The position numbers and the translations under genes were made by a program. Positions 1 to 64,000 of a stretch of DNA of 64,000 bases are shown here, piece after piece. The stretch comes from Bursaphelenchus xylophilus (lineage: Eukaryota; Nematoda; Chromadorea; Rhabditida; Aphelenchoididae): the NCBI GenBank assembly GCA_904066235.2, contig CAJFCV020000003.1:186001-250000 (forward strand), written 5' to 3'. Position 1 is the stretch's first letter. Each line of letters begins with the position of its first letter. The notes beneath the pieces were generated by a model, which did no database searches, was not told the origin of the DNA, and worked only from the letters and a program-made list of their open reading frames with translations.

Positions 1-1847
1 AAAAAACATCCGAAATCACAAAAAATTTACATTTTCTGAATTGCACAGTGCCCTGTAGATGATCTCCAAAATAAGCATGTTTTCCAGCGGAAAAATGTTG
101 GCCAAGATTATGAAATGGTCGGCCAGATGCTCTTCGGTCTCCTCCTTCTCCAATAGCGCGATAAAAGTGTTCAGCGACTCCTCATCAATGACTTCATCGG
201 GCAGCAAAAAATGGTCCAGATATTCGGCGGATACTGGAACAAAAATTATTACAACTTCTGTGTACGAACTTTCTGATCAAACGAATTTTACACAACAAAT
301 CTTAAGGTCAGTAGTGGGATTTTACACCCAAATAAGTATAGATACAACAAACATTTTAAATCGAATATAAAAATTTTTAAAAAATTCGGCCGTTTTCACT
401 TTTTTTGATAAATCTACTGTAATTACTGCTTACAAATATGTTTCAATTTTGGTCGCTCCTCCTGCAGACGTCCGTTCAACGCATTATCAATCCAATCATC
501 AAAAATATCGGTCGAAATTTCTTGCGATCGATTGATGAGTTTCGGAACCCTCTGAATCGTATCCAAAGTGTTTCTCATAAACCGCTTGACCGGATCCAAT
601 TGCCGTTGCCAAAACGGAATATTGGCAGAGAGCAGAGGGTCCGTTCCGTCTGGTTTGGCTTCCTCTCCGTACTCGAGATCGCCGATATCTGAAAAAATCG
701 ATAATTTTAGCCAAACTTAGACATAAATAACATCATAAATATAAAATTTTAAAAATACCCGGAATTTCATCCATATCAAAGAAATCGGCAGCGTCATCAA
801 ACTCATCGACGTTTGTCTCATCCATCAACGATTTCATATCCAAATCGCAGTCGATTTCATTGATGGACTTCAATCTTGGCGCTGGTTGAAGTTCTAGAGT
901 TACAAAAAACAAAATTACAAAAAAATCATCACAACTTACTCTCCTCACTGCTGCTGACGGTACTCAAATCGGGGAGGCTTTGACTCATACTGTGTCGATT
1001 ATTCCAGGTAAATTTTCCATGTGGATCAGGGATTTCACTGGCATTTTTTACCATGGGAATTGTCATAAATGGCAGATTTGGATGTGGAGGTTTGGGCGAC
1101 TGGAAAATAATGCTGACATTTTGAAACTTGTAATAATTTTTTTTTAATTTTTGACCGAAAATTTTTAAAAAAATCCAATTTTTCAAAAAAAAGTCTCGAT
1201 TCTAGGGTTAAAAATTTCAGGCTATGTTAGCAGTGAGGTGTCTAATATTGCTCTAAAAAATCATTTTTTTCCAAATAGAATTCAGAAAGTTATCGACAAA
1301 AAGGTTTTTTTTCTCTGGCCGACTACTCATTTTACGTGCTCTCTCAAAAGAAATCGTTTGAAAATCTCAAAATTCCCTAAAAAATCATGAGAAAAATTTT
1401 CCGAGATTGATTAATAATGCCTATTTAGCGTGTCTCTGCCAAATTTCAGCCCTAACTTACCACTTCTCTAACTCCTTGAGCGTCCAACAAGTCGTTTCCG
1501 GCCGAATTTTGCGAGCTTGCGCCGGGCTGAGAGGTCGGAAATTTGCCTTTTTGCTGACCCAATTGTCTAATTCCATTCGATTTAGGGCTTTTCGTAATTG
1601 ACGGAGTCAGCAATGATGCCTTTTGTGCGCTCAGCACTGACTCGGATCGACTTCTTGACAAGAATTTGGCCGGCGGATTCAACAAGGAGGCTCTTTGAGG
1701 GGGTCTGGGGTTTACTGCCGGAAATTTTGAGGTCGAGGGGCCTTTAGAATTGGCAGCCGAACTCTTCGACGAGCTTGGTTGAGCGTTCGATGCAGCCGCA
1801 CATGGTCTTGTGAATCGTTTCGGTGAATCTAAAAAAATCGGGGGTTT

Positions 1848-1880
<33 letters not shown>

Positions 1881-1974
1881 AAAAAATTTATTCGTTTTTT
1901 GGTATACAATTACCTTTATCTGCACCCTCCTCCTGGTCGTCACCTTCCAGTGGTCGGGATTTTCGTCGAAACAT
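1..1974 (-). CDS. Uncharacterised Ser/Pro-rich N-terminus, acidic middle, helical C-terminus protein
   Basis: Six exons join in phase on the minus strand: 1974-1914, 1828-1461, 1099-940, 893-759, 688-434 and 233 to at least 16. Each junction has a GTAAG/GTAAT/GTATT-type donor and a CAG or TAG acceptor. The in-frame ATG at 1974 gives the simplest start; the frame is open a little further upstream without another ATG. A stop at 16-18 would give 398 aa, but a GTAAAT donor lies just before it, so the gene may continue beyond the window. The first 140 residues are rich in Ser, Pro, Lys and Arg; the middle is acidic. The last 70 residues are helical and begin with an LLPDE stretch faintly like RhoGAP-type helical domains (the DEPDC1/LET-99 kind); this is a guess. 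The gene is divergent from the secreted-protein gene at 2590. Function is not recognised. Confidence 0.6.
1847..1879. repeat. Homopolymer A tract in intron
   Basis: A run of about 30 A residues (T on the coding strand) lies in the first intron of the minus-strand gene. It forms part of a long pyrimidine tract before the acceptor at 1829. It is a likely length-variable site. Confidence 0.8.
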
Positions 1975-2589
1975 TTTTCGCGAAAATTCGACCGCACCGT
2001 GTAATGATTCAAATTTAAACTGACTTGGATTTTCATGATGCAGTTTTCTCGGTTGTTTATGCAAATTTCGGAATAAAATTTGACCTTGGGACGTTAAAAT
2101 ACGGATTGGGCATCTTGGCTAAATTGATCGGGCAAATTGGTCAAGTTGACCGATACCTGAAAATCGATTTTTTTGTGAACTTTATTGACCAATTTACCAT
2201 GACGGTGCGAAAAATTTTTTTTTGGTCAGATTGGTAAATTGACCGGGCAAATTGGTCAAGTTGACCGATGCTTGAAAATAGATTTTTTTATGAGTTTTTC
2301 TCACCGTTCCCTTCTTTATTTCTCCAACGAACCCTTCATTTTTTCGAACCATTGTACAATCCGCTTCAAAATCACTGTTGTTTTTTTTGCAAAAAACCAA
2401 AAATCTGACCAACACGCGCGGCTGGCCGAGTCGCCCCCTTCTCCGACATGCCTGCGTCCCCGAAACTTAAAGTCGCTGAACACGCGTTTTGCTGTTAAAA
2501 AAAGTGTGGTCTCCGGCTCGTGCGCGAGGTCATGAGCAGCCCGCCTGAACAGAGAAATTACCAGTTTAGCTGAAATTGGAGAGCCCAAA
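1975..2589. other. Divergent intergenic region
   Basis: About 615 bases separate two divergent genes and probably hold both promoters. The segment 2410-2540 is GC-richer and unique. No clear TATA box or known factor site was recognised. A tandem duplication occupies 2121-2300. Confidence 0.5.
2121..2300. repeat. Imperfect tandem duplication, period about 115
   Basis: Two copies start at 2121 and 2236. They share GGGCAAATTGGTCAAGTTGA followed by CCGAT, a similar CTTGAAAAT stretch and a T run. They are non-coding. Confidence 0.75.
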
Positions 2590-5500
2590 ATGCTCGCGTT
2601 TATTGGACTTGCGCTATTTTTGGGCTTAGCTTCGGCCAACCAAGGGCATCCGAATGGATGCCCGAATAGGGCGTTTTTGGGATGTATATTGGCGTTGAAG
2701 GAGGATCACATCCAGTTCGACCGGAATATTGTAAGATTTTTGGGATTTTGTTGCAGTACTGCTCCTTGGACTTGAATTTTCTCCAATTTTGATTACAATT
2801 CTCTGCAGGCTATCCTAAATTCTTAGCCCTGGATTACCTTACAATTTTTAGGTTTGAAATTACAAAATTTTGCTTTTTTTAATGATTAAAAATTCCCGGT
2901 TTTATCATAATAGGGTAAAATTATTCTAGAGAGTGTTTCAAGAAATTCCGCCGAAATTTTTTTATCGATTTTTTTGGCGCTCAGTGAGGATATCCAAAAA
3001 ATTTTTTTTGCATAATAAAGAAGATAGGCGGTTTTTTGCCTATAAAAATCGGTTTCTCCGCCAACGCGGAAACCATTTTATTCGGCGGACACTTATGGGC
3101 ACTTTCTTGGTCATCACACCAATTTTTAACGCTTTATTGTGGCACTGAAGCATCCGGGAAGTCTTCAAATTTTTTGCACAATGATTCAGGCCGGCTAGAG
3201 GAATATCTTTTCTATAAAAACTTTCCAGATAATGAAAAACTATTCGAAAACCAACTTCTTTTTCCACAATTAAAAAAATTTTCTTTTTGCAGGTCAGAAC
3301 CATCCTCAGTATTGACTCTGAAGCAAAATTGATTCACACATGTAAGGCCTATACTAAAGTTTTGCCTTGTTTCCGCGACAAGGTGCTCGAATGCGGCAAT
3401 CAACATCAACGCGAGCTTTTTGGAGAAGTTGGCCGCGCTCTGATGTTCCTGTGTTCTCCATTCAGCCTGCAACGACAGAGGGTTTTGGTGGAAAAACAAA
3501 ATTGTATTTCGAAAGTTCTGTCGTTGCCCATTTCGGTTGGATGCAAATTACCGCAAAAGCCGTATGGAAAGCAGTTGATGGAGTGCAAGTGAGTTGACAA
3601 AAATTGTGGAAAAAGGTACGGTAGAGAACCTGATACAGTCGCAAAAAACGTACCATTTTGCATCCGGGAAGCATCAAAAATGTAGCATAATGCTTCCCTC
3701 TTCAAGTGAAAAAAAACTCTGACTTCAAAAGCGCCCGGGCGCGCCCTTCAAAACGAAGTATTTTCACTTGGAAAGGGAAGCATTTTGCCACATTTTTGAT
3801 CCTTCCCGGATGCAAAATGGTACGTTTTTGGCCACTGTATCAGGTTCTCTACCGTACCTGTACAGGGTCTTTCAAGAAACGCGAAGGAAAGTCGGAGGCT
3901 ATAACTTTCGGCGGAGGCGGCGCAGAGACTTCGTTTTTGAAATAATAGGTATTTTTAAGCGACATTCATTTTTATCTATGAAATAGCGACATTTTAAAAT
4001 GCAGACTGAGATCGCTACGACCTTTTTAAATAGGGCCCTTTTACCCTGAAAACCAGTGTTTTTCGGTTGAACATGATCGAAGAAATTTCAGTTTTTTTCG
4101 GTTGAAACACGTCGGAAATTTTGGTAGCGGAACTTTAGAATAATTTGCAACGTGTTGGAAATTAAATTTCTCTCCCTTTTTTCAACATCAACTCGATTAA
4201 AAACCCCAAAAAATCCGACTTTTTTCGATCATTTTCAACCGAGAAACGCTGGTTTTTGGAGTAAAAGTGGCCTACTTCAAAAGTTCGTAGCGACCTCAGT
4301 TTGCACTTTAAAATGTTGCTATTTCATAGACAAAAATTAATGTCGCTTAAAAATACATACTTCAAAAACGAAGTCTCTGCGCCGCCTCCGCCGAAAGTTA
4401 TAGCCTCCGACTTTCCTTCGCGTTTCTTGAAAGACCCTGTACAAAACTTGTAGGAAATTAAAGCCCTATGTTTGGGGTACCTCTGACCATTTCTCAGCGT
4501 AATCCACGTGTATTTTAGGAAAGAATGCGCTGCAACACAGAACAACTTTAGTTGCTCGTTGAAGACCTGGATGAGCGAGCAAAATGCCTGCACTTTGAAT
4601 GACATCTCCGAAAATTGTGGCCAAGAAGCCGCTGATTTCTACGCCGACTTCCAAGCCAGTGTTTTTGAGCCCAATTACCCATTTTTATGTCATCCGAATG
4701 GTAAGAAACCCAGGCATATATATTTTGAGAGCTGCCGGGACTACTCTGCAAAAGTTGTGGTATATTGAAAAAATATAATCGCCTAAGTTTTCAGACAAGA
4801 TGATTCTCCCATTTACCACCGAAAACCCTCCAAAAAAGCATAACATCACCGTGGTTACGATAAAGAACAGGCCTGGAAACCGAAATTTTACTGTAAGTAA
4901 TCACGATTCACCCCCATTACGAATGTTTTTCAAAATTCAGCGTCCTCAACTATCCGTGCGGAAGACGACAAAACCCCCTAAATTTGAGGTGTTTTATGTC
5001 AGTCCCAGAACCGAGCAACGTAATTCTAGTCACATAAAATCCAAGGAAATCTTCAATCGAGTGTATAAATTGTCGACTAAAGCTCCGGAAATTCCACCAA
5101 CAACACTACCACCACAAACAGCGTCAACCACGGAAGAGCCGGCAAGATATGACAGGTGGGACTATTAGTTTTTTCATAAAGTGCGTAGATATTTTTCGCC
5201 CGGATAAAAAAAGTAAAATGCACTGTGCAACACGGGGTTTTCGTAAAACGGAAAAAAAGTCTACGAACTTTATGAAAATGCTAGTATCTGGCCATCCCAA
5301 CGCTAGATCTTCAAATAAACCCGATTTTGAGTCATTGTAAAACTTCCAGGCCAGAGGCCCATTCCCAGCCGCAGATCCCCCAGGTCCAACAGACGTTCAT
5401 GGCGCTGGTCGAGAAGCTTCTTCCCATCGCTCTACAACACAACATGAGCACCCTGCTTCAACATCAAAACAAGCTCCTTGAGTTGAGCCGGAAAATCGAC

Positions 5501-5665
5501 CTCAAAGACATGCTATCGCAAGGGAAGCCAAACACAACCACCGTAATCCCAAGTTCAGAAACGCCAAGTACCGTCAACACCCCGCATTACAGTTTGGCGA
5601 GCATGGTGACAAACCGCCCATGGAGGCCGTGGTATTTCGTATCCACCGACGAGGGAGGGCAGTGA
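2590..5665 (+). CDS. Secreted cysteine-patterned protein, CPG4-like
   Basis: Six exons (2590-2730, 3293-3588, 4519-4700, 4795-4892, 4941-5155, 5350-5665) join in phase with standard GT/AG sites and give 415 aa. Residues 1-16 are a clear signal peptide (MLAFIGLALFLGLASA). Exons 1 to 3 carry regularly spaced cysteines with hydrophobic spacers, closely recalling the nematode chondroitin proteoglycan 4 (CPG4) domain, an extracellular domain of eggshell and other secreted proteins. From about residue 240 the protein is Pro/Thr/Ser-rich and probably disordered or O-glycosylated. The C-terminus has a helical stretch and ends in an aromatic TNRPWRPWYF motif. AATAAA lies 12 bases after the stop. The family call rests on cysteine pattern alone; the role in this species is inference. 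Intron 2 holds two transposon-like palindromes. Confidence 0.7.
3618..3856. repeat. Palindromic MITE, CAGTGGGGGACC family
   Basis: Inverted arms contain the family core ACGTACCATTTTGCATCCGG plus CTTGGAGAGGGAAGCATTTT-like parts, meeting at a GC-rich centre. TA dinucleotides flank the element. The terminal bases here have drifted (ACGGTAGAGAACC). It lies in intron 2 of the CPG4-like gene. Confidence 0.85.
3863..4439. repeat. 577-bp palindromic element with mariner-like ends and TA target site
   Basis: Both ends read CAGGGTCTTTCAAGAAACGC and its complement, flanked by TA (3861-3862 and 4440-4441). The arms match for about 165 bases, including GGCGGAGGCGGCGCAGAGAC. Ends beginning CAGGGT with a TA target suggest a non-autonomous Tc1/mariner-type element. 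No transposase is present. Confidence 0.85.
5167..5285. repeat. Small palindromic MITE with GCACTGTGCA core
   Basis: Arms TTTTCATAAAGTGCGTAGA and TCTACGAACTTTATGAAAA enclose a short core with CACTGTGCAA. It lies in the last intron of the CPG4-like gene. A relative is at 61293-61381. Confidence 0.75.
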
Positions 5666-5676
5666 ATCCTGTTCGA

Positions 5677-5682
5677 AATAAA
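5677..5682 (+). other. Poly(A) signal of the CPG4-like gene
   Basis: AATAAA lies 12 bases downstream of the stop codon at 5665. The gap to the convergent DUF229 gene is short. Confidence 0.7.
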
Positions 5683-5924
5683 AATATGATCCGATCTCTG
5701 TTGTAAGGTAAAGTCATAAGTTGTGCAACAAAGCGAAAAAGTGAACCTTCTTTTTAAGTAAATTTTATCAAAAATTTTTTAATTTTAACAATTTATTGAC
5801 GTCTTTATAAAAGATACGAAGTACATACATATATAAATTCAATCTTTATCATCAAAGTCAGCTGAATACAAATAACAATACATCTTTTTGAACCAATAAT
5901 TTTCCAAATCAACACCACAAGACT

Positions 5925-8900
5925 CTAAAATTTAATGAGCGTCCCGTTGACGGTGAACAACTCATGGCAGAAGCAGTACTCTTTCAGAGGCCCTGGCGGA
6001 ATGCATTTGGCTTGTTTGTCGTAGCTGTCCATACGGGGGAAGAAGTTGTTGTACAACTTGATTTTGTTGTTTTCAATCTGAAAAAGCGGCTATACAGTGG
6101 AAATCTGAGTTTTTTCACTTGGAGACGGAAGCATTTTGCCACATTTTTGATACTTCCCGGATGCAAAATGGCACGTTTTTGGCCAATGGATCAGGTCCGC
6201 CACTGTATTTATTAGGTCTAGAAGTATGACTCTGCCGTTTTTCTGTTTTGCATTTTTTGCAGGTTGCAGTAAGGTTTTAAAATTTCTGTTGAGATCCGCT
6301 GAAAGAACTTTGAAAACGCTATCTATTGATATACGTTTCGTGTGTTGAGGCTAGACGCAGCGGTTTTATGAAGCTTCAAAGATGACCAACTTGGTCCCTG
6401 GAAAATCGTTATTTGCGGGAAATTTTACTCTGCACGTGTAATGCGTCATACTTTTGAAACGGCAGTTTTTTATTATCTTGTGGGACCGAGATAATAAAAA
6501 GTTACTGGCAGCTAGGTATCTATGGCCCAAAAAATAGACACCCTGCCTTACTTACCCCAAAGTAAGCCTGATACTTTCCTCCACTCGGAACAACTGCAAA
6601 TTTGATCAAGTAAACTTTTTCTCCCTCTTCATCCGGATCAAATTCACTCAGTTCCAACAACAACTCCTTGCCCAACGTCAGCACGGAGCAATTGCTCGAG
6701 TAATTTGAGTTTGTAATATTGTTATTCATAATCTCCACCACTTTTTGGCCGGCCTCTATGGCCAATGATTGATTTTGGACCGCGACTTCTTTATGCTGAC
6801 ATATACAGTGATTGAACGGAATGTAAAGGGTGCTACAGTCTCTGGGAGTGGGCAGTGGATGTAATATTGAAGATCCTTTCAGTTCGCGGTCGGTGGGTTC
6901 GAATTTAGTCGTTGAAAATGGCGTTGAAGCCGTCCATTTGTGATTATTCTGGAGTTGACTCATCATGGATCTCCCAACCCTTAGAAACGGACAAAGAAAC
7001 GCTCAACATACCTGCGCAATTTCCGCAAGAGTTGCGTAAACATCATGCTGAGAGAGCAGATGCTTTGTATTTTGTTTGAGCTGATTTACCAAGTCTTCGT
7101 TCTTCCTCATATCTTGAGGCAGTGAGATCATAAAAGTCGGATTACTTGAGTCGATTTTTCCCGTATTTGTCCCCAAAATCCCGCCAAATCGCAGGCCATG
7201 ATCGCCCATTACAATTACGTATGAGTCGTTGAACTGAAAATTGAATTTGCGCTGATGAGAACGTAATGTCAAGTGTTTCATGGTTTCCCAACAAAGAAGG
7301 CTGCAGGAAGTGCCTTCGAGGCCTGGTAAAGCCGTTGGATGGTCGGCGGACGCTCGGCGAAGGCTCGGCGGAAATTTGGCGAAGATTTTTAGCATATATG
7401 TGCATTTTTTCTAATTTTAGCTATTACTAACGTTAGTTTTCTTTAACCTGAGTTAATGTAACATGTAAAAGATTAAAATTTGCGGCAAAAAACAAAGATC
7501 CGTAACTTTAATCCAGAATTATACATGTAAAATACGTCAGAATAGATTTCAAGTTATCCTAGGACTCGTTCAATCTTATTATTTTTACTAACTAAATCGC
7601 TAACCCGAAAATTCGTGGCGCCGGCAAGGCCGGTCAAGTTTCAATCATCATTTTTAGACCTACCTTTTCTCGCATGCTCATAAAGAACAGCTTGAAGTGT
7701 TTGTCGGCATGAAACACGCCGTTGAGCGAGTCATGAGCCAGGCTGACAAACCAGGTGATTGAAAACTTGGGTTGGCCTTTGTAAGCGTCCGAAAATTGCC
7801 GCATATTCTCGAACAGATAGTGATGCGGCTCTTTGCAGACTTTCTCATACACATTTGCAAACAAATCTTCCCATGGGTAATGGTAAAAGAGGTTGTAAAA
7901 ACCGCTGAAATAAAGAGAATCCTTACGAAGTGAAATTTCTAAATACTGCAAAAAATTGCATTTTGTTTGCCTACAGCGACTCTGCTTCCTGCATAACGCT
8001 TACCCATAACGCTTACTTCATATAATGGTCAGCTGGCATGTGATCGAATCCATAGCAACTCCCGTAATCAAACAAGCCATATCGTGAGTCCAGATCAATC
8101 ATCGTCCTGTATCCTCTATCCTCAAAGTCCCAGCCCACATAGCTGAAGTTGTCCCGTGTGATGCGCAGATTGCAAAGCTCCGCGTCTCTTCCGCCGCCTT
8201 TGAATGGGCTCCACGGAGTTTCCGGCATGTCCAAGGGTCGCTGGTCCAACAGGAATGCGTAAGCATTTTGTTTCGAGCCTTCGGCGACTCGGTTCAAGTA
8301 TGGGAAGTGGATTGATCCAAACTCTTCTTCAAGGTACTTCTTGCTCCCTGACAATGTTCGCATAAATTGGTTTGAGCTGATGGAATCGAGGACAAGTACG
8401 TAGACGTCTCTTGATTTTGCATCGAATTTTATTCCCTTGGAAGGTCTGAAATTTACGATGGGCTGAATAATAGAAGCGTAAAATTTTCCTAATTTTAGCT
8501 ATTACTAACGTACGTTTTCTTGACGATGAGTTACTTTAACATATAAATAAAAGACCAAAATTTGCGGCAAAAAATGAAGATCGTAGATATTAATGATGTG
8601 AGTATGTAAAATAACTCAAAATACATCTATTTTGAGTGTATTTTACATAGACGTACGCGTTCGTAGGACCCGATCGGTGTTATTATTTCTACTAACTCTG
8701 CCTTAACCCAGCTTCCCCCATGCATACAATGACGAAGGCATCGTTAACCCGAATTGTCACTAAACCAAAAAGTCGTAGCCCCAATATCTTTAGGGACGTC
8801 TAAAATAGTTTTTTATAAGTGTCGGGCTAGCTGTGCACATGAAACATGATGTTGCAGCAGAGCCGTGAAACAGTAACCATAGGTGTCCCTTATCGCGTGT

Positions 8901-10300
8901 ATTGACAATGTGAATGACTAATTTTTTTTGATTATTGCCCTACTGAACCCGTTTACAGTAAGCATCCAAAATTTGAAAAAAAATTGAAGCGTCGAGCCTC
9001 AAGTACTAGATGTATAATATTGTCTGTCAAAAACTTGCTTTTCAACAATTTGCGTGTGTGAAAAGTGATAACTAATATTCCCAGCAATTTCGCATTTGAC
9101 TTCAGCGACCTCACAGTCCGTGTGATCCTCGCCAATCCCACTGATCTTCGTCCATTCAGTAAAATTGACCTTTCGGTCTGAAACTGGAATGGAACATCTA
9201 AAACAGCAATATAATCATTAGTTTGGAGTCACCTGTATTTACATTCCTCTCCGTCCTGACTAAGCATCACCAAAGTTCCATTGATCAATTTACTTCTTTC
9301 GTCGTATTTCACCTTACAGCTTTCCGAAGCGGAGATATCCGATTTGGGGTCGAAGAACTGAAGGACTTCCGCGTTCCAGGGATCCACTTTTGGCAGACGA
9401 CAACCCTTGTTTAGGCCTGAAATTGATAAATATGGAAATTAAGAACAAAATTGATTGATCTGACAAGGAAAATGCTCGAAGAGCGAGAAATAAATTCAAG
9501 TTTCGAATACATGCTTGCGTTCGATTTCTTGAAAATTATGACTCGGCGAACAAATTTTTTTGGCGGCATCCCTGCGCGGAGATTGCCATCTCTGCGCAGG
9601 AGCCGGCTCTTGAGCCGGCTCTTGGCTCCGGCTCTGAGCGGCTCCGGCTCCCGAGCCCAAAGTCGCAGCCAGGCTTCTCAACGTTCAGAAAAGAAAAAAT
9701 TTTGTGATCTTGTTAAACCAAATTGCTTGAAAAATACTGTGAAGGATGTGTTGCGTACGACTTGGCTTCAAAAACGTTGGGTGTATGATCTCGGGAACTA
9801 ATATACAGTAATAGCTTTTATTTTTGGAGAAATATTTTTTTTTTAAATTTTTGTATGGGAGCCGGGAGCCGGAGCTGCAAATTTGGCCTCGGCTCTAGCT
9901 CTGGGAGCAAAGAGCCGGAGCCGGAGCCAAAATTTTGACCGTGGCAATCTCTGAACGCAAGTTAGAAAATTCCTGATATGACTTGCAAAAAATGGCTAAA
10001 TTTCATCCTTAGTTTCATTAAAATATCAGGGTCAACGTCCGAGCACCTCCGCGGTAAATTACTCCTCCAACTTTTTTCCTTACCTTTACTGCTTTTTTCA
10101 TTTCCATTTCCCGTCAAAAACTTTTTGATCCCAACAAAATTCGTCTCATTCAGCGTCAAACAATCGTATTTCACATAGTAAAACAGGAGAATAAGTAGAC
10201 AGAGGAACAAAATGATATTGAAAATCGAAATCTTTCGCAGACCCATCCTCGTTTGGTGCGCAATTGGAGAATAAATATGGTTGGAGGCGTGTTTGCGCAT
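5925..10300 (-). CDS. DUF229 (sulfatase-fold-like) type II membrane protein
   Basis: Eight exons (10300-10063, 9416-9233, 9197-9035, 8462-8017, 7914-7674, 7233-7012, 6948-6556, 6077-5925) join in phase to 679 aa. Residues 24-43 are one hydrophobic span after a short basic tail, so the bulk should be lumenal or extracellular. Hallmarks of nematode DUF229 are visible: VLVLDSISS near residue 221, the ADHYMNGFYN segment, VIVMGDHGLRFGG near 430-442, and a C-terminal YCFCHE region with paired cysteines. DUF229 has an alkaline-phosphatase/sulfatase-type fold; its substrate is unknown. A TTGCAG acceptor about 18 bases upstream of the ATG may be a trans-splice site. The weakest junctions are the GTTTTT donor at 9034 and the CTCCAG acceptor at 6949, both chosen because they restore phase and family sequence. 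Confidence 0.82.
6095..6205. repeat. Half-length copy of the CAGTGGGGGACC MITE
   Basis: One arm only, with CAGTGG and CCACTG ends and TA on both sides. It lies within the last intron of the DUF229 gene. Confidence 0.8.
7297..7622. repeat. Interspersed repeat, GCCGTTGGATGGTCGG family
   Basis: Contains AGCCGTTGGATGGTCGGCGG, then TTTTCTAATTTTAGCTATTA, and ends near CGTGGCGCC. Related copies are at 8468-8790, 20130-20350 and 53518-53880. This copy is in a DUF229 intron. Confidence 0.75.
8468..8790. repeat. Interspersed repeat, second copy of the same family in the DUF229 gene
   Basis: Starts in the TTCCTAATTTTAGCTATTAC part and ends AAAAAGTCGTAGCCCC. The GCCGTTGGATGG part is missing. It is intronic. 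Confidence 0.65.
9571..9955. repeat. Element with GGCTCC-rich inverted arms
   Basis: The ends AGATTGCCA and TGGCAATCT enclose repeats of AGCCGGCTCTTG and GGAGCCGGAGCC in opposite orientation around an AT-rich centre. The structure matches a fold-back or hAT-like MITE. The flanking duplication is degraded. Confidence 0.55.
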
Positions 10301-10334
10301 CAGTTCAATAAAATCTGCAATCAACACACGATTA

Positions 10335-10782
10335 GGATTACATTCTTGAAAGTTCAGATTTTGACGAAACTTGGCACAGATTTAGAATAATTTTTTCGAA
10401 AATGTATGCGAGAATCCCAGCTCGCGCTTTGCAGAAACAACCGAGATTTTTAGATCGAAAGTTAGCGAAAATATGAGACTTTTTGCCGAATTTTGGCACG
10501 AAAAGTTTCATACCTATTTCTACCGTAAAGGGTAATGTTTCTACAAAAAATCAATTTTTTCCGCACGAAACTGCCAAAGTTATAGCCAAAAAGCGTTTTT
10601 CTCTCTGCCCACTCTCCGCGTTTAACGTACTCTCTCAGCAGCAAAGATCGTTCAATATTTCGGCTGCGCCTGCAAAGCGCGAGCTAAAACTTTCAGGAAT
10701 TGGTATCTAGTCTATGCCCGGCGTGTATGTAAAAATTTTAAAAAATCTGAGCGTCGCACTTGATGTACCTCCCCTGTGAGAA
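10335..10782. repeat. Harbinger-like MITE (GTGCGACGCTC family), degraded left end
   Basis: Shares the family body (TTTAGATCGAAAGT, GTTTCATACCTATTTCTACC, CGCGAGCTAAAACTTTCAGG) and the right end CTGAGCGTCGCACTTG. The left end is diverged. Confidence 0.75.
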
Positions 10783-10911
10783 TACAACTGCTCAATGGCA
10801 AAAAAATTGCAAATTTTAGAGCTTTGGCTAATATAGAAAGCTGCTATATTTGTCCAGCCTGCCACGCTCTTGTTGTTGTAGTCTAGGATCTAAAATCAGC
10901 TCACGGTCTAA
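10783..10911. other. Short unique spacer between repeats
   Basis: No gene or motif is recognised here. Confidence 0.5.
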
Positions 10912-11107
10912 CAAGGGAAGTCACTTAAGTCACGGATCGATTTTTAAAAACGACTGTTACAGCGATGGGGAGGGTAGGACGGAGATATTAAATCTGAAAA
11001 CCGCTACCTCCACCGGCCTCTGGGAGCCGAGATAATCGACCAAAAAGGTTTGACCTAAAAAAGTTGCTCCGAATAGTCCTCTCTTCCGAAAGAAGTAGGG
11101 GAGAGAA

Positions 11108-11172
11108 CCGAATAGTCCGGTGGTCTGGAAGCGCGCTTCCGGGCCTTGACCTTTTCAGGTTCGAATCCGCAT
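11108..11172 (+). repeat. tRNA-derived (SINE-like) module, left arm
   Basis: TAGTCCGGTGG at 11113-11123 resembles an A box and GGTTCGAATCC at 11158-11168 is a canonical B box. The intervening sequence does not form a proper anticodon arm. It is a Pol III promoter relic, not a tRNA gene. Confidence 0.55.
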
Positions 11173-11409
11173 GGGTCAAATAATTTATTAAACTTTTCAT
11201 GTAATCCAGTAAATTTACCGGTAAGGTAAAATTTTTGATTTTTTGCGTATTTTACGGTTAAATTCAGGGTAATAATGTGAATGCGAGTTCCAAACGATTT
11301 GGATTTTCAAGGTTGAAAATTTACCGTAAAATAAGCATAAAATATAAAATAAATTGCTAGTAAATTTACTGGATCACAGCAACATAAATTTTTCGCAAGT
11401 TCGAGACCC

Positions 11410-11478
11410 GTGCGGATTCGAACCTGAAAAGGTGAAGGCCCGGAAGCGCGCTTCCAGACCACCGGACCATTCGGTTCG
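11410..11478 (-). repeat. tRNA-derived module, right arm
   Basis: Inverted counterpart of the left-arm module, with the B box complement at 11414-11424 and GGAAGCGCGCTTCC preserved. Confidence 0.5.
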
Positions 11479-12054
11479 CTGCCTTTTCTTCTTTCGGAAG
11501 GAATAAATGTTCGGAGGAATTTGGGCAAACTTTTTGGTCGATTATCTCGGCTCCCAGAGGCCGGTGGAGGTAGCGGTTTTCAGATTTGATATCTCCTTCC
11601 TACCCTCCCTATCGCTGTAACAGTCGTTTTACAAAATCGATCCGTGATTTAAGTGACTTCCCTTGTAAGGTCTTCTACGTGCTTTGTGCGGAAATGTCGG
11701 AAAATTTGAAATCAAGAAACTGTATGATGACTCACAAGGAAATAAAATTTTTGCTGGTCAAAGTTTTTGTTGACGTTTGATAAAAGGTGTAGCGTAACGT
11801 TTCAGAAGATAGTTTCATAGAAATGTGTTGATATTAAAACGCACTTCGCGAGCTGTGGAAGGGGGGTCTGCCCTAGAAATTGACCCCCACTTTTTTTTGT
11901 CTTAACTGATGACATGTAGGATGCTAAAGAACTTGGTGAATTTTTTTCGAAAAATTCGTCATCATGACCGAGATATGACGTATTTATTGAATTTCGCATA
12001 ATGTGATATATTGTACTGATTTATTGCCGAAATATCTCAGAACTGAGTATATAC

Positions 12055-12279
12055 TAGTCGCGACATAAAGTCCGTAGAATTTTCTGCACTGTGCATAAAC
12101 CCGAAAAAGCATTTTGCACTGTGCATTCACCCGAAAACACATTTTGCACTGTGCAATTTTGTTGATTTTGCCTTCTTGTCGCGCGCGATTCCCGTTTTTC
12201 GCAGCGACAAATCAACATTTCGGAGCGCGACGGAATTTGGGGGCCGCGAAAAATTCTACGGACTTTATGTCGCGACTAG
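12055..12279. repeat. 225-bp inverted-repeat insertion with GCACTGTGCA repeats
   Basis: Ends TAGTCGCGACATAAAGTCCG and its complement; the direct repeat TATAC flanks it (12050-12054 and 12280-12284). Three copies of TGCACTGTGCA lie at about 33-base spacing inside (12085-12160). It is absent from the other palindrome arm, so it inserted later. Confidence 0.8.
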
Positions 12280-12493
12280 TATACGTTATTGGCCATGCTG
12301 AACAACTTTGTAATTGACCCGAAGTTTGTCAGGTTACTGTAACATACCGTAACGCCAATGCTCAATCAAAAAATCTCGATTTTCTCGATTTTTTTCAATA
12401 ATTTTCTCGGAATTTTTTTTCATTTTTGGAATCAGCATCAAATTCTGCATCGGATAGGCTATATGCGCATCTCCAGATAGGTGTACAAAAATG

Positions 12494-12561
12494 TCGTGGC
12501 GCAACCGGTAGTGGGTCGGACTACCATTCAAAAGGTCCCGGGTTCGAGTCCGGGTGGAAGA
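12494..12561 (+). repeat. tRNA-Arg-derived module, left arm
   Basis: TGGCGCAACCGG matches an arginine-type A box. CCCGG-GTTCGAGT-CCGGG forms a good T arm, with the B box at 12541-12551. The anticodon stem does not pair, so a functional tRNA is unlikely. Confidence 0.6.
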
Positions 12562-13430
12562 AAAAATGCTCAAACGCGCTGGAAATTGTCCCAAAACAGT
12601 TGTAATGTATTGGAACTGTGTTAAAAATAAATAATAATTAACATTTTCCCCTAAAAAGGCTAAGTTTTGGATTTTACGAAATTTTTGAAAATCATGATTT
12701 TTGTGGGCCCAAATCTGCCGAAGAAATGAAAATTTTTTGTTAGCGATTTTTTTGTTTAGAAACAACGCAGGGCACACAGAAAGACTATTCCTCAGAGGAT
12801 TTCGCTCTATTTTGCCCAAAACACCAAAAAGTTTTCGCATTTTGCCATTTGACAAAAAATTGAGATAATGATTTTCAGGTGTTCTTACGCGAAAACGTTT
12901 CCAGTTTTTCTAGAGCAGTTTTTTGCGCTGCCTTCAAATAGCTTTCTAACAGCCGCGAAAATCTTCCACAAAAAAGTTTTACATTCAAAAATTTGTAGAT
13001 ATTCACATATTTCATGATGTTACAGTATTTAATCTTGTAAAATTTGCTAAAATTTCGACTCCTCATAGTACAAAACATTTGTATCCACGTTTGAATGACG
13101 TTACTTCGGTTTACTGGGTTCTGGCGGGGCTCTCCGATTAAAACAAAAAAGTGCAACTTTTTGGTGTTTTGGGCAAAATTGAGCGAAATCTTCTGAGGAA
13201 TAGTCTTTCTATATGGCCTGTGTTGTTTCTAAACAAAAAAATCGCTAACAAAAAATTTTCATTTCTTCGGCAGATTTGGGCCCACAAAAATCATGATTTT
13301 CAAAAATTTCGTAAAATCCAAAATTTAGCCTTTTTAGGGGAAAATGTTAATTATTATTTATTTTTAACACAGTTCCAATACATTACAACTGTTTTGGGAC
13401 AATTTCCAGCGCGTTTGAGCATTTTTGCTT

Positions 13431-13497
13431 CCACCCGGACTCGAACCCGGGACCTTTTGAATGGTAGTCCGACCCACTACCGGTTGCGCCACGACAT
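13431..13497 (-). repeat. tRNA-Arg-derived module, right arm
   Basis: Almost identical inverted copy of the 12494 module, with the B box complement at 13437-13447. Confidence 0.6.
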
Positions 13498-13849
13498 TTT
13501 TGTACACCTATCTGGAGATGCGCATATAGCCTATCCGATGCAGAATTTGATGCTGATTCCAAAAATGAAAAAAAATTCCGAGAAAATTATTGAAAAAAAT
13601 CGAGAAAATCGAGATTTTTTGATTGAGCATTGGCGTTACGGTATGTTACAGTGACCTGACAAACTTCGGGTCAATTACAAAGTTGTTCAGCATGGCCAAT
13701 AACGTATATATACTCAGTTCTGAGATATTTTGGCAATAAATCAGTACAATATATCACATTATGCGAAATTCAATAAATACGTCATATCTCGGTCATTTGA
13801 GCCTGCTTCAGCAACTCGCGAAGTGCGTTTTAATATTAAAAATTTCTTT

Positions 13850-14535
13850 CCCAAATCGCGATTTTCGGTGCACAAAAAAAGTCGACGCCCAAATCGAAAA
13901 ATTAGCGTCGAATTGATTTTTTCAGCACCGAATTCCGAAATGCGGCGCTGACTTAAGCACTCAGGCCTAGGCATGGCTCCGGGCCGGGCTTTGCAAAAAT
14001 TTCCGGCCCGGGCCGGGCCGACTAATTTCTCGGCCCGACCCCGGGCTTCGATTTTTAGGCCCGGCCCGGCCCGGGCCGGCCCGGTTTTTTTGAAATCTAA
14101 GTTTTGCCCGGAAAAAAGGAAAAAATATGCTTTTTCGATAGAATTTTTCATTTTTTCGAACACACTGTTGATAGCGAGCGTAAAGTGACTTTATGTACCT
14201 AGGTTTTGGTAAATTTTTCTTTACATTTCGCGAAAATTTGCCATAATTTTCCTTTCATTTCCCGCTATCTTTCTTTCCAACCTAGTGTAAAAATTTTCCG
14301 GGCCGAACCGGGCCGGGCTTTCCAAATTTTCCAAGCCCGGGCCCGGGTCGGGCTGGCCCGGTTTGCAGCCATGCCTACTCAGGCCTTCGGCGCTGACTTA
14401 AGACTTTGTGCACTGATTTCGAAAAACAGAAAAATGCACCGGAATTCAGAATTCGGGGCCGAAAAAAATAAAGTCGACGCCAATTTTTCGATTCACTCTT
14501 TTTTTGTGCAATGATAATCGCGATTCGAGAAAAAG
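13850..14535. repeat. Palindromic element interrupted by a hAT-like MITE
   Basis: Outer arms contain AAATCGCGATTTTCGG and GTCGACGCC with their complements at 14480-14530. A short CGGCGCTGACTTAAG repeat flanks the insertion point in direct orientation. Confidence 0.65.
13968..14377. mobile_element. 410-bp non-autonomous hAT-like element
   Basis: Terminal inverted repeats TAGGCATGGCT and AGCCATGCCTA are flanked by a perfect 8-bp duplication CTCAGGCC (13960-13967 and 14378-14385), the size hAT transposases make. The subterminal regions are arrays of GGGCCGGGC-type units in opposite orientation. There is no coding capacity. Confidence 0.85.
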
Positions 14536-15038
14536 CTTTTTTAATGCTTATATGACCACCTTGATACCCGCCTGTTGGTAAAATAGTGTGGAGAATGTCT
14601 CTCATCGCGCACTAAATCCCCAGCCTGGCCGTCGCAAAGCGATGATGGGCCAGACAAAATCGCATTATTTTCCAGACAGACCGATATTTATGCGAAAAAT
14701 TATGATGGCTTTTGCAAAGCATACGCCAAAATTTGAATTTTACAAAACGCGTTCCAGCTGTATGAAAAAAGATTTCGCCGAAATTTTTGCGTCACACCTT
14801 GCGATTTTTTCGTGTAAATCGCCCAGTCGCTCTTTCAAACAGCACCTCCGGATAGGGCCTTTGGAATTATCACATTTTGTAGGCCAATCTCTGTGTTTGT
14901 CCATGCTCCAGATAACCGCTTTGTGTACTCATATGGACACGGAGTAGTGAGAATTTTTTGCACCCCAAATTGTTGGCCTACGATTTGTTATGACGCAAAA
15001 AAGCGGTATTTTTGACTCAATTGAAGGGAACATTGATC

Positions 15039-15057
15039 AGAACATCAGACATGTTCT
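15039..15057. promoter_or_regulatory. Conserved inverted repeat upstream of peptide gene 1
   Basis: AGAACATCAGACATGTTCT is a dyad of AGAACA and TGTTCT separated by 7 bases, about 400 bases upstream of the ATG. It is preserved at 19331-19349, upstream of gene 6. It resembles a nuclear-receptor or dimeric-factor site; the factor is unknown. Confidence 0.4.
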
Positions 15058-15394
15058 GGTAGATGTTTTGTCAAAAACAAACACGATTTGAAGGGCTATG
15101 GTTTTATTGGTGGAGTCAAATTGGGACAAGTTTATGGCTTGAGAGTCGCAAGAACAGGGGAGGGAAAGGCACCGAAAAATCCATAAAAATTTTTTTTTCA
15201 AAACTCACCCATGGCAGATCAACTCATGGAAGGTATCTAAAACAGACGCAGCATACTTGATTGCTTCCGGGCCACATATTTATTTCCAACAGGAAACTAC
15301 AAAGCCCCTTCCAACGTTGTAAATTCGACTTCTGTATGCTAATAAGGTCATTATTGTCTTCTTAATGACGAGACAGATTTCGGACCTCGGGTTA

Positions 15395-15438
15395 CGTTTA
15401 AGTTGCGTTGGTCTTTGTTCCCCCGTCATATCACAGAA
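15395..15438 (+). promoter_or_regulatory. Core upstream block of peptide gene 1
   Basis: GTTTAAG, GCGTTGGT and CATATCACAGAA directly precede the ATG. The same order recurs before genes 2, 5 and 6. The TTTAAG may act as a TATA-like element. Confidence 0.45.
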
Positions 15439-15603
15439 ATGAAAGAGCTGTTGGTCGCTGTGATTTTGACTGTTTCTGCTCTTCTACTGGACGCACTGAT
15501 CCCAGAATGCTTGAACGACTGGAACTGCCATGGACACTGCAAACCTGAATGCAGATACTGCTCTTGCAATTTCTGGAACTGCATTTGTTTGGTTTGGGGT
15601 TAA
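15439..15603 (+). CDS. Secreted cysteine-rich micro-peptide 1 (54 aa)
   Basis: Intronless frame of 54 codons. Residues 1-20 are a signal peptide (MKELLVAVILTVSALLLDAL). The mature part of about 34 residues has eight cysteines spaced C-x5-C-x3-C-x3-C-x2-C-x-C-x4-C-x-C. It ends LVWG, unlike the LY ending of its paralogues, and the sixth gap is one residue shorter. It is the first of six tandem paralogues. The density of cysteines and the CxC pairs suggest a disulfide-stabilised secreted peptide (defence, effector or toxin-like); the actual activity is unknown. An AATAAA follows the stop by about 13 bases. Confidence 0.85.
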   Translation: MKELLVAVILTVSALLLDALIPECLNDWNCHGHCKPECRYCSCNFWNCICLVWG

Positions 15604-15956
15604 CGTCGGCTTGATAATAAATTTTAAACACTGATGCTTTAATTTCGAAAGGCAAGCTCACTCTATGAGGAATTTTTGTCATTGCCTTTGCTTGAAATAC
15701 AGGGTGGGCAACTCGAAACGGGTAAGTTTCTTCTTTAGATTTCTCCGCGGAGACTCCGCCGATTTTTCTAAAATTTTGATTTTTCTGGAGCTGAGACCTG
15801 CCATTTTCAACAGATTAAATTTCAAAAAATTATATTTTGAATTGACCTTTCTACGCCTTCCCAAAGTTTCGAAGAATTACTAAATATTATAAATTCCCCG
15901 GAAAGCTTTGGTCCATTCGTTTGCAGTACTCCAAACGCGACGCTCAGATTATGATA

Positions 15957-16198
15957 CAGTGACGGACCTTATCCAGTGGCAAAAAACGTACAATTTGGCA
16001 TCCGGGAAGTATCAAAAATGTGGCTAAATGCTTCTCTCTCCAAGTGAAAAAACGCAGATTTCAAAAGCGTCCTTTTTGTGGGGGAAAGGACCCTTCAAAA
16101 AAGTGTCTTTTTTCACTTGGAGAGGGAAGCATTTTGCTTCATTTTTGATGCTTCCCGGATGCAAAATGGTACGTTTTTTGCCTTCATGTACCTCACTA
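15957..16198. repeat. CAGTGGGGGACC-family MITE between peptide genes 1 and 2
   Basis: Left end CAGTGACGGACC after TA; the right end is degenerate near 16198. The central arms contain CTTGGAGAGGGAAGCATTTT. Confidence 0.8.
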
Positions 16199-16319
16199 AT
16201 AAACATGTTTCCCACGCGAAACGATCAGCCTTGAATACAAATTTCCTTTCAGAATGTGGCTTCTTCATGTTAATAAGCTCCTTTTTTGGGGGATCATACA
16301 GATTGCAGACCTTGAGGTG

Positions 16320-16363
16320 CATTTAAGATGCGTTGGTTTTTATTTCCACATCATATCGCCCTA
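16320..16363 (+). promoter_or_regulatory. Core upstream block of peptide gene 2
   Basis: CATTTAAGATGCGTTGGT followed by CATATCGCCCTA immediately before the ATG. It matches the block before genes 1, 5 and 6. Confidence 0.45.
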
Positions 16364-16498
16364 ATGAAGGCCCTGCTGATTGCTGTGCTGTTGATTATTT
16401 GTGCTGTTTTATTGGAAGCACTGTCGGGAGGAGAATGCGACAAGAAATGCCACTATTGCCAGTGCACTCTGTGGCATCACTGCATGTGTTTGATTTGA
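16364..16498 (+). CDS. Secreted cysteine-rich micro-peptide 2 (44 aa, six-cysteine variant)
   Basis: Intronless frame beginning MKALLIAVLLIICAVLLEAL, a signal peptide. The mature part has six cysteines, C-x3-C-x2-C-x-C-x5-C-x-C: the first C-x5-C loop of the other family members is missing and GGE replaces it. The ATG context and upstream block match the paralogues, and AATAAA follows the stop by about 20 bases. It is therefore either a functional short variant with one disulfide fewer or an early decay form. The frame is fully intact, which favours the first reading. Confidence 0.8.
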   Translation: MKALLIAVLLIICAVLLEALSGGECDKKCHYCQCTLWHHCMCLI

Positions 16499-17227
16499 AG
16501 TTGATTTAGAGCTTGAAAATAAATTGGCTTAAGGCCAGATTCTCTATGGTTGTTTTGTCCTTGCTTTTGATTGATAATGAGTTGTTACACAGGAAATTTT
16601 TTCGGATATAAAAAATTTTTTCGAACTAAAAATATCGATTGACATGCAAAGTTCTCGGAATGCGACGATTCTAGCGAAACTTACAGCGGAAGGACCCGAA
16701 GTGTGACGTCAATTACGATCAATCTTTGAGCAAATTTAGATTAATTAATATTTGTGGCAAGACATTAGCTCTGGGACCAGGCCGGGCCCATCGACTTTGA
16801 AAGGACCCCGGTCCAACCGAGGTCCCCGGCCAAGCCCGAAATTGATTCGTGGGCTCTACTTGAGCCCTTCTCCTATGAAGTTTCAGAATTTTTTGCCCGC
16901 ACTCATTGAAAGACTTGAAAATTCATTAAAAGTTCACAGTACTAAATTATGGTCTTGTGATCTCGCGAAACATTTCAAAGTCCTTCTTCTCTTTGTACAT
17001 TAAAATCTGCAACCTTTTGAAACTGTTCAATACGAAAGTTCACCATTGCCTGACATCTTGAATACTATCTCCAATGACCAGCACAATTTTTATTGTTCGT
17101 GTAAAAAACAAAAAGTCCATTGTGAACTGATGGGTGAGGTGAAATGAATCCAAGAGTCGCATGATTTTTCTATATATATCCATTATATTTAGTTGGTTTC
17201 TATTTAATTCTGCAACGTATCACATAA
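16499..17227. other. Spacer between peptide genes 2 and 3
   Basis: Contains a small GC-rich inverted segment (16785-16870, GGCCGGGCCC and complements) resembling the hAT-like cores, and otherwise AT-rich sequence. No gene is seen. The region just before gene 3 keeps only part of the shared promoter block (TTTAGTTGGTTTC, ATCACATAA). Confidence 0.5.
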
Positions 17228-17386
17228 ATGAAGACCCTGTTGATTGCTGTGATTTTAATTGTTTCTGCTCTTCTACTGGAAGCGTGGCCAGATTGCGCAT
17301 GGGACGCGCATTGCGAAGGACAGTGCGGACGGGAATGCCACTACTGTCATTGCACTTACTGGCTCACCTGCGTTTGTTTGTATTGA
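17228..17386 (+). CDS. Secreted cysteine-rich micro-peptide 3 (52 aa)
   Basis: Intronless; the signal peptide is MKTLLIAVILIVSALLLEAW up to about residue 19. Eight cysteines lie at residues 23, 29, 33, 37, 40, 42, 48 and 50 (C-x5-C-x3-C-x3-C-x2-C-x-C-x5-C-x-C). The mature sequence is rich in His, Trp and Tyr. It is nearly identical to peptide 6, differing in a few residues of the first loops, so the two shared a recent common ancestor or converted. The closing motif is TCVCLY. Confidence 0.87.
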   Translation: MKTLLIAVILIVSALLLEAWPDCAWDAHCEGQCGRECHYCHCTYWLTCVCLY

Positions 17387-17447
17387 AGATGACGTACTGC
17401 TGATTGTAATCACTTTGGCTTTAATTGAAAGGGCACATTGACTGAAA

Positions 17448-17510
17448 TGCGTTTGTTTGTATTGGAGATGACCTGCTGCTTGGAAATAAATTTTAAACCT
17501 TTGGCTTTAA
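17448..17510 (+). pseudogene. 3' fragment of a cysteine-rich peptide gene
   Basis: TGCGTTTGTTTGTATTGGAG repeats the last codons and 3' sequence of the peptide genes, followed by AAATAAATTTTAAACCTTTG. The rest of the gene is missing. It is a remnant of an unequal exchange or partial duplication. Confidence 0.65.
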
Positions 17511-18057
17511 TTGTAAGCAAGGGCGTATCTTGCGAGCTTTTCTAGGACGGAAATATAGTACTTTGGTATTGTGTTTTTTGGCTCTATGTGGGCTGTCAAA
17601 TTAAAAATTAACAACGTTACGGAGTCTCAAAGACAATCTCTACAAATTCGTCTTGTTGCATAGTGCCAAAAACCCGAAATTGGCGTCCCAGATTCCCCGG
17701 CCCGGTCCTTCTCGAAATTTTCGAAACCCGTGCCAGCCCGGCCTTGTCACGTCTGCTTTTTTGAACATAAAACAAACTTTTGAAGCAAAAGCATTGGTGT
17801 ATTGAAGTGTTCAGCATCTGAACACAAATAAGACTCGGCACAAATTCAGATTGGCTTTTTCTACGACATGTTCTCTGGACTCCATGCTCGTGATTTTTGT
17901 TCTGGGATTGTGTGGCCGCACTCTCAGAGCCCCGAAAATGCGAAATTCCCATGATTCCAAATTTCGATTATGCAAATTTCCGAAAAAGTTTTGAGAAATT
18001 GGGAATGAAAATGCCGCCAAATGAGCAAAAACTATGAAGATTGGGATGTGAAATTGG
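17511..18057. other. Spacer with GC-rich inverted segment
   Basis: About 17690-17750 contains GGCCCGGTCC and GCCAGCCCGGCC motifs like the hAT-type cores. Otherwise nothing is recognised. Confidence 0.4.
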
Positions 18058-18201
18058 TCATTCCTCTTCGAGAAAATTTCGCCTCAGTCGGTTCCTGTCG
18101 TTCACCTCGCGGAAGTACTTGACTTCTGAACGGTAAGCGACACTGTGTTGAAATTTATTTGTTAGGTAATATTGTACCTCATGGACGGCATGCAATTTTG
18201 A
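18058..18201 (-). CDS. Terminal coding exon of an unrecognised gene (partial)
   Basis: After an acceptor (TTACCAG, minus strand) there are 47 codons of charged, non-repetitive sequence ending NFLEEE before a TGA. A homologous but broken copy lies at 20650-20806 (-): conserved HVVHDVQ and LTNK segments with a stop and a frame shift. Conservation between the copies in this frame argues that it encodes, or encoded, protein. Upstream exons were not found; a partial MITE sits just upstream at 18248-18328. The function is unknown. Confidence 0.4.
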   Translation of the reverse strand, partial: SKLHAVHEVQYYLTNKFQHSVAYRSEVKYFREVNDRNRLRRNFLEEE

Positions 18202-18247
18202 CTGGTAAATTTCTCGGCAACTAGGAGCCCCCATAAAAGAACTACTT

Positions 18248-18328
18248 TTCTTGTGAAATTGGAGTCTTTTCACTTGGAGAGAGAGGTATTTTGCCGCGTT
18301 TTTGGTACTTCCCGGATGCAAAATGGTC
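18248..18328. repeat. Fragment of the CAGTGGGGGACC MITE
   Basis: Only the CACTTGGAGAGAGAGGTATT to CGGATGCAAAATGGT arm remains. Confidence 0.7.
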
Positions 18329-18457
18329 TAATCTTAATTTTTTACGCGGTTTGAGGTCTAAAATTTCCAATTTCTTGTCTAATGTAAGATAATACTTTCG
18401 TTGTATTCCCCGATATTTTTCCTATTTTCAGCCTGAATCAAGTTGAACATCACGGAA

Positions 18458-18616
18458 ATGAAGGCTCTGTTGGTAGTTGTGTTTTTGATGGTCTGCACTC
18501 TTCTGCTGGAAGCGTGGCCAGACTGCGCCTTTTCTTCGGGTTGCATTGATCAGTGCGAACATCAATGCTTCGAATGCAAGTGCAGTTCGTTTCTGACTTG
18601 CGTTTGTTTGTATTAA
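18458..18616 (+). CDS. Secreted cysteine-rich micro-peptide 4 (52 aa)
   Basis: Signal peptide MKALLVVVFLMVCTLLLEAW followed by eight cysteines with the same spacing as peptide 3, but the loops differ strongly (acidic residues and Phe replace the His/Tyr-rich middle). The ATG is preceded by TTTTCAGCCTGAATC, an acceptor-like site about 20 bases upstream, unlike the block of the other members. This leader is homologous to the one before the TRRAP-like gene at 21030. Peptide 4 may therefore be expressed differently from its siblings. Confidence 0.85.
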   Translation: MKALLVVVFLMVCTLLLEAWPDCAFSSGCIDQCEHQCFECKCSSFLTCVCLY

Positions 18617-18987
18617 ATTTGATGTCTCGAAAAATAAATTGTAATCACTTTGGCTTTGTGTGGAAGGACAATTTTCTCTGTGAATGTTTTGTCTTTGCTT
18701 TTGTTACAGTTTGAAGGGCTATGGTGTGGTCAAATTTAAACAAGTTAATGGCTTAAAAGTCGCAACAACAAGGGAGAGAACGGCACCAAAATATCCAAAA
18801 AAAAATTTTTTTTGGCGAAATTCCTTTCCAATGTTGAAAATTCGACTTCTGTGTGCTAATAAGGTGTTTTATTGTCTTTTTGGGAACAAATCGATTTCGG
18901 ACCTCGGAGGTGCATTTATGATATGTCGGTTTGTCTGTCTCCATCACATCACATACACAAATGAAACGACTTACAGACCCTGAAACG

Positions 18988-19031
18988 CATTTAAGGCGCG
19001 TTGGTTTTCATTTATACATCATATCACATAA
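18988..19031 (+). promoter_or_regulatory. Core upstream block of peptide gene 5
   Basis: CATTTAAGGCGCGTTGGTTT, then TATACATCATATCACATAA, immediately before the ATG. It is identical to the block before gene 6. Confidence 0.5.
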
Positions 19032-19190
19032 ATGAAGGCCCTGTTGATTGCTGTGATTTTGATCGTTTGTGCTCTTCTATTGGAAGCATGGCCAGATTGT
19101 ATGTTGGACGTGGATTGCATAGGAAAGTGCGAACCTGAATGCCACTACTGTCATTGCACTCTCTTTCTTACATGCACTTGTTTCTATTGA
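19032..19190 (+). CDS. Secreted cysteine-rich micro-peptide 5 (52 aa)
   Basis: Signal peptide MKALLIAVILIVCALLLEAW and eight cysteines in the family spacing. The first loop is MLDVD rather than AWDAH, and the closing motif is TCTCFY. The central PECHYCHC segment matches peptide 3. The frame is intact with no intron, and AATAAA lies about 20 bases after the stop. The signal peptide is nearly invariant among genes 3, 5 and 6 while the mature loops vary. Confidence 0.87.
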   Translation: MKALLIAVILIVCALLLEAWPDCMLDVDCIGKCEPECHYCHCTLFLTCTCFY

Positions 19191-19242
19191 AGATGAACCA
19201 CTGCTGAAAAATAAATTGTACTGACATGCTGTAGTGAGACTT

Positions 19243-19750
19243 TCTGCGCCCCAAAATTGTTGGCCTACGATTTGTTACGACGCATAAAAGAAGTATTTTT
19301 GACTCAAGTGAAGGGAGTTAAACATTGATCAGAACACTAGACATGTTCTGGTATATGTTTTCTCGCAAACAAATACAGTTTGAAGGGCTATGGTTTTACT
19401 GGTGTAGTCAAATTGGAACAAGTTATTGGCTTAAGGGTCACAAGAACAAGAAAGAGAAGAGCAACGCACGTCAATCCAAAATAGAAGAAAAAATTTCCCG
19501 GCCCTTTTTGGTGATTCGTTCAAAACGAAATGTCACTATCCGATAAAACGCATTTTCTTGTCTTTTTTCCAGGAAGCCCCAAACTTCCTTCCAATATTGG
19601 AAATTCGGCTTCTGTATGCTAATAAGGTGTTTTTATTGTCTTTTTGGGGACGAAGCAGATCTCGGACCTCGGAGGTGCGTTTATGATGTTGGTTTGGGTT
19701 TCTCCAACACATCACATACACAAATGAAACGACTTACAGAGCCTGGGGCG
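19243..19750. repeat. Duplicated upstream segment of peptide gene 6
   Basis: Homologous to 14954-15400 before gene 1, sharing TTGGCCTACGATTTGTTA, the AGAACA/TGTTCT dyad and TGAAGGGCTATGGTTTTA. Part of it (from TTTGAAGGGCTATGG) also recurs at 18710-18970 before gene 5. A relic ATGAAACGACTTACAGA occurs at both 18961 and 19723. Confidence 0.7.
19331..19349. promoter_or_regulatory. Conserved inverted repeat upstream of peptide gene 6
   Basis: AGAACACTAGACATGTTCT is the same dyad as at 15039-15057, with two changes confined to the spacer. Confidence 0.4.
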
Positions 19751-19794
19751 CATTTAAGGCGCGTTGGTTTTCATTTATACATCATATCACATAA
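19751..19794 (+). promoter_or_regulatory. Core upstream block of peptide gene 6
   Basis: CATTTAAGGCGCGTTGGTTT then TATACATCATATCACATAA before the ATG. Confidence 0.5.
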
Positions 19795-19953
19795 ATGAAG
19801 GCCCTGTTGATCGTCGTGATTTTGATTGTTTGTGCTCTTCTACTGGAAGCATGGCCAGATTGCGCATGGGACTCGCATTGCCGCGGACAGTGCGGACGTG
19901 AATGCCACTTCTGTCATTGCACTTACTGGCTCACCTGCGTTTGTTTGTATTGA
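19795..19953 (+). CDS. Secreted cysteine-rich micro-peptide 6 (52 aa)
   Basis: Signal peptide MKALLIVVILIVCALLLEAW and eight cysteines in the family spacing. It differs from peptide 3 mainly at WDSHC versus WDAHC, RGQ versus EGQ, and HFC versus HYC. AATAAA lies about 19 bases after the stop. It is the last gene of the array. The downstream TTTGGCTTTAATTGTGAGAG block is shared with the other members, so the duplicated unit includes the 3' end. Confidence 0.87.
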   Translation: MKALLIVVILIVCALLLEAWPDCAWDSHCRGQCGRECHFCHCTYWLTCVCLY

Positions 19954-20129
19954 AGATGACCCACTGCTGAAAAATAAATTGTAATCATTTTGGCTTTAAT
20001 TGTGAGAGCAAATTCTCTTCGTGAATGCTTTGTTCTTGCCCTTGCTAGAGTTCTACAGGTTGTGCAGAGAACTTCGTCGGAGAGTTTTGATCAATTCCTT
20101 CACGCTATTGATTTCTTGACAGGGATGTG

Positions 20130-20350
20130 CTCGGTGCGACTTTTTGGGGTCGGCAACGGTTCGGGTCAACACAAAATGGATCGATATGGGGCGTTGGATA
20201 CCAAAAACAGGTTTTAGGAAGTGCCTGAGGCCTGACAAATCCGTTGGATGGTAGTCGAACACCCGGCGAAGGCTCAGCGGGAGCTTGCAGTATCTCCAAT
20301 TTTCTAATTTTAGCAATTACTACATTAGTTTTCTTCACCCTGAATTATAG
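20130..20350. repeat. Interspersed repeat, GCCGTTGGATGGTCGG family
   Basis: Contains AAATCCGTTGGATGGTAGTC and TTTTCTAATTTTAGCAATTA. Its left end GGTGCGACTTTTTGG is the complement of the family's right end, so the family has terminal inverted repeats. Confidence 0.65.
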
Positions 20351-20649
20351 TAGCGGATAAAACAAACCAAATTTGGTTTATGGAAACGCGATTACGAAGA
20401 AGTAAATAGTGACACTTCGTTTTGAACGAATCACCAAAAAGGGGCGGGAAATCTTTTCTTCTTTAACGAAATGTCAACAATCGATATTGAGACGAAATAT
20501 CAAACCCGAACTTGGCTGTTGTTCCAGATTTGCCACGTTTGCATGTGCGTTGCGGATGCCGACGAAGAGTTTGTGGAAAAATGTGAAAATTTACATTTAT
20601 TTTTTATTTGAGTTTCAAAAATTCCTTTTGCATTTGCGTCTCATTTCTC

Positions 20650-20806
20650 TTCCATAAGATTTCAATGTTCGGTCGGTTATTTTCTTTCTCCTTGTGGAAG
20701 TATTTGAAGCCTGAACGGTAAAGTTGACCGTGTTATAATTTTTGTTAGTTAGCTAATCTTGAACATCATGGACAACATGTGGTTTTGTCGTCAGATCAGA
20801 CTTTTT
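20650..20806 (-). pseudogene. Broken copy of the 18058-18201 coding exon
   Basis: Same-frame similarity to the exon at 18058-18201 is interrupted by an in-frame stop and a frame shift. It is part of a longer duplicated block that continues to about 21030. Confidence 0.5.
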
Positions 20807-21029
20807 CCTTGTGACGTAATTTTACATTGTTCCTTACACCTGAATTCATTTTTTTTCTGGTTTTATGCGCAGTATCCGTATTTCTATTCTGTTGATTATG
20901 TGTAATGTGTTGATCTATGTCTGATTTAATTGATTCTAAATTTTATAATTTATTACCTAAAGTAATATTCTCCTTGTATTCGTCGATGTTTTCAGTCTGA
21001 ACCCCACAAATCTTTGAACGCTTACCATC

Positions 21030-24000
21030 ATGATGATGTTCGAGCCAGAGGAAATTTCTTACGCCGATCGCGTCAACATTATTTTCCATCGAATCAAAAT
21101 GGAGCCATTAGGACCGAAACGATTTGATCTGGCCAAAAATTTGATTCAAATTGGCTATTCGTACAACTTGTCCGACGATATTGTGGTCAAATGTATGAAC
21201 TTGTGCTTGATTGTGCAGAGCAATGAGGAGCGATTGGAGGCTGAATCTACGCTCTTTTCGATGATCGAGATGATTTCCAAGAGGAAGCCGAGGATCTTCG
21301 ACGATTTGCCGAGATTTTTTGAAGCCTCCCTTGTGGATCCAAAGTTGGCCGTCGAGAAGGCGATTATTTGTCTGTGAGTTATTTTCGTTTTTTGTTTGGT
21401 ATTTAGACGAAGAAAATAGCTTCAAATTGACATCAACAAGTGATGTTATTCATGTCTATTATTTTTTCAAATTTTACGTGATGGTCTGAGGAGATGACTG
21501 CATTTTGACAAAAAATTATTATTAGATCTCTCTTCTTCCAGCCGAGCCATTTCCATCGACGAAGCGGTCCTATATCCACTCCGCCTTCGGCTTGTACCAT
21601 TCATGAAGAAAGCTTTGGACAAGATCTGCTCCAGTCTGCCAATTCAACGCCCATTTGTGGCCGTCAGTGTGATGAAGATCTTGGTTGGGTGGCAGAAGCG
21701 GAGAAATGCCATGGAGAAAGCAAAGAAAGGTGTAGATTGGGAGATAGCGTGTGTGGTGAAAGATCTAGTGGATAAAGTCGTGTCTAATGTGGATAGCACC
21801 GTAAAAGTAAAGAAGGAGGAGTTGGTGGAAGATGAGGATCTCAAAGACATACCAACAACATATTTTGAGCATATTGCTTGCATCTTGATCAGAATCGGGA
21901 CCACTTTGCATTCAGTTCGAAGATTTGGAGAGGTATTGATCTTTTATTTCAAAAACTGTCTAGTTGTTTGTGTAATTCAGTGGAATTATTTTTAGCCATA
22001 CAAAGATCAACGTGCCACGGTGTCGTCAGATCAGCCGGGACGGAGTTGGGTAAGTCTTTTTCAATTGTGTTTGTCGATTTTTAGGCACCTCAATTGAAAT
22101 CGGACATTTTCCATCTACTCTCGACTGCATTGGCCAGAAATTTTTGTAGAACGGATGTGAGGGTCAAGTCTGATTGGTTTGAGTACCTCATCGATCAGTC
22201 CAAGTCGCTACCGGACACCGCGGAGAGATCCCATGCCGTCTCCGAGTTTTATTACACATTATACTTCTTTGTGGAGATGTTTAGTGAATGTCGTGATCAA
22301 TATGTGCTGATGAAGATTGTCAGAGGAGTGGAGAGGATCCTAACAAATGTCTTTGAGCACAAAATTGTGACTGTGAGTTGGAGTTGGTTGAAGTTGTGAG
22401 CTCTTTTGTTGTTTTAGGTATATACAACAGCTTTCCTCCTGACGTCTCGGATTTTTGGATTGAGCAGATCCAGGTCGGGCTTAGATGCCGCTCCCCACCT
22501 TTTTCAGCACGTGATGAGTTTTTTCCGCCACTTCTTCACGAAGTTGGCGGACCCGCAGACCAATTTCGACTTGAGTTTCTTGAAACAAATCCGAATCTCC
22601 ACCAATTTCTTGGCCACGATTTCCAAGTTCCAACCCAACTTCATCGAAGGAGTTTCGATCAACTTTTTTGTCAAAGCGGCTGAAAAGATTGTCCACATGT
22701 TTGTCCGCAACGTCGAGCTGAACGCGGAGAACCCCAGGATTTTCGAATCGCCCGAGTATCAGAATTTGTTGCGAAGTGTTACGTCAATTGTTCGTATCAT
22801 TACGCCTTGTCTATATAAGGCTTCGCAGGTTGGTTGCTGCATTTTTTTTGATTGCTTTTTACCTTTAGGAGGTCTGTCGCAACGTTTCGCAAAGCATTTT
22901 GATGCCGGCGGTTCCGATTGTCCTGCCCTCGCATCTGGTCGACCGCGATCTTCTTCACCACCTCCTGGTCACGCTGATACCTCTGTTGAACGGCCCCGCG
23001 GCCCCATCCTATTGTGTCCCACTTCTTCACCGTCTCTCAACTTTTCGGCATTTGATTTTCCAGCAAAAGGAGAGTTTGCAACCGATTTTCAAACGCATCA
23101 TCAGGCATATTAATGGGTCGCAAACCCTGCGAACTACGAGACTCATGGCGGAGGTGGAGCCGATTTTGGTGGTGGAACAGTTTAAAAGAGACCTGAAGAG
23201 GGCGTATGAGATTAAGAAGGAGATGTCGCAGATCCAGAAAACTTTCTCGTCGAAGGATGGCGATAGAGGTATAATGAAGAAAAAAATTTTCGATTTTTGG
23301 CAAATTTGATTTTGTTCATTGCTGGATAAAGTAATTTTTGTTTGATTCCAGCCCTGAGAGAAGAAATGGACGACATCCTGAAAAAACATTTTGCCTATAC
23401 GGTCCCCGGATACATCCATCCGCAGAATTTGTATGAAATCCCAACCCTAATGGCACTCCGAGCCAAATTGTTGGAAATTGCGACAGATGCGACGTTTGAG
23501 TAAGTTGATTTGTTGTGGTTTTTTATTGTTTTAGTGAGGTGAATGAACTCTTCCTTTTGGCGATTCATATGGTCGAAGAGGCGAAGAAACAACCAAAGCC
23601 GGTTCATCAACGGATTCGAGAAGAAGAACGAAAGGTCTTCAAGTATTATTCGGAATACCTGGAGAAGAATTTGGCCCAAGCGGTGAGGAATGTTGAGGAT
23701 GGATCTGCGGTGTAAGTTGGTTTTTTTATTTTGTGTCTTTCCGCTTTAGGTCGATGAATTCGGAGTTGGACGATTGGGGAAACCGAAAATTATTATTTTC
23801 CTTCGATGCAAAGGTCGAAATTAGGATAATCGAGGGTGCTGATTGCGAAAATGACATTCGTTTTTTGATTGTTACTTTTTTCTTAAGTAGTACTATTAGG
23901 TAGTAATTTTTTGAAAATTTTCCAAAAATACTGGATTTAGGGGTTTTCGAAGGTGCTGGTTTCGAAAATCATGTTAAATTTTCCTCTAGTACTCAATAGT

Positions 24001-24626
24001 ACTATTTGATACTATGTAGTACGAGGTGTAAATTTGGCCTTTAGGTGTTAGTGGTCTTGTTCTGGTGCGTAGTTTTTTTCAGTACTCTTGAGAAAAAAAA
24101 ACGTTTTAAAGAATTTTCAAAAAAATTGCATATTTTTTTACTGCTTAAGAAAAAAGTAACAATCAAAAAAATGAATGTCATTTTCGAAATCAGCACCTCG
24201 ATTATCCTAATTTCGGCATTTACATTGAAGAAAAATAATACTTTTCGGTTTCCCCAATCGTCGCAGTTTCGATGAATTCTATCAATTTTCTTCAGTTGGA
24301 ATGTGGATGATGTCCTAAACGCGGCCAATGTGACCTTAGTAACAGCCCGAGCTCTTCGCTACGCCAACGCTAAACAAGGCCAAGTGCTGATGCAACGCTT
24401 CCTCGGCTCGGTCCATGTCATGCTCACAGCACAAGCAGCCACAACTTGCGAGATTTCGAAGTGGTCCAACTACATCTCGATCGCCTTGGATGAGGTCCCC
24501 ATCGAACACTGGGACCCGTACGTAACGCAGATCATCCTCGACTTGAAGCGAGGCACCGTCCCCGACTTTCTCCACCGCGTCGGCCATGCTGTTTCTTTTT
24601 TTCGAAACAAAGACCGAGGAAAATAA
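21030..24626 (+). CDS. TRRAP-like HEAT-repeat protein, short form without FAT or kinase region
   Basis: Nine exons (21030-21373, 21542-21932, 21996-22049, 22085-22372, 22418-22828, 22869-23268, 23352-23499, 23535-23711, 24296-24626) join in phase to 847 aa, almost wholly helical. Segments recall the part of human TRRAP before its FAT domain: a HLLSTALARNFC...SDWFEYLI stretch (residues about 268-300), an NFLATISKFQPNFIEG helix (about 400-420), and a region with a conserved tryptophan and basic helix near 155. TRRAP/TRR-1 is the scaffold of Tip60-type acetyltransferase complexes and is several times longer. Here the stop codon overlaps an AATAAA and no FAT or pseudokinase follows. It is thus a partial paralogue or a split gene. 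ATG choice: first of ATGATGATG, 23 bases after a TTTTCAG acceptor. Confidence 0.6.
23769..24262. repeat. Palindromic element in last intron of the TRRAP-like gene
   Basis: Arms GACGATTGGGGAAACCGAAA and its complement, each continuing about 110 bases into GAAAATGACATTCG-like sequence, with an AT-rich centre. A relative is at 44826-45680. Confidence 0.8.
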
Positions 24627-25255
24627 AAAGTGCCATCAATCGGAGGGTCACAAGATTAATCGATTTTATTTCTTTGCGGGTATTTTTTTTTGCCATTTAC
24701 CTCAAGATCCGGCGTTCTGGCCAGTTGAATCGCAGGAAAACGGAGGTTTTGTCGGGTTGGGATATTATACAGTGGCGGACCTGATCCAGTGGCAAAAACC
24801 GTACCATTTTGCATTTGGGAAGCATTAAAAATGTGGCAAAATGCGTCCCTCTCCAAGTGAAAATACTTCGTTTTGAAGGGCGCTTTTGAAATCGGAGTTT
24901 TTTCACTTGGAGAGGGAAGCATTTTGCCACATTTTTGATACTTCCCGGATGCAAAATGGTTCGTTTTTTGATACTGGGTCCCCCAATGTAATTGGGAATT
25001 TTGAGATTTTTTTTGTTCTTCTAGGCTAATCAGATGGTATATTTTGTATTGTGATGTTGTATAGACATATATTTTTTTTTATCTTTTAACTTTTGTTATG
25101 TTGTAGGCTTATTTCTTGATTTTTGATTCTTTTTTTTTGTTGATGTGGCTATAAATTTGTTTCTTCCTAGACGAGTTTTTACTTTCTTACAACAATTAGT
25201 CATTCGAGACAGATTTTTTCAGCCTGCTTTATTTTTAGTCTGGTCTTCGAACCGC
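24627..25255. other. Intergenic stretch with one MITE
   Basis: Outside the MITE at 24770-24988 the sequence is T-rich and shows no gene. AATAAA signals serve the flanking convergent genes (24622-24627 on plus; 25229-25234 on minus). Confidence 0.5.
24770..24988. repeat. CAGTGGGGGACC-family MITE
   Basis: CAGTGGCGGACC left end after TA; right end GGGTCCCCCAATG before TA. Clear inverted arms. Confidence 0.85.
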
Positions 25256-25448
25256 TCAACCTAATTTTAGAGCCACTAGTGTCATGTGATTGTTCCGTAT
25301 GAACACTTTATGTTTTATCCCCATTCCCTCGGCTCGGAGGACGGCATGATCAGAACCTGTTCGGCTGCACTTTAGGTTGGCCTTGAGGTTAGGTTTCCGT
25401 TCAAAGACGACCACGTCACATTCGGCAGACACGTTTACGTGGGTGACG
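25256..25448 (-). CDS. Terminal exon of an unrecognised minus-strand gene
   Basis: After an AG at 25449-25450, 63 codons of well-mixed sequence run to a TGA at 25256, with motifs SAECDVVVFER, SDHAVLRAEGMG and IRNNHMTLVALKLG. An AATAAA on the same strand lies about 22 bases past the stop (complement at 25229-25234). The composition is unlike the surrounding AT-rich DNA, so I read it as a true 3' exon. Upstream exons may be those at 27.8-29.1 kb (-). The family is not recognised. Confidence 0.45.
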
Positions 25449-25834
25449 CTTTTTAGAGAGGGAAAATATGAGGTTTAAAAAGCTTTATAACACCTTAAGA
25501 TATGTTATAAAAGCTGAGAGGGCCTTTGAACTGGGTGATGATGATTATTTTGGATATTCATTATTTGACTTAGGTTGGCAAAAAAATTTTGATCACCAAT
25601 TCAGCCGTTGGTGATCAAATTTCATCTGAAATTGTTGTATCCTTTGTGGGTTTTCCGAAATTTTGGACCGAGCTGATATTTGATGATAAATTTTGGCATC
25701 TTTTTTGTCAAAAGCAGGCGCAAAATTGGACCAGAATTTTTGAAGTTGTCTGGATAATTACCCCGTCTACTTTGCAATACATATCGAGATTTTATGATCG
25801 AAAGTGGTCAGAATTTTGACGTCTTTTTTTGGAT
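25449..25834. other. AT-rich stretch, nothing recognised
   Basis: No gene, repeat arm or motif could be supported here. Confidence 0.4.
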
Positions 25835-26190
25835 TTGACGGGCGGGCGCCCACTTGCGGGCAAATTTTTTGCGGGCAGCCACTTTGCGGGCAGCCGAAAT
25901 TTGAGGCCAGCACCGGCATTTGCGGGCAGCCTGGGACATTTGCGGGCAGGGCCGACAGTTGCGGGCAGCCTGGAAGATTTGCGGGCAGCCGACATTTGCG
26001 GGCAGGCAATACTTGTGGGAAGCCGACATTTGCGGGCAACTGTTCCAAATACAATCTGTGTGATTGTTTTTTTCCCGTTGCCCGGAAATGTTTCAGCTGT
26101 CCGCAAATGTGACCTCCCAAATTTTGCCCTCAAAGTGGTTGCCCGCAAAAAATTTTCCCGCAAACTGGTTGCCCGCAAGTGTCGCGACGC
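25835..26190. repeat. Element of TTGCGGGCAGCC repeats with inverted ends
   Basis: The left part holds about nine units of TTGCGGGCA in one orientation and the right part holds the complement (TGCCCGCAAA). The ends GGGCGCCCACTTGCGGGC and GCCCGCAAGTGTCGCGACGC are inverted. The structure parallels the GC-rich hAT-like elements at 9571 and 13968. Long open frames through it are artefacts of repetition. Confidence 0.65.
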
Positions 26191-26303
26191 CATTTGAGGT
26201 TATGTCTTTTACGTCCGCTCGCAGAGTCGCCACAGGGATCGACATGAACTTCTTTAGTATCTTCGTTCTTTAGTATCCAGCCTCCTAGAGCCGGATCTTT
26301 CTA

Positions 26304-26570
26304 CAGTGGGGGACCTGATCCAGTGGCAAAAAACGTATCATTTTGCATCCGGGAAGTACCAAAAATGTGGCGAAATGCTTCCCTCGCCAAGTGAAAAAAC
26401 TTTGTTTTGAAGGGCGCGCTTTTGAAATCGCAGTTTTTTCACTTGGAGAGGGAGGTATTTTGACACATTTTTTGATGCTTCCCGGACGTTTTCCTTCACA
26501 AAACGTCGGGCGCGCTTTTGAAGAGTTTTTTCATTTGGAAAGGGAAGCATTTTGCCACATTTTTTGATAC
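26304..26570. repeat. CAGTGGGGGACC MITE with rearranged right half
   Basis: Good left end CAGTGGGGGACCTGATCC after TA. The right arm is duplicated and truncated. An imperfect direct repeat of about 28 bases (CCTCCTAGAGCCGGATCTTT, and a near copy at 26578) flanks the element. Confidence 0.75.
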
Positions 26571-27051
26571 TATCCAACCTCCTGGAGCCGGATCTTTTTA
26601 TCAGCATTGTCAGTGGGCAGAATTTTATTTTTAAGAGGTGATGCCATTCCGGACCCACTTGACCAATTCCCGGTCCCATCTTATGACAAATCGCCGGCGG
26701 AAATGATTTATCGGCTGTTGTGACAGCCTGATCCGAATTACGTTTCCCCATCCAGTTTGTCATTATTACTATAACGTTTTTTTTGGCCCAAGACAGATGG
26801 CCCAGCGAGTTGTTTTGCACTTTGTTTTGTGTTCTTCTGGAACAAAACTTTTTTGTTTTATGATCCGAGATTAGTCAAAGGATAGCTTGGAGGAGAATGT
26901 TGGGAGGTTGAGCTCGGCTTTCGCTGACTTCGGCTTGAAGGAATTTTGGGAATTTTGGTTTTTGGTCTATGAGCCTTTCCATGGGCGAGTTGCTGGTCTT
27001 TGTGACAGGAAGGGCGCTCAAGACAAGACAGGTTGATGTTTTGCAAAGTTT
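26571..27051. other. Unique stretch with a weak coding-like segment
   Basis: On the minus strand 26858-26970 reads as Ser/Pro/Lys-rich codons ending TNLGS before a TAA. It could be an exon of the unrecognised gene between 25.3 and 29.1 kb, but no clear splice sites frame it. Confidence 0.25.
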
Positions 27052-27648
27052 TGGAACAATCGACGACGAAACTTGGCGTAAAGACGGATCAAAAGTCGAA
27101 AAAATGCTCTTTTTTTGCGATTTCGAACTTACAAACTTTGCTACGGCTCTGAAATATCAGTCTGTCGGGATAATAGTGAGCACAGTGCGCCGATCGGGTG
27201 ACTGAAGTGAAAAGAAATTCGACTTTGTCGCGACAAAATTCGTTTTCTCGCCGATGCTCATTATTTTCCCGACAGACTGAGACGTATCAGTCTGTCGGGA
27301 AAATAAAGTGGATTTGTCGCAGGACAAATTCTCGCCTCGACACAGTCGTGCACCAAATCTCCAGCCGTTTGCTAGCTGCCACACGACGATGAGGGCTATT
27401 TCAAGACGCGATGAATCCACATTATTTTCCCGACAGGCTCATATCTCGACTCTCGAATGTAAATTCGACTTTTCCGTAACAAAATTAATTTTGTCGGCGG
27501 TGATGCGATTTTTCATGCGACAAAATTCTCATTATTTTCCCGACAGACTGATATAGCCGTAGCAAAGTTTGTAAATTCGAAATCGCAAAAAAAAAGAGCA
27601 TTTTGGTGACTTTTGATCTGTCTTTATGCCAAGTTTCATCATCGATTT
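27052..27648. repeat. Nested cluster of AGTCTGTCGGGAAAATAA elements
   Basis: Two short elements (27157-27280 and 27286-27440) and a lone right end (27529-27552) lie between outer arms of about 90 bases (AACTTGGCGTAAAGAC and its complement). This looks like a palindrome into which copies of the same family inserted. Confidence 0.75.
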
Positions 27649-27879
27649 CGCCTACTTTTTCCGTTGGGTTTCTTCGAAAAAAATGAAAAAAAAAACTTTT
27701 TTCATTTTTTTTGCACTTTGCTATTCTTTGAAATTTGCACTTTCTGGACAAACTAGCGAATTTTCATATGATAGTAAGTCATCAGGAACCCTCTCTGACA
27801 ACTAGTGAGTTTCCAAAGTACTACGAAAAAAACGTTTTTTTTCGCTGCCGATGAGCACAAACATTCCATTCTGAACAAA

Positions 27880-28110
27880 AGTTTTTTTCTCCACTGAAAT
27901 CCATTTTCTATTGCTAAAGGGCGTTCGAGTTGGGGATGTCTGGGCATTTGTAATTTTTGACAAATCGGAGGCGGGAAACCCCGAATAAATGGCGAATCCC
28001 GAGAATTGCAAGGTCTTTCTTTTGTACTTTCGATGATGGACGTCTTGATGTTGGGCTTGTGGTGTGCACTTGTGATATTAGGTGATCGTTGGTCCGAAGA
28101 CACGAGGCTT
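27880..28110 (-). CDS. Possible exon of an unrecognised minus-strand gene
   Basis: From about 28104 downward the minus strand gives some 70 codons rich in Ser, Pro, Asn and His (SSDQRSPNITSAHHKPNIK at the start, FIRGFPPPICQ in the middle). An AG at its start would be phase-compatible with the exon ending at 28771, but it lacks a pyrimidine tract. The downstream end is not resolved. This is weak evidence from composition only. Confidence 0.25.
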
Positions 28111-28248
28111 TTTTTACGAAATTTTCTTTCGTTTTTTTGAAATTTTGTTGGGAGGTGAAGTTTTTTGAAGGGTTTTTTACATTTTGATCAAAATCGGAAA
28201 GATTTTAGGTTGGGTTTTTAAACGGTTTTTGAGATTTTTTGCAGAAAT

Positions 28249-28385
28249 ATCAGTCTGTCGGGAAAATAATGACCATAACATTGCTACGCCGATCGCGTAA
28301 CTGAAGCGAAAAGCAATTTAATTTTGCTACGACACATTTAATTTTTCGATTTTCGAGTGTTCATTATTTTCCCGACAAACTTATA
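28249..28385. repeat. AGTCTGTCGGGAAAATAA-family MITE
   Basis: Left ATCAGTCTGTCGGGAAAATA and right TTATTTTCCCGACAAACTTA. Confidence 0.8.
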
Positions 28386-28770
28386 ACCGAGATTTTTATG
28401 TGGAAAAAATCGATTTTTTTTTGCAAATTAAAATTTTCGAAATGTCATTCTGTTCAACAATTTGCAAGTGGTAGCTTAAAAGCCCCTTTCTCTGACCATA
28501 TCTCCTCATTTTGTATAGTATCTAGCCTGGAAATATTGTTGAATATCTCGGCTTTCATTGGAAAGCACGAGCTAAAATTTAAAAAAACTGATTTATGGAC
28601 TGCATACAGTATGCAAGAAAATTTTAAAGAAAATCTGAGCGCCGAACCCTGAGCAGCCTCCAAGATGTTGTAAACGGTTTCTCCACCTTTTCTTGGCCTT
28701 TTTGCCTCTCTCTCTCTCCCCGATCGGAAGAAACAAAACCTTCTTTGCGAAAACAGAGAAAAAACCTTAC

Positions 28771-29108
28771 AACTTCCGGTGGGCATTGGAGCTCTTTTTC
28801 TGATTAAAGGCCCCCGGCGAACAACTGTCGAATTTGTAGTAATATAACTCGGGATTATCCTGGAAAAAGTAGGCGGAAAAATTGGGGTGCTCTTGCTGAG
28901 AAATTTTCGAAAATTTTTTGTTTTTCTGCTGGGTAATTGTGATGTAACCGGAAGTCGGTGTTTTGGAGGGCCGGAGGCGGGTTTTGCAAAAGGGTAAATT
29001 TTGAGACGATGATTGAATTTGACCGTTGGATCGAGGGGGAAGATTTAGACAGCCAAAAGTAAATGATTTAAATTTTATTTTTGGCCTTATATGGTAGATA
29101 AAGAATAT
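28771..29108 (-). CDS. Coding-like exon of an unrecognised minus-strand gene
   Basis: An ATTTCAG acceptor at 29109-29115 (minus strand) opens a frame of about 112 codons up to a GTAAGG donor at 28765-28770, with no stop. The distal half is convincingly protein-like (PTSGYITITQQ, HPNFSAYFFQDNPELYYYKF, SCSPGAFNQ), with codon use like the other genes. The proximal 20 codons are AT-rich and might be intron. It may belong with the segments at 27880-28110 and 25256-25448. No family is recognised. Confidence 0.45.
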
Positions 29109-30065
29109 CTGAAATGACTCTGATTTTCTGAATACGTTGTTTAAAAATTCCTGAAAGTTTTAGCCTGTAATTTTTAGCATGAGGCGAGATATTCAACTAT
29201 CATGCCTTGAGAGACTATGAAAAATGAGGAGAGACGGTTAGAGAAAAAATCAGCCGTATCTTTGTCGATTCCTCGAGGAAAAATTTGATTTTTTTGCAGA
29301 ATAACGCAGAATGCCAAATTTCATTCTGAAAATCTTGAAAGAATTTTAAAATTTTTGGCGTGTTTCGAGCTAAAAATCGCGATATTTTTTGGAGAATGCA
29401 ATTTCAAAATGTCACAAATATCTAACAAAATTTTATTCTAATTCTGTTTCATCAAAACCTATGAAAAAATTAATGTTAATTTTACGATCATCATTACAGT
29501 GGGGGGATCTGATTCAGGTAAAAAAACGAGGTAAAAAAACGTACCATTTTGCATCCGGGAAGCATCAAAAATGTGGCAAAATGTTTCCCAAGTGAAAAAG
29601 CTCCAATTTCAGAAGCCCTTCAAAGCGAAATTTTTTCACTTGGAGACGGAAGCATTTCGCCACATTTTTTTATGCTTCCCGGATGCAAAATGGTACATTT
29701 TTGCCACTGGATCAAGTCCCCCACTGTACCAACTATAGATATCTTTATTTTACTCCCTCTGCCAACCATCTTACAGTATTTCTGTTTTACACAGCTTTGA
29801 ATCCACCGTACCCTTGATTTCAAACCCCTTTTTCAGCCGGAAGAGATTGAATAACGCGCGTTACCCGATCTGCATGCCCACTCGCTGTTCGTGGCCCCCG
29901 AGGGGATTACGAAAATTCGCCCGCCGCTTAAACCTCCTCACCTTTCCGCTCCAGAGTGATTAGGGGGGCCCGCTGCTTGTTGATTAAGACCCGTCAGGCC
30001 TTGAGTGCCGTCCGGTGCTTTTCCCCCCACAACCTTCTCTCAAATTTTCGCTTCTCTCCGGAGAC
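29109..30065. other. Intergenic stretch with MITE and GC-balanced segment
   Basis: 29109-29490 is AT-rich with scraps of Harbinger-like repeat. After the MITE (29497-29726), 29830-30060 is GC-balanced and unique, with CGCGCGTTACCCG and CCCCCGAGGGG, and looks like a promoter or 5' region for the gene to the right. Confidence 0.4.
29497..29726. repeat. CAGTGGGGGACC-family MITE
   Basis: CAGTGGGGGGATCTG and GTCCCCCACTG ends, with TA on both sides. Confidence 0.85.
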
Positions 30066-30196
30066 ATGGATCCAGGATATGGCGGGATTTATGGGGATTT
30101 TCATTTTTGGCATACGGGAGATATTGTGTTGGGGCCCCTCTGGGATCATTCGCTAAATACATGCTATATTTCGCCAATGACTTCAGCGAGTGTCGG
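30066..30196 (+). CDS. Possible upstream exon of the RxxK docking-protein gene
   Basis: ATG at 30066 in a good context (GAGACATGG) opens 44 codons (MDPGYGGIYGDFHFWHTGDI at the start) to a possible GTAGCA donor at 30197. The phase fits an acceptor at 31234, whose exon is open through the ATG at 31344. However, the joined stretch 31235-31343 has an odd Cys/Arg/Trp-rich composition more like untranslated sequence. It may be an independent small frame. Confidence 0.25.
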
Positions 30197-30199
30197 GTA

Positions 30200-31343
30200 G
30201 CAGATACCCCAAAAAGTAGTATTAAATTTGCTGAAAGTTTGGAAATTATGGCTGCATGCGCCAAATATTAATTTATGAAAATTTTAGTCCTTGCTTTGCA
30301 GAGATAGCCCAGATATTTAATGATCTTCTTCTGACGGGATAGTATGTGAAATGAGGAGAGTTAACAAGCGAATTACCCAAAGTGCGACGCTCAAATTTTC
30401 TTTGAATTTTACATTCACTTTTGGCATAGGCCACACACAGCGGCGGACCTGATCCAGGGCAAAAAACGAACCATTATGCATCCAGGAAGCGTCAAAAAAT
30501 GTGGCAAAATACCTCCCTCTCCGAGTGAAAAACCTCCGATTTCAAAAGACCGCCCGCTCTTTTTGTGAGGGGAATTCAAAACGGGAGTTTTTTTAGTTAA
30601 AGAGGGAGGCATTTTGCTACATTTTTGATACTTCCCGGATGTAAAATGGTACGTTTTTGCAACTCGATCAGGTCCGTCTCCGTATCAGGCCCTGAAAATG
30701 TTAGTCGGGCTTTTTTAGACCCAACCAAGATATTCAACGGTTTATACTGCCGATAGAAGAGCGGTCACAGAGAAAACACTTTTAGCCAGTTTCGAAAAGA
30801 TAGATTTTTTTCGTGAAAACAGTGCTCTTTAGGATAGAAATAATCATCAAACTTTTTTATGCCAAAATTCGCAAAAAACCGTGATTTTTTTCCAACTTTT
30901 GACCTGAAAATCTCTGTTCGTTTCTTGTGATTACTGCCTTACTTTGTCCCGAATTTTATCTGACCACCGTCTTTTAAACAGTGCCTAAAGTTCAAGAGTA
31001 CGAAGCTGCGTTCAGCACATAAAATTTACGCCCAATAAAATTGATATGAGGGTGTTGAATCAAAGCCGTTTTTGCCGCTCTTGTCTAATTGCCAGATGTT
31101 TTTTGTCGGTTCGAAAACATTGCTTCAGCGATCTGATCCGTTTTACGTGTTGATCTCAACTTTTTCTTCAGTCTCTTGCTCTTTCAACCTCTGGATTTTG
31201 AATTCGATTTTTGACCAACTCTATTCAATTTCAGACCCCATTTCGCGCGGTGCCTCCGACTCCGGTGCTTCCGGTTCTGGCACGTTCTTTGGCCAACGGT
31301 TTGGCGCTTCGGCGCACCCCACGCGATCTCCTCTCTCGGCGGC
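30200..31343. other. Region upstream of the docking-protein gene
   Basis: Contains a partial Harbinger-like end (GTGCGACGCTCAAATTTTC near 30380) and a MITE at 30437-30681. The TTTCAG acceptor at 31229-31234 is a candidate trans-splice or cis-splice site for the gene starting at 31344. Confidence 0.45.
30437..30681. repeat. CAGTGGGGGACC-family MITE, diverged ends
   Basis: CAGCGGCGGACCTGATCC left end; right end GGTCCGTCTCCG. Confidence 0.8.
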
Positions 31344-33536
31344 ATGACAGCGATTTTGTCGTTTCTCTGCTCCGAGCCGTTGGTCTCGTCGTGCGCGGCG
31401 CGGCGGACCGCCGACTCCTCGGACGAAAACTATTTATTGGACTCGGATTCGTGGGACTTGTGCACCGAATCCACGAGTAAGGAGTACGAAAAAGTGCTGG
31501 CTCGATCGCCCACGGTCTGGTCGGAGGATTCGGGGAAGGGCGAGGGCCAGAAGCGGCGGCATCGTCTGAGACGAATCATGGTGAGTTTGGCGACAAGTTC
31601 GTCCGAAATTTTCGAAAAATCGCTTTAAAATTTTTGAAGATTTTTGTGTTAGTCTATCGGGAAAATAATGAGAACTCTCTCACATCGAAAATCGCAGTAA
31701 AAAATTATTTGTATCGTTGCAAAGTGATATTGCCTTTCAATTCAGCAACGCGAACGTCGCAACGAAATTGCACTCATTATTTTCCCGACAGACTGATGAT
31801 GCTAATTCTAAGAGATTTTACGTAATCTCCCCTTCAAAATCCATTGAACTCCAATAAAATGTTGAGCCGTTAAATCAGTTTTATGAGTCATTTCGTAAGC
31901 TCAAAGAGCATTTAGGGATCAGATGACACTGAACAAAATGTGTCTGGAAAATATAGATTTCCCAGGCAAAAATCAAAGAAAATCATCCAGGATTGCGGAT
32001 TCGGCTCGTATTTCAAAGCTGTCCTAGTTTTGGGCAAAAAAATCTTTGAACTCTGAAAGACTTGGGCTGAAAATTTTTAGACCGGCTAAAATTGTGTGTA
32101 TTCTGTACAGTGGGAGAGCTGTTCCAGTGGCAAAAAACATACCATTTTGCATCCAAGAAGTATCAAAAAATGTGGCAAAATACCTCCTTCTCCGAGTGAA
32201 AAAACTCAGATTTCAAAAGCTCTTTTGTGAGGAAAAAGGGCGCGCCCTTCAAAACGAAGTTTTTTCACTTGGAGAGGGAAGCATTTTGCCACATTTTTGA
32301 TACTTCCCGGAGGCAAAACGGTACGTTTTTCGCCACTGGATCAAGTCCCCCACTATACTAACTAATATTTACGAATCATATCAAAAAAGACGAAATCAGC
32401 CCCTTTTCTTCCAGAATATCTTCGGATCCGCGTTGAATCCGCTGAAATGGTCGCGAGAATGGAGCACGGACTCGGTGGACTCGGGCTATCACGGCGCCTA
32501 CCATCCGCATCGGCCCGGCCAAGTGGGACCCTCTCGGACCGTGAGTTTCGCCGACCGACCCTCCGCACGATATCGGATATTGAGCGAGGTGAATTTACAA
32601 TACCTTTGTTGGATAATTCCTCTAATTAAAACCCATATTTTATCCTGTTTTAGACCGAAAATTCGTCGGACGAGGACTCGGAAGTCCAACATTTCGCGAT
32701 TGTGGACATTGTCCCGGGCAAGAAGCCGCGCTGGATTTCCGACGCCACTCGGCTTGAGGAGCGCTCTCGGTGGACGAATGACAAGAAACCGCACAGCTTC
32801 GACTCCACCCTCCAGCGTCGGAGGAGCCTGTCGGCGCAGCGAACTTGCCGGCTGAATCGTCGAGCCTACAGCTTGAACAGAGTCATGGAACTGGACGCTG
32901 CTGTCCGGAGAAATGAATACGCCGCGAAGATGGCAAAGCGTCCGGAAAGCTCTTATATCGGTGAGTAGTTTTAACCAAAAAAAAGTTCAGGAAGGGAGTA
33001 TTTTCGAGAGAGCACGCGAAATGCGGAGAGTTGGTCAGACAAAAAAATATTTTTTGTCTAAAAAATTGTTTGTTTCCAGAAAACTCCACCCATCTTTATC
33101 GCGACTACAGTGACTACAAAGAGCCTATTTTCTACTCCAACGGAGACGATGAAACTTATGGAGAAGTCGAATTGCATGATCAAGATCCTCTCCCTTGGAA
33201 TCAGTAAGATTTTTTTGGGTTTTTCGGCCTCTTACGAAAAAATTATGATGGCAAATTATCTAAATCAAAATTTTAAGTTCCGCCCATTCATTATAAAGGT
33301 CGCAAATATACTGTAGTTACATTTTTAGCCCTTCTCGACCCTTCAATCGCAGTGAAAACAACGCCCCGCCACGGCCTCCAAAGCCCTCGACCCTAAACCC
33401 CGAGACGGCCCATTATACCAACGAAATCATGGCCCCACCTCGACCACCGAAACGCATCTCCACCACTGTTGTCATGTCATCGCAATCCACGCAGCCTCGA
33501 CTCCTGCGACGACAAAAACACACCGAAATTTTGTGA
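31344..33536 (+). CDS. Low-complexity docking-type protein with two APPRPPK motifs
   Basis: Five exons (31344-31580, 32415-32588, 32654-32960, 33080-33203, 33329-33536) join in phase to 349 aa. No globular domain is recognised. Features seen: a Ser/Asp-rich start with RRHRLRR, an STDSVDSGYHGAYHPH segment, Arg-rich middle, several YSDY/YGEV tyrosines that could be phosphorylated, and two APPRPPK motifs at residues 293-299 and 316-322. RxxK-type proline motifs bind the SH3 domains of GRB2/GADS-type adaptors, so a membrane-proximal or signalling scaffold is plausible; this is inference. The start ATG follows an acceptor at 31234 by 109 bases, so a longer N-terminus is possible. AATAAA lies about 110 bases after the stop. 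Confidence 0.75.
31646..31797. repeat. AGTCTGTCGGGAAAATAA-family MITE, about 150 bp
   Basis: AGTCTATCGGGAAAATAATGAG and its near complement bound a 150-bp element in intron 1 of the docking-protein gene. Confidence 0.85.
32108..32355. repeat. CAGTGGGGGACC-family MITE
   Basis: CAGTGGGAGAGCTG and GTCCCCCACTA ends flanked by TA; intron 1 of the docking-protein gene. Confidence 0.85.
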
Positions 33537-35609
33537 ATATTGGCATGCCAACGGATGAGCCCTACAACATCAGAGATTCATTAAATTTTCCGTGATTACG
33601 TCGTGTGAATTAGCCCATGATCTAGAACACGACAGTCCATATCGCTGCCAATAAAATCCATCCCACTCTGCCCACGAATACAGAGGGTACAAGATTTTGA
33701 AGGCGATATTATACTTGCTCATCTACGATTGGCTAAGAAACCTGCTCGACATCGGAGTACAAACGACGCTCAGTACAAAACCTTGCTCATCGGGGCCGCT
33801 GGAGTGCCATTCGGCTGTCGGTGTAAATTATCCGCCACATTCCTTATGTTATTCACATTTATTTCGTCTAGTTGTATATTTGGGTTTGATTGTCTACTAT
33901 AACATCGATATTGCCGCAATAAATTGATATTTGGAAAGAATGGGGGTTTTTCTCGAATCTTCAAGACTTACTTACGCATTGTAAATTGCAAAATCGTTTT
34001 ATCAGCAGCTTCTTAAAAAGTTTGTGACATTTCGTCACATAAAAATCAATTTTGACATTTCGTCGATTTCACGAAATTTTTGCGCGCTAAAAATTTTTGT
34101 TTTTTCTCGTTCGACGTTCCAAAAGGAGTATTTTTTTATCTTTCGTAAGGGTTTCCGCCGTCGGAAGAGTTTTTTTTATCTTATACTAGCTGGTAGGCTT
34201 ACGTCCACTTGAAAAATCAGCTTGTTACGGGTGATTTTACCCTTTAAAAGTGATATTTTGGGGTTTGAAACGTTTCTCCCTCCTGTTTGGTCGTTTTTTA
34301 GGGTCGAATTTAGGTTATGGGTGTTGGAAATTTGTTCAGAATCTAAATTCCCATCTTTTTGTCTCAAATTGTTATCAAGATTTGTTTTTCGGGCGAAAGA
34401 TGAATGTCTTCTGGGAAAGGAAGAGCCATACGCTCGTTTTTTCAACGTTTTAGCTTTTTTCAAGACGAGAAATCCTAAAAAAATTTGATCGGGAAAAGAT
34501 TAGGTCGATATTGTTTTAAACGGATCGAAAATTTTAATCGAAATTCGTTGGAAATCTTGGCCTTTCAGTCGAAATTGGCTGGATAATTTATTCAGTTTGT
34601 CGCGACGGTTGTTTGCTTTAGATACATCTTTTTTTCGCGCCGATAGAGGAATCTTTTTTTGAGGGGTTCTTTTTTCCTGATTAGAGCTCGAAAATTCGAT
34701 TGCATCGCTTTTTTCGGCCACTCAAAACGCCGTAAATCCATTCTCAGTGCGTAATACAGCCAGATTTGTCGCAGGGAACAAACTTTTGAGAGTTTGACAT
34801 TAAATCGCAATATTTTTGAGCAAAAAAATTATGTTGATTTAGATATTGGAACTTTTTTTTGATAAATTTTCCTGATTTTTGCTGGGAATTGTCTTCATTT
34901 TTGTTGATCTAGCCTTCTGAGCGACGAGATTTGGTAAAAGTTCCTTATTCTGGCCACAACTTATAACTTTGCGGAAACTGATCACAATTAGCCCAAATTT
35001 GGCGTGCCAGCTCGCTCAATTCATCGTTATTAATGCCCGAACAGAGGATTTAGTTTGTCAGGTACCTTCTTTTTTACGTACCACCTTACCCTTCAAAAAC
35101 GGCTGCAGCCTGCGATTTTACACTTTATACGATGAAACATGTCCGGAACTAAACTTATTGCCTCCGCATAGAACTAAATGAGTCGTCATAGCCTTCATAG
35201 GTACCCTTAAAACTGTAGAGCTGTAATATTATAGAAATTCAGTGCCAGCTAGGTCGAAGCCAGTTCGCAGGGTACCTTTCTTGTGGCCAGGATGAAGAAC
35301 TTTTTCGATTGTTGGGAATTGTCTTCATTTCTGTCTATTTAGCCTTCAGAGAGACGAGATTTTGCTATTTTGCAGAATTTTTTATTGAAATTGATGTTGA
35401 TTTAGTCAGCTTGAGGCTTCTCGAAAATTCTAAATTGTTTGATTTCGTTGAAGTTTAATGTCCTTTTAATTTTTCCTTTCTTGTTTTTGATAAATTTCTA
35501 TGCTTATGACTAAAATAACCCAACTTTTCGCAAAATTTTATATTACTTTATGTCATCTTAACATCTTCATTTTATTTTGTTTTTTTTTCAGGTATGTCCT
35601 AACTAACCA
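33537..35609. other. Intergenic stretch before the chromodomain gene
   Basis: The 3' end of the preceding gene runs to about 33670. 33690-34930 shows no supported gene; T-rich sequence dominates. A palindromic element is at 34940-35300. A TTTTTTTTCAG acceptor at 35591, 18 bases before the chromodomain ATG, fits a trans-splice site. Confidence 0.5.
34940..35300. repeat. Element with GTTCCTTATTCTGGCCACAAC inverted ends
   Basis: Ends GTTCCTTATTCTGGCC and GGCCAGGATGAAGAAC, containing ATGAAACATGTCCGGAACTA. A second, inverted copy is at 45064-45437. An imperfect direct repeat of about 50 bases (GGGAATTGTCTTCATTT) flanks it on both sides (34884 and 35316). Confidence 0.8.
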
Positions 35610-38600
35610 ATGATGTCTGACATCTCTAGTTCTGAGTCAGTAGACGGAACCGAAGGTTCACAAGAGCTCTTCGAGGTGGAGAAGATTTGTGGCCATAGAT
35701 GGGCGGATGATGGAAAGTCTTACGAATACCGGGTAAAATGGAAGAATTATCCGTGTTCGGACAACACTTGGGAGCCAATAGAGCATTTGTCGGTAAGCAA
35801 GCTGTTTCTTAAAGATTTTTATGGTTATTCTTTTTTTTTTTAATTTTCGCAAATTGATATTTTGGCCAATGGATTATGTGGAAAAAGTTTCTGAAAAGTC
35901 CCATGTTGGCCATTTTTACAGTAGTAGTAGATAGTACCGCCCATCTGGCTGGCTCTTGCTTATTTTTTGTTTTGAATTTTAGGAATTTCAGGGGTGCCGG
36001 CAAGTTCTAAAGACCTATCAGTTACGCGTCTTCGGACGCGTTTTGTTATCAGACTCGTCGTCGGATGAGGCCTCCTCCAGGAACCAAGAGTAAGGATCGT
36101 TTTTGGATTTGCAACAAAAAGTATGGTTTTGTTTTGATTTTTTTTGCTTCAGTGATCATGTCTTCCTCACTGACAGAGACGTCTTCACCACTGGCACTCA
36201 AGAATCTGGATCATCAAAAGTTGGGCCTATTCTCGCCAACCACTCACTGAAAAGTCAGCTGGAGACGTTCCAAAGTTCGAGTCAAGAGTCGGAAAAGTCC
36301 AAGAAGCGATCGAAACGGAGGTCCAAGAAGGCGTTCAAAGGGCCCCACAAGGGCAAGAAAAAGAAGGAAAGGAGCCCTGAAGAGTACAATGAATTGATGA
36401 GAAGTATTACGTCGGACACTGGAATGGAAACCGAATTGGAGGATGAAGTTGTTGGCATTAGAAAATCAAAGAAGAAGAAAAAAGGCGGGAGAGTTGTGGT
36501 AAGGGATTTTTAAAAAGCTGAGAAGGAGGCTGACGGCTTCTTTTTTCTTATAATTTGCGTTGTATGGGGTCGCTATTCCAGCGAGGCCCTCCCCCTTTCA
36601 ATTTTCCGCCAGTTTAACTGCCAAAAATCAAATTTTTAGATCGGAAAATTACCAAAACAACAAGAAAAATCAACTCTACGCAAAATTTTCCGCAAAACCC
36701 CAAAAACTTTAAAATTTCAGAGGGGTCAGTTCACTCTCTTTGTTTATATTTTTTCTCCAAAACGCCGCGGCAGGGTGTGTCATTCGGATAGGAAATGGAT
36801 TCTTTTTCTTATAACCTGCGAATTAAATGATCAAAATTTAATAGAACGACCGTGCTTTTGAGATCCCTAGGTGTCCTATTTTTCCGCATGTAACTCATTT
36901 TTTAAAAAGCCCTCCGGCAATCCGTAAGCACCACTTTTGGAGATTTTATTCACGCTTAACCGAGAATATCCAACATTTTTCGACGTGAAAAATAGTTCGA
37001 AAAACGACTTGATTTTCTCGGTTTGGCGTGAGTAAAATCTCCAAAAGTGGCGTCTGCATATTGGCTTATTTGAAAAAAAGAGTTACATGCGGAAAAATAG
37101 GACACCTAGGGATCTCAAATGCACGGTCGTTCTATTAAATTTTGATCATTTAATTCGCAAGTTACAAGAAAAAGAATCCATTTCCTATCCGAATGAGACA
37201 ACCTGTCCGCGGCGTTTTGGAGAACAAATATAAACAGAGACAGTAAACTGACTTCATCTGAAATTTTAAGGTTTGGGGGTTTAACGGAAAATCTTGCGTG
37301 GAGTTGATTTTTATTGTTTTTTAGTAATTTTTCGATCTAAAAATTCGATTTTTGGCAGTCGAACTGTCGGAAAATTGAAAAGAGAGGGTCTCGCTGGGTG
37401 ATAATGGTCTGCGAACCAAGAGAAACTTTGAGAAAAATTGGTTTAGCCCAAGATTTTACACTTTTAATTTCAGTTGGAAGAAGATCTCGAATCCGACTCC
37501 GTGGTTGAACTGCCAGCTGAACCGGATATCAAGAAGAACACTTGCGAACCTGTTAGAAGTCCCTCGGAAGTCCCACTTCGACCTTCAAATGCTGAAATCT
37601 CCCACTTAATTGAGCTGAACTCGGCCGACGAATCGGCCACGGAAGAAGTCAGCTGGGCCGACAGGCTAAGACTTGAAGCGAAAAAGAGTGTTCAGGCAGC
37701 AACTTCAAGCAAAGAAAATGAGCCGCGAAGTGTAAATGAGGCGGCAGAAGCTCCGGAAAGGCCACCAACGCCGAAAGTGACAAAGAAAAAGGCTGAAACG
37801 CCGGTGTGTCGAGCCTCAAAGACTTCCCGACCTCCGTCAAGGGAGCAAAATCAAGAAGAGGCTCCAAAAATGCCGAAGAAAAGAGGTCAATTACTTGGAG
37901 CGATGAATTGTGGAGTCGAGGCTAATAAAAACCCAGTGGTGGATGCCCCACGAGACACTACAGGTTCATCAGTTCAAGCATCGGGAAGTTTGCAACAAAA
38001 TAGAGCCGCAAATCCTGTTCAAGCCCCGGTTCAAGCTCCGAGTCTCTATCAAGGAACGGACCAGCCGAGAATTGTGAATCAACCCGCGCCAGCTCCTCAA
38101 AATGCTGCCCCGGCTCCGAAGAGGCCTCCAAGTCTGTATCAAGGAGGAGCGGGCGTTCAGAATGCCCCGCCTCCACCGAATATTCCGCCACAAAGAGAGG
38201 AAAATATCGCCGCAGAAAGAAATGAAAATATCGCAGAAGTCCCTCAAATTGTTGATCCACAGAGACCTGACATTGTTCTCCAACGACCGATTGAAAATGC
38301 TGCCCACCGAGAAGACCCCTTACCCGCTCATGGACCAATTGATCCACCAATCTTTGGCGCACATCTCCCGGCCGATGAATTTATCCGACAGTTGGAACTG
38401 CAGCCGCTGCAACGACCACCAGCACAACGCCAACCAGCGGAACGCCGGATCTCCGACTCGATCCCGTCCGATCCCATTATGACCCCGAGATCGGAATCCT
38501 CCCAATTGGTGGTTAATCAGCCCCCGCCAACCGCTCCCTCAACTGCACCGGCTCCAAGACGCTCCAATCTTCCACCGCCTCCCAACGACTTCAGACCCAT

Positions 38601-41600
38601 CCCCCAACCTGGACAAGAGCAGAATATGGACCAGGCGATGGAAGCCTTCCGCGCATTGGATCCCAGACTCCGAGACAGAGGATTTCATCCACAATTGCCG
38701 ATGAATGTCAGCGCCGAAGAGTTCTTCGAAATCATAGATCCGCCGGATGAACCAGTCGATCGAAAGGCACCGGTCTACATACCAGAGTATATGGTGAGTA
38801 TTTTTTTTTGCTTTGGAATTTTGTTTTTAGAAATTTGAAAAAGAGTAAATCAATTGGGACTAAGGAAATTGCTTTTGCCTTTTGCTAAATTTTGACTTAT
38901 CATTTCCCAAGTTTTGAGGAAGAATGGATCCTCAGACTGATAAAAAAATATGTTAACGTCTACGCATGCTCATATCTTGGGTAAGAAACATGTATGTGAT
39001 GTGAAAATTACATAATAAGTCAGGCTTTTATCCGGCCTTGTGGAGCAAAAAGGTACTTATATTGCTTGTCTTTCTCCCCAAAAAGAAATCGCTATTTGTT
39101 TTGTTACGAAATAATTGATTTTTTTGTCCAAGTCGGAAGAAGACCGCCAAAATCTGAGGGGTCTTTAGAGTTCCGTTTCGCAATAGTTAGGTAAGATATA
39201 AAAGTTAGGAATAAGGAAAGTTGGGCATCTGGCGCAGTTGTAAACATGTCAAATGTTAAGGTTGAGCTTGTAGATGGGTTTGGGAATATGAAAATTCACT
39301 TAGAAGATTATCAGGTAAATTATGGGGCGGTTCGTTTTTATGAACTCAGGATTTTGACAAAAAAATCTTTTTTTTTTCTTATTTTACAGTGGGGCAAAAA
39401 ACGTACCGTTTTGCATCCAGGAAGTATCAAAAATTGTGGCAAAATACCTCCCTCTCCAAGTGAAAAAACTTCCTTTTCGAAAGCGCGCCCGCTAAAAGAA
39501 GTTTTGTTCACTTGGAGAGGGAAGCATTTTGCCACATTTTTGATGCTTCCCGGGTGCAAAATGGTACGTTTTTTGCCACTGGATCAGGTCCCCCATTATA
39601 TGACTGCATCTTACAAAAAAATCTTTCGGTTTTAGCGGATCTCATCCCCTCATTTCGACCCAGAGCGAATGCGGAACGAAAACAGGGAGCGGGAGCTCCC
39701 GCCGGTCCCCAGAATCGACCGCCGCAATGTCAGAGAGATGTTTGACATTCTGGAACAGATGCGAAGACGCGCCGCCGAAGACGAGGAGGACCCAATGCTG
39801 AGATACGAAGGCCCCTCGGTGTCGGCCGATGAAGTCCGATCCGCCGTGAGTGGAGGCCAAGGAATCCGTCGTTTATTGCCGAATACTCGACCAACTGAGC
39901 GCGAGGTACGTTTGGTAGACATACTGGAAATTTGAATCGTCAGGGTGAAGTCTGGCCTTGTCTTTTGAATTGTTTTTACTCCTTTTTTTAGTAATTTTAG
40001 GTCGGGTTTTGTCTTTTTATTTTTGATGATTATGTAATGAAACGGTGAATTGAAATCCGGGTTTTGTCTGTTTGACGGGAAAATAATATAACCGCTTTAA
40101 TAATTTTTTGTTTTCACTTGGTTTTAAGGCAATAATATTAACAAGGAAAGTACCCCAAGTGCGACGCTCAGATTTTGATGAAACTTGGCACAAATTTAGA
40201 ATAATTTTTTCTAAAAAATATGCGAGAATCCTAGCTCGCGCTTTGCAGAAACAATCGAGATTTTTAGATCGAAAGTCGGCGAAAATTAAAGACTTTTTGC
40301 CGAATTTCGGCACAAAAAGTTTCATGCCTATTTCTACCATAGTGGGTAATGTTTCTACAAAAAATTATCTTTTTCCGCACGAAACTAGCAAAGCAATGGC
40401 CAAAAAGTGGTTTTCTCTCTGACCGCTCTCCCGCGTACTCTCTCGGCCGCAAAGATCGTTGGATATCTCGGCTTCAAAGCGCGAGCTAAAACTTTGAGGA
40501 ATTGATATTTAGTCTATGCCCGAAGCGTGTGCAAAATTTTAAAAAAATCCGAGCGTCGCACTTGCGGTACTTCCCCTGTAAGTTTGACATCTAAATTAAC
40601 GTATTTTTTGTCTGTTTCTGCTTTATTTGTCTGATTATTGTTAATAAAGTGTATTATTATGACTGAATTTGACCTCTTACTGTAGTTTACTGTAGATTTA
40701 TTTTTGATTTCTGGATTTTCGAGGATGATTTTGATGTTGTAGTAGTGGCTGTAATGAATTTTTGAATTTTTTTTGGTAATATTTTTGTTGTAATTTCTTT
40801 TCATACCTAATTTCACTGTCTTCTAAGCATCTATCCCTGAATTTCGCCGCAAAATTTTTTTAATTCCCCCAAAATTTTCCACCAACGTTTATTTCGCTTT
40901 TCCATTATAGTTTCGCGATGTGCTGCGTCAGCGCGATGAGGAGTTGTTGGACGGACAGGAGATCCCACAAAGCCCCGAATCCCTTCCATCGACTCCACGC
41001 TCCTCGTTCGAAATTGAGCCGGTCCTTTTTCAGCAGGATGAAGAAGAAGGTCCAGCGCCAATTTTGGAACGGGAACATATTCGAATCGATCCTGTGGAAT
41101 TTGGACCATCGCAAGACGGGAGAATTGAAGGATTGGACACACCGGGACCTTTGGAATTACCTGTTCAAGAAGCAAGATCGGAGGCAATTAATGGTCATGG
41201 AGAAGATAATTTGGATATTGACGTGGATCAAAGGAACGAAACTGGAGATAATGTGGCAGAAAACTCAACTCAAAGTGATGTAGATGAAGTTCAAGCCGAT
41301 GATCAGAGAAACAAGCCCTTAGGCAATGAGGAAATTGATCATCAACAAAATGCCTCAGCTGAAATCTCGGCTTCAAATGAGGATAATCCCACTCGAAAGC
41401 CGTCGAATGCCACTGTTTTGGTTGTCGATACTGTCCCACTCCCCTTCCAAATGCAGGACGCTTCAGACCAACCATTTTGCCTAGTTCAATCGACGATGCA
41501 GCCGCTTAATATCAGCTTGGTCGACACTTTGAATCGACAACCTCCAACAACCAGCTCAGCTCAAATCCCCCCTCAGATCCTGGCCAGAACCACCGAATTG

Positions 41601-44585
41601 GATGAGAATATCACCCAACCGGCCGAGCAGCTCTCCCCAGACCAGCAAAAACGCCAAAACAAACGGAAGAAATCACATCCGACCAGATGTGTCCCCCTGA
41701 CGGAGAATGAACTGGAGGCTATGAATAGTCAAGCGGTTGCCCTCGCAAGACCCACTGAGAATTTGGACGCCAGAAGTGCTCCGAATTTAGTTGCGGAATG
41801 TGATCAATGTCGAGAGAACGAAGGACAAATTCAAACCGAAAATCCGACGAATCCACTAGAAGAAATTGCTCGAATGGCTGAACAGTTCAACGCAGAAGCC
41901 CTCCAATTGCAAGCCCGGAAAAAGCACCCCGTTTCCAGACGATTATCGGACGGAAAACGGACTGATTCGAACAGTCGGAGAAGCAGCAATCAAGGCTCTC
42001 AGATCACGAATACTTTACCACCCCCTCAGTCGATCTTACCCTCCGGCAACGCTCAACAGAGCCCGAAAAGAAGGTCGAATCAAGCCTGTCAAATGACTCC
42101 ACAAATGCTGGCACAATACCAACAAATGGCCCGACAAGGCAACCAGCCGAACATGGGAAATTTTATAAATGCAGGACAAATCCCAAACGGCCAGATCATT
42201 CAACCGGGCCCAAGCCTGGCCCAGCGAACCAGCTGGCCTCGACTGCCAAGCCTCGCCGGCCAAGTTGAATGTCAAATGGCCGGCCAAGTCTGCGATATCT
42301 CGAATCCAAGCCCACAAATGAACAGCCCGGCGCAGATGGTCAGCCCCGCTCAGAATATGACTGGCGTTGGAACTCCGAACTCGTCACTGCCGAGCCCCAC
42401 CCAAAGAGGAAGTGGATTTGGAAATTCCGGCCCCGCGACCACTAGTCCAGCCCAGCAAGGACAAGTATTAAGCCTCCCGAACTCTCAACTCTCTAGCCCA
42501 GCCCAACAAATAGCTGTACTTGGAAGTGCAAGCCCTTCCATGGCCGGTACAGCTCGGAATCGAGCGAAGTCGGGTAATTCGGGCGGAATGGTTCATCAAC
42601 AAGGATTTGGAATGCCAAGTTTGTCTTCGCAGGTGCCCCAGATCCCCATGAATCCACAAATGACCGTTCAAGCTCAACAAAGGTCAAATCGAACCCAGAC
42701 GTTGACTCAAAGCATGATGAATCAAATTCATCAGCAAATCTTCACGCAGAAAGTAATGACCACCCAAACAAACCAGATGGTAGCCCAGCCACAGCTGGCA
42801 ACTAATTCGGCGATCCAAATCCCCGGAACATCTGAATCGACCAGTCAGGACCCCAGCGCACAATCGGAAGTCCGAGATATTGTCCAAAGACTGAAGGATA
42901 TGGATGAACAGCGCCGACAGGACAATCCGCAAGCCCATTCGTTGACTCCGAACATCCCTATGCGCCTCTTCCAACACCTAGCCAGAACAAATGGCCCGGA
43001 ATTGGTTGCTCTTTCTCAGGCCCTCCAAAAAGGCCAAGCGAATCTCCAAGGACTTAACAGTGGAATCTCGAGGCCTCGAGGAGCTCAGCAAGGAGTGCCA
43101 AATGCTCAAGGCTTTCTACAGTCGACCCCCCAAGGAATACAACCGCAAATGTTGAGCCAATTTGAACAAGCTTTGCACCAACAAAAGCAGTTGGAATATG
43201 CCGAATATATGCGGAAGCTTCAGCAAGCTCAGCAAATGCAGGTTTTCGGACAAGCCCAACAAGGTCTAATGAACCCTCAGCAAGGCCAAATGCCGGCTCT
43301 TATGGGACAAGGCAACTTCCAGCAGACCCAACGTCAATTGCAATATAGCCAAGGGCACGTTACACAAAGTCTTGCGCAGTTTGCGCCAAATGTTGGACAG
43401 CTGAATGCTCAAGGGCAATTCCAACAGCAAGCCCAGCCTCCGAAACAACGTCGAACCAGCCGACAAGGACCAGCTGAATCCCAGTCACAGCTTTTCCCGG
43501 CTCCGTATCAAGAGAATATGAATGTTCAAGGCCTCCAAGCCCTCGGACAAATGGCGAACCCGCAGCAAATGCAACAAAGACCCCAAAATTTCGCTCAAAG
43601 TGGATTCCACAGCTCAACAGGATCGATGGGAAGCATGGCAGAATCGGTGGGGAGCATGATGAATAATTCGGCAGGCTTTGGTCAAGTCACTACACAATCT
43701 ATGGTCCACATGCAGTTCCCACCACAACAGGCTTCAATGGGTGGGTTTTTGGGGGAAAATCAGGGGGCTGTTTCACAATGATAATGTTCAAGCGATATTG
43801 CTCGCATGTTTTTCAAATTTTGATTACATTTTATTTCTAAATTATGTAAAATCGGCAGTTTAGAGGACAAAATCTTATAAGGAAACCGGTCTACATCCAG
43901 CATTCAAGTTTAACTCAAATTTTGATTACATTTTCCATCTAGACCATACACCAATTATTGAAAATTTTAGCTTGCACTTTGCAGGCGAAGCCGAGAAATT
44001 CAACGATTTTTGAGGAAAAGAGATCGCGGGGAATTCGGAGAACCAGAGAAAAAACTTTTAAACGAGAGGATTTGTCAAAAAAGTTTTTCTCCGAATTCCC
44101 CGCGCGCGATCTCTTGGCCCCAAAAATCGTTGAATTTCTCGACTTCGCCTGCAAAGTGCAAGATAAAATTTTCGATAATTGATGTATGGTCTAGACAAAA
44201 AATGTGGTCAAAATTTGAGTTAAACTTGAAGGCTGAATGTAGACCACTTTCCTTGTAAGATTTTGCCGTCTGAATTGTCGATTTTGTGAAATTCATATCA
44301 ATGGTTTCAGCTGCAACTCAGATGCAAATGCCCTTCCAACAACAGCAAATGATCCCTCCTCAAGGTTATGTTCAGGTGGTAGAACGAGAGCGACAAGTCT
44401 ACGTGCAAAACTTTAACCCTCAGAGCAGTTTCAACAGCTCCAATTGCAGCAATCCGGAGCAAATGTTTGGCCAAAGCAACTTTTCCAACTCTTCCGGCTC
44501 AGCCTCAGCCCAAGTCACATATAATCCGGCTCTGTTGGGACCCACTGATGGAGCATTACCGCAATTTTTTGAAAGAAATTCGTAA
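35610..44585 (+). CDS. Large chromodomain protein with Gln-rich C-terminal half
   Basis: Seven exons (35610-35792, 35983-36089, 36153-36498, 37474-38793, 39636-39905, 40911-43740, 44311-44585) join in phase to 1776 aa. Residues 20-77 form a chromodomain: FEVEKI, then YRVKWKNY and NTWEPIEHL, then a helix VLKTYQL. The aromatic cage positions read F21, W44 and Y47, so methyl-lysine binding is plausible. A Lys-rich nuclear signal lies at 143-166. Residues 213-740 are Pro/Ala/Glu-rich and acidic. From about 900 to the end the chain is dominated by Gln, Met, Ser, Asn and Pro, resembling a prion-like or coactivator tail. No chromoshadow, SET or helicase part is seen. It is likely a nuclear chromatin reader; the orthologue is not identified. 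Confidence 0.88.
36578..37397. repeat. 820-bp fold-back element in intron 3
   Basis: Ends CCAGCGAGGCCCTC and GAGGGTCTCGCTGG with arms matching for roughly 390 bases, including CACCTAGGGATCTCAAA and TTTTGATCATTTAATTCGC. The centre is near 36990. There is no coding capacity. Confidence 0.85.
39246..39314 (+). CDS. Possible alternative first exon of the chromodomain gene
   Basis: ATG opens 23 codons (MSNVKVELVDGFGNMKIH at the start) ending exactly at CAG before a GTAAAT donor. A GGCGCAG acceptor-like site lies 8 bases upstream of the ATG. The phase fits the exon at 39636, which would give a chromodomain-less isoform. It lies in intron 4. No other support. Confidence 0.3.
39387..39597. repeat. 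CAGTGGGGGACC-family MITE
   Basis: Intron 4 of the chromodomain gene; CAGTGGGGCAAAA left end (the GACCTGATCCAGTGG part is deleted) and GGTCCCCCATTA right end. Confidence 0.8.
40134..40577. repeat. Harbinger-like MITE, about 440 bp
   Basis: Left AAGTGCGACGCTCAGATTTT and right AAAATCCGAGCGTCGCACTT with GTACTTCCCCTG; flanking TWA sites. Intron 5 of the chromodomain gene. Confidence 0.85.
43872..44262. repeat. Palindromic element in last intron of the chromodomain gene
   Basis: Arms include GGTCTACATCCAGC and GCTGAATGTAGACC at the ends and GGGGAATTCGGAGAA with its complement near the centre. Both boundaries read AAAATCTTA and TAAGATTTT. Confidence 0.75.
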
Positions 44586-44825
44586 TTATTTTATAAGATT
44601 TAGGTGATTTACGGTATTGAGAATTGTTTGTAGATGAGTTTATTTTTATAGCGAGTTTTTAATTTTTTATTTTTTTTGCCCATTTTTGGATATCTCACCT
44701 TAAAATACGTGTATTTCTCAGGGAAATTGCCAAATTTGTATTTGATAACGAATTTTATACCAAGTTTTATGTTTATATACTTTTACATTGATTATTTTTT
44801 TTACCTCACTTATGAATCGGGAAGC

Positions 44826-45680
44826 GACGATTGGGGAAAAAGACGATTGTGAAACTGAAAAGTATTATTTTTCTTGGATGGAAGCGTTGAAAGTATGATA
44901 ATTGAAGGCGCTGATTTTGAAAATGACTTTTCATTTTTTTTGATTGTTGCTGTTTTGATTAAGTAGTACTGTAAAGTAGCAGTTTTTTGAACTTTTTTTT
45001 ACAATAATCGATTTAGGGGCTTTCGATAGTTCTGATTCCGAAAATCTTATTCATTTGGAAGAAGTTCCTTATTCTGGCCACAACAAAGTTACTCTGCGAA
45101 CTGCCCCCAAACTTTGGAACTAAAGTTAGGAACCTACCTGGCACTGAATTACTATAAAAGTTCTATAGTTTTAAGGGTACCTACGAAGGCTATGACGACT
45201 CATTTAGTCCTATGCGGAGGCAATGAGTTTAGTTCCGGACATGTTTCATCGTATAAAGTGTAAAATCGCAGGCTGCAGCCGTTTTTGAAGGGTAAGTTGG
45301 TGCGTAAAAAAGAAGGTACCTCACTAACTAAGTCCACTGTTCGGGCATTGACAACGATGAATTGTGCCGGCACGCTAAATTTGGGCTGATTCTGACCAGT
45401 TTCCGCAAAGTTATAAGTTGTAGCCAGAATAAGGAACTTTTACCATTCATCTTTTTTTGTTTGGAATTAGCAGCCCGAAAACCCCTAAATCGAGTATTTG
45501 TGAAAAATTTTTAAAGATTACTGCTTTTTAGTTCTGCTAAAGTAAAGTAGTAGCGATCAAAAAAAATCAATGTCGTTTTCAAAATTAGCATCATCGATTG
45601 ATTATCCTAATTTCGACACTTACATCGAAGAAAAATAATACTTTTCAGTTTCACAATCGTCTTTTTCCTCAATTGATGAC
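44826..45680. repeat. Relative of the 23769-24262 palindrome, with a nested insertion
   Basis: Arms around GAAGCGTTGAAAGTATGATAA-type sequence and its complement, AAGTAGTACTG and complements, split by the element at 45064-45437. Confidence 0.7.
45064..45437. repeat. Nested GTTCCTTATTCTGGCCACAAC element
   Basis: Inverted relative to the copy at 34940-35300, with both ends better preserved (GTTCCTTATTCTGGCC, GCCAGAATAAGGAAC). Confidence 0.85.
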
Positions 45681-46150
45681 GTTCCCTTATGATTATATTC
45701 CTAATGTCTTTCATATCATTAGTTACCGTGCTGAAAAAATCAAAAACTCTATCAGAGAAATAAAGAATTTATCGAGTTTATTGCACTATCAAAAATTTGG
45801 CATCAAAAATTGAAATAAATTATAAAAAAAAACAATAAAATCAGGGCTTTGGCCAATAAATAGTGGAGGATAAGGTGGATAAATGGGAAAAATTAGATCG
45901 GAGAAAGTGAAATTGAAGTTATTTTTGTAGCGAGAATGCGATGAAAAAGGTACAGTAAACAAAAAAGAGTTAAAAAATCTCGAAAATTAAAGATATTATT
46001 AAAAAAGTTGCCATATTGCACTAGAGGAGGGAGAAAAAATTTGATTGAACTGTACAAAAATTATAACGAAGCCTATGAATAACAAATAATCGAAAAAAAA
46101 TCAGATTTTTTGAACCTAATGGCTTCGAAAACGAAGCCCAAAAAATAACT

Positions 46151-49100
46151 TTAGTTGACTTGTGGATGATTGTAGGGGGGCAAAAACTTGTAAACCAGTC
46201 GCTGTTTCTTCTCCGGCTTCTGGATTATCCCCTTCTTGTAGTACTGGCGGAGTGAGCGGCTCAATTTGTCGTAGTTCATTTGGCTTCGGTTCTTCCGAAT
46301 TCCCCAATACCGCGCCAACTGAAGGGAGGATTCGATCTTGAAGGTGCCTGAAAAATTTTAGGTTAACTTTTTTTATGAAAAAATTGTTTTTTTTTTGAGT
46401 TTTTAAAAATTTGTAGGTGATAAAAAATTGGTGGTATTTTTTGAAATTTTAAATTTCTTATCTGTCTCATTGAAAGTTACAAAAAAAAATTGAAATAAAC
46501 AAAAAAATTTTGAAAAAAAAATAAAAAAATTTCATATACAGTGACGGACCCGATCCAGTGGCAAAAAACGTACCATTTTGCATCCGGGAAGCATTAAAAA
46601 TGTGGCAAAATGCTTCCCTCTTCAAGTGAAAAAACTTTGTTTTGAAGGGCGCGCCCTTTCCCCTTTTTGAAACCGGAGTATTTTCACTTGGAGAGGGAAG
46701 CATTTTGCCACATTTTTGATGCTTCCCGGATGCAAAATGGTACGTTTTTTGCCACTGGATCAGGTCCTCCACTGTATATTTTTCTTCTCAAAACGATTCT
46801 TACCATCCTCTCTGTCGACCCATCGCACACACCCGCTGTATTCCTTCGGATTCTCCAGCAATTCCTTGATGAAGTGCCACAAATGCACGGTGCGACCGCC
46901 ATTGTTCATCTGGCTCATCCCGGGCCGACAGTGGAAGTCCGGCTGCACTGGGATGGGCATTTGCTGTTGGTGAACATAGTTGGGCTTCTGTTGCTGGAAA
47001 TGCGAGCTCTGTTGATGGACGTATTGCGGGTAGAAGGGCTGGGAGCATTGCTGTTGGCAAACCATCTAAAATTGGTATTTTTTTTTTAAATTTTTAAGTT
47101 TTTTAAATTTTTTTTGAAAAAAATTATTTTTTTTATTTTTGAAGATGATGACAAAAATTGGACAGTAATTCGGTGAAGTATCTATCAAAAGATCAAAATA
47201 AATTTGGTTTTTGTCCTATCTTCAAAAATTTTCTATTTTTTCAAATCTTGAATTTTTTTAAATTCTCGAGGCAAAATGCTTAAAATTTCGTCGAACTTGG
47301 CCCATATATCCTTTGTAGGTCATAAAATTATTCATTAAAATCTTAGCTCTTGCTTCGCAATAACAGCTATTATAATCAAGAATTTTTGGAGCCGAGACAT
47401 CATGGAAAATGATGAGAGACCGCGGAAAAAAATGTTTTTTTGAGAGCTCAAAATGTCAGATATGGCTTATTTTTTACCTTTGGCCAATTTTTTACAAAAT
47501 CTGGCAACTTCAGAATTCAAAAAAAAATTTTTTTTGAATTTTAAATTTCCCGCCAAAAGACAAAAATTTTTCAGCCTTTACCATTTGTGGCGGAGGCATT
47601 TGCAGCTGTCCCTGCATGTCATGCTGATCAAATTGCTGCGGGTCCTGCATATTTTCGTCATCAGTTATACTGGACGAGGAGCTGACTGACTGACACGGCG
47701 AGAAGATCTCCTGCTCCCCATGCCCCGAGGGCATGGGATTGCTTTCGTAGTACTGCGACTTGACCATGCTGAACTCGCTGTATCGCTCGTTGTAGTAGGG
47801 GTGATTGGAGTCGGGATTGAAGCCGGTGAGGAAGTCCTGCGCTGTGGCGGGAGCGGAGGGCGACTCCGACGCCGAAGAGGAGTCCCAGCCAAGGACGGAG
47901 GCGGAGGAGGAAGAGGAAGAGGACATCAGATTTGAGCGGGGTTGGAGATGCTGCGAATTGACGGATGGAGGACAGGGAAGAGGCTGTGATTGGGATTGGT
48001 AGGAATCGAAGGCTGAAAAAATAACAAGATAATTAATTACAATTAGATTTCAAAAAGAAAAAATTTTTTTTTGTTAATTCAAAAATATCTGAAAGTAAAA
48101 AAAAAGTTGTAAAAAATATTGTGTAAAAAATTATTGTAATCAAATTTTAACCACTAAAAATAAATGCAGAGTGGCCAGAAAAAAACTTTTTGACATTTAC
48201 TTTTTGAATTTCTCTCGGAAAAAGCAATTTTTTGAAAATTGAAACAGAATGCCAATTCAAAATTAAAAAAAATTTACCTCGATACATTTTGTCGACGATT
48301 TTTTTCGAGATCTCAAATTTTTCAAGTTTCAAGTTTCTCCCAAAATCAATTCGAATATTCAAATTTCGCACGCAAATCGACCAGAGAACCCGGTCAAGAG
48401 GCTACAATTCGCAGAAGTGCATAAAAAATCGGGCGGGAGCGACTTAAATAGTCGGCCGAATTTGTTTGTGTCCCGATTAAAAATTTTCATGAACACTGAT
48501 AAGGCTACACTCTTATTAATTGGGGCCGAACATACGGTGCGTAAACATCTGTGCATCAGCGACCACGCCCATCCCCGCTGCAAAAAGCTCTCCTTTAACG
48601 GGCCTATTTTTAGTTGTCTGCGCTCTCTTTGTTGTTGTGGTCTTTTTTGGAGTGATAAGTTTTCTAGTTTGCTACACGATAATCGGATTTTTGAAATTTA
48701 GAAGCGCTCTGCGCCATTCAGTCCGGTTTACAGGGATAGCCGAGATATTCAACTAGCAAGGGAGTTGTACAGTGCGACGTGCAGATTGTGTGGCGGACCT
48801 GATCCATTGGCCAAAAATGTACCATTTTGCATCCGGGAAGTATCAAAAATGCATCAAAATACCTCCATCTCCAAGTGAAAAAATTCCGATTTCGAAAGCG
48901 CGACCACTCTTTTTGTGAGGGAAAATTTCAAAACGGAGTTTTTTAGTTGGAGAACGAGGCATTTTGCCACATTTTTGATACCTTTCGGATGCAAAATTTT
49001 ACGTTTTTTGCCCCTGGATCAGGTCCCTTATTGTAAATTTCAATTACTGAATTTTTTAGCTTCCATTTTTCAGGCGCAGCGAAGATATTCAACAATCTTT

Positions 49101-51730
49101 GCCGCAGTGAGAGTACACGAAACGCGGTGAGCGGGTTACAAAGAAAACACCTTTCCGCTATATCCTTGCCGGTTTCGTGCGGAAAAAATTGATTTTTTGT
49201 GGAAATATTTCCGTCCACGGTAATAATGCAGTGAAGGACCTTATCCAATGGCAAAAAACGTATCATTTTGCATCCGGGAAGTATCAAAAATGTGGCAAAA
49301 TGATTCCCTCTGCAAGCGAAAAAACTTCGTTTCGAAAGGCCCGCCCTTTTTCGAGTGGGCGCGCTTTTGAAATTAGAGTTTTTCACTTGGAGATGGAGGG
49401 ATTTTGCTACCTTTTATGATACTCCTTGGATGCAAAATGGTACGTTTTTTGAAGCCTTGCTTGTCGGAAATTTTTTCAATTTTTGTATCTCGCTTTTTAC
49501 GTTAAGCAATGTCGATTTATGGTTGAAAACTGATAAAAGGTCGAAAAAACTTTGGCATCTTTAAAGTGAAAGACTGATCTCCCAATGGACATGTTTGTAG
49601 CCAACAATTTGTTCGTTATAATCGCAATTCCAACTTCACAGCTCTCCAATACTTTTATTTCCTTGCACTACACCCATTACTCATTCCCATGCATCTTCAG
49701 GAACTTGTAATCCTATTTACAAGCGCGCTCATTACTCATCGAGTAACACATCGAACCCCACCGCTGATAACCCCGATTTAGCTTCTCTGTTGCTTAATTT
49801 AGCCGCTCCGTTACGAGTGAGTCATCGAGGAAAAGGGAACATGCCTGATAAGGGATGCCTTTACTCATCGTCCAGCTGATTGGCTGCAGCGGGGTGTTTG
49901 TTTTTGAGGCGCGGTGATTCAAGAGTTCAGTCGCGGTAAACGCCTTGAATTGTTTTGGGATTTTTTTTGTTTTGCTTACTTTTAACTTGGTAGAGCACTC
50001 GGGTCGGGTCAAGCTTTTTTCATGGGGTAGTCACGTCTTACCCCCTAATATTATATAATATTTTTTCCCCCGAAATTCTGACAGTAATATCGGGGGTTAA
50101 TCAAGGAAAATCTGGTCAGTTTTTGTTGATTATTTCAAGAACAAGTCTTATTCCTTTCTTAGAAATCAAATTTGAGTGATTTACGTTGCGCTTTTTCCTC
50201 AATTTTTTAGCGTTCTTTGGGAGTAGGTATTTTATACCTGAGTGATCAATTTTTAGACAGTTTGTAGTCTGATTTTAGATATCGTTTTTTTTCTACATAT
50301 TTTCTCAACAACAACTCCTACGTTACTGTTATCTCCCAGCTCTCCACTCCCTTTATTCGCCTATTCCACTAATTTGCGACACTAATTGCGATTGCACTAC
50401 GGTTTCTAAGACGTCATGTTTTCGTATTAACATACTCTCCCACCCTATGATCACCCACGCCTCCAAAAAGCATATGACAATTGCTAAACAACAATAAGCA
50501 AGGATTGACGTCACGGATATAAAAAATGGCTGGCGTTGGTTGTCTTATCGCCCGCGGTGTGGCGTCTTAGCTAAATTTTTTTGATCCCAATGTGGTTATG
50601 ACCCGAGACAAAACGTTCTGATAATTTATCACGCCCCCGAACCCTGGAAAAATGGTTTGTCGCGGCGCGCTGTTAAAAATGGACACCGTGCGCGGCGTAC
50701 GGCAAAAGAAGAGCGATTTTCGGTACGACGCGTCAAAACACTGCAAATTTTAACAAAGAAATAGAAAAGATTTGCCCAGGAGTAGTTTGTGACCAAAAAA
50801 AGTAAAAAAAATCAAAAAAAAAATAAATTTTTGAATTTTAAATTAAAAAAAAAAAATTCTCGCAAAATTCGCGAAAGCATTGCCAAAATTTTTTCTCTAG
50901 CCGTCTCCTAATTTCACATACTCTTTCGCAAAAGATCGTGCAATATCTCGCCTCTCCCTGTAAAGCGTAAGCTAAAATTTTCAGAATATAACAACTAGCA
51001 GAGGCAAAGAATGTGTGCTAAATTATCAAAAAATTTGAGTGGATTTTTAGCACTTTTTACATAAAATTAAATTTTCCAAATTTGCTTACCGATTTTCCAC
51101 ACCTGAAATTGCGCATGAATTTGATCGCCGCCGTTGGGAATGAGCCGCACCAAGTGCTCCACATTCATTTCCATCAAGTTTTTCCCGGTCAAATTCAAAC
51201 GACCTGGAGTGGGCAAGTGGAACTGTTGACACATTTCATTCAGCCAGCTGTTGCAATGGTCGATTGTCCATTGAGAGGGGTCTGGAAATGCGAAATTTGA
51301 TAATGAAACTAGTCGATGAAAAGTCTAAGTCTGCTAGGTATCAGTCTCAAACGTGGCAAAAAAGTGTGAGTCAAGTCTTCCTCTCGAACATATTTTTATG
51401 TTATGACTTGACGAAAACTGCAAAAAAGTGAACAAATAATTTTTTACACTTGTTTGTGGGTTCTAAAACAGATTTCGAAAAAAATTATTGGCTTCAGGCA
51501 AGTGTTTTCTCAAGTGAAATTTTCAGAGAAACAGTTGACTCAAACTTTCATTATTTAGCGAACCCCTAAAAAATAATTCTCCACGATGCCTCTCATGCGT
51601 TTATAAACAAATTTTTTACAATGGCATTTTGAGACATGTGTTTCTCTCGACAGAAACTTTGAGAGAAACACTTGACTCAAACTTTCATTATTTAGTAAAA
51701 CTTTGAAAAATGAATTTAATACGATGCCCT

Positions 51731-51761
<31 letters not shown>

Positions 51762-54700
51762 TTTTTGGAATGAACATTTTGAGACAAGTGTTTCTCTCAA
51801 CAGAAACTTTGAGAGAAACACTTGACTCAAAATGCCCTATGCTTCGACCAACAAAATAAAACAAAATGTGATCTGACTAAAACTCTCCGTCCTCAATAAC
51901 ACTTCTCATGACACCCCATTATGACAAAAACCCCATTAAATGCGCGACAAATGCGGGCCTTACCGGTGGGCAGACAAAGACTGGAACAGGTGGTAAAAAT
52001 GTCCTGAATTATGCGGCGGAACATCAAATCGTGATGAATGTGCATGGAGGAGTCTTCGGCCTCCTGGAATCGAAAGTCCTGTCCCATACGGGTGCCGGTG
52101 GGACCGGCGGCCAGCGGCTGGGGCTCGATCTTGATGTGGGCCCGGAAATCGGGCTGCAGCTGCGAGGAACTGGCTTGGAAGGGCTGAAAAGTAAAAATTA
52201 AGATGGGGAAAAACGCATTTAAAGTTTATATTAGACGATCAGAAAATTTTGAGCTGAAAATAGGTAAAAAAATCGATTTGAAAAAGTAAAAATCGACGGT
52301 TTCCTTGTAGACAGTAAAAAATTATATTTTTTGAAATTAGATCCATTTTAGACACTTTAAAATGCCGAATTACTTTATTTCGAAAAGGCTAATTTTCTGC
52401 GTGATAGAGAATTTCCACTTTTTCAGCAAAATTTTTGCTCATAAAGGTCAAAAGTTGGTTCGAAAGACCATCTTCTTCTCCGCAGCCAATCAGCGTGCAG
52501 TCTCTTCGTCTCTTTCAAAAAAAAAAACGGGAAAAGGGAACAGTAATTTTGCAAGATTTCTGTTTTTATATAGGGGTGAATAGAGATGGGGATCCAGGAG
52601 AAAATTGGGCAAAAATTTCGGACTTTTTATCAGCGAGGTTTTTCGAGAGAGTAGGGAAAATGAGGAGGGTGGGAAGAGCAAAAAATTCGTGGCCGTGTCT
52701 TCGGGGATATGAGCCATGGAAGTTTGGTTTTTTGACAGAAATAGTTGAATAATTTCATTTCTAAAAAATCCTGAAATTTTAAATTTTTCTGAAAAAAATG
52801 AAAAAAAAATTTACAATTTTCGCCAAAAAATCAGTGTTTCCTGTTAAATCTAGGCCTCAAAACATCCCTCAAAGAGATTTTGCTCTAAATATCACAAAAA
52901 AATTTAGAGACTTGCCCTTTCGAAATTTTTTATCAAATTAAAAAATTTCGAAAGGCCACCGTAATGCCCCCTGGTTGCTTTGTACAAATAGAAAATGGTC
53001 ATATCGAGGAGAAAATGCCCTAATTTTTATCGCAATCCTCAATTTATTAAAGAGACAACCATTCTTCTGGTTGTCTAAATAGTAATGCGGAACTTTTGAA
53101 TATCCGTCATTTTAGAGCTTTTTCCTTTATGGGCCGGTAGCAACATAGCAAGATTAGGGCAAGCGGAGTTTTTGTGAGGAAAATTTTCCCGGAAATTCCA
53201 AATTTAACGTGAAATTAGATCCGGAAAATGGCATCCGGAACTGTCAAACTTTTTATCAGTTTTTATAAAACCCGGAGGTTTGAAGCAATTCCGTAAAGTT
53301 TCAACGTGAGACTTGCCGCTTATTCACTTTTAATTCTTCTATTTTGGGACTTTCCGTGCATTTCATAGCCCAAGGGAATATTTCTTAAGATTCGAGATTT
53401 GAGCCAAGTCTTTCTCTCAAAAGCATTTGAGAGAAACACTTGACTCAAATTGCCCTAAACTTTGGAGAAAATTTTTCGATCGAAAGGGCAGCGTAGGGCA
53501 GGTGGATACTCAAAAAAAAGTTGTAGGAAGTGCCTACGGGGTCTGATAAAGCCGTTGTAGCGTTAGCAAAGCCGTTGGATGGTCGGCGGACGCTCGGCGA
53601 AAGCTCGGTGGAGGCTTGGCGAAGGCTTGCAATATGCCCACTTTTTCTAATTTTAGCTATTAGTAACGTTAGTTTTCCTTACGGTGAGTTATTCTAACGT
53701 ATAAAAGACCAAAACTTTTAGCAAAAAACAAAAATCCGTAACTTTTATCTAGATATTATTGATGTGAGTGCATGTAAAATACCTCAAAATAGGTGATAAG
53801 CTCTCCTAGGACTTCATAAATCTTTATCAAACATATTTTTGACCCAAACTGTCGCTCCCCAGAACAGTCGTAGCGCCAATTTTACAGTACCCGCAAAATA
53901 ACTTCCCAAAAAAATTCTGTTCTCTAGCGTCTAATTAAATGAAATAAAAGTTGAATTAACAGTCAGTCTGCCCGACAATCGGCCAGATTCCCTTTGATTC
54001 ATTGAAATCGCACCTTTTCAAAGGCTTTTTTCTTCGATTTCGGCGTTTTTTATAAGACAATGCGGGACTTCTACCGTTCTTTATTCATCTTTTTGGGACC
54101 GGATTTCACTTCGATTTGTCTTAATTCGCGGTAAATTTGAATAAACTTTTCAAATAAAAAATAGATTTTTTGAATAAAAATTTTCTTATTTTCCATGTCT
54201 TACTGTATTTTTAATTGAAAATTTTCAGCTCAACGAGTGTTTGATCACGTTATCTGCAGCGCCACGCCTAAATTTCCGTTTATTTTTTGGACCTTCCCTA
54301 TCAAAGGCCCTATGATTTTTAATTTCGGAGGATTACTGTAGCCTCAAAAAAATTAAAAATGATGCCCAATCTTATCAAGAAATGAAGGTACTGCTGAAGG
54401 GAACAGAAATAATAAGGAATTTGTGATGATTTCGAAGGGAATGGCTAATAACGGGGGAGGAAAATGGAAAAAAAATTGTTTGAAAATTTGATGTGTGATG
54501 AAGATAGAAAATGTAAAAAATTGTGCATTTGCGACGCTCAGATTTTAACGAAACTATCACAAACTTAAAATTTTTTTCTGATTATATGTCAGAGATAATA
54601 CAAGACTTCCAGCTCGCGTTTTTGCTGAAACAACGGAGATTTTTTGCTCAAAAAGTGGAAAAAATGAAACACTTTCTTGCCGAATTTCGGCATGAAAAGT

Positions 54701-56895
54701 TTCATGGCTATTTCTACCGTAGAGTATAATATTTCCTCGAAAAATCATTTTTTTTCCGCACGAAACTGACAAAGATATGGCCAGAAAGTGTTTCACGGTC
54801 TGACCGCTCTCCGCGCTTTGCGTGCTCTCTCGGCCGCAAAGATTGTTGAATTTTTTGGCTGCGACTGCAAAACGTGAGCTAAATCTTTCAATAATTTACA
54901 GTGGGGGACCTGATCCAGTGGCAAAAAACGTACCATTTTGCATCCGGGAGGTATCAAAAATGTGGCAAAATGCTTCCCTCTCCAGGTGAAAAAAACATCG
55001 TTTTGAAGGGCGCGCTTTTGAAATCGGAGTTTTTCACTTGGAGAGGGAGGTATCAGACCCCACTGTGTATGTGGCCTATGCCCGATATGTGTGCAAAATT
55101 TTCTTGCTTGGAGTACCTCTCTTGTAAGTGCAAATTTGAGTGAAATTTTCACAAACATTTGTCAGATTGTTAGCTTCAAAAAACCTCTGTACAAAGCACT
55201 TTGATTTTTTGCACTAATATTTTCCCACATTTTGTTGCCTTTTCGATTCCGTAATCACGAACTTCATCCCCTCTATAACCCATAAAATTATGTTTTATCA
55301 CAAGTATTACTCCCGCTCCGATAAGTCTGCCCATTTCAGTCGGGCGTTAAACGTCAGCGTCCGCCATTAACCCCGTCCCGGCTAATCAGCGGAGGCTGGG
55401 AGATTGTTATCGGGGGTCGAGAGCCGTTTTCTGCACCCTGCCACACCCAAATTCTGCCCCCGGGGTTAAATTTTGATTTTGGTAAATATTTAACGTCAAG
55501 AAAAAAATGCCGCCGTTTCGCAAATTCAGCGCTGATAAGGAGAGTTCAGCTTGGGTCGCATGCTATATTAGGAATGTTGTCATTTGAGGGATTAACCGAA
55601 AATTTAACTCAAGAACCAACAAAGTTTGAAAAAATAAAAGTGTTCGTATAAAATGGCTGGTGTCTTGGCTATCGTTGAAAAGTCAGGGCTACACCCTTGA
55701 AGGACTAATCTACACCCTGCAAAGAAGATTGATGCAAAATGTTGGAAAAACTGAGAACCTTGGGTCAAGTCTTCCCCTCGAAAAAAAGATCGAGCATAAT
55801 GAAGTTTTTCGTATAAAATGTCTCTTGGGTAATTACTAACAAACCCTGTCACAGAACGAAAATTGAGCTACGCATAGAAACATCTGCTTTACTATATTTA
55901 TTGGGACCGTTGAGTCAACTCTTCCGCTCAATAATCAAAAAGTCCCATCTTGTTCTAGTTTGAAAATCTATCCGCTATTACAGTTAAAAACATTGAACTA
56001 ACCCTAAAAACATTTATTTTACCATTTGAAAAACCTTTTTCCTATCACTGGGTCAACTCTTCCCCTCAAAGCCAAAAAGTCCACCCTTGCCCTAGCTTGA
56101 AAATCTATCCTCTATTACAGTTAAAAACATCAAAAAAGTCCTAAAAACATCTGTTTTACTATATGAAAAAATTTTTCCCCACCACTGGGTCAACTCTTCC
56201 CCTCAAAGCCAACCAGTCCCCCCTTGCCCTAGTTTGAAAACATTCCCCCCTAAATTAGTTTCAGTTAATCTGCATAAACAGTAAACATATCAAATGTAAT
56301 CAACAATCTCGTCATTTTAATCCCAATAACAACAAGCTGTGGTGTTGCGTCATTTCGTCAGCTGACCAATGATAGCCTATCATTGAAATGAGCAACGGAG
56401 AAGCGGATTGTAGAGGGTGTGGGTGGGGGGAAAACACAAATCATTGTTGTTGTTTCTTTTTTACAAAACGTTTCCGGAGGTGCATTAAAAAGGTTTGCAG
56501 AAAGGCACGTTTACATATTGGAAATATGGAAAAACGCAAAAAAATGCAAAAAATACAGTAATCTTACATTTAAAAAAACTTTTATGGTCATCAAAAATTT
56601 CAGAAGACCAAAATCAGCTTTTAAACATCAAAAAACATCTTACCGCTCCATTATTTCCATGGCTACTTTGCTCTCCATTCATGTTGCCCATCCCGCCAAA
56701 CGAATCCCGTCCGAAGGCCTCGATGTGCTTCAAATCCTCCGGAATCCCATCAAACTCATCGCCAGCGAATCCATTTGGTCGGAGCCGAGCAATCGGCCCT
56801 CCAAAGCCGGCGTCGTTCTCATTGTCGTCGATTTCGGACATGTCTGGTGACGAAGCTGCAGTCCAATTGCAGAGCAAGTCCGATGGCTGCTGCAT
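46151..56895 (-). CDS. Pointed-domain ETS transcription factor, SPDEF-like
   Basis: Six exons (56895-56644, 52183-51964, 51281-51090, 48012-47582, 47065-46804, 46347-46151) join in phase to 517 aa. Residues 158-221 form the Pointed/SAM domain (SQWTIDHCNSWLNEM, LTGKNLMEM). Residues 426-508 form the ETS domain: HLWHFIKELL, CVRWVDREDGTFKI, the recognition helix MNYDKLSRSLRQYY with the two base-contact arginines R483 and R486, then KKGIIQKP and LVYKF. The Pointed-then-ETS order, HLWHFIKELL and KGIIQKP most resemble SPDEF/PDEF. A sumoylation-type IKIEP motif centres on K102. The linker is Ser-rich, then Gln-rich. It should bind GGAA/GGAT sites in the nucleus; target processes are unknown here. Intron 1 is about 4.5 kb. 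Confidence 0.93.
46539..46774. repeat. CAGTGGGGGACC-family MITE in an ETS intron
   Basis: CAGTGACGGACCC left and GGTCCTCCACTG right, both flanked by TA; it splits the ETS domain coding exons. Confidence 0.85.
48788..49034. repeat. CAGTGGGGGACC-family MITE, diverged
   Basis: GTGGCGGACCTGATCCA and GGATCAGGTCCCTTATTG ends; intron 3 of the ETS gene. Confidence 0.75.
49229..49452. repeat. CAGTGGGGGACC-family MITE, second copy in intron 3
   Basis: Left CAGTGAAGGACCTTATCCA; the right end is lost after ATGGTACGTTTTTTG. Confidence 0.75.
49529..50060. promoter_or_regulatory. Candidate intronic enhancer with GATA-type sites
   Basis: A repeat-free, GC-balanced stretch in ETS intron 3 contains ACTGATAA (49529-49536), CTGATAA (49764-49770) and CTGATAAGG (49845-49853), the extended GATA site of nematode gut factors, plus CAGCTG. 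Similar unique sequence continues at 50280-50620. Enhancer function is inference. Confidence 0.35.
51338..51835. repeat. Hairpin-forming GAGTCAAGTGTTTCTCTC repeats
   Basis: GAGACAAGTGTTTCTCTC and GAGAGAAACACTTGACTC alternate so that each pair can fold into an 18-bp hairpin (51643-51685 and 51780-51828). A partial unit lies at 51350-51550. A run of about 24 A lies at 51735-51758. Intron 2 of the ETS gene. Confidence 0.7.
53189..53242. promoter_or_regulatory. CCGGAA cluster in ETS intron 1
   Basis: CCGGAAAT (53189), CCGGAAAA (53221) and CCGGAACT (53235) lie within 54 bases. CCGGAA is the ETS-family core, so autoregulation is possible. Confidence 0.35.
53518..53880. repeat. Interspersed repeat, GCCGTTGGATGGTCGG family, longest copy
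   Basis: AAGCCGTTGGATGGTCGGCG, TTTTCTAATTTTAGCTATTA and the end AGTCGTAGCGCC; intron 1 of the ETS gene. Confidence 0.75.
54520..55130. repeat. Harbinger-like MITE with a nested CAGTGG MITE
   Basis: Left TTTGCGACGCTCAGATTTTA, body AAAAGTTTCATGGCTATTTC and right CTTGGAGTACCTCTCTTG, interrupted by the element at 54899-55065. Confidence 0.75.
54899..55065. repeat. CAGTGGGGGACC MITE, internally deleted
   Basis: Perfect left end CAGTGGGGGACCTGATCC; the right arm jumps from GAGAGGGAGGTATCA to GACCCCACTG. TA precedes it. Confidence 0.8.
55745..56240. repeat. Tandem units with GGGTCAACTCTTCCCCTCAA
   Basis: About four imperfect units of some 130-150 bases, each with GGTCAA(C/G)TCTTCCCCTC, TTGAAAATCTATCC and ACATCTGTTTTAC. 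The motif is a variant of the GAGTCAAGTGTTTCTCTC sequence at 51338-51835. ETS intron 1. Confidence 0.7.
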
Positions 56896-59800
56896 GGTAG
56901 ATTTCTGTCGGGTGGTTGTAGATGCTGTAGAGAATATATCGGAAGCCGGTATGGAACTCTTAAGTGTTTGATGTTTGAGGAATTCGAATTTTTTGAAAAA
57001 CGTTGATCTGATGAGAGGGTCAGAAGAAGTAAAGATTTTCCAAAATTCTTAAGCTTGTGAGATAAATATTGATGTCCAGATCAAAGAATGTGTTATATAG
57101 ATTATGCTGCAGAAGAAATAGTATGCAGCCGGTCGATATTATGCAAGAAACAAACGATATTCTAATTTCTTCAAATTTTGGCGACCAAAATTTTAATTTT
57201 AATATTATGCTTTCTCCAGTAGATTTGTCTATTGAAACTGTATTTCAATACATTTAGTAGACACTGTAGATACTGTAGAGTTGTTGTAGAGTAATTATGC
57301 AATAGTAATTTGATCGTATTTCAGCCTAATCCTCCATTAATCCAAGAAAATTCCAATCAGCGTAGTTTCCAAGTTTTTGAGGCGAATCCAAAAAATCACC
57401 GCTTAACGAAGCCCGAAATTCCGATGAAACCGTACCTGAAAGTGCAAGAGTTAAGTGGATTAAGTTTACAGCCAATAAACTTTAATTAACACCGCCACGC
57501 GAACATTACATAAAACAAGAGTGTAACAAACTTCGATCCATTGTGGCAAAGATGTAAACTTGTGTAAAACGCGCGTAGATTACCGTTTCTCACAGCGCCG
57601 GCATTTTTTGCACCGTGTTTTTACGGTCGCCTTTTTCGTAAATTCGTCGAAATTAAAGTCCGTAAAATTCGGTCGTAACGACCGGAAATCTTGTTTAAGG
57701 CTGATAAGCGTTTCCGGTAATTGAAGAGATTACAAGAAATCATAATTTCCGGAAACGAATTTTGTTTGTTTTCGGCGAATTATCACCGGAAATCATAAGA
57801 CCAACGGGAAAAAAGCGAGCCGACTACACTTTATCATGTTTTACACGACTGTTGGAGCAACTGATAGCGAAGGTTGCAAAAATTGATGTCTTATGTGAGG
57901 ATTGTTGTTTGCGTCAACAATCCACCCAATTTTGAGCGGAAATAACAATGAGAGGAAGAGTTGACCCAACTTGGGTCAAGTGTTTCTCTCGACGAAAATG
58001 GCGTTTATAAAGGTAATGAGGTAATTTACAAGTACTACAAGTAACAAGAGAGGTCTAATTAAGTTAGATACACCTAAATTTTTTCCTATTAAGCCGGCTC
58101 AAACAGTAAAATTCCATAAAATCGGAGAATTGTAAATTGTTACAATACTAAACTTCCGCTGGGAAAAAAGAAGAACAAGGCACGCCAATTCGCAGAAAAT
58201 CTCACTGTGGAAACTTCGGCCACATCAGACTGTTGATTTCCATTGCACTTTTAAATGTACTCAAAGGTTTTCTTCCGGTTTAAAGTTTTCAACATTTCAG
58301 TTTAAAAAAGTACTATAACCGCAGTATGGTAAAGAAAAAAGTGATGGAATTGCTCCACAATGTCCTTAAAAATCTTAAAACGCGATTAAACCCCTTATAA
58401 CATTAAAAGATCCAGACTTTTCGGCCTGTCTGGACCGAAAACCAAACTTTTCCCCCGGACGTTCAGTTCCTACACCTTGGGCAGGCCTTATATAGAGGAG
58501 AAAGTGCAAAGAACCTTATGAAATTTAGGTTTTAAATCGCGTGCGCGCTTGTTTTTATGTCACCGACTTTAAACTTTTTGGCGCACAAGAATTCGGCCGA
58601 AAAAAGATGGCATTTCGGGCGCGCTAAAAATACCGAAAATTTGTAGTCGAGAGATCGTTACGAATCGAGCGTTTATAACATTTTTTTGGATGATATGACG
58701 CAAGAAGCCCTTCGAAATTTCTTACAAATCAAGTTTGCTTTCTAGAGGGCCTATTTTGGAAATAGCCGTTGATTAATTCGAAGCCGACAGCCTGATTTCT
58801 TTAAAATTATGCATACGTGTTCTGTTCGAGTTCCAGATCAAACCATGAAAATCTTGGTTTGCGGTTTTCAGGCAGTGCTGAGATATTCAACGATCTTTGA
58901 AAGTAAGACAGTATGGAAAATGGGGAGAGACGGAGATAAAAAAAATGTTTTTGTCCGCATTTCTTTGAATTTTTAGTCGAAAAAATCGATTTTTTAGCAG
59001 GCTTTTGTTCTATGTGAGGAGCAGAAAACCATTTTTTACTTTGAAGGTCTCAAAAAATGCCACATTTTGATCATATTTTTATCTAAAAATCTCAAATTTT
59101 TTTGCAAAAACAAGCTAAAAATCTCGGATTTTTTTACCAGTACTGTATATGTTCCTATACAGCTAGCTTCGGAGAGAATTATTTTTATTTTTTGAATATT
59201 TTTTTGACATTTCTCAATTTTTGAAACTGCTGATCGAACCGAACAAAACAAAGTATATATCGGTTATCAGGAAGCAAGCCTTGGATGGCTGCACCCACTC
59301 AAAATTCCCTGAAAAACGCAGTGGATAGCACATGATAAAAGGCGCATAAAAATAGAACCTGCAGCGGTCACGATGGCCTGTCAAGTTCAAGGAATTAATT
59401 GGGCAGAATGGTGGAAAAAATACTGTAATTTTGAAATCAAATAAGCAAGTGGTTTGTGTCATCACAAAAAAATTTGTTTTTGTTTCAATCATTGCAAAAA
59501 TTAGGCCAAAAGTAAAAGTAAAAATTTCCAAAATTTTGTCAAAATAGTCTATCAAAAAGCTAAAAAATTCTCGATATGTAATGACCGGATTTTCTTCAAA
59601 TTTTGGGCTCATATACTGCATATACCACTAATCAATTTCTAAAACTTTTAGCGTTGTCAAAATTTGGCAAAATTTCAAAAAAAAATCCCAAAAAATATCT
59701 TCAAAAATCACAAGGTGCGCTCAAAAGCAACCATTTTCCTGGTTGTTGATGCCAATGGAATGCAGCTCAAAGGGAACACTGAAACTTTCGGGCGCTGATA

Positions 59801-59950
59801 ACAACTTTTTTAGGCCATAACCGCGGAGTTCAGGTCTTGATTACTGCAGAAACAGGGATAGTTCCTGATAAAAGTTGCTGCTTTGGAACACTTGATTAGA
59901 CTTTTTTGGAAGAGAAAACAACAATAAGACCTTCTAAAGCTTGAAAAAAA
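56896..59950. other. Upstream region of the ETS gene
   Basis: No coding gene is supported. 57330-57900 and 58140-58700 are GC-balanced, unique and contain CCGGAA sites, CTGATAA (57701-57707) and TATATAG (58489-58495). 57955-58003 carries GGGTCAAGTGTTTCTCTCGA. 58800-59650 is AT-rich with degenerate repeats. Confidence 0.45.
57682..57793. promoter_or_regulatory. CCGGAA cluster upstream of the ETS gene
   Basis: CCGGAAAT at 57682, TTTCCGG at 57711, palindromic TTTCCGGAAA at 57746 and CCGGAAAT at 57786, about 0.8-0.9 kb upstream of the start ATG. ETS-type sites suggest self- or cross-regulation. Confidence 0.4.
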
Positions 59951-60398
59951 ATTAACAGGAAGTACTCCAAGTGCGACGCTCAGATTTTGATGAAACTTGG
60001 CACAAATTTAGAATAATTTTTTTCTAAGATACATGCGAGAATCCTAGCTCGCACTTTGCAGAAACAACCGAGATTTTTAGATCGAAAGTCGGCCAAAATT
60101 TAGGACTTTTTGCCGAATTTCGGCACGAAAAGTTTCATGCCTATTTCTACCGTAAAGGATAATATTTCTACAAAAAATCAAATTTTACCGCGCGAAACTG
60201 CCAAAGTTATGACCAAAAAGCGTTTTCTCTCTGACCACGTTTAGCGTGCTCTCTCGGCGGCAAAAATCGTTTGATATCTCGGCGGCGCCCGCAAAGCGCG
60301 AGCTAAAACTTTCAGGAATTCATATTGGGTCCATACCCGACGTGTGTGCAAAATATAAAGAAAATCTGAGCGTCGCACTTGGAGTACTTCCCCTGTAA
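59951..60398. repeat. Harbinger-like MITE, well preserved
   Basis: AGTACTCCAAGTGCGACGCTC and the complement at the right end with CTTCCCCTG; TAA on both sides. Confidence 0.85.
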
Positions 60399-60831
60399 TT
60401 AAAAAAATAATTTCAAATTAAAAATTTCGAAATCTCAAAAAAAAATTTTTTGCCGCTAAATTATTCATTATGTGTCATTTTTCAATGCCCAAAATTTTAC
60501 TCAACATACGATGACCATAACCCACGTAAAACTAAAAACTTTCTAAAACCCAAAAATTGATGACTAGTATAATATAAAGCCTCTCTCAAGATCATGCTCG
60601 CCACAAAAACCCGCACTTTGATGGACATTCTTCCTTTACTCTCGCTTTCCGGCCATTTTTTACAATAAAAAGTGCCGATTTCAATGGGAAACCCGCCGAT
60701 CTTCGCGCATCTTTTTATTCGCCCTTTTCGGGGAGGGAATTTCTGAGAAAATTCGCGACTTTTGGCCAAAAAATCGAAAATAAAGTGCAAAATAAGAGTT
60801 GGAAAATACTGTAAAGACTCTAATTCTTCTT
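60399..60831. other. AT-rich spacer between two MITEs
   Basis: No gene is supported. Confidence 0.5.
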
Positions 60832-61279
60832 ACAGGGGAAGTTCTCCAAGTGCGACGCTCAGATTTTCTTTAAATTTTGCACACACGGCTATGGACTAAA
60901 CATCAATTCCTGAAAGTTTTAGCTCGCGCTTTGCGGGCGCCGCCGAGATATCGAACGATTTTTGCCGCCGAGAGAGCACGCTAAACGTGGAGAGCGGTCA
61001 GAGAGAAAACACCTTTTTGGCCATAACTTTGGCAATTTTGTGCGGAAAAATTTGATTTTTTGTAGAAACATTATCCTTTATGTTAGAAATATGCATGAAA
61101 CTTTTCGTGCCGAAATTCGGCAAAAAGTCCTAAATTTTGGCCGACTTTCGATCTAAAAATCTCGGTTGTTTCTGCAAAGCGGGAGCTAGGCTTCTTGCAT
61201 ATATCTTAGAAAAAATTATTCTAAATTTATGCCAAGTTTCATAAAAATCTGAGCGTCGCACTTGGAGTACTTCCCCTGT
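60832..61279. repeat. Harbinger-like MITE, opposite orientation
   Basis: CAGGGGAAGTTCTCCAAGTG left end after TTA; right end CACTTGGAGTACTTCCCCTG before TTA. The body is inverted relative to 59951-60398. Confidence 0.87.
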
Positions 61280-61292
61280 TAATACTATGATT

Positions 61293-61381
61293 TTCGAAAG
61301 TGCGTAGACTTTTGTCGCGACGCACAGTGCATTTTGCGTTTTTGCAGGGTGCGGAAAAAAGTCTACGCACTTTTAAAAAGT
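61293..61381. repeat. Small MITE with AAAGTGCGTAGACTTTT ends
   Basis: Arms GAAAGTGCGTAGACTTTT and AAAAGTCTACGCACTTTT around GCACAGTGCATTTTGCG. A relative is at 5167-5285. Confidence 0.75.
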
Positions 61382-63374
61382 CGTAAAATTCTTTGAAAAT
61401 GAAAGCAAAAAAGTGAAAAAAAATCAATTATAGCAAAATAAAAAATTTTATAGCCCTCCATTTCCCCTACAATAGGAGACTTTCGATTTTCGGCGATTTC
61501 ACTTTCGAAAGTTGTTTGACCTCTCGCGCCCCTCCAGAAAAACGTCTAATAAGCCCATTTTCGGCGCGGAAAATTTCCGAATTTTTTGTCTTCGGCGATT
61601 ATTTTGACCTACATAACGAGTAAGATCTTGAAGCGCCGCCGTCTTCAAGCACCTTAATAAGAGTTCGAATTCCATTTCAATTATTGCCGTTTGTCATGCA
61701 GAGTGAAAGCGGAGGGAAAGGGATTGCGCCAAGGAGGGGGTGTTAACCCAATTAGGGTCTAATTAGAAGCGAAATATTTGAATAAATCCAAAAAATCAAA
61801 AAATCATTTTTTTTTGATGACTAAAGAAAAAAGTTTTGTATTTCAAAAAGTTTGCGGTAAAATTTCATGAAATTTTGAATGGATAATCTCGGTGGTATAG
61901 ATTTTAATTCCTGAAAATTTTAGCTAACGCTTTGCAATGACCGACGAGATATTCAACAAAAAAAAATTTTGGAATTGGAAAAAAAATCATTTATTTTTTC
62001 AATTACTCGACCAAAAAATCGACCTATTCCAGCTAAAAACTTCACAAAAACCTTAGAAAATACATTTGCAATTTTTTGAAAATTTAATTCAACCCAAAAA
62101 GCATTAAAATTAAGAAAAATTTTTGAATTAAAATTCCGAACAAGTCCAAAAATCGAAACAAATTTTTTGAGACCACACGTTTCGAAAGTGTTCTCAACAA
62201 TAGGATGCGTTATAGAAATTAATATTCGCCGAAAAAAATTCCAAAAAAAAACATTGAATTCTGCGCAAAAATTAAAATACGCTCGAAAGAGGTGATTAAA
62301 ATATGGAAATCAGGTAGAAAACGGGGATAAAAGATATTAGGGAGTGTAAAAATTTTTTGAGGGAAGAAAAAAAATTTCGAAATGCTTATTTATCATCAAA
62401 ATTGGGAAAAAATTTGAGTTTTTTTTTGAAAATTTGAAAATTTTTTTTGGTTTTAAAATTTCAGACTTTATGGGAAGTGAAGTGTAAAATATTTCTACCA
62501 AAAAAATGTGTTTTCCAAGTGGAGTTCAAAAAGTTATGGCTAATAAAGGCATTTTTGTCTGGCCGACTCTCCTCATTTTGCGTGCTCTCTCGGAAAAAGA
62601 TCGATGAATGTCTTGGCCTAGGAGGGAAAAAGACGAACAAAAATTTCCATGGTTGTTTTGGGACCTATGTGGAGTATATATGCAAAAAAGTTTAAAAAAT
62701 ATATTTGGGGTGAGTCGATTTTTTTTTGAAAATTTTGCTCCATTATTCCGGGCATGCAAAAAAATTTTTTTATAATTGAAAATTAACTTTAGAAATTTTC
62801 TAATTGATGAGGGAGCCCTTCAAGCTTCAAAAAACTACTTTAATTTATAAAATTGCCAAATTTTTTTTAATTTTCACCTCAAACTACAGTACTCCCCCAG
62901 AAAATCGTTGAGAGAATCCCAACCCAGCACCGAAATGACCGCAAATTTGCGTCGGATCCCCAAGAAAAAATCGCCTTTACAGCTTTGGAGAAAGCGAAAG
63001 TTCCGCCGCCGGCAACGCCGGGTAACCTTTCCTCGACCTGCTTTCACTGCCCCGTCTAAATTGAGATTAGACGTTTTTGCGCTCCATCTTAAGGTGAAAA
63101 TCAGTGAAAGTCGGTCAGTCGGGCGCGGCAGATACTCCCCCCTTCTGGATCATAAAAAAACGCTGTGCCGAAAACGGGGCGCGAGAGAAATTACCCGCAG
63201 GGCTTGCAGGTTCAGCGCCAGCGGCGCTTGTTGCTAAACAAATTCTGGAGCGGGGGAAATGGAGGTTAATGGAGGGGGTGGAAGAAGCGTAGAGAGTTTT
63301 TTTCAAAAATCAAAAATTGATTTTTTCTTTGAAATTTAATTAAAAATCGATTTTTTCTTCGAAATTTTTGAAAT
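61382..63374. other. Intergenic stretch
   Basis: 61480-61760 and 62880-63290 are unique and GC-balanced. The latter has frames on both strands, but none has splice sites or protein-like composition. 61760-62880 is AT-rich with a degenerate Harbinger-like fragment (TCCTCATTTTGCGTGCTCTC near 62570). No gene is supported. Confidence 0.4.
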
Positions 63375-63812
63375 TTGAAGTACTCCAAGTGCGACGCTCA
63401 GATTTTCTTCAAATTTTACAGACATGTTGGGTGAACTTTAAATATTAATTCCTCAAAATTTTAGCTTGCGCGTCGCAGGCGGCGCCGAGATACTGAACGA
63501 TCTTTTCTGCCGAGGGAGCACACAAAAAGCGGAGAGCGCTCAAAGAAAAAATCCTTTTTGGCCACAACTTTGTTCGTTTCGCTCGGAAAAAATTGATTTT
63601 TTGTGGAAACATTACACTCTATGGTAGAAATAGGTATAAAACTTTTCGTACCGAAATTGAAAAAAAAAATTATCAAATTTTTGCCAACTTTCGACCCAAA
63701 AATCTCGGTAGTTTTTGCAAAACGCTAGCTAGAATTTTCGCATATATATTTTTAAAAATTATTCTAAATATATGCCAAGTTTCATCGAAATCTAAGCGTG
63801 TCAATTGGGTTA
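63375..63812. repeat. Harbinger-like MITE, diverged right end
   Basis: AGTACTCCAAGTGCGACGCTC left end; body as in the other copies; right end degraded to TCTAAGCGTGTCAATTGG. Confidence 0.75.
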
Positions 63813-64000
63813 ATCCCCTTGGAAAATCAAAAAAAAACGAAATTTCCATAAAATCAGCAACTTAGAACTGAAAAAAACATTCATCAAGATGAAAAAAATA
63901 AATTTTCAATTTCGAAAAATATTTCCAAAGAAATTTTAGGTCGGATTTTTTTGATCGAAAAAATCTCAGACATCATGGAAAATGAGGAGAGCAGGGCAGA

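What the first reader, a model, noticed from the sequence alone, without database searches (positions are those of the whole stretch)
15439..19953. Tandem array of six secreted cysteine-rich micro-peptide genes
Six intact intronless genes of 44-54 codons share a signal peptide of the MKALLIAVILIVCALLLEA type. The mature part of about 33 residues has (mostly) eight cysteines in C-x5-C-x3-C-x3-C-x2-C-x-C-x5-C-x-C. I know no described nematode family with this exact spacing. Signal peptides are nearly fixed while loops vary, which is typical of defence peptides, effectors or venom-like peptides. The two C-x-C pairs and His/Trp-rich loops suggest disulfide folding, or possibly metal binding. Seen: frames, spacing, duplicated flanks. 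Inferred: secretion and function.
Basis: partly seen in the sequence, partly recalled or inferred. Interest (0 to 1): 0.92.

Follow-up and report, generated by a model that had tools for sequence, protein, structure and literature searches.

The report
Fast-evolving secreted cysteine-rich peptide genes
The pinewood nematode carries a small family of tiny, apparently secreted, cysteine-rich peptides whose cysteines never change while the loops between them change unusually fast, the mark of peptides caught in an arms race, although what they act on is not known.

Summary
Six intact genes (44-54 codons) lie head to tail on the + strand, window 15439-19953, each with a near-fixed hydrophobic leader and a Cys-rich mature part. 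The genome matches the published Bursaphelenchus xylophilus Ka4C1 assembly. Searches of it give nine family genes: the array plus one each on contigs C1, C3 and C6. Seven have 8 Cys, two (g2, p9) have 6. The exact quoted spacing holds in 5 of 9.

New here: a partitioned codon model gives dN/dS about 0.38 for the leader, 0 for cysteines and 1.95 for loops (p = 8e-4; 1 of 80 null simulations as extreme). In three overlapping 8-Cys pairs the loops also outrun their non-coding flanks 2.9-4.6-fold. So the loops look diversifying on a fixed cysteine scaffold.

Mature peptides are neutral to acidic (9 of 9). The species' gland-effector promoter motif has no exact copy within 1 kb upstream (0 of 9). 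Pfam and PDB give nothing convincing; nematode proteomes could not be searched and structure prediction was off. Best reading: secreted disulfide-rich arms-race peptides, more likely defence/competition than gland effectors. Secretion, disulfides, expression and target are inferred.

The parts
15439..15603 (+). g1: 54-codon gene; 8 Cys, spacing 5-3-3-2-1-4-1
   Evidence: AATAAA within 30 nt of the stop
16364..16498 (+). g2: 44-codon gene of the 6-Cys type (first two Cys missing with an 8-residue gap), spacing 3-2-1-5-1; an in-frame upstream ATG lies at 16328
17228..17386 (+). g3: 52-codon gene, 8 Cys, spacing 5-3-3-2-1-5-1; closest to g6 (88% aa)
17439..17517 (+). duplicated 3' tail of the gene (end of coding part plus poly(A) signal region) behind g3, not a complete gene
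   Evidence: family D4; one search match at C3:203448-203517
18458..18616 (+). g4: 52-codon gene, 8 Cys, exact spacing; different 5' end with a TTTTCAG acceptor-like site
19032..19190 (+). g5: 52-codon gene, 8 Cys, exact spacing
19795..19953 (+). g6: 52-codon gene, 8 Cys, exact spacing; near flanks 90-92% identical to those of p7 on contig C6
19749..19794 (+). conserved block next to the start codon (CATTTAAG..CGCGTTGGTTTTCATTT..CATCATATCACATAA), clear in 6 of 9 genes (g1, g2, g5, g6, p7, p9), partly kept in g3, absent from g4 and p8; a TATA/initiator-like role is inference
   Evidence: ungapped listing before each ATG
18058..18457 (+). 5' region of g4: possible leader exon and intron; 18058-18200 is 71% identical over 147 columns to 20641-20787 upstream of the Tra1-like gene, and p8 carries a related piece
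19467..19569 (+). short interspersed repeat upstream of g6 (41 matches listed, a lower bound: 40 of 267 candidates scored); also upstream of p7

Best explanation
A family of secreted, disulfide-rich peptides that evolves under diversifying selection. Each gene gives a 44-54 aa precursor; the leader (about 19 aa) is cleaved in the secretory pathway and the 25-35 aa remainder is oxidised into a compact scaffold (probably four disulfides in the 8-Cys type, three in the 6-Cys type). The cysteines hold the fold and the loops carry the binding surface, which changes quickly because the target, most likely a microbe or fungus met at the cuticle, in the gut or in wood, changes too. Duplication in the array and dispersal to other chromosomes supply variants. 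Because the peptides are neutral to acidic and mostly rich in aromatic residues, they more likely bind a specific target than lyse membranes by charge. Shown: genes, family, two cysteine types, selection pattern, charge. Inferred: cleavage, disulfides, expression, target, defence role.
For: Nine genes with open frames and no internal stops. Six Cys invariant in 9 of 9, the other two in 7 of 7 that have the region. Codon model: loops omega 1.95, leader 0.38, Cys 0.001, p = 8e-4; loops 1.62-2.20 across nine settings (two of which share a topology and are identical), p < 0.05 in 8 of 9; parametric bootstrap: 1 of 80 null sets reaches the observed ratio. Loop non-synonymous divergence over non-coding flank divergence in the four pairs tested: 2.9 (g5/g6, p 2e-4), 4.4 (g6/p7, p 3e-8), 4.6 (g5/p7, p 5e-8), 1.8 (g2/p9, p 0.07). 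Tandem duplicated units. Leader mean hydropathy 2.6-3.7 with Ala at position 19 in 9 of 9.
Against: No transcript, peptide or activity was seen. Net charge 0 to -5 is unusual for antimicrobial peptides. With synonymous sites instead of flanks as the yardstick the excess is smaller: pooled over 36 gene pairs the loops' pN/pS is 0.95, and the codon test on g3, g5, g6, p7 alone is not significant (p = 0.155). The three significant flank pairs share genes and are not independent; upstream flanks may be constrained as promoter, which would inflate the ratios. The same selection pattern is known in reproductive proteins and venoms (recalled), so it does not single out defence.
Confidence: 0.45

Rival explanations
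1. Secreted effectors that act on the pine or on the fungi the nematode feeds on, delivered from the pharyngeal glands or another secretory tissue.
For: Pioneer secreted proteins are common in this species: 923 without similarity elsewhere (PMC3164644, passages seen). Diversifying selection also fits a host arms race. STATAWAARS with one mismatch occurs within 1 kb upstream of 4 of 9 genes (g4, g6, p7, p8, no control made).
Against: No exact STATAWAARS or STATWWAWRS within 1 kb upstream of 9 of 9 genes; the four exact STATAWAARS sites of the window (1.6 expected) lie elsewhere. The parent motif is reported in 62% of 42 training effectors (PMC6062891, passages). But nine paralogues are not nine independent promoters, and 38% of those effectors lack the motif too.
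Confidence: 0.22
2. A true CS-alpha-beta defensin with two extra cysteines between the helix pair and the strand, that is, a divergent relative of the nematode/mollusc defensins.
For: The eight Cys contain the core C-x5-C-x3-C-x8-C-x5-C-x-C, which carries the CSH cysteines (C-x3-C ... C-x-C) of the ten-cysteine reference array (PMC5116183, section read). A first PDB profile search listed five weak hits, among them a plant defensin E 0.24, heliomicin E 5.5 and two scorpion beta-KTx-type peptides E 1.4 and 9.6.
Against: With all nine mature sequences these hits vanish; the only hit listed is nigellin-1.1 at E 1.8. No Pfam defensin in 9 of 9. The GXC gamma-core is absent: the residue two before the strand cysteine is Cys in 9 of 9. 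g2 and p9 lack two of the six core cysteines. A loose core of this kind occurs in 89 of 630 reorderings of the same intervals (14%; the exact 5-3-8-5-1 in 14 of 630), so the resemblance is weak evidence.
Confidence: 0.15
3. Reproductive or pheromone-like peptides evolving by sexual conflict or mate recognition.
For: Diversifying selection and small secreted size fit.
Against: Nothing specific in the sequence; no expression data available.
Confidence: 0.12
4. Secreted metal-binding, metallothionein-like peptides using the C-x-C pairs and His.
For: Two C-x-C pairs; up to 3 His.
Against: His 0-3 and absent in p8 and p9; 4-6 aromatic residues in 8 of 9 (2 in g2); secretory leader; no Pfam metallothionein match.
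Confidence: 0.03
5. Non-functional duplicated ORFs without a product.
For: No transcript evidence available here; coding and flanks equally diverged in g2/p9 (identity 0.87 versus 0.87-0.88).
Against: Cysteine codons never change to another residue while loops do; leader constrained; nine open frames; AATAAA within 90 nt of the stop in 8 of 9 and about 100 nt for g3.
Confidence: 0.03

Closest known systems
Nematode/mollusc defensins (ABF, 'MND' subgroup of CS-alpha-beta peptides)
   Same: Small secreted nematode peptides with eight cysteines; a 6-Cys variant with rearranged bonds is known in Ascaris (PMC10506718, section 17 read).
   Different: Here there are two cysteines between the helix pair and the strand cysteine, none after the last C-x-C, no GXC, acidic to neutral charge, no Pfam match. 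PF16839 (Antimicrobial25; that it is the ABF family is recalled) gave 0 matches in this genome, but it rang in only 1 of 14 control genomes, an archaeon, below the cut-off, so this says little.
B. xylophilus pharyngeal-gland effectors with the STATAWAARS promoter motif (PMC6062891, passages)
   Same: Small secreted pioneer proteins of the same species.
   Different: No exact motif within 1 kb of 9 of 9 genes.
Venom-type and mussel cysteine-rich peptide families (recalled: conserved leader, fixed Cys frame, hypervariable loops)
   Same: Works like them in evolution: leader constrained, Cys fixed, loops omega above 1.
   Different: No sequence relation found. Pfam hits are at noise level, each in 1 member: DUF5676 E 0.057, Myticin-prepro E 0.43, DUF1181 E 0.59 (6 precursors) and Toxin_34 E 0.13 (9 mature parts).

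Membership tests
CS-alpha-beta superfamily | CSH cysteines C-x3-C and C-x-C (reference positions 3, 4, 8, 9) | tested here: inconclusive
   Spacing present in 7 of 9 genes; g2 and p9 lack the first Cys of the pair. A loose core of this kind also appears in 14% of reorderings.
CS-alpha-beta superfamily | GXC gamma-core at the strand cysteine ('generally' present, PMC5116183) | tested here: not met
   Cys, not Gly, at that place in 9 of 9
CS-alpha-beta superfamily | Profile similarity to a known member | tested here: not met
   Pfam none in 9 of 9 mature parts; the PDB profile hit to a plant defensin at E 0.24 with six precursors was lost with nine mature parts
CS-alpha-beta superfamily | Helix plus two strands with three bridging disulfides | not testable with these tools
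   Structure prediction switched off
Nematode/mollusc defensins (ABF) | Eight Cys with C5-C10 as fourth bond, i.e. a last Cys behind the C-x-C | tested here: not met
   No Cys after the last C-x-C in 9 of 9
B. xylophilus STATAWAARS gland effectors | At least one STATAWAARS within 1 kb upstream | tested here: not met
   0 of 9 exact; 4 of 9 with one mismatch
B. xylophilus STATAWAARS gland effectors | Signal peptide | tested here: inconclusive
   Hydrophobic leader in 9 of 9; no SignalP available
B. xylophilus STATAWAARS gland effectors | Gland-cell transcript above 100 FPKM | not testable with these tools
   No expression data held
Metallothionein-like | Cys thiols for metal, few or no aromatic residues, intracellular (recalled) | tested here: not met
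   2-6 aromatic residues, secretory leader
Cationic antimicrobial peptides | Net positive mature peptide | tested here: not met
   K+R minus D+E from 0 to -5 in 9 of 9

The most novel reading that the evidence does not exclude
A structural class of nematode arms-race peptide outside the five nematode antimicrobial groups listed in the 2023 phylum survey (PMC10506718): a compact acidic eight-cysteine framework with a natural six-cysteine form, kept variable by diversifying selection, and possibly private to Bursaphelenchus or its close kin (not tested). The joint absence of the first two cysteines in g2 and p9 (one deletion, so one event) would fit a C1-C2 bridge and hence a disulfide topology that is not CS-alpha-beta.
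Probability: 0.3. Interest if true: 0.62.

Novelty: new variant of a known kind. Interest (0 to 1): 0.43.

Why it matters
[quoted passage not shown] A peptide family with loop-specific diversifying selection points to a biotic conflict (microbe, fungus, tree, beetle or mate) that I found no paper on. The genes are only 44-54 codons long and so may be missed by gene finders (inference). The two natural cysteine types give a ready comparison for working out the disulfide topology.

Tried and rejected
A relative at C5:4826652 (E 0.014, stop inside) was rejected: reading it shows a long frame of another kind. Protein-universe searches with 6 precursors (E up to 0.1) and 9 precursors (E up to 1) gave 0 hits, but a DUF229 exon from the same window also gave 0, so that database probably holds few or no nematodes and the blanks say little. 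Defensin_2 PF01097: 0 matches, but it rang in 0 of 14 controls. PF16839: 0 matches, control weak. GATA-type sites upstream were counted without a control; nothing is made of them. The repeat beside g6 and p7 was considered as a vehicle of dispersal; it is a common interspersed repeat and what I saw of the boundaries does not show transposition of the gene. Pooled pN/pS of loops (0.95) alone would not show positive selection; the partitioned codon model and the flank yardstick do. A first G+C figure came from a wrong record in my script and was replaced. Papers: nine paper runs showed no title or abstract start on this family; the lists were capped (for example 20 of 250, 10 of 19), only the open-licence library was searched, supplements could not be read, and I do not know the gene names of these loci.
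Full report
WHERE IT IS. The genome handle has 78,253,340 bases; the largest contig seen, C1, has 15,101,617 and the window has 40.4% G+C. The B. xylophilus Ka4C1 v5 assembly is described as 78.3 Mbp, largest scaffold 15,101 kb, 40.4% G+C (PMC7561696, whole text read). I therefore take the window as B. xylophilus, contig C3:186001-250000; the array lies about 0.2 Mb from one end of a 12.7-Mb contig. One difference: 8 contigs here against 11 scaffolds in the paper.

OBSERVATION. The six frames are present at the stated coordinates. They are the only 6 of 248 ORFs of at least 40 aa in the window with the shared six-Cys core. The duplicated units extend into the flanks.

THE WHOLE FAMILY. A genome search with g6 gave 9 matches, all at E 2.1e-4 or better (cut-off E 10). 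Searches with p8, p9 and g1 returned the same nine plus one rejected match. A DNA search with the g6 gene returned 11 pieces: the nine genes (g2 in two pieces) and a duplicated gene tail behind g3. The three outside genes are p7 (C6:11260508), p8 (C1:4094196) and p9 (C3:2848137), all with open frames. g2 and p9 form a 6-Cys type whose first two cysteines are missing together with a gap of 8 residues; they are 87% identical in coding DNA and all six Cys are kept.

SELECTION. Nei-Gojobori counts pooled over all 36 pairs give pN/pS 0.33 in the leader, 0.71 in the mature part and 0.95 in the mature part without Cys. In a codon model written for this purpose (shared branch lengths, three partitions), omega is 0.38 for the leader, 0.001 for Cys and 1.95 for loops; omega = 1 for loops is rejected, p = 8e-4. 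Nine settings (base case, equal codon frequencies, topologies from leader or mature codons, star tree, three subsets, no leader; the mature-codon topology is the same as the base case) give loops 1.62-2.20, p < 0.05 in 8; the exception is the smallest subset, g3, g5, g6, p7 (p = 0.155). Of 80 alignments simulated with loop omega 1, one reached the observed likelihood ratio. As a second yardstick, g6 and p7, on different contigs, differ at 28 of 309 aligned flank sites (9.1%) but at 40% of loop non-synonymous sites and at no Cys site. g5/g6 and g5/p7 agree (their short 40-nt downstream stretches are 19-20% diverged), g2/p9 is not significant (p = 0.07); only these four pairs were tested, and the first three share genes. 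Synonymous sites in g5, g6 and p7 are more diverged than the flanks, so the flanks may be partly constrained and the ratios 2.9-4.6 are upper estimates.

CHEMISTRY. Mature parts (after Ala19, cleavage inferred) have 25-35 residues, 6 or 8 Cys, net charge 0 to -5, 2-6 aromatic residues and 0-3 His. This argues against a charge-driven membrane mechanism and against metal binding as a conserved function. Disulfides are inferred from the even number of Cys, their invariance and the secretory leader.

REGULATION. A block of about 45 nt before the start codon is conserved in g1, g2, g5, g6, p7 and p9, and partly in g3. g4 and p8 have another 5' end with TTTTCAG close to the ATG, and share sequence with the region upstream of a Tra1-like gene at 21030 (Tra1_ring E 7e-4, below Pfam's cut-off). 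AATAAA follows the stop within 90 nt in 8 of 9 and about 100 nt in g3. The gland-effector motif STATAWAARS (PMC6062891, passages) has no exact copy within 1 kb upstream of any of the nine; with one mismatch it is found upstream of g4, g6, p7 and p8.

COMPARISON. Pfam gives nothing above noise for six precursors or nine mature members. The PDB profile of six precursors brought a plant defensin at E 0.24 and four weaker hits; the profile of nine mature parts did not. The CS-alpha-beta reference array (PMC5116183, abstract, section 5 and passages) can be laid on the 8-Cys type, but 14% of the 630 orders of the same intervals allow that too, GXC is absent, and the 6-Cys type breaks the core. The nematode AMP survey lists five groups and 61 putative AMP genes in B. 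xylophilus (PMC10506718, passages and section 17); whether these nine are among the 61 I could not see. The helminth AMP discovery paper (PMC10414684, passages) notes that Cys-rich candidates dominate and were not explored further there; the stage transcriptome and first genome papers (PMC6465311, PMC3164644; passages) do not mention such a family in the passages seen.

VERDICT. A real, small, fast-evolving family of secreted-type Cys-rich peptides. As a kind (arms-race peptides on a cysteine scaffold) it is familiar; as a framework it is unmatched in the libraries at hand. Function is inference; I put defence/competition first at 0.45, effector second at 0.22.

Noticed in passing
window 20634-21030 and 18058-18457: The region upstream of a gene with weak Tra1_ring similarity (E 7e-4) shares 71% over 147 columns, including a possible splice donor, with the 5' region of g4; p8 on another contig carries a related piece. 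The peptide gene and the neighbour may have exchanged a promoter or leader exon.
   Followed up: partly
window 19467-19569 and 20406-20462: Short interspersed repeat (41 matches listed in the genome, a lower bound, most 95-98% identical), with part of it in inverted orientation on the other side of g6.
   Followed up: partly
window 12334-12909 (-) and 13142-13654 (+): Two nearly identical open frames in opposite orientation, an inverted duplication of about 0.5 kb, no Pfam family.
   Followed up: no
window 15978-16182: 98-nt inverted repeat arms (85% complementary) with 9 nt between them, between g1 and g2; a related copy near 18250-18327.
   Followed up: no
window 7006-8498 (-): Two exons of a DUF229 protein (Pfam E 1e-18 and 4e-18), upstream of the array on the other strand.
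   Followed up: no
L006 2719 onward (+): Open frame beside p8 with a Cys-rich stretch that looks like a CCCH zinc finger (recalled resemblance).
   Followed up: no
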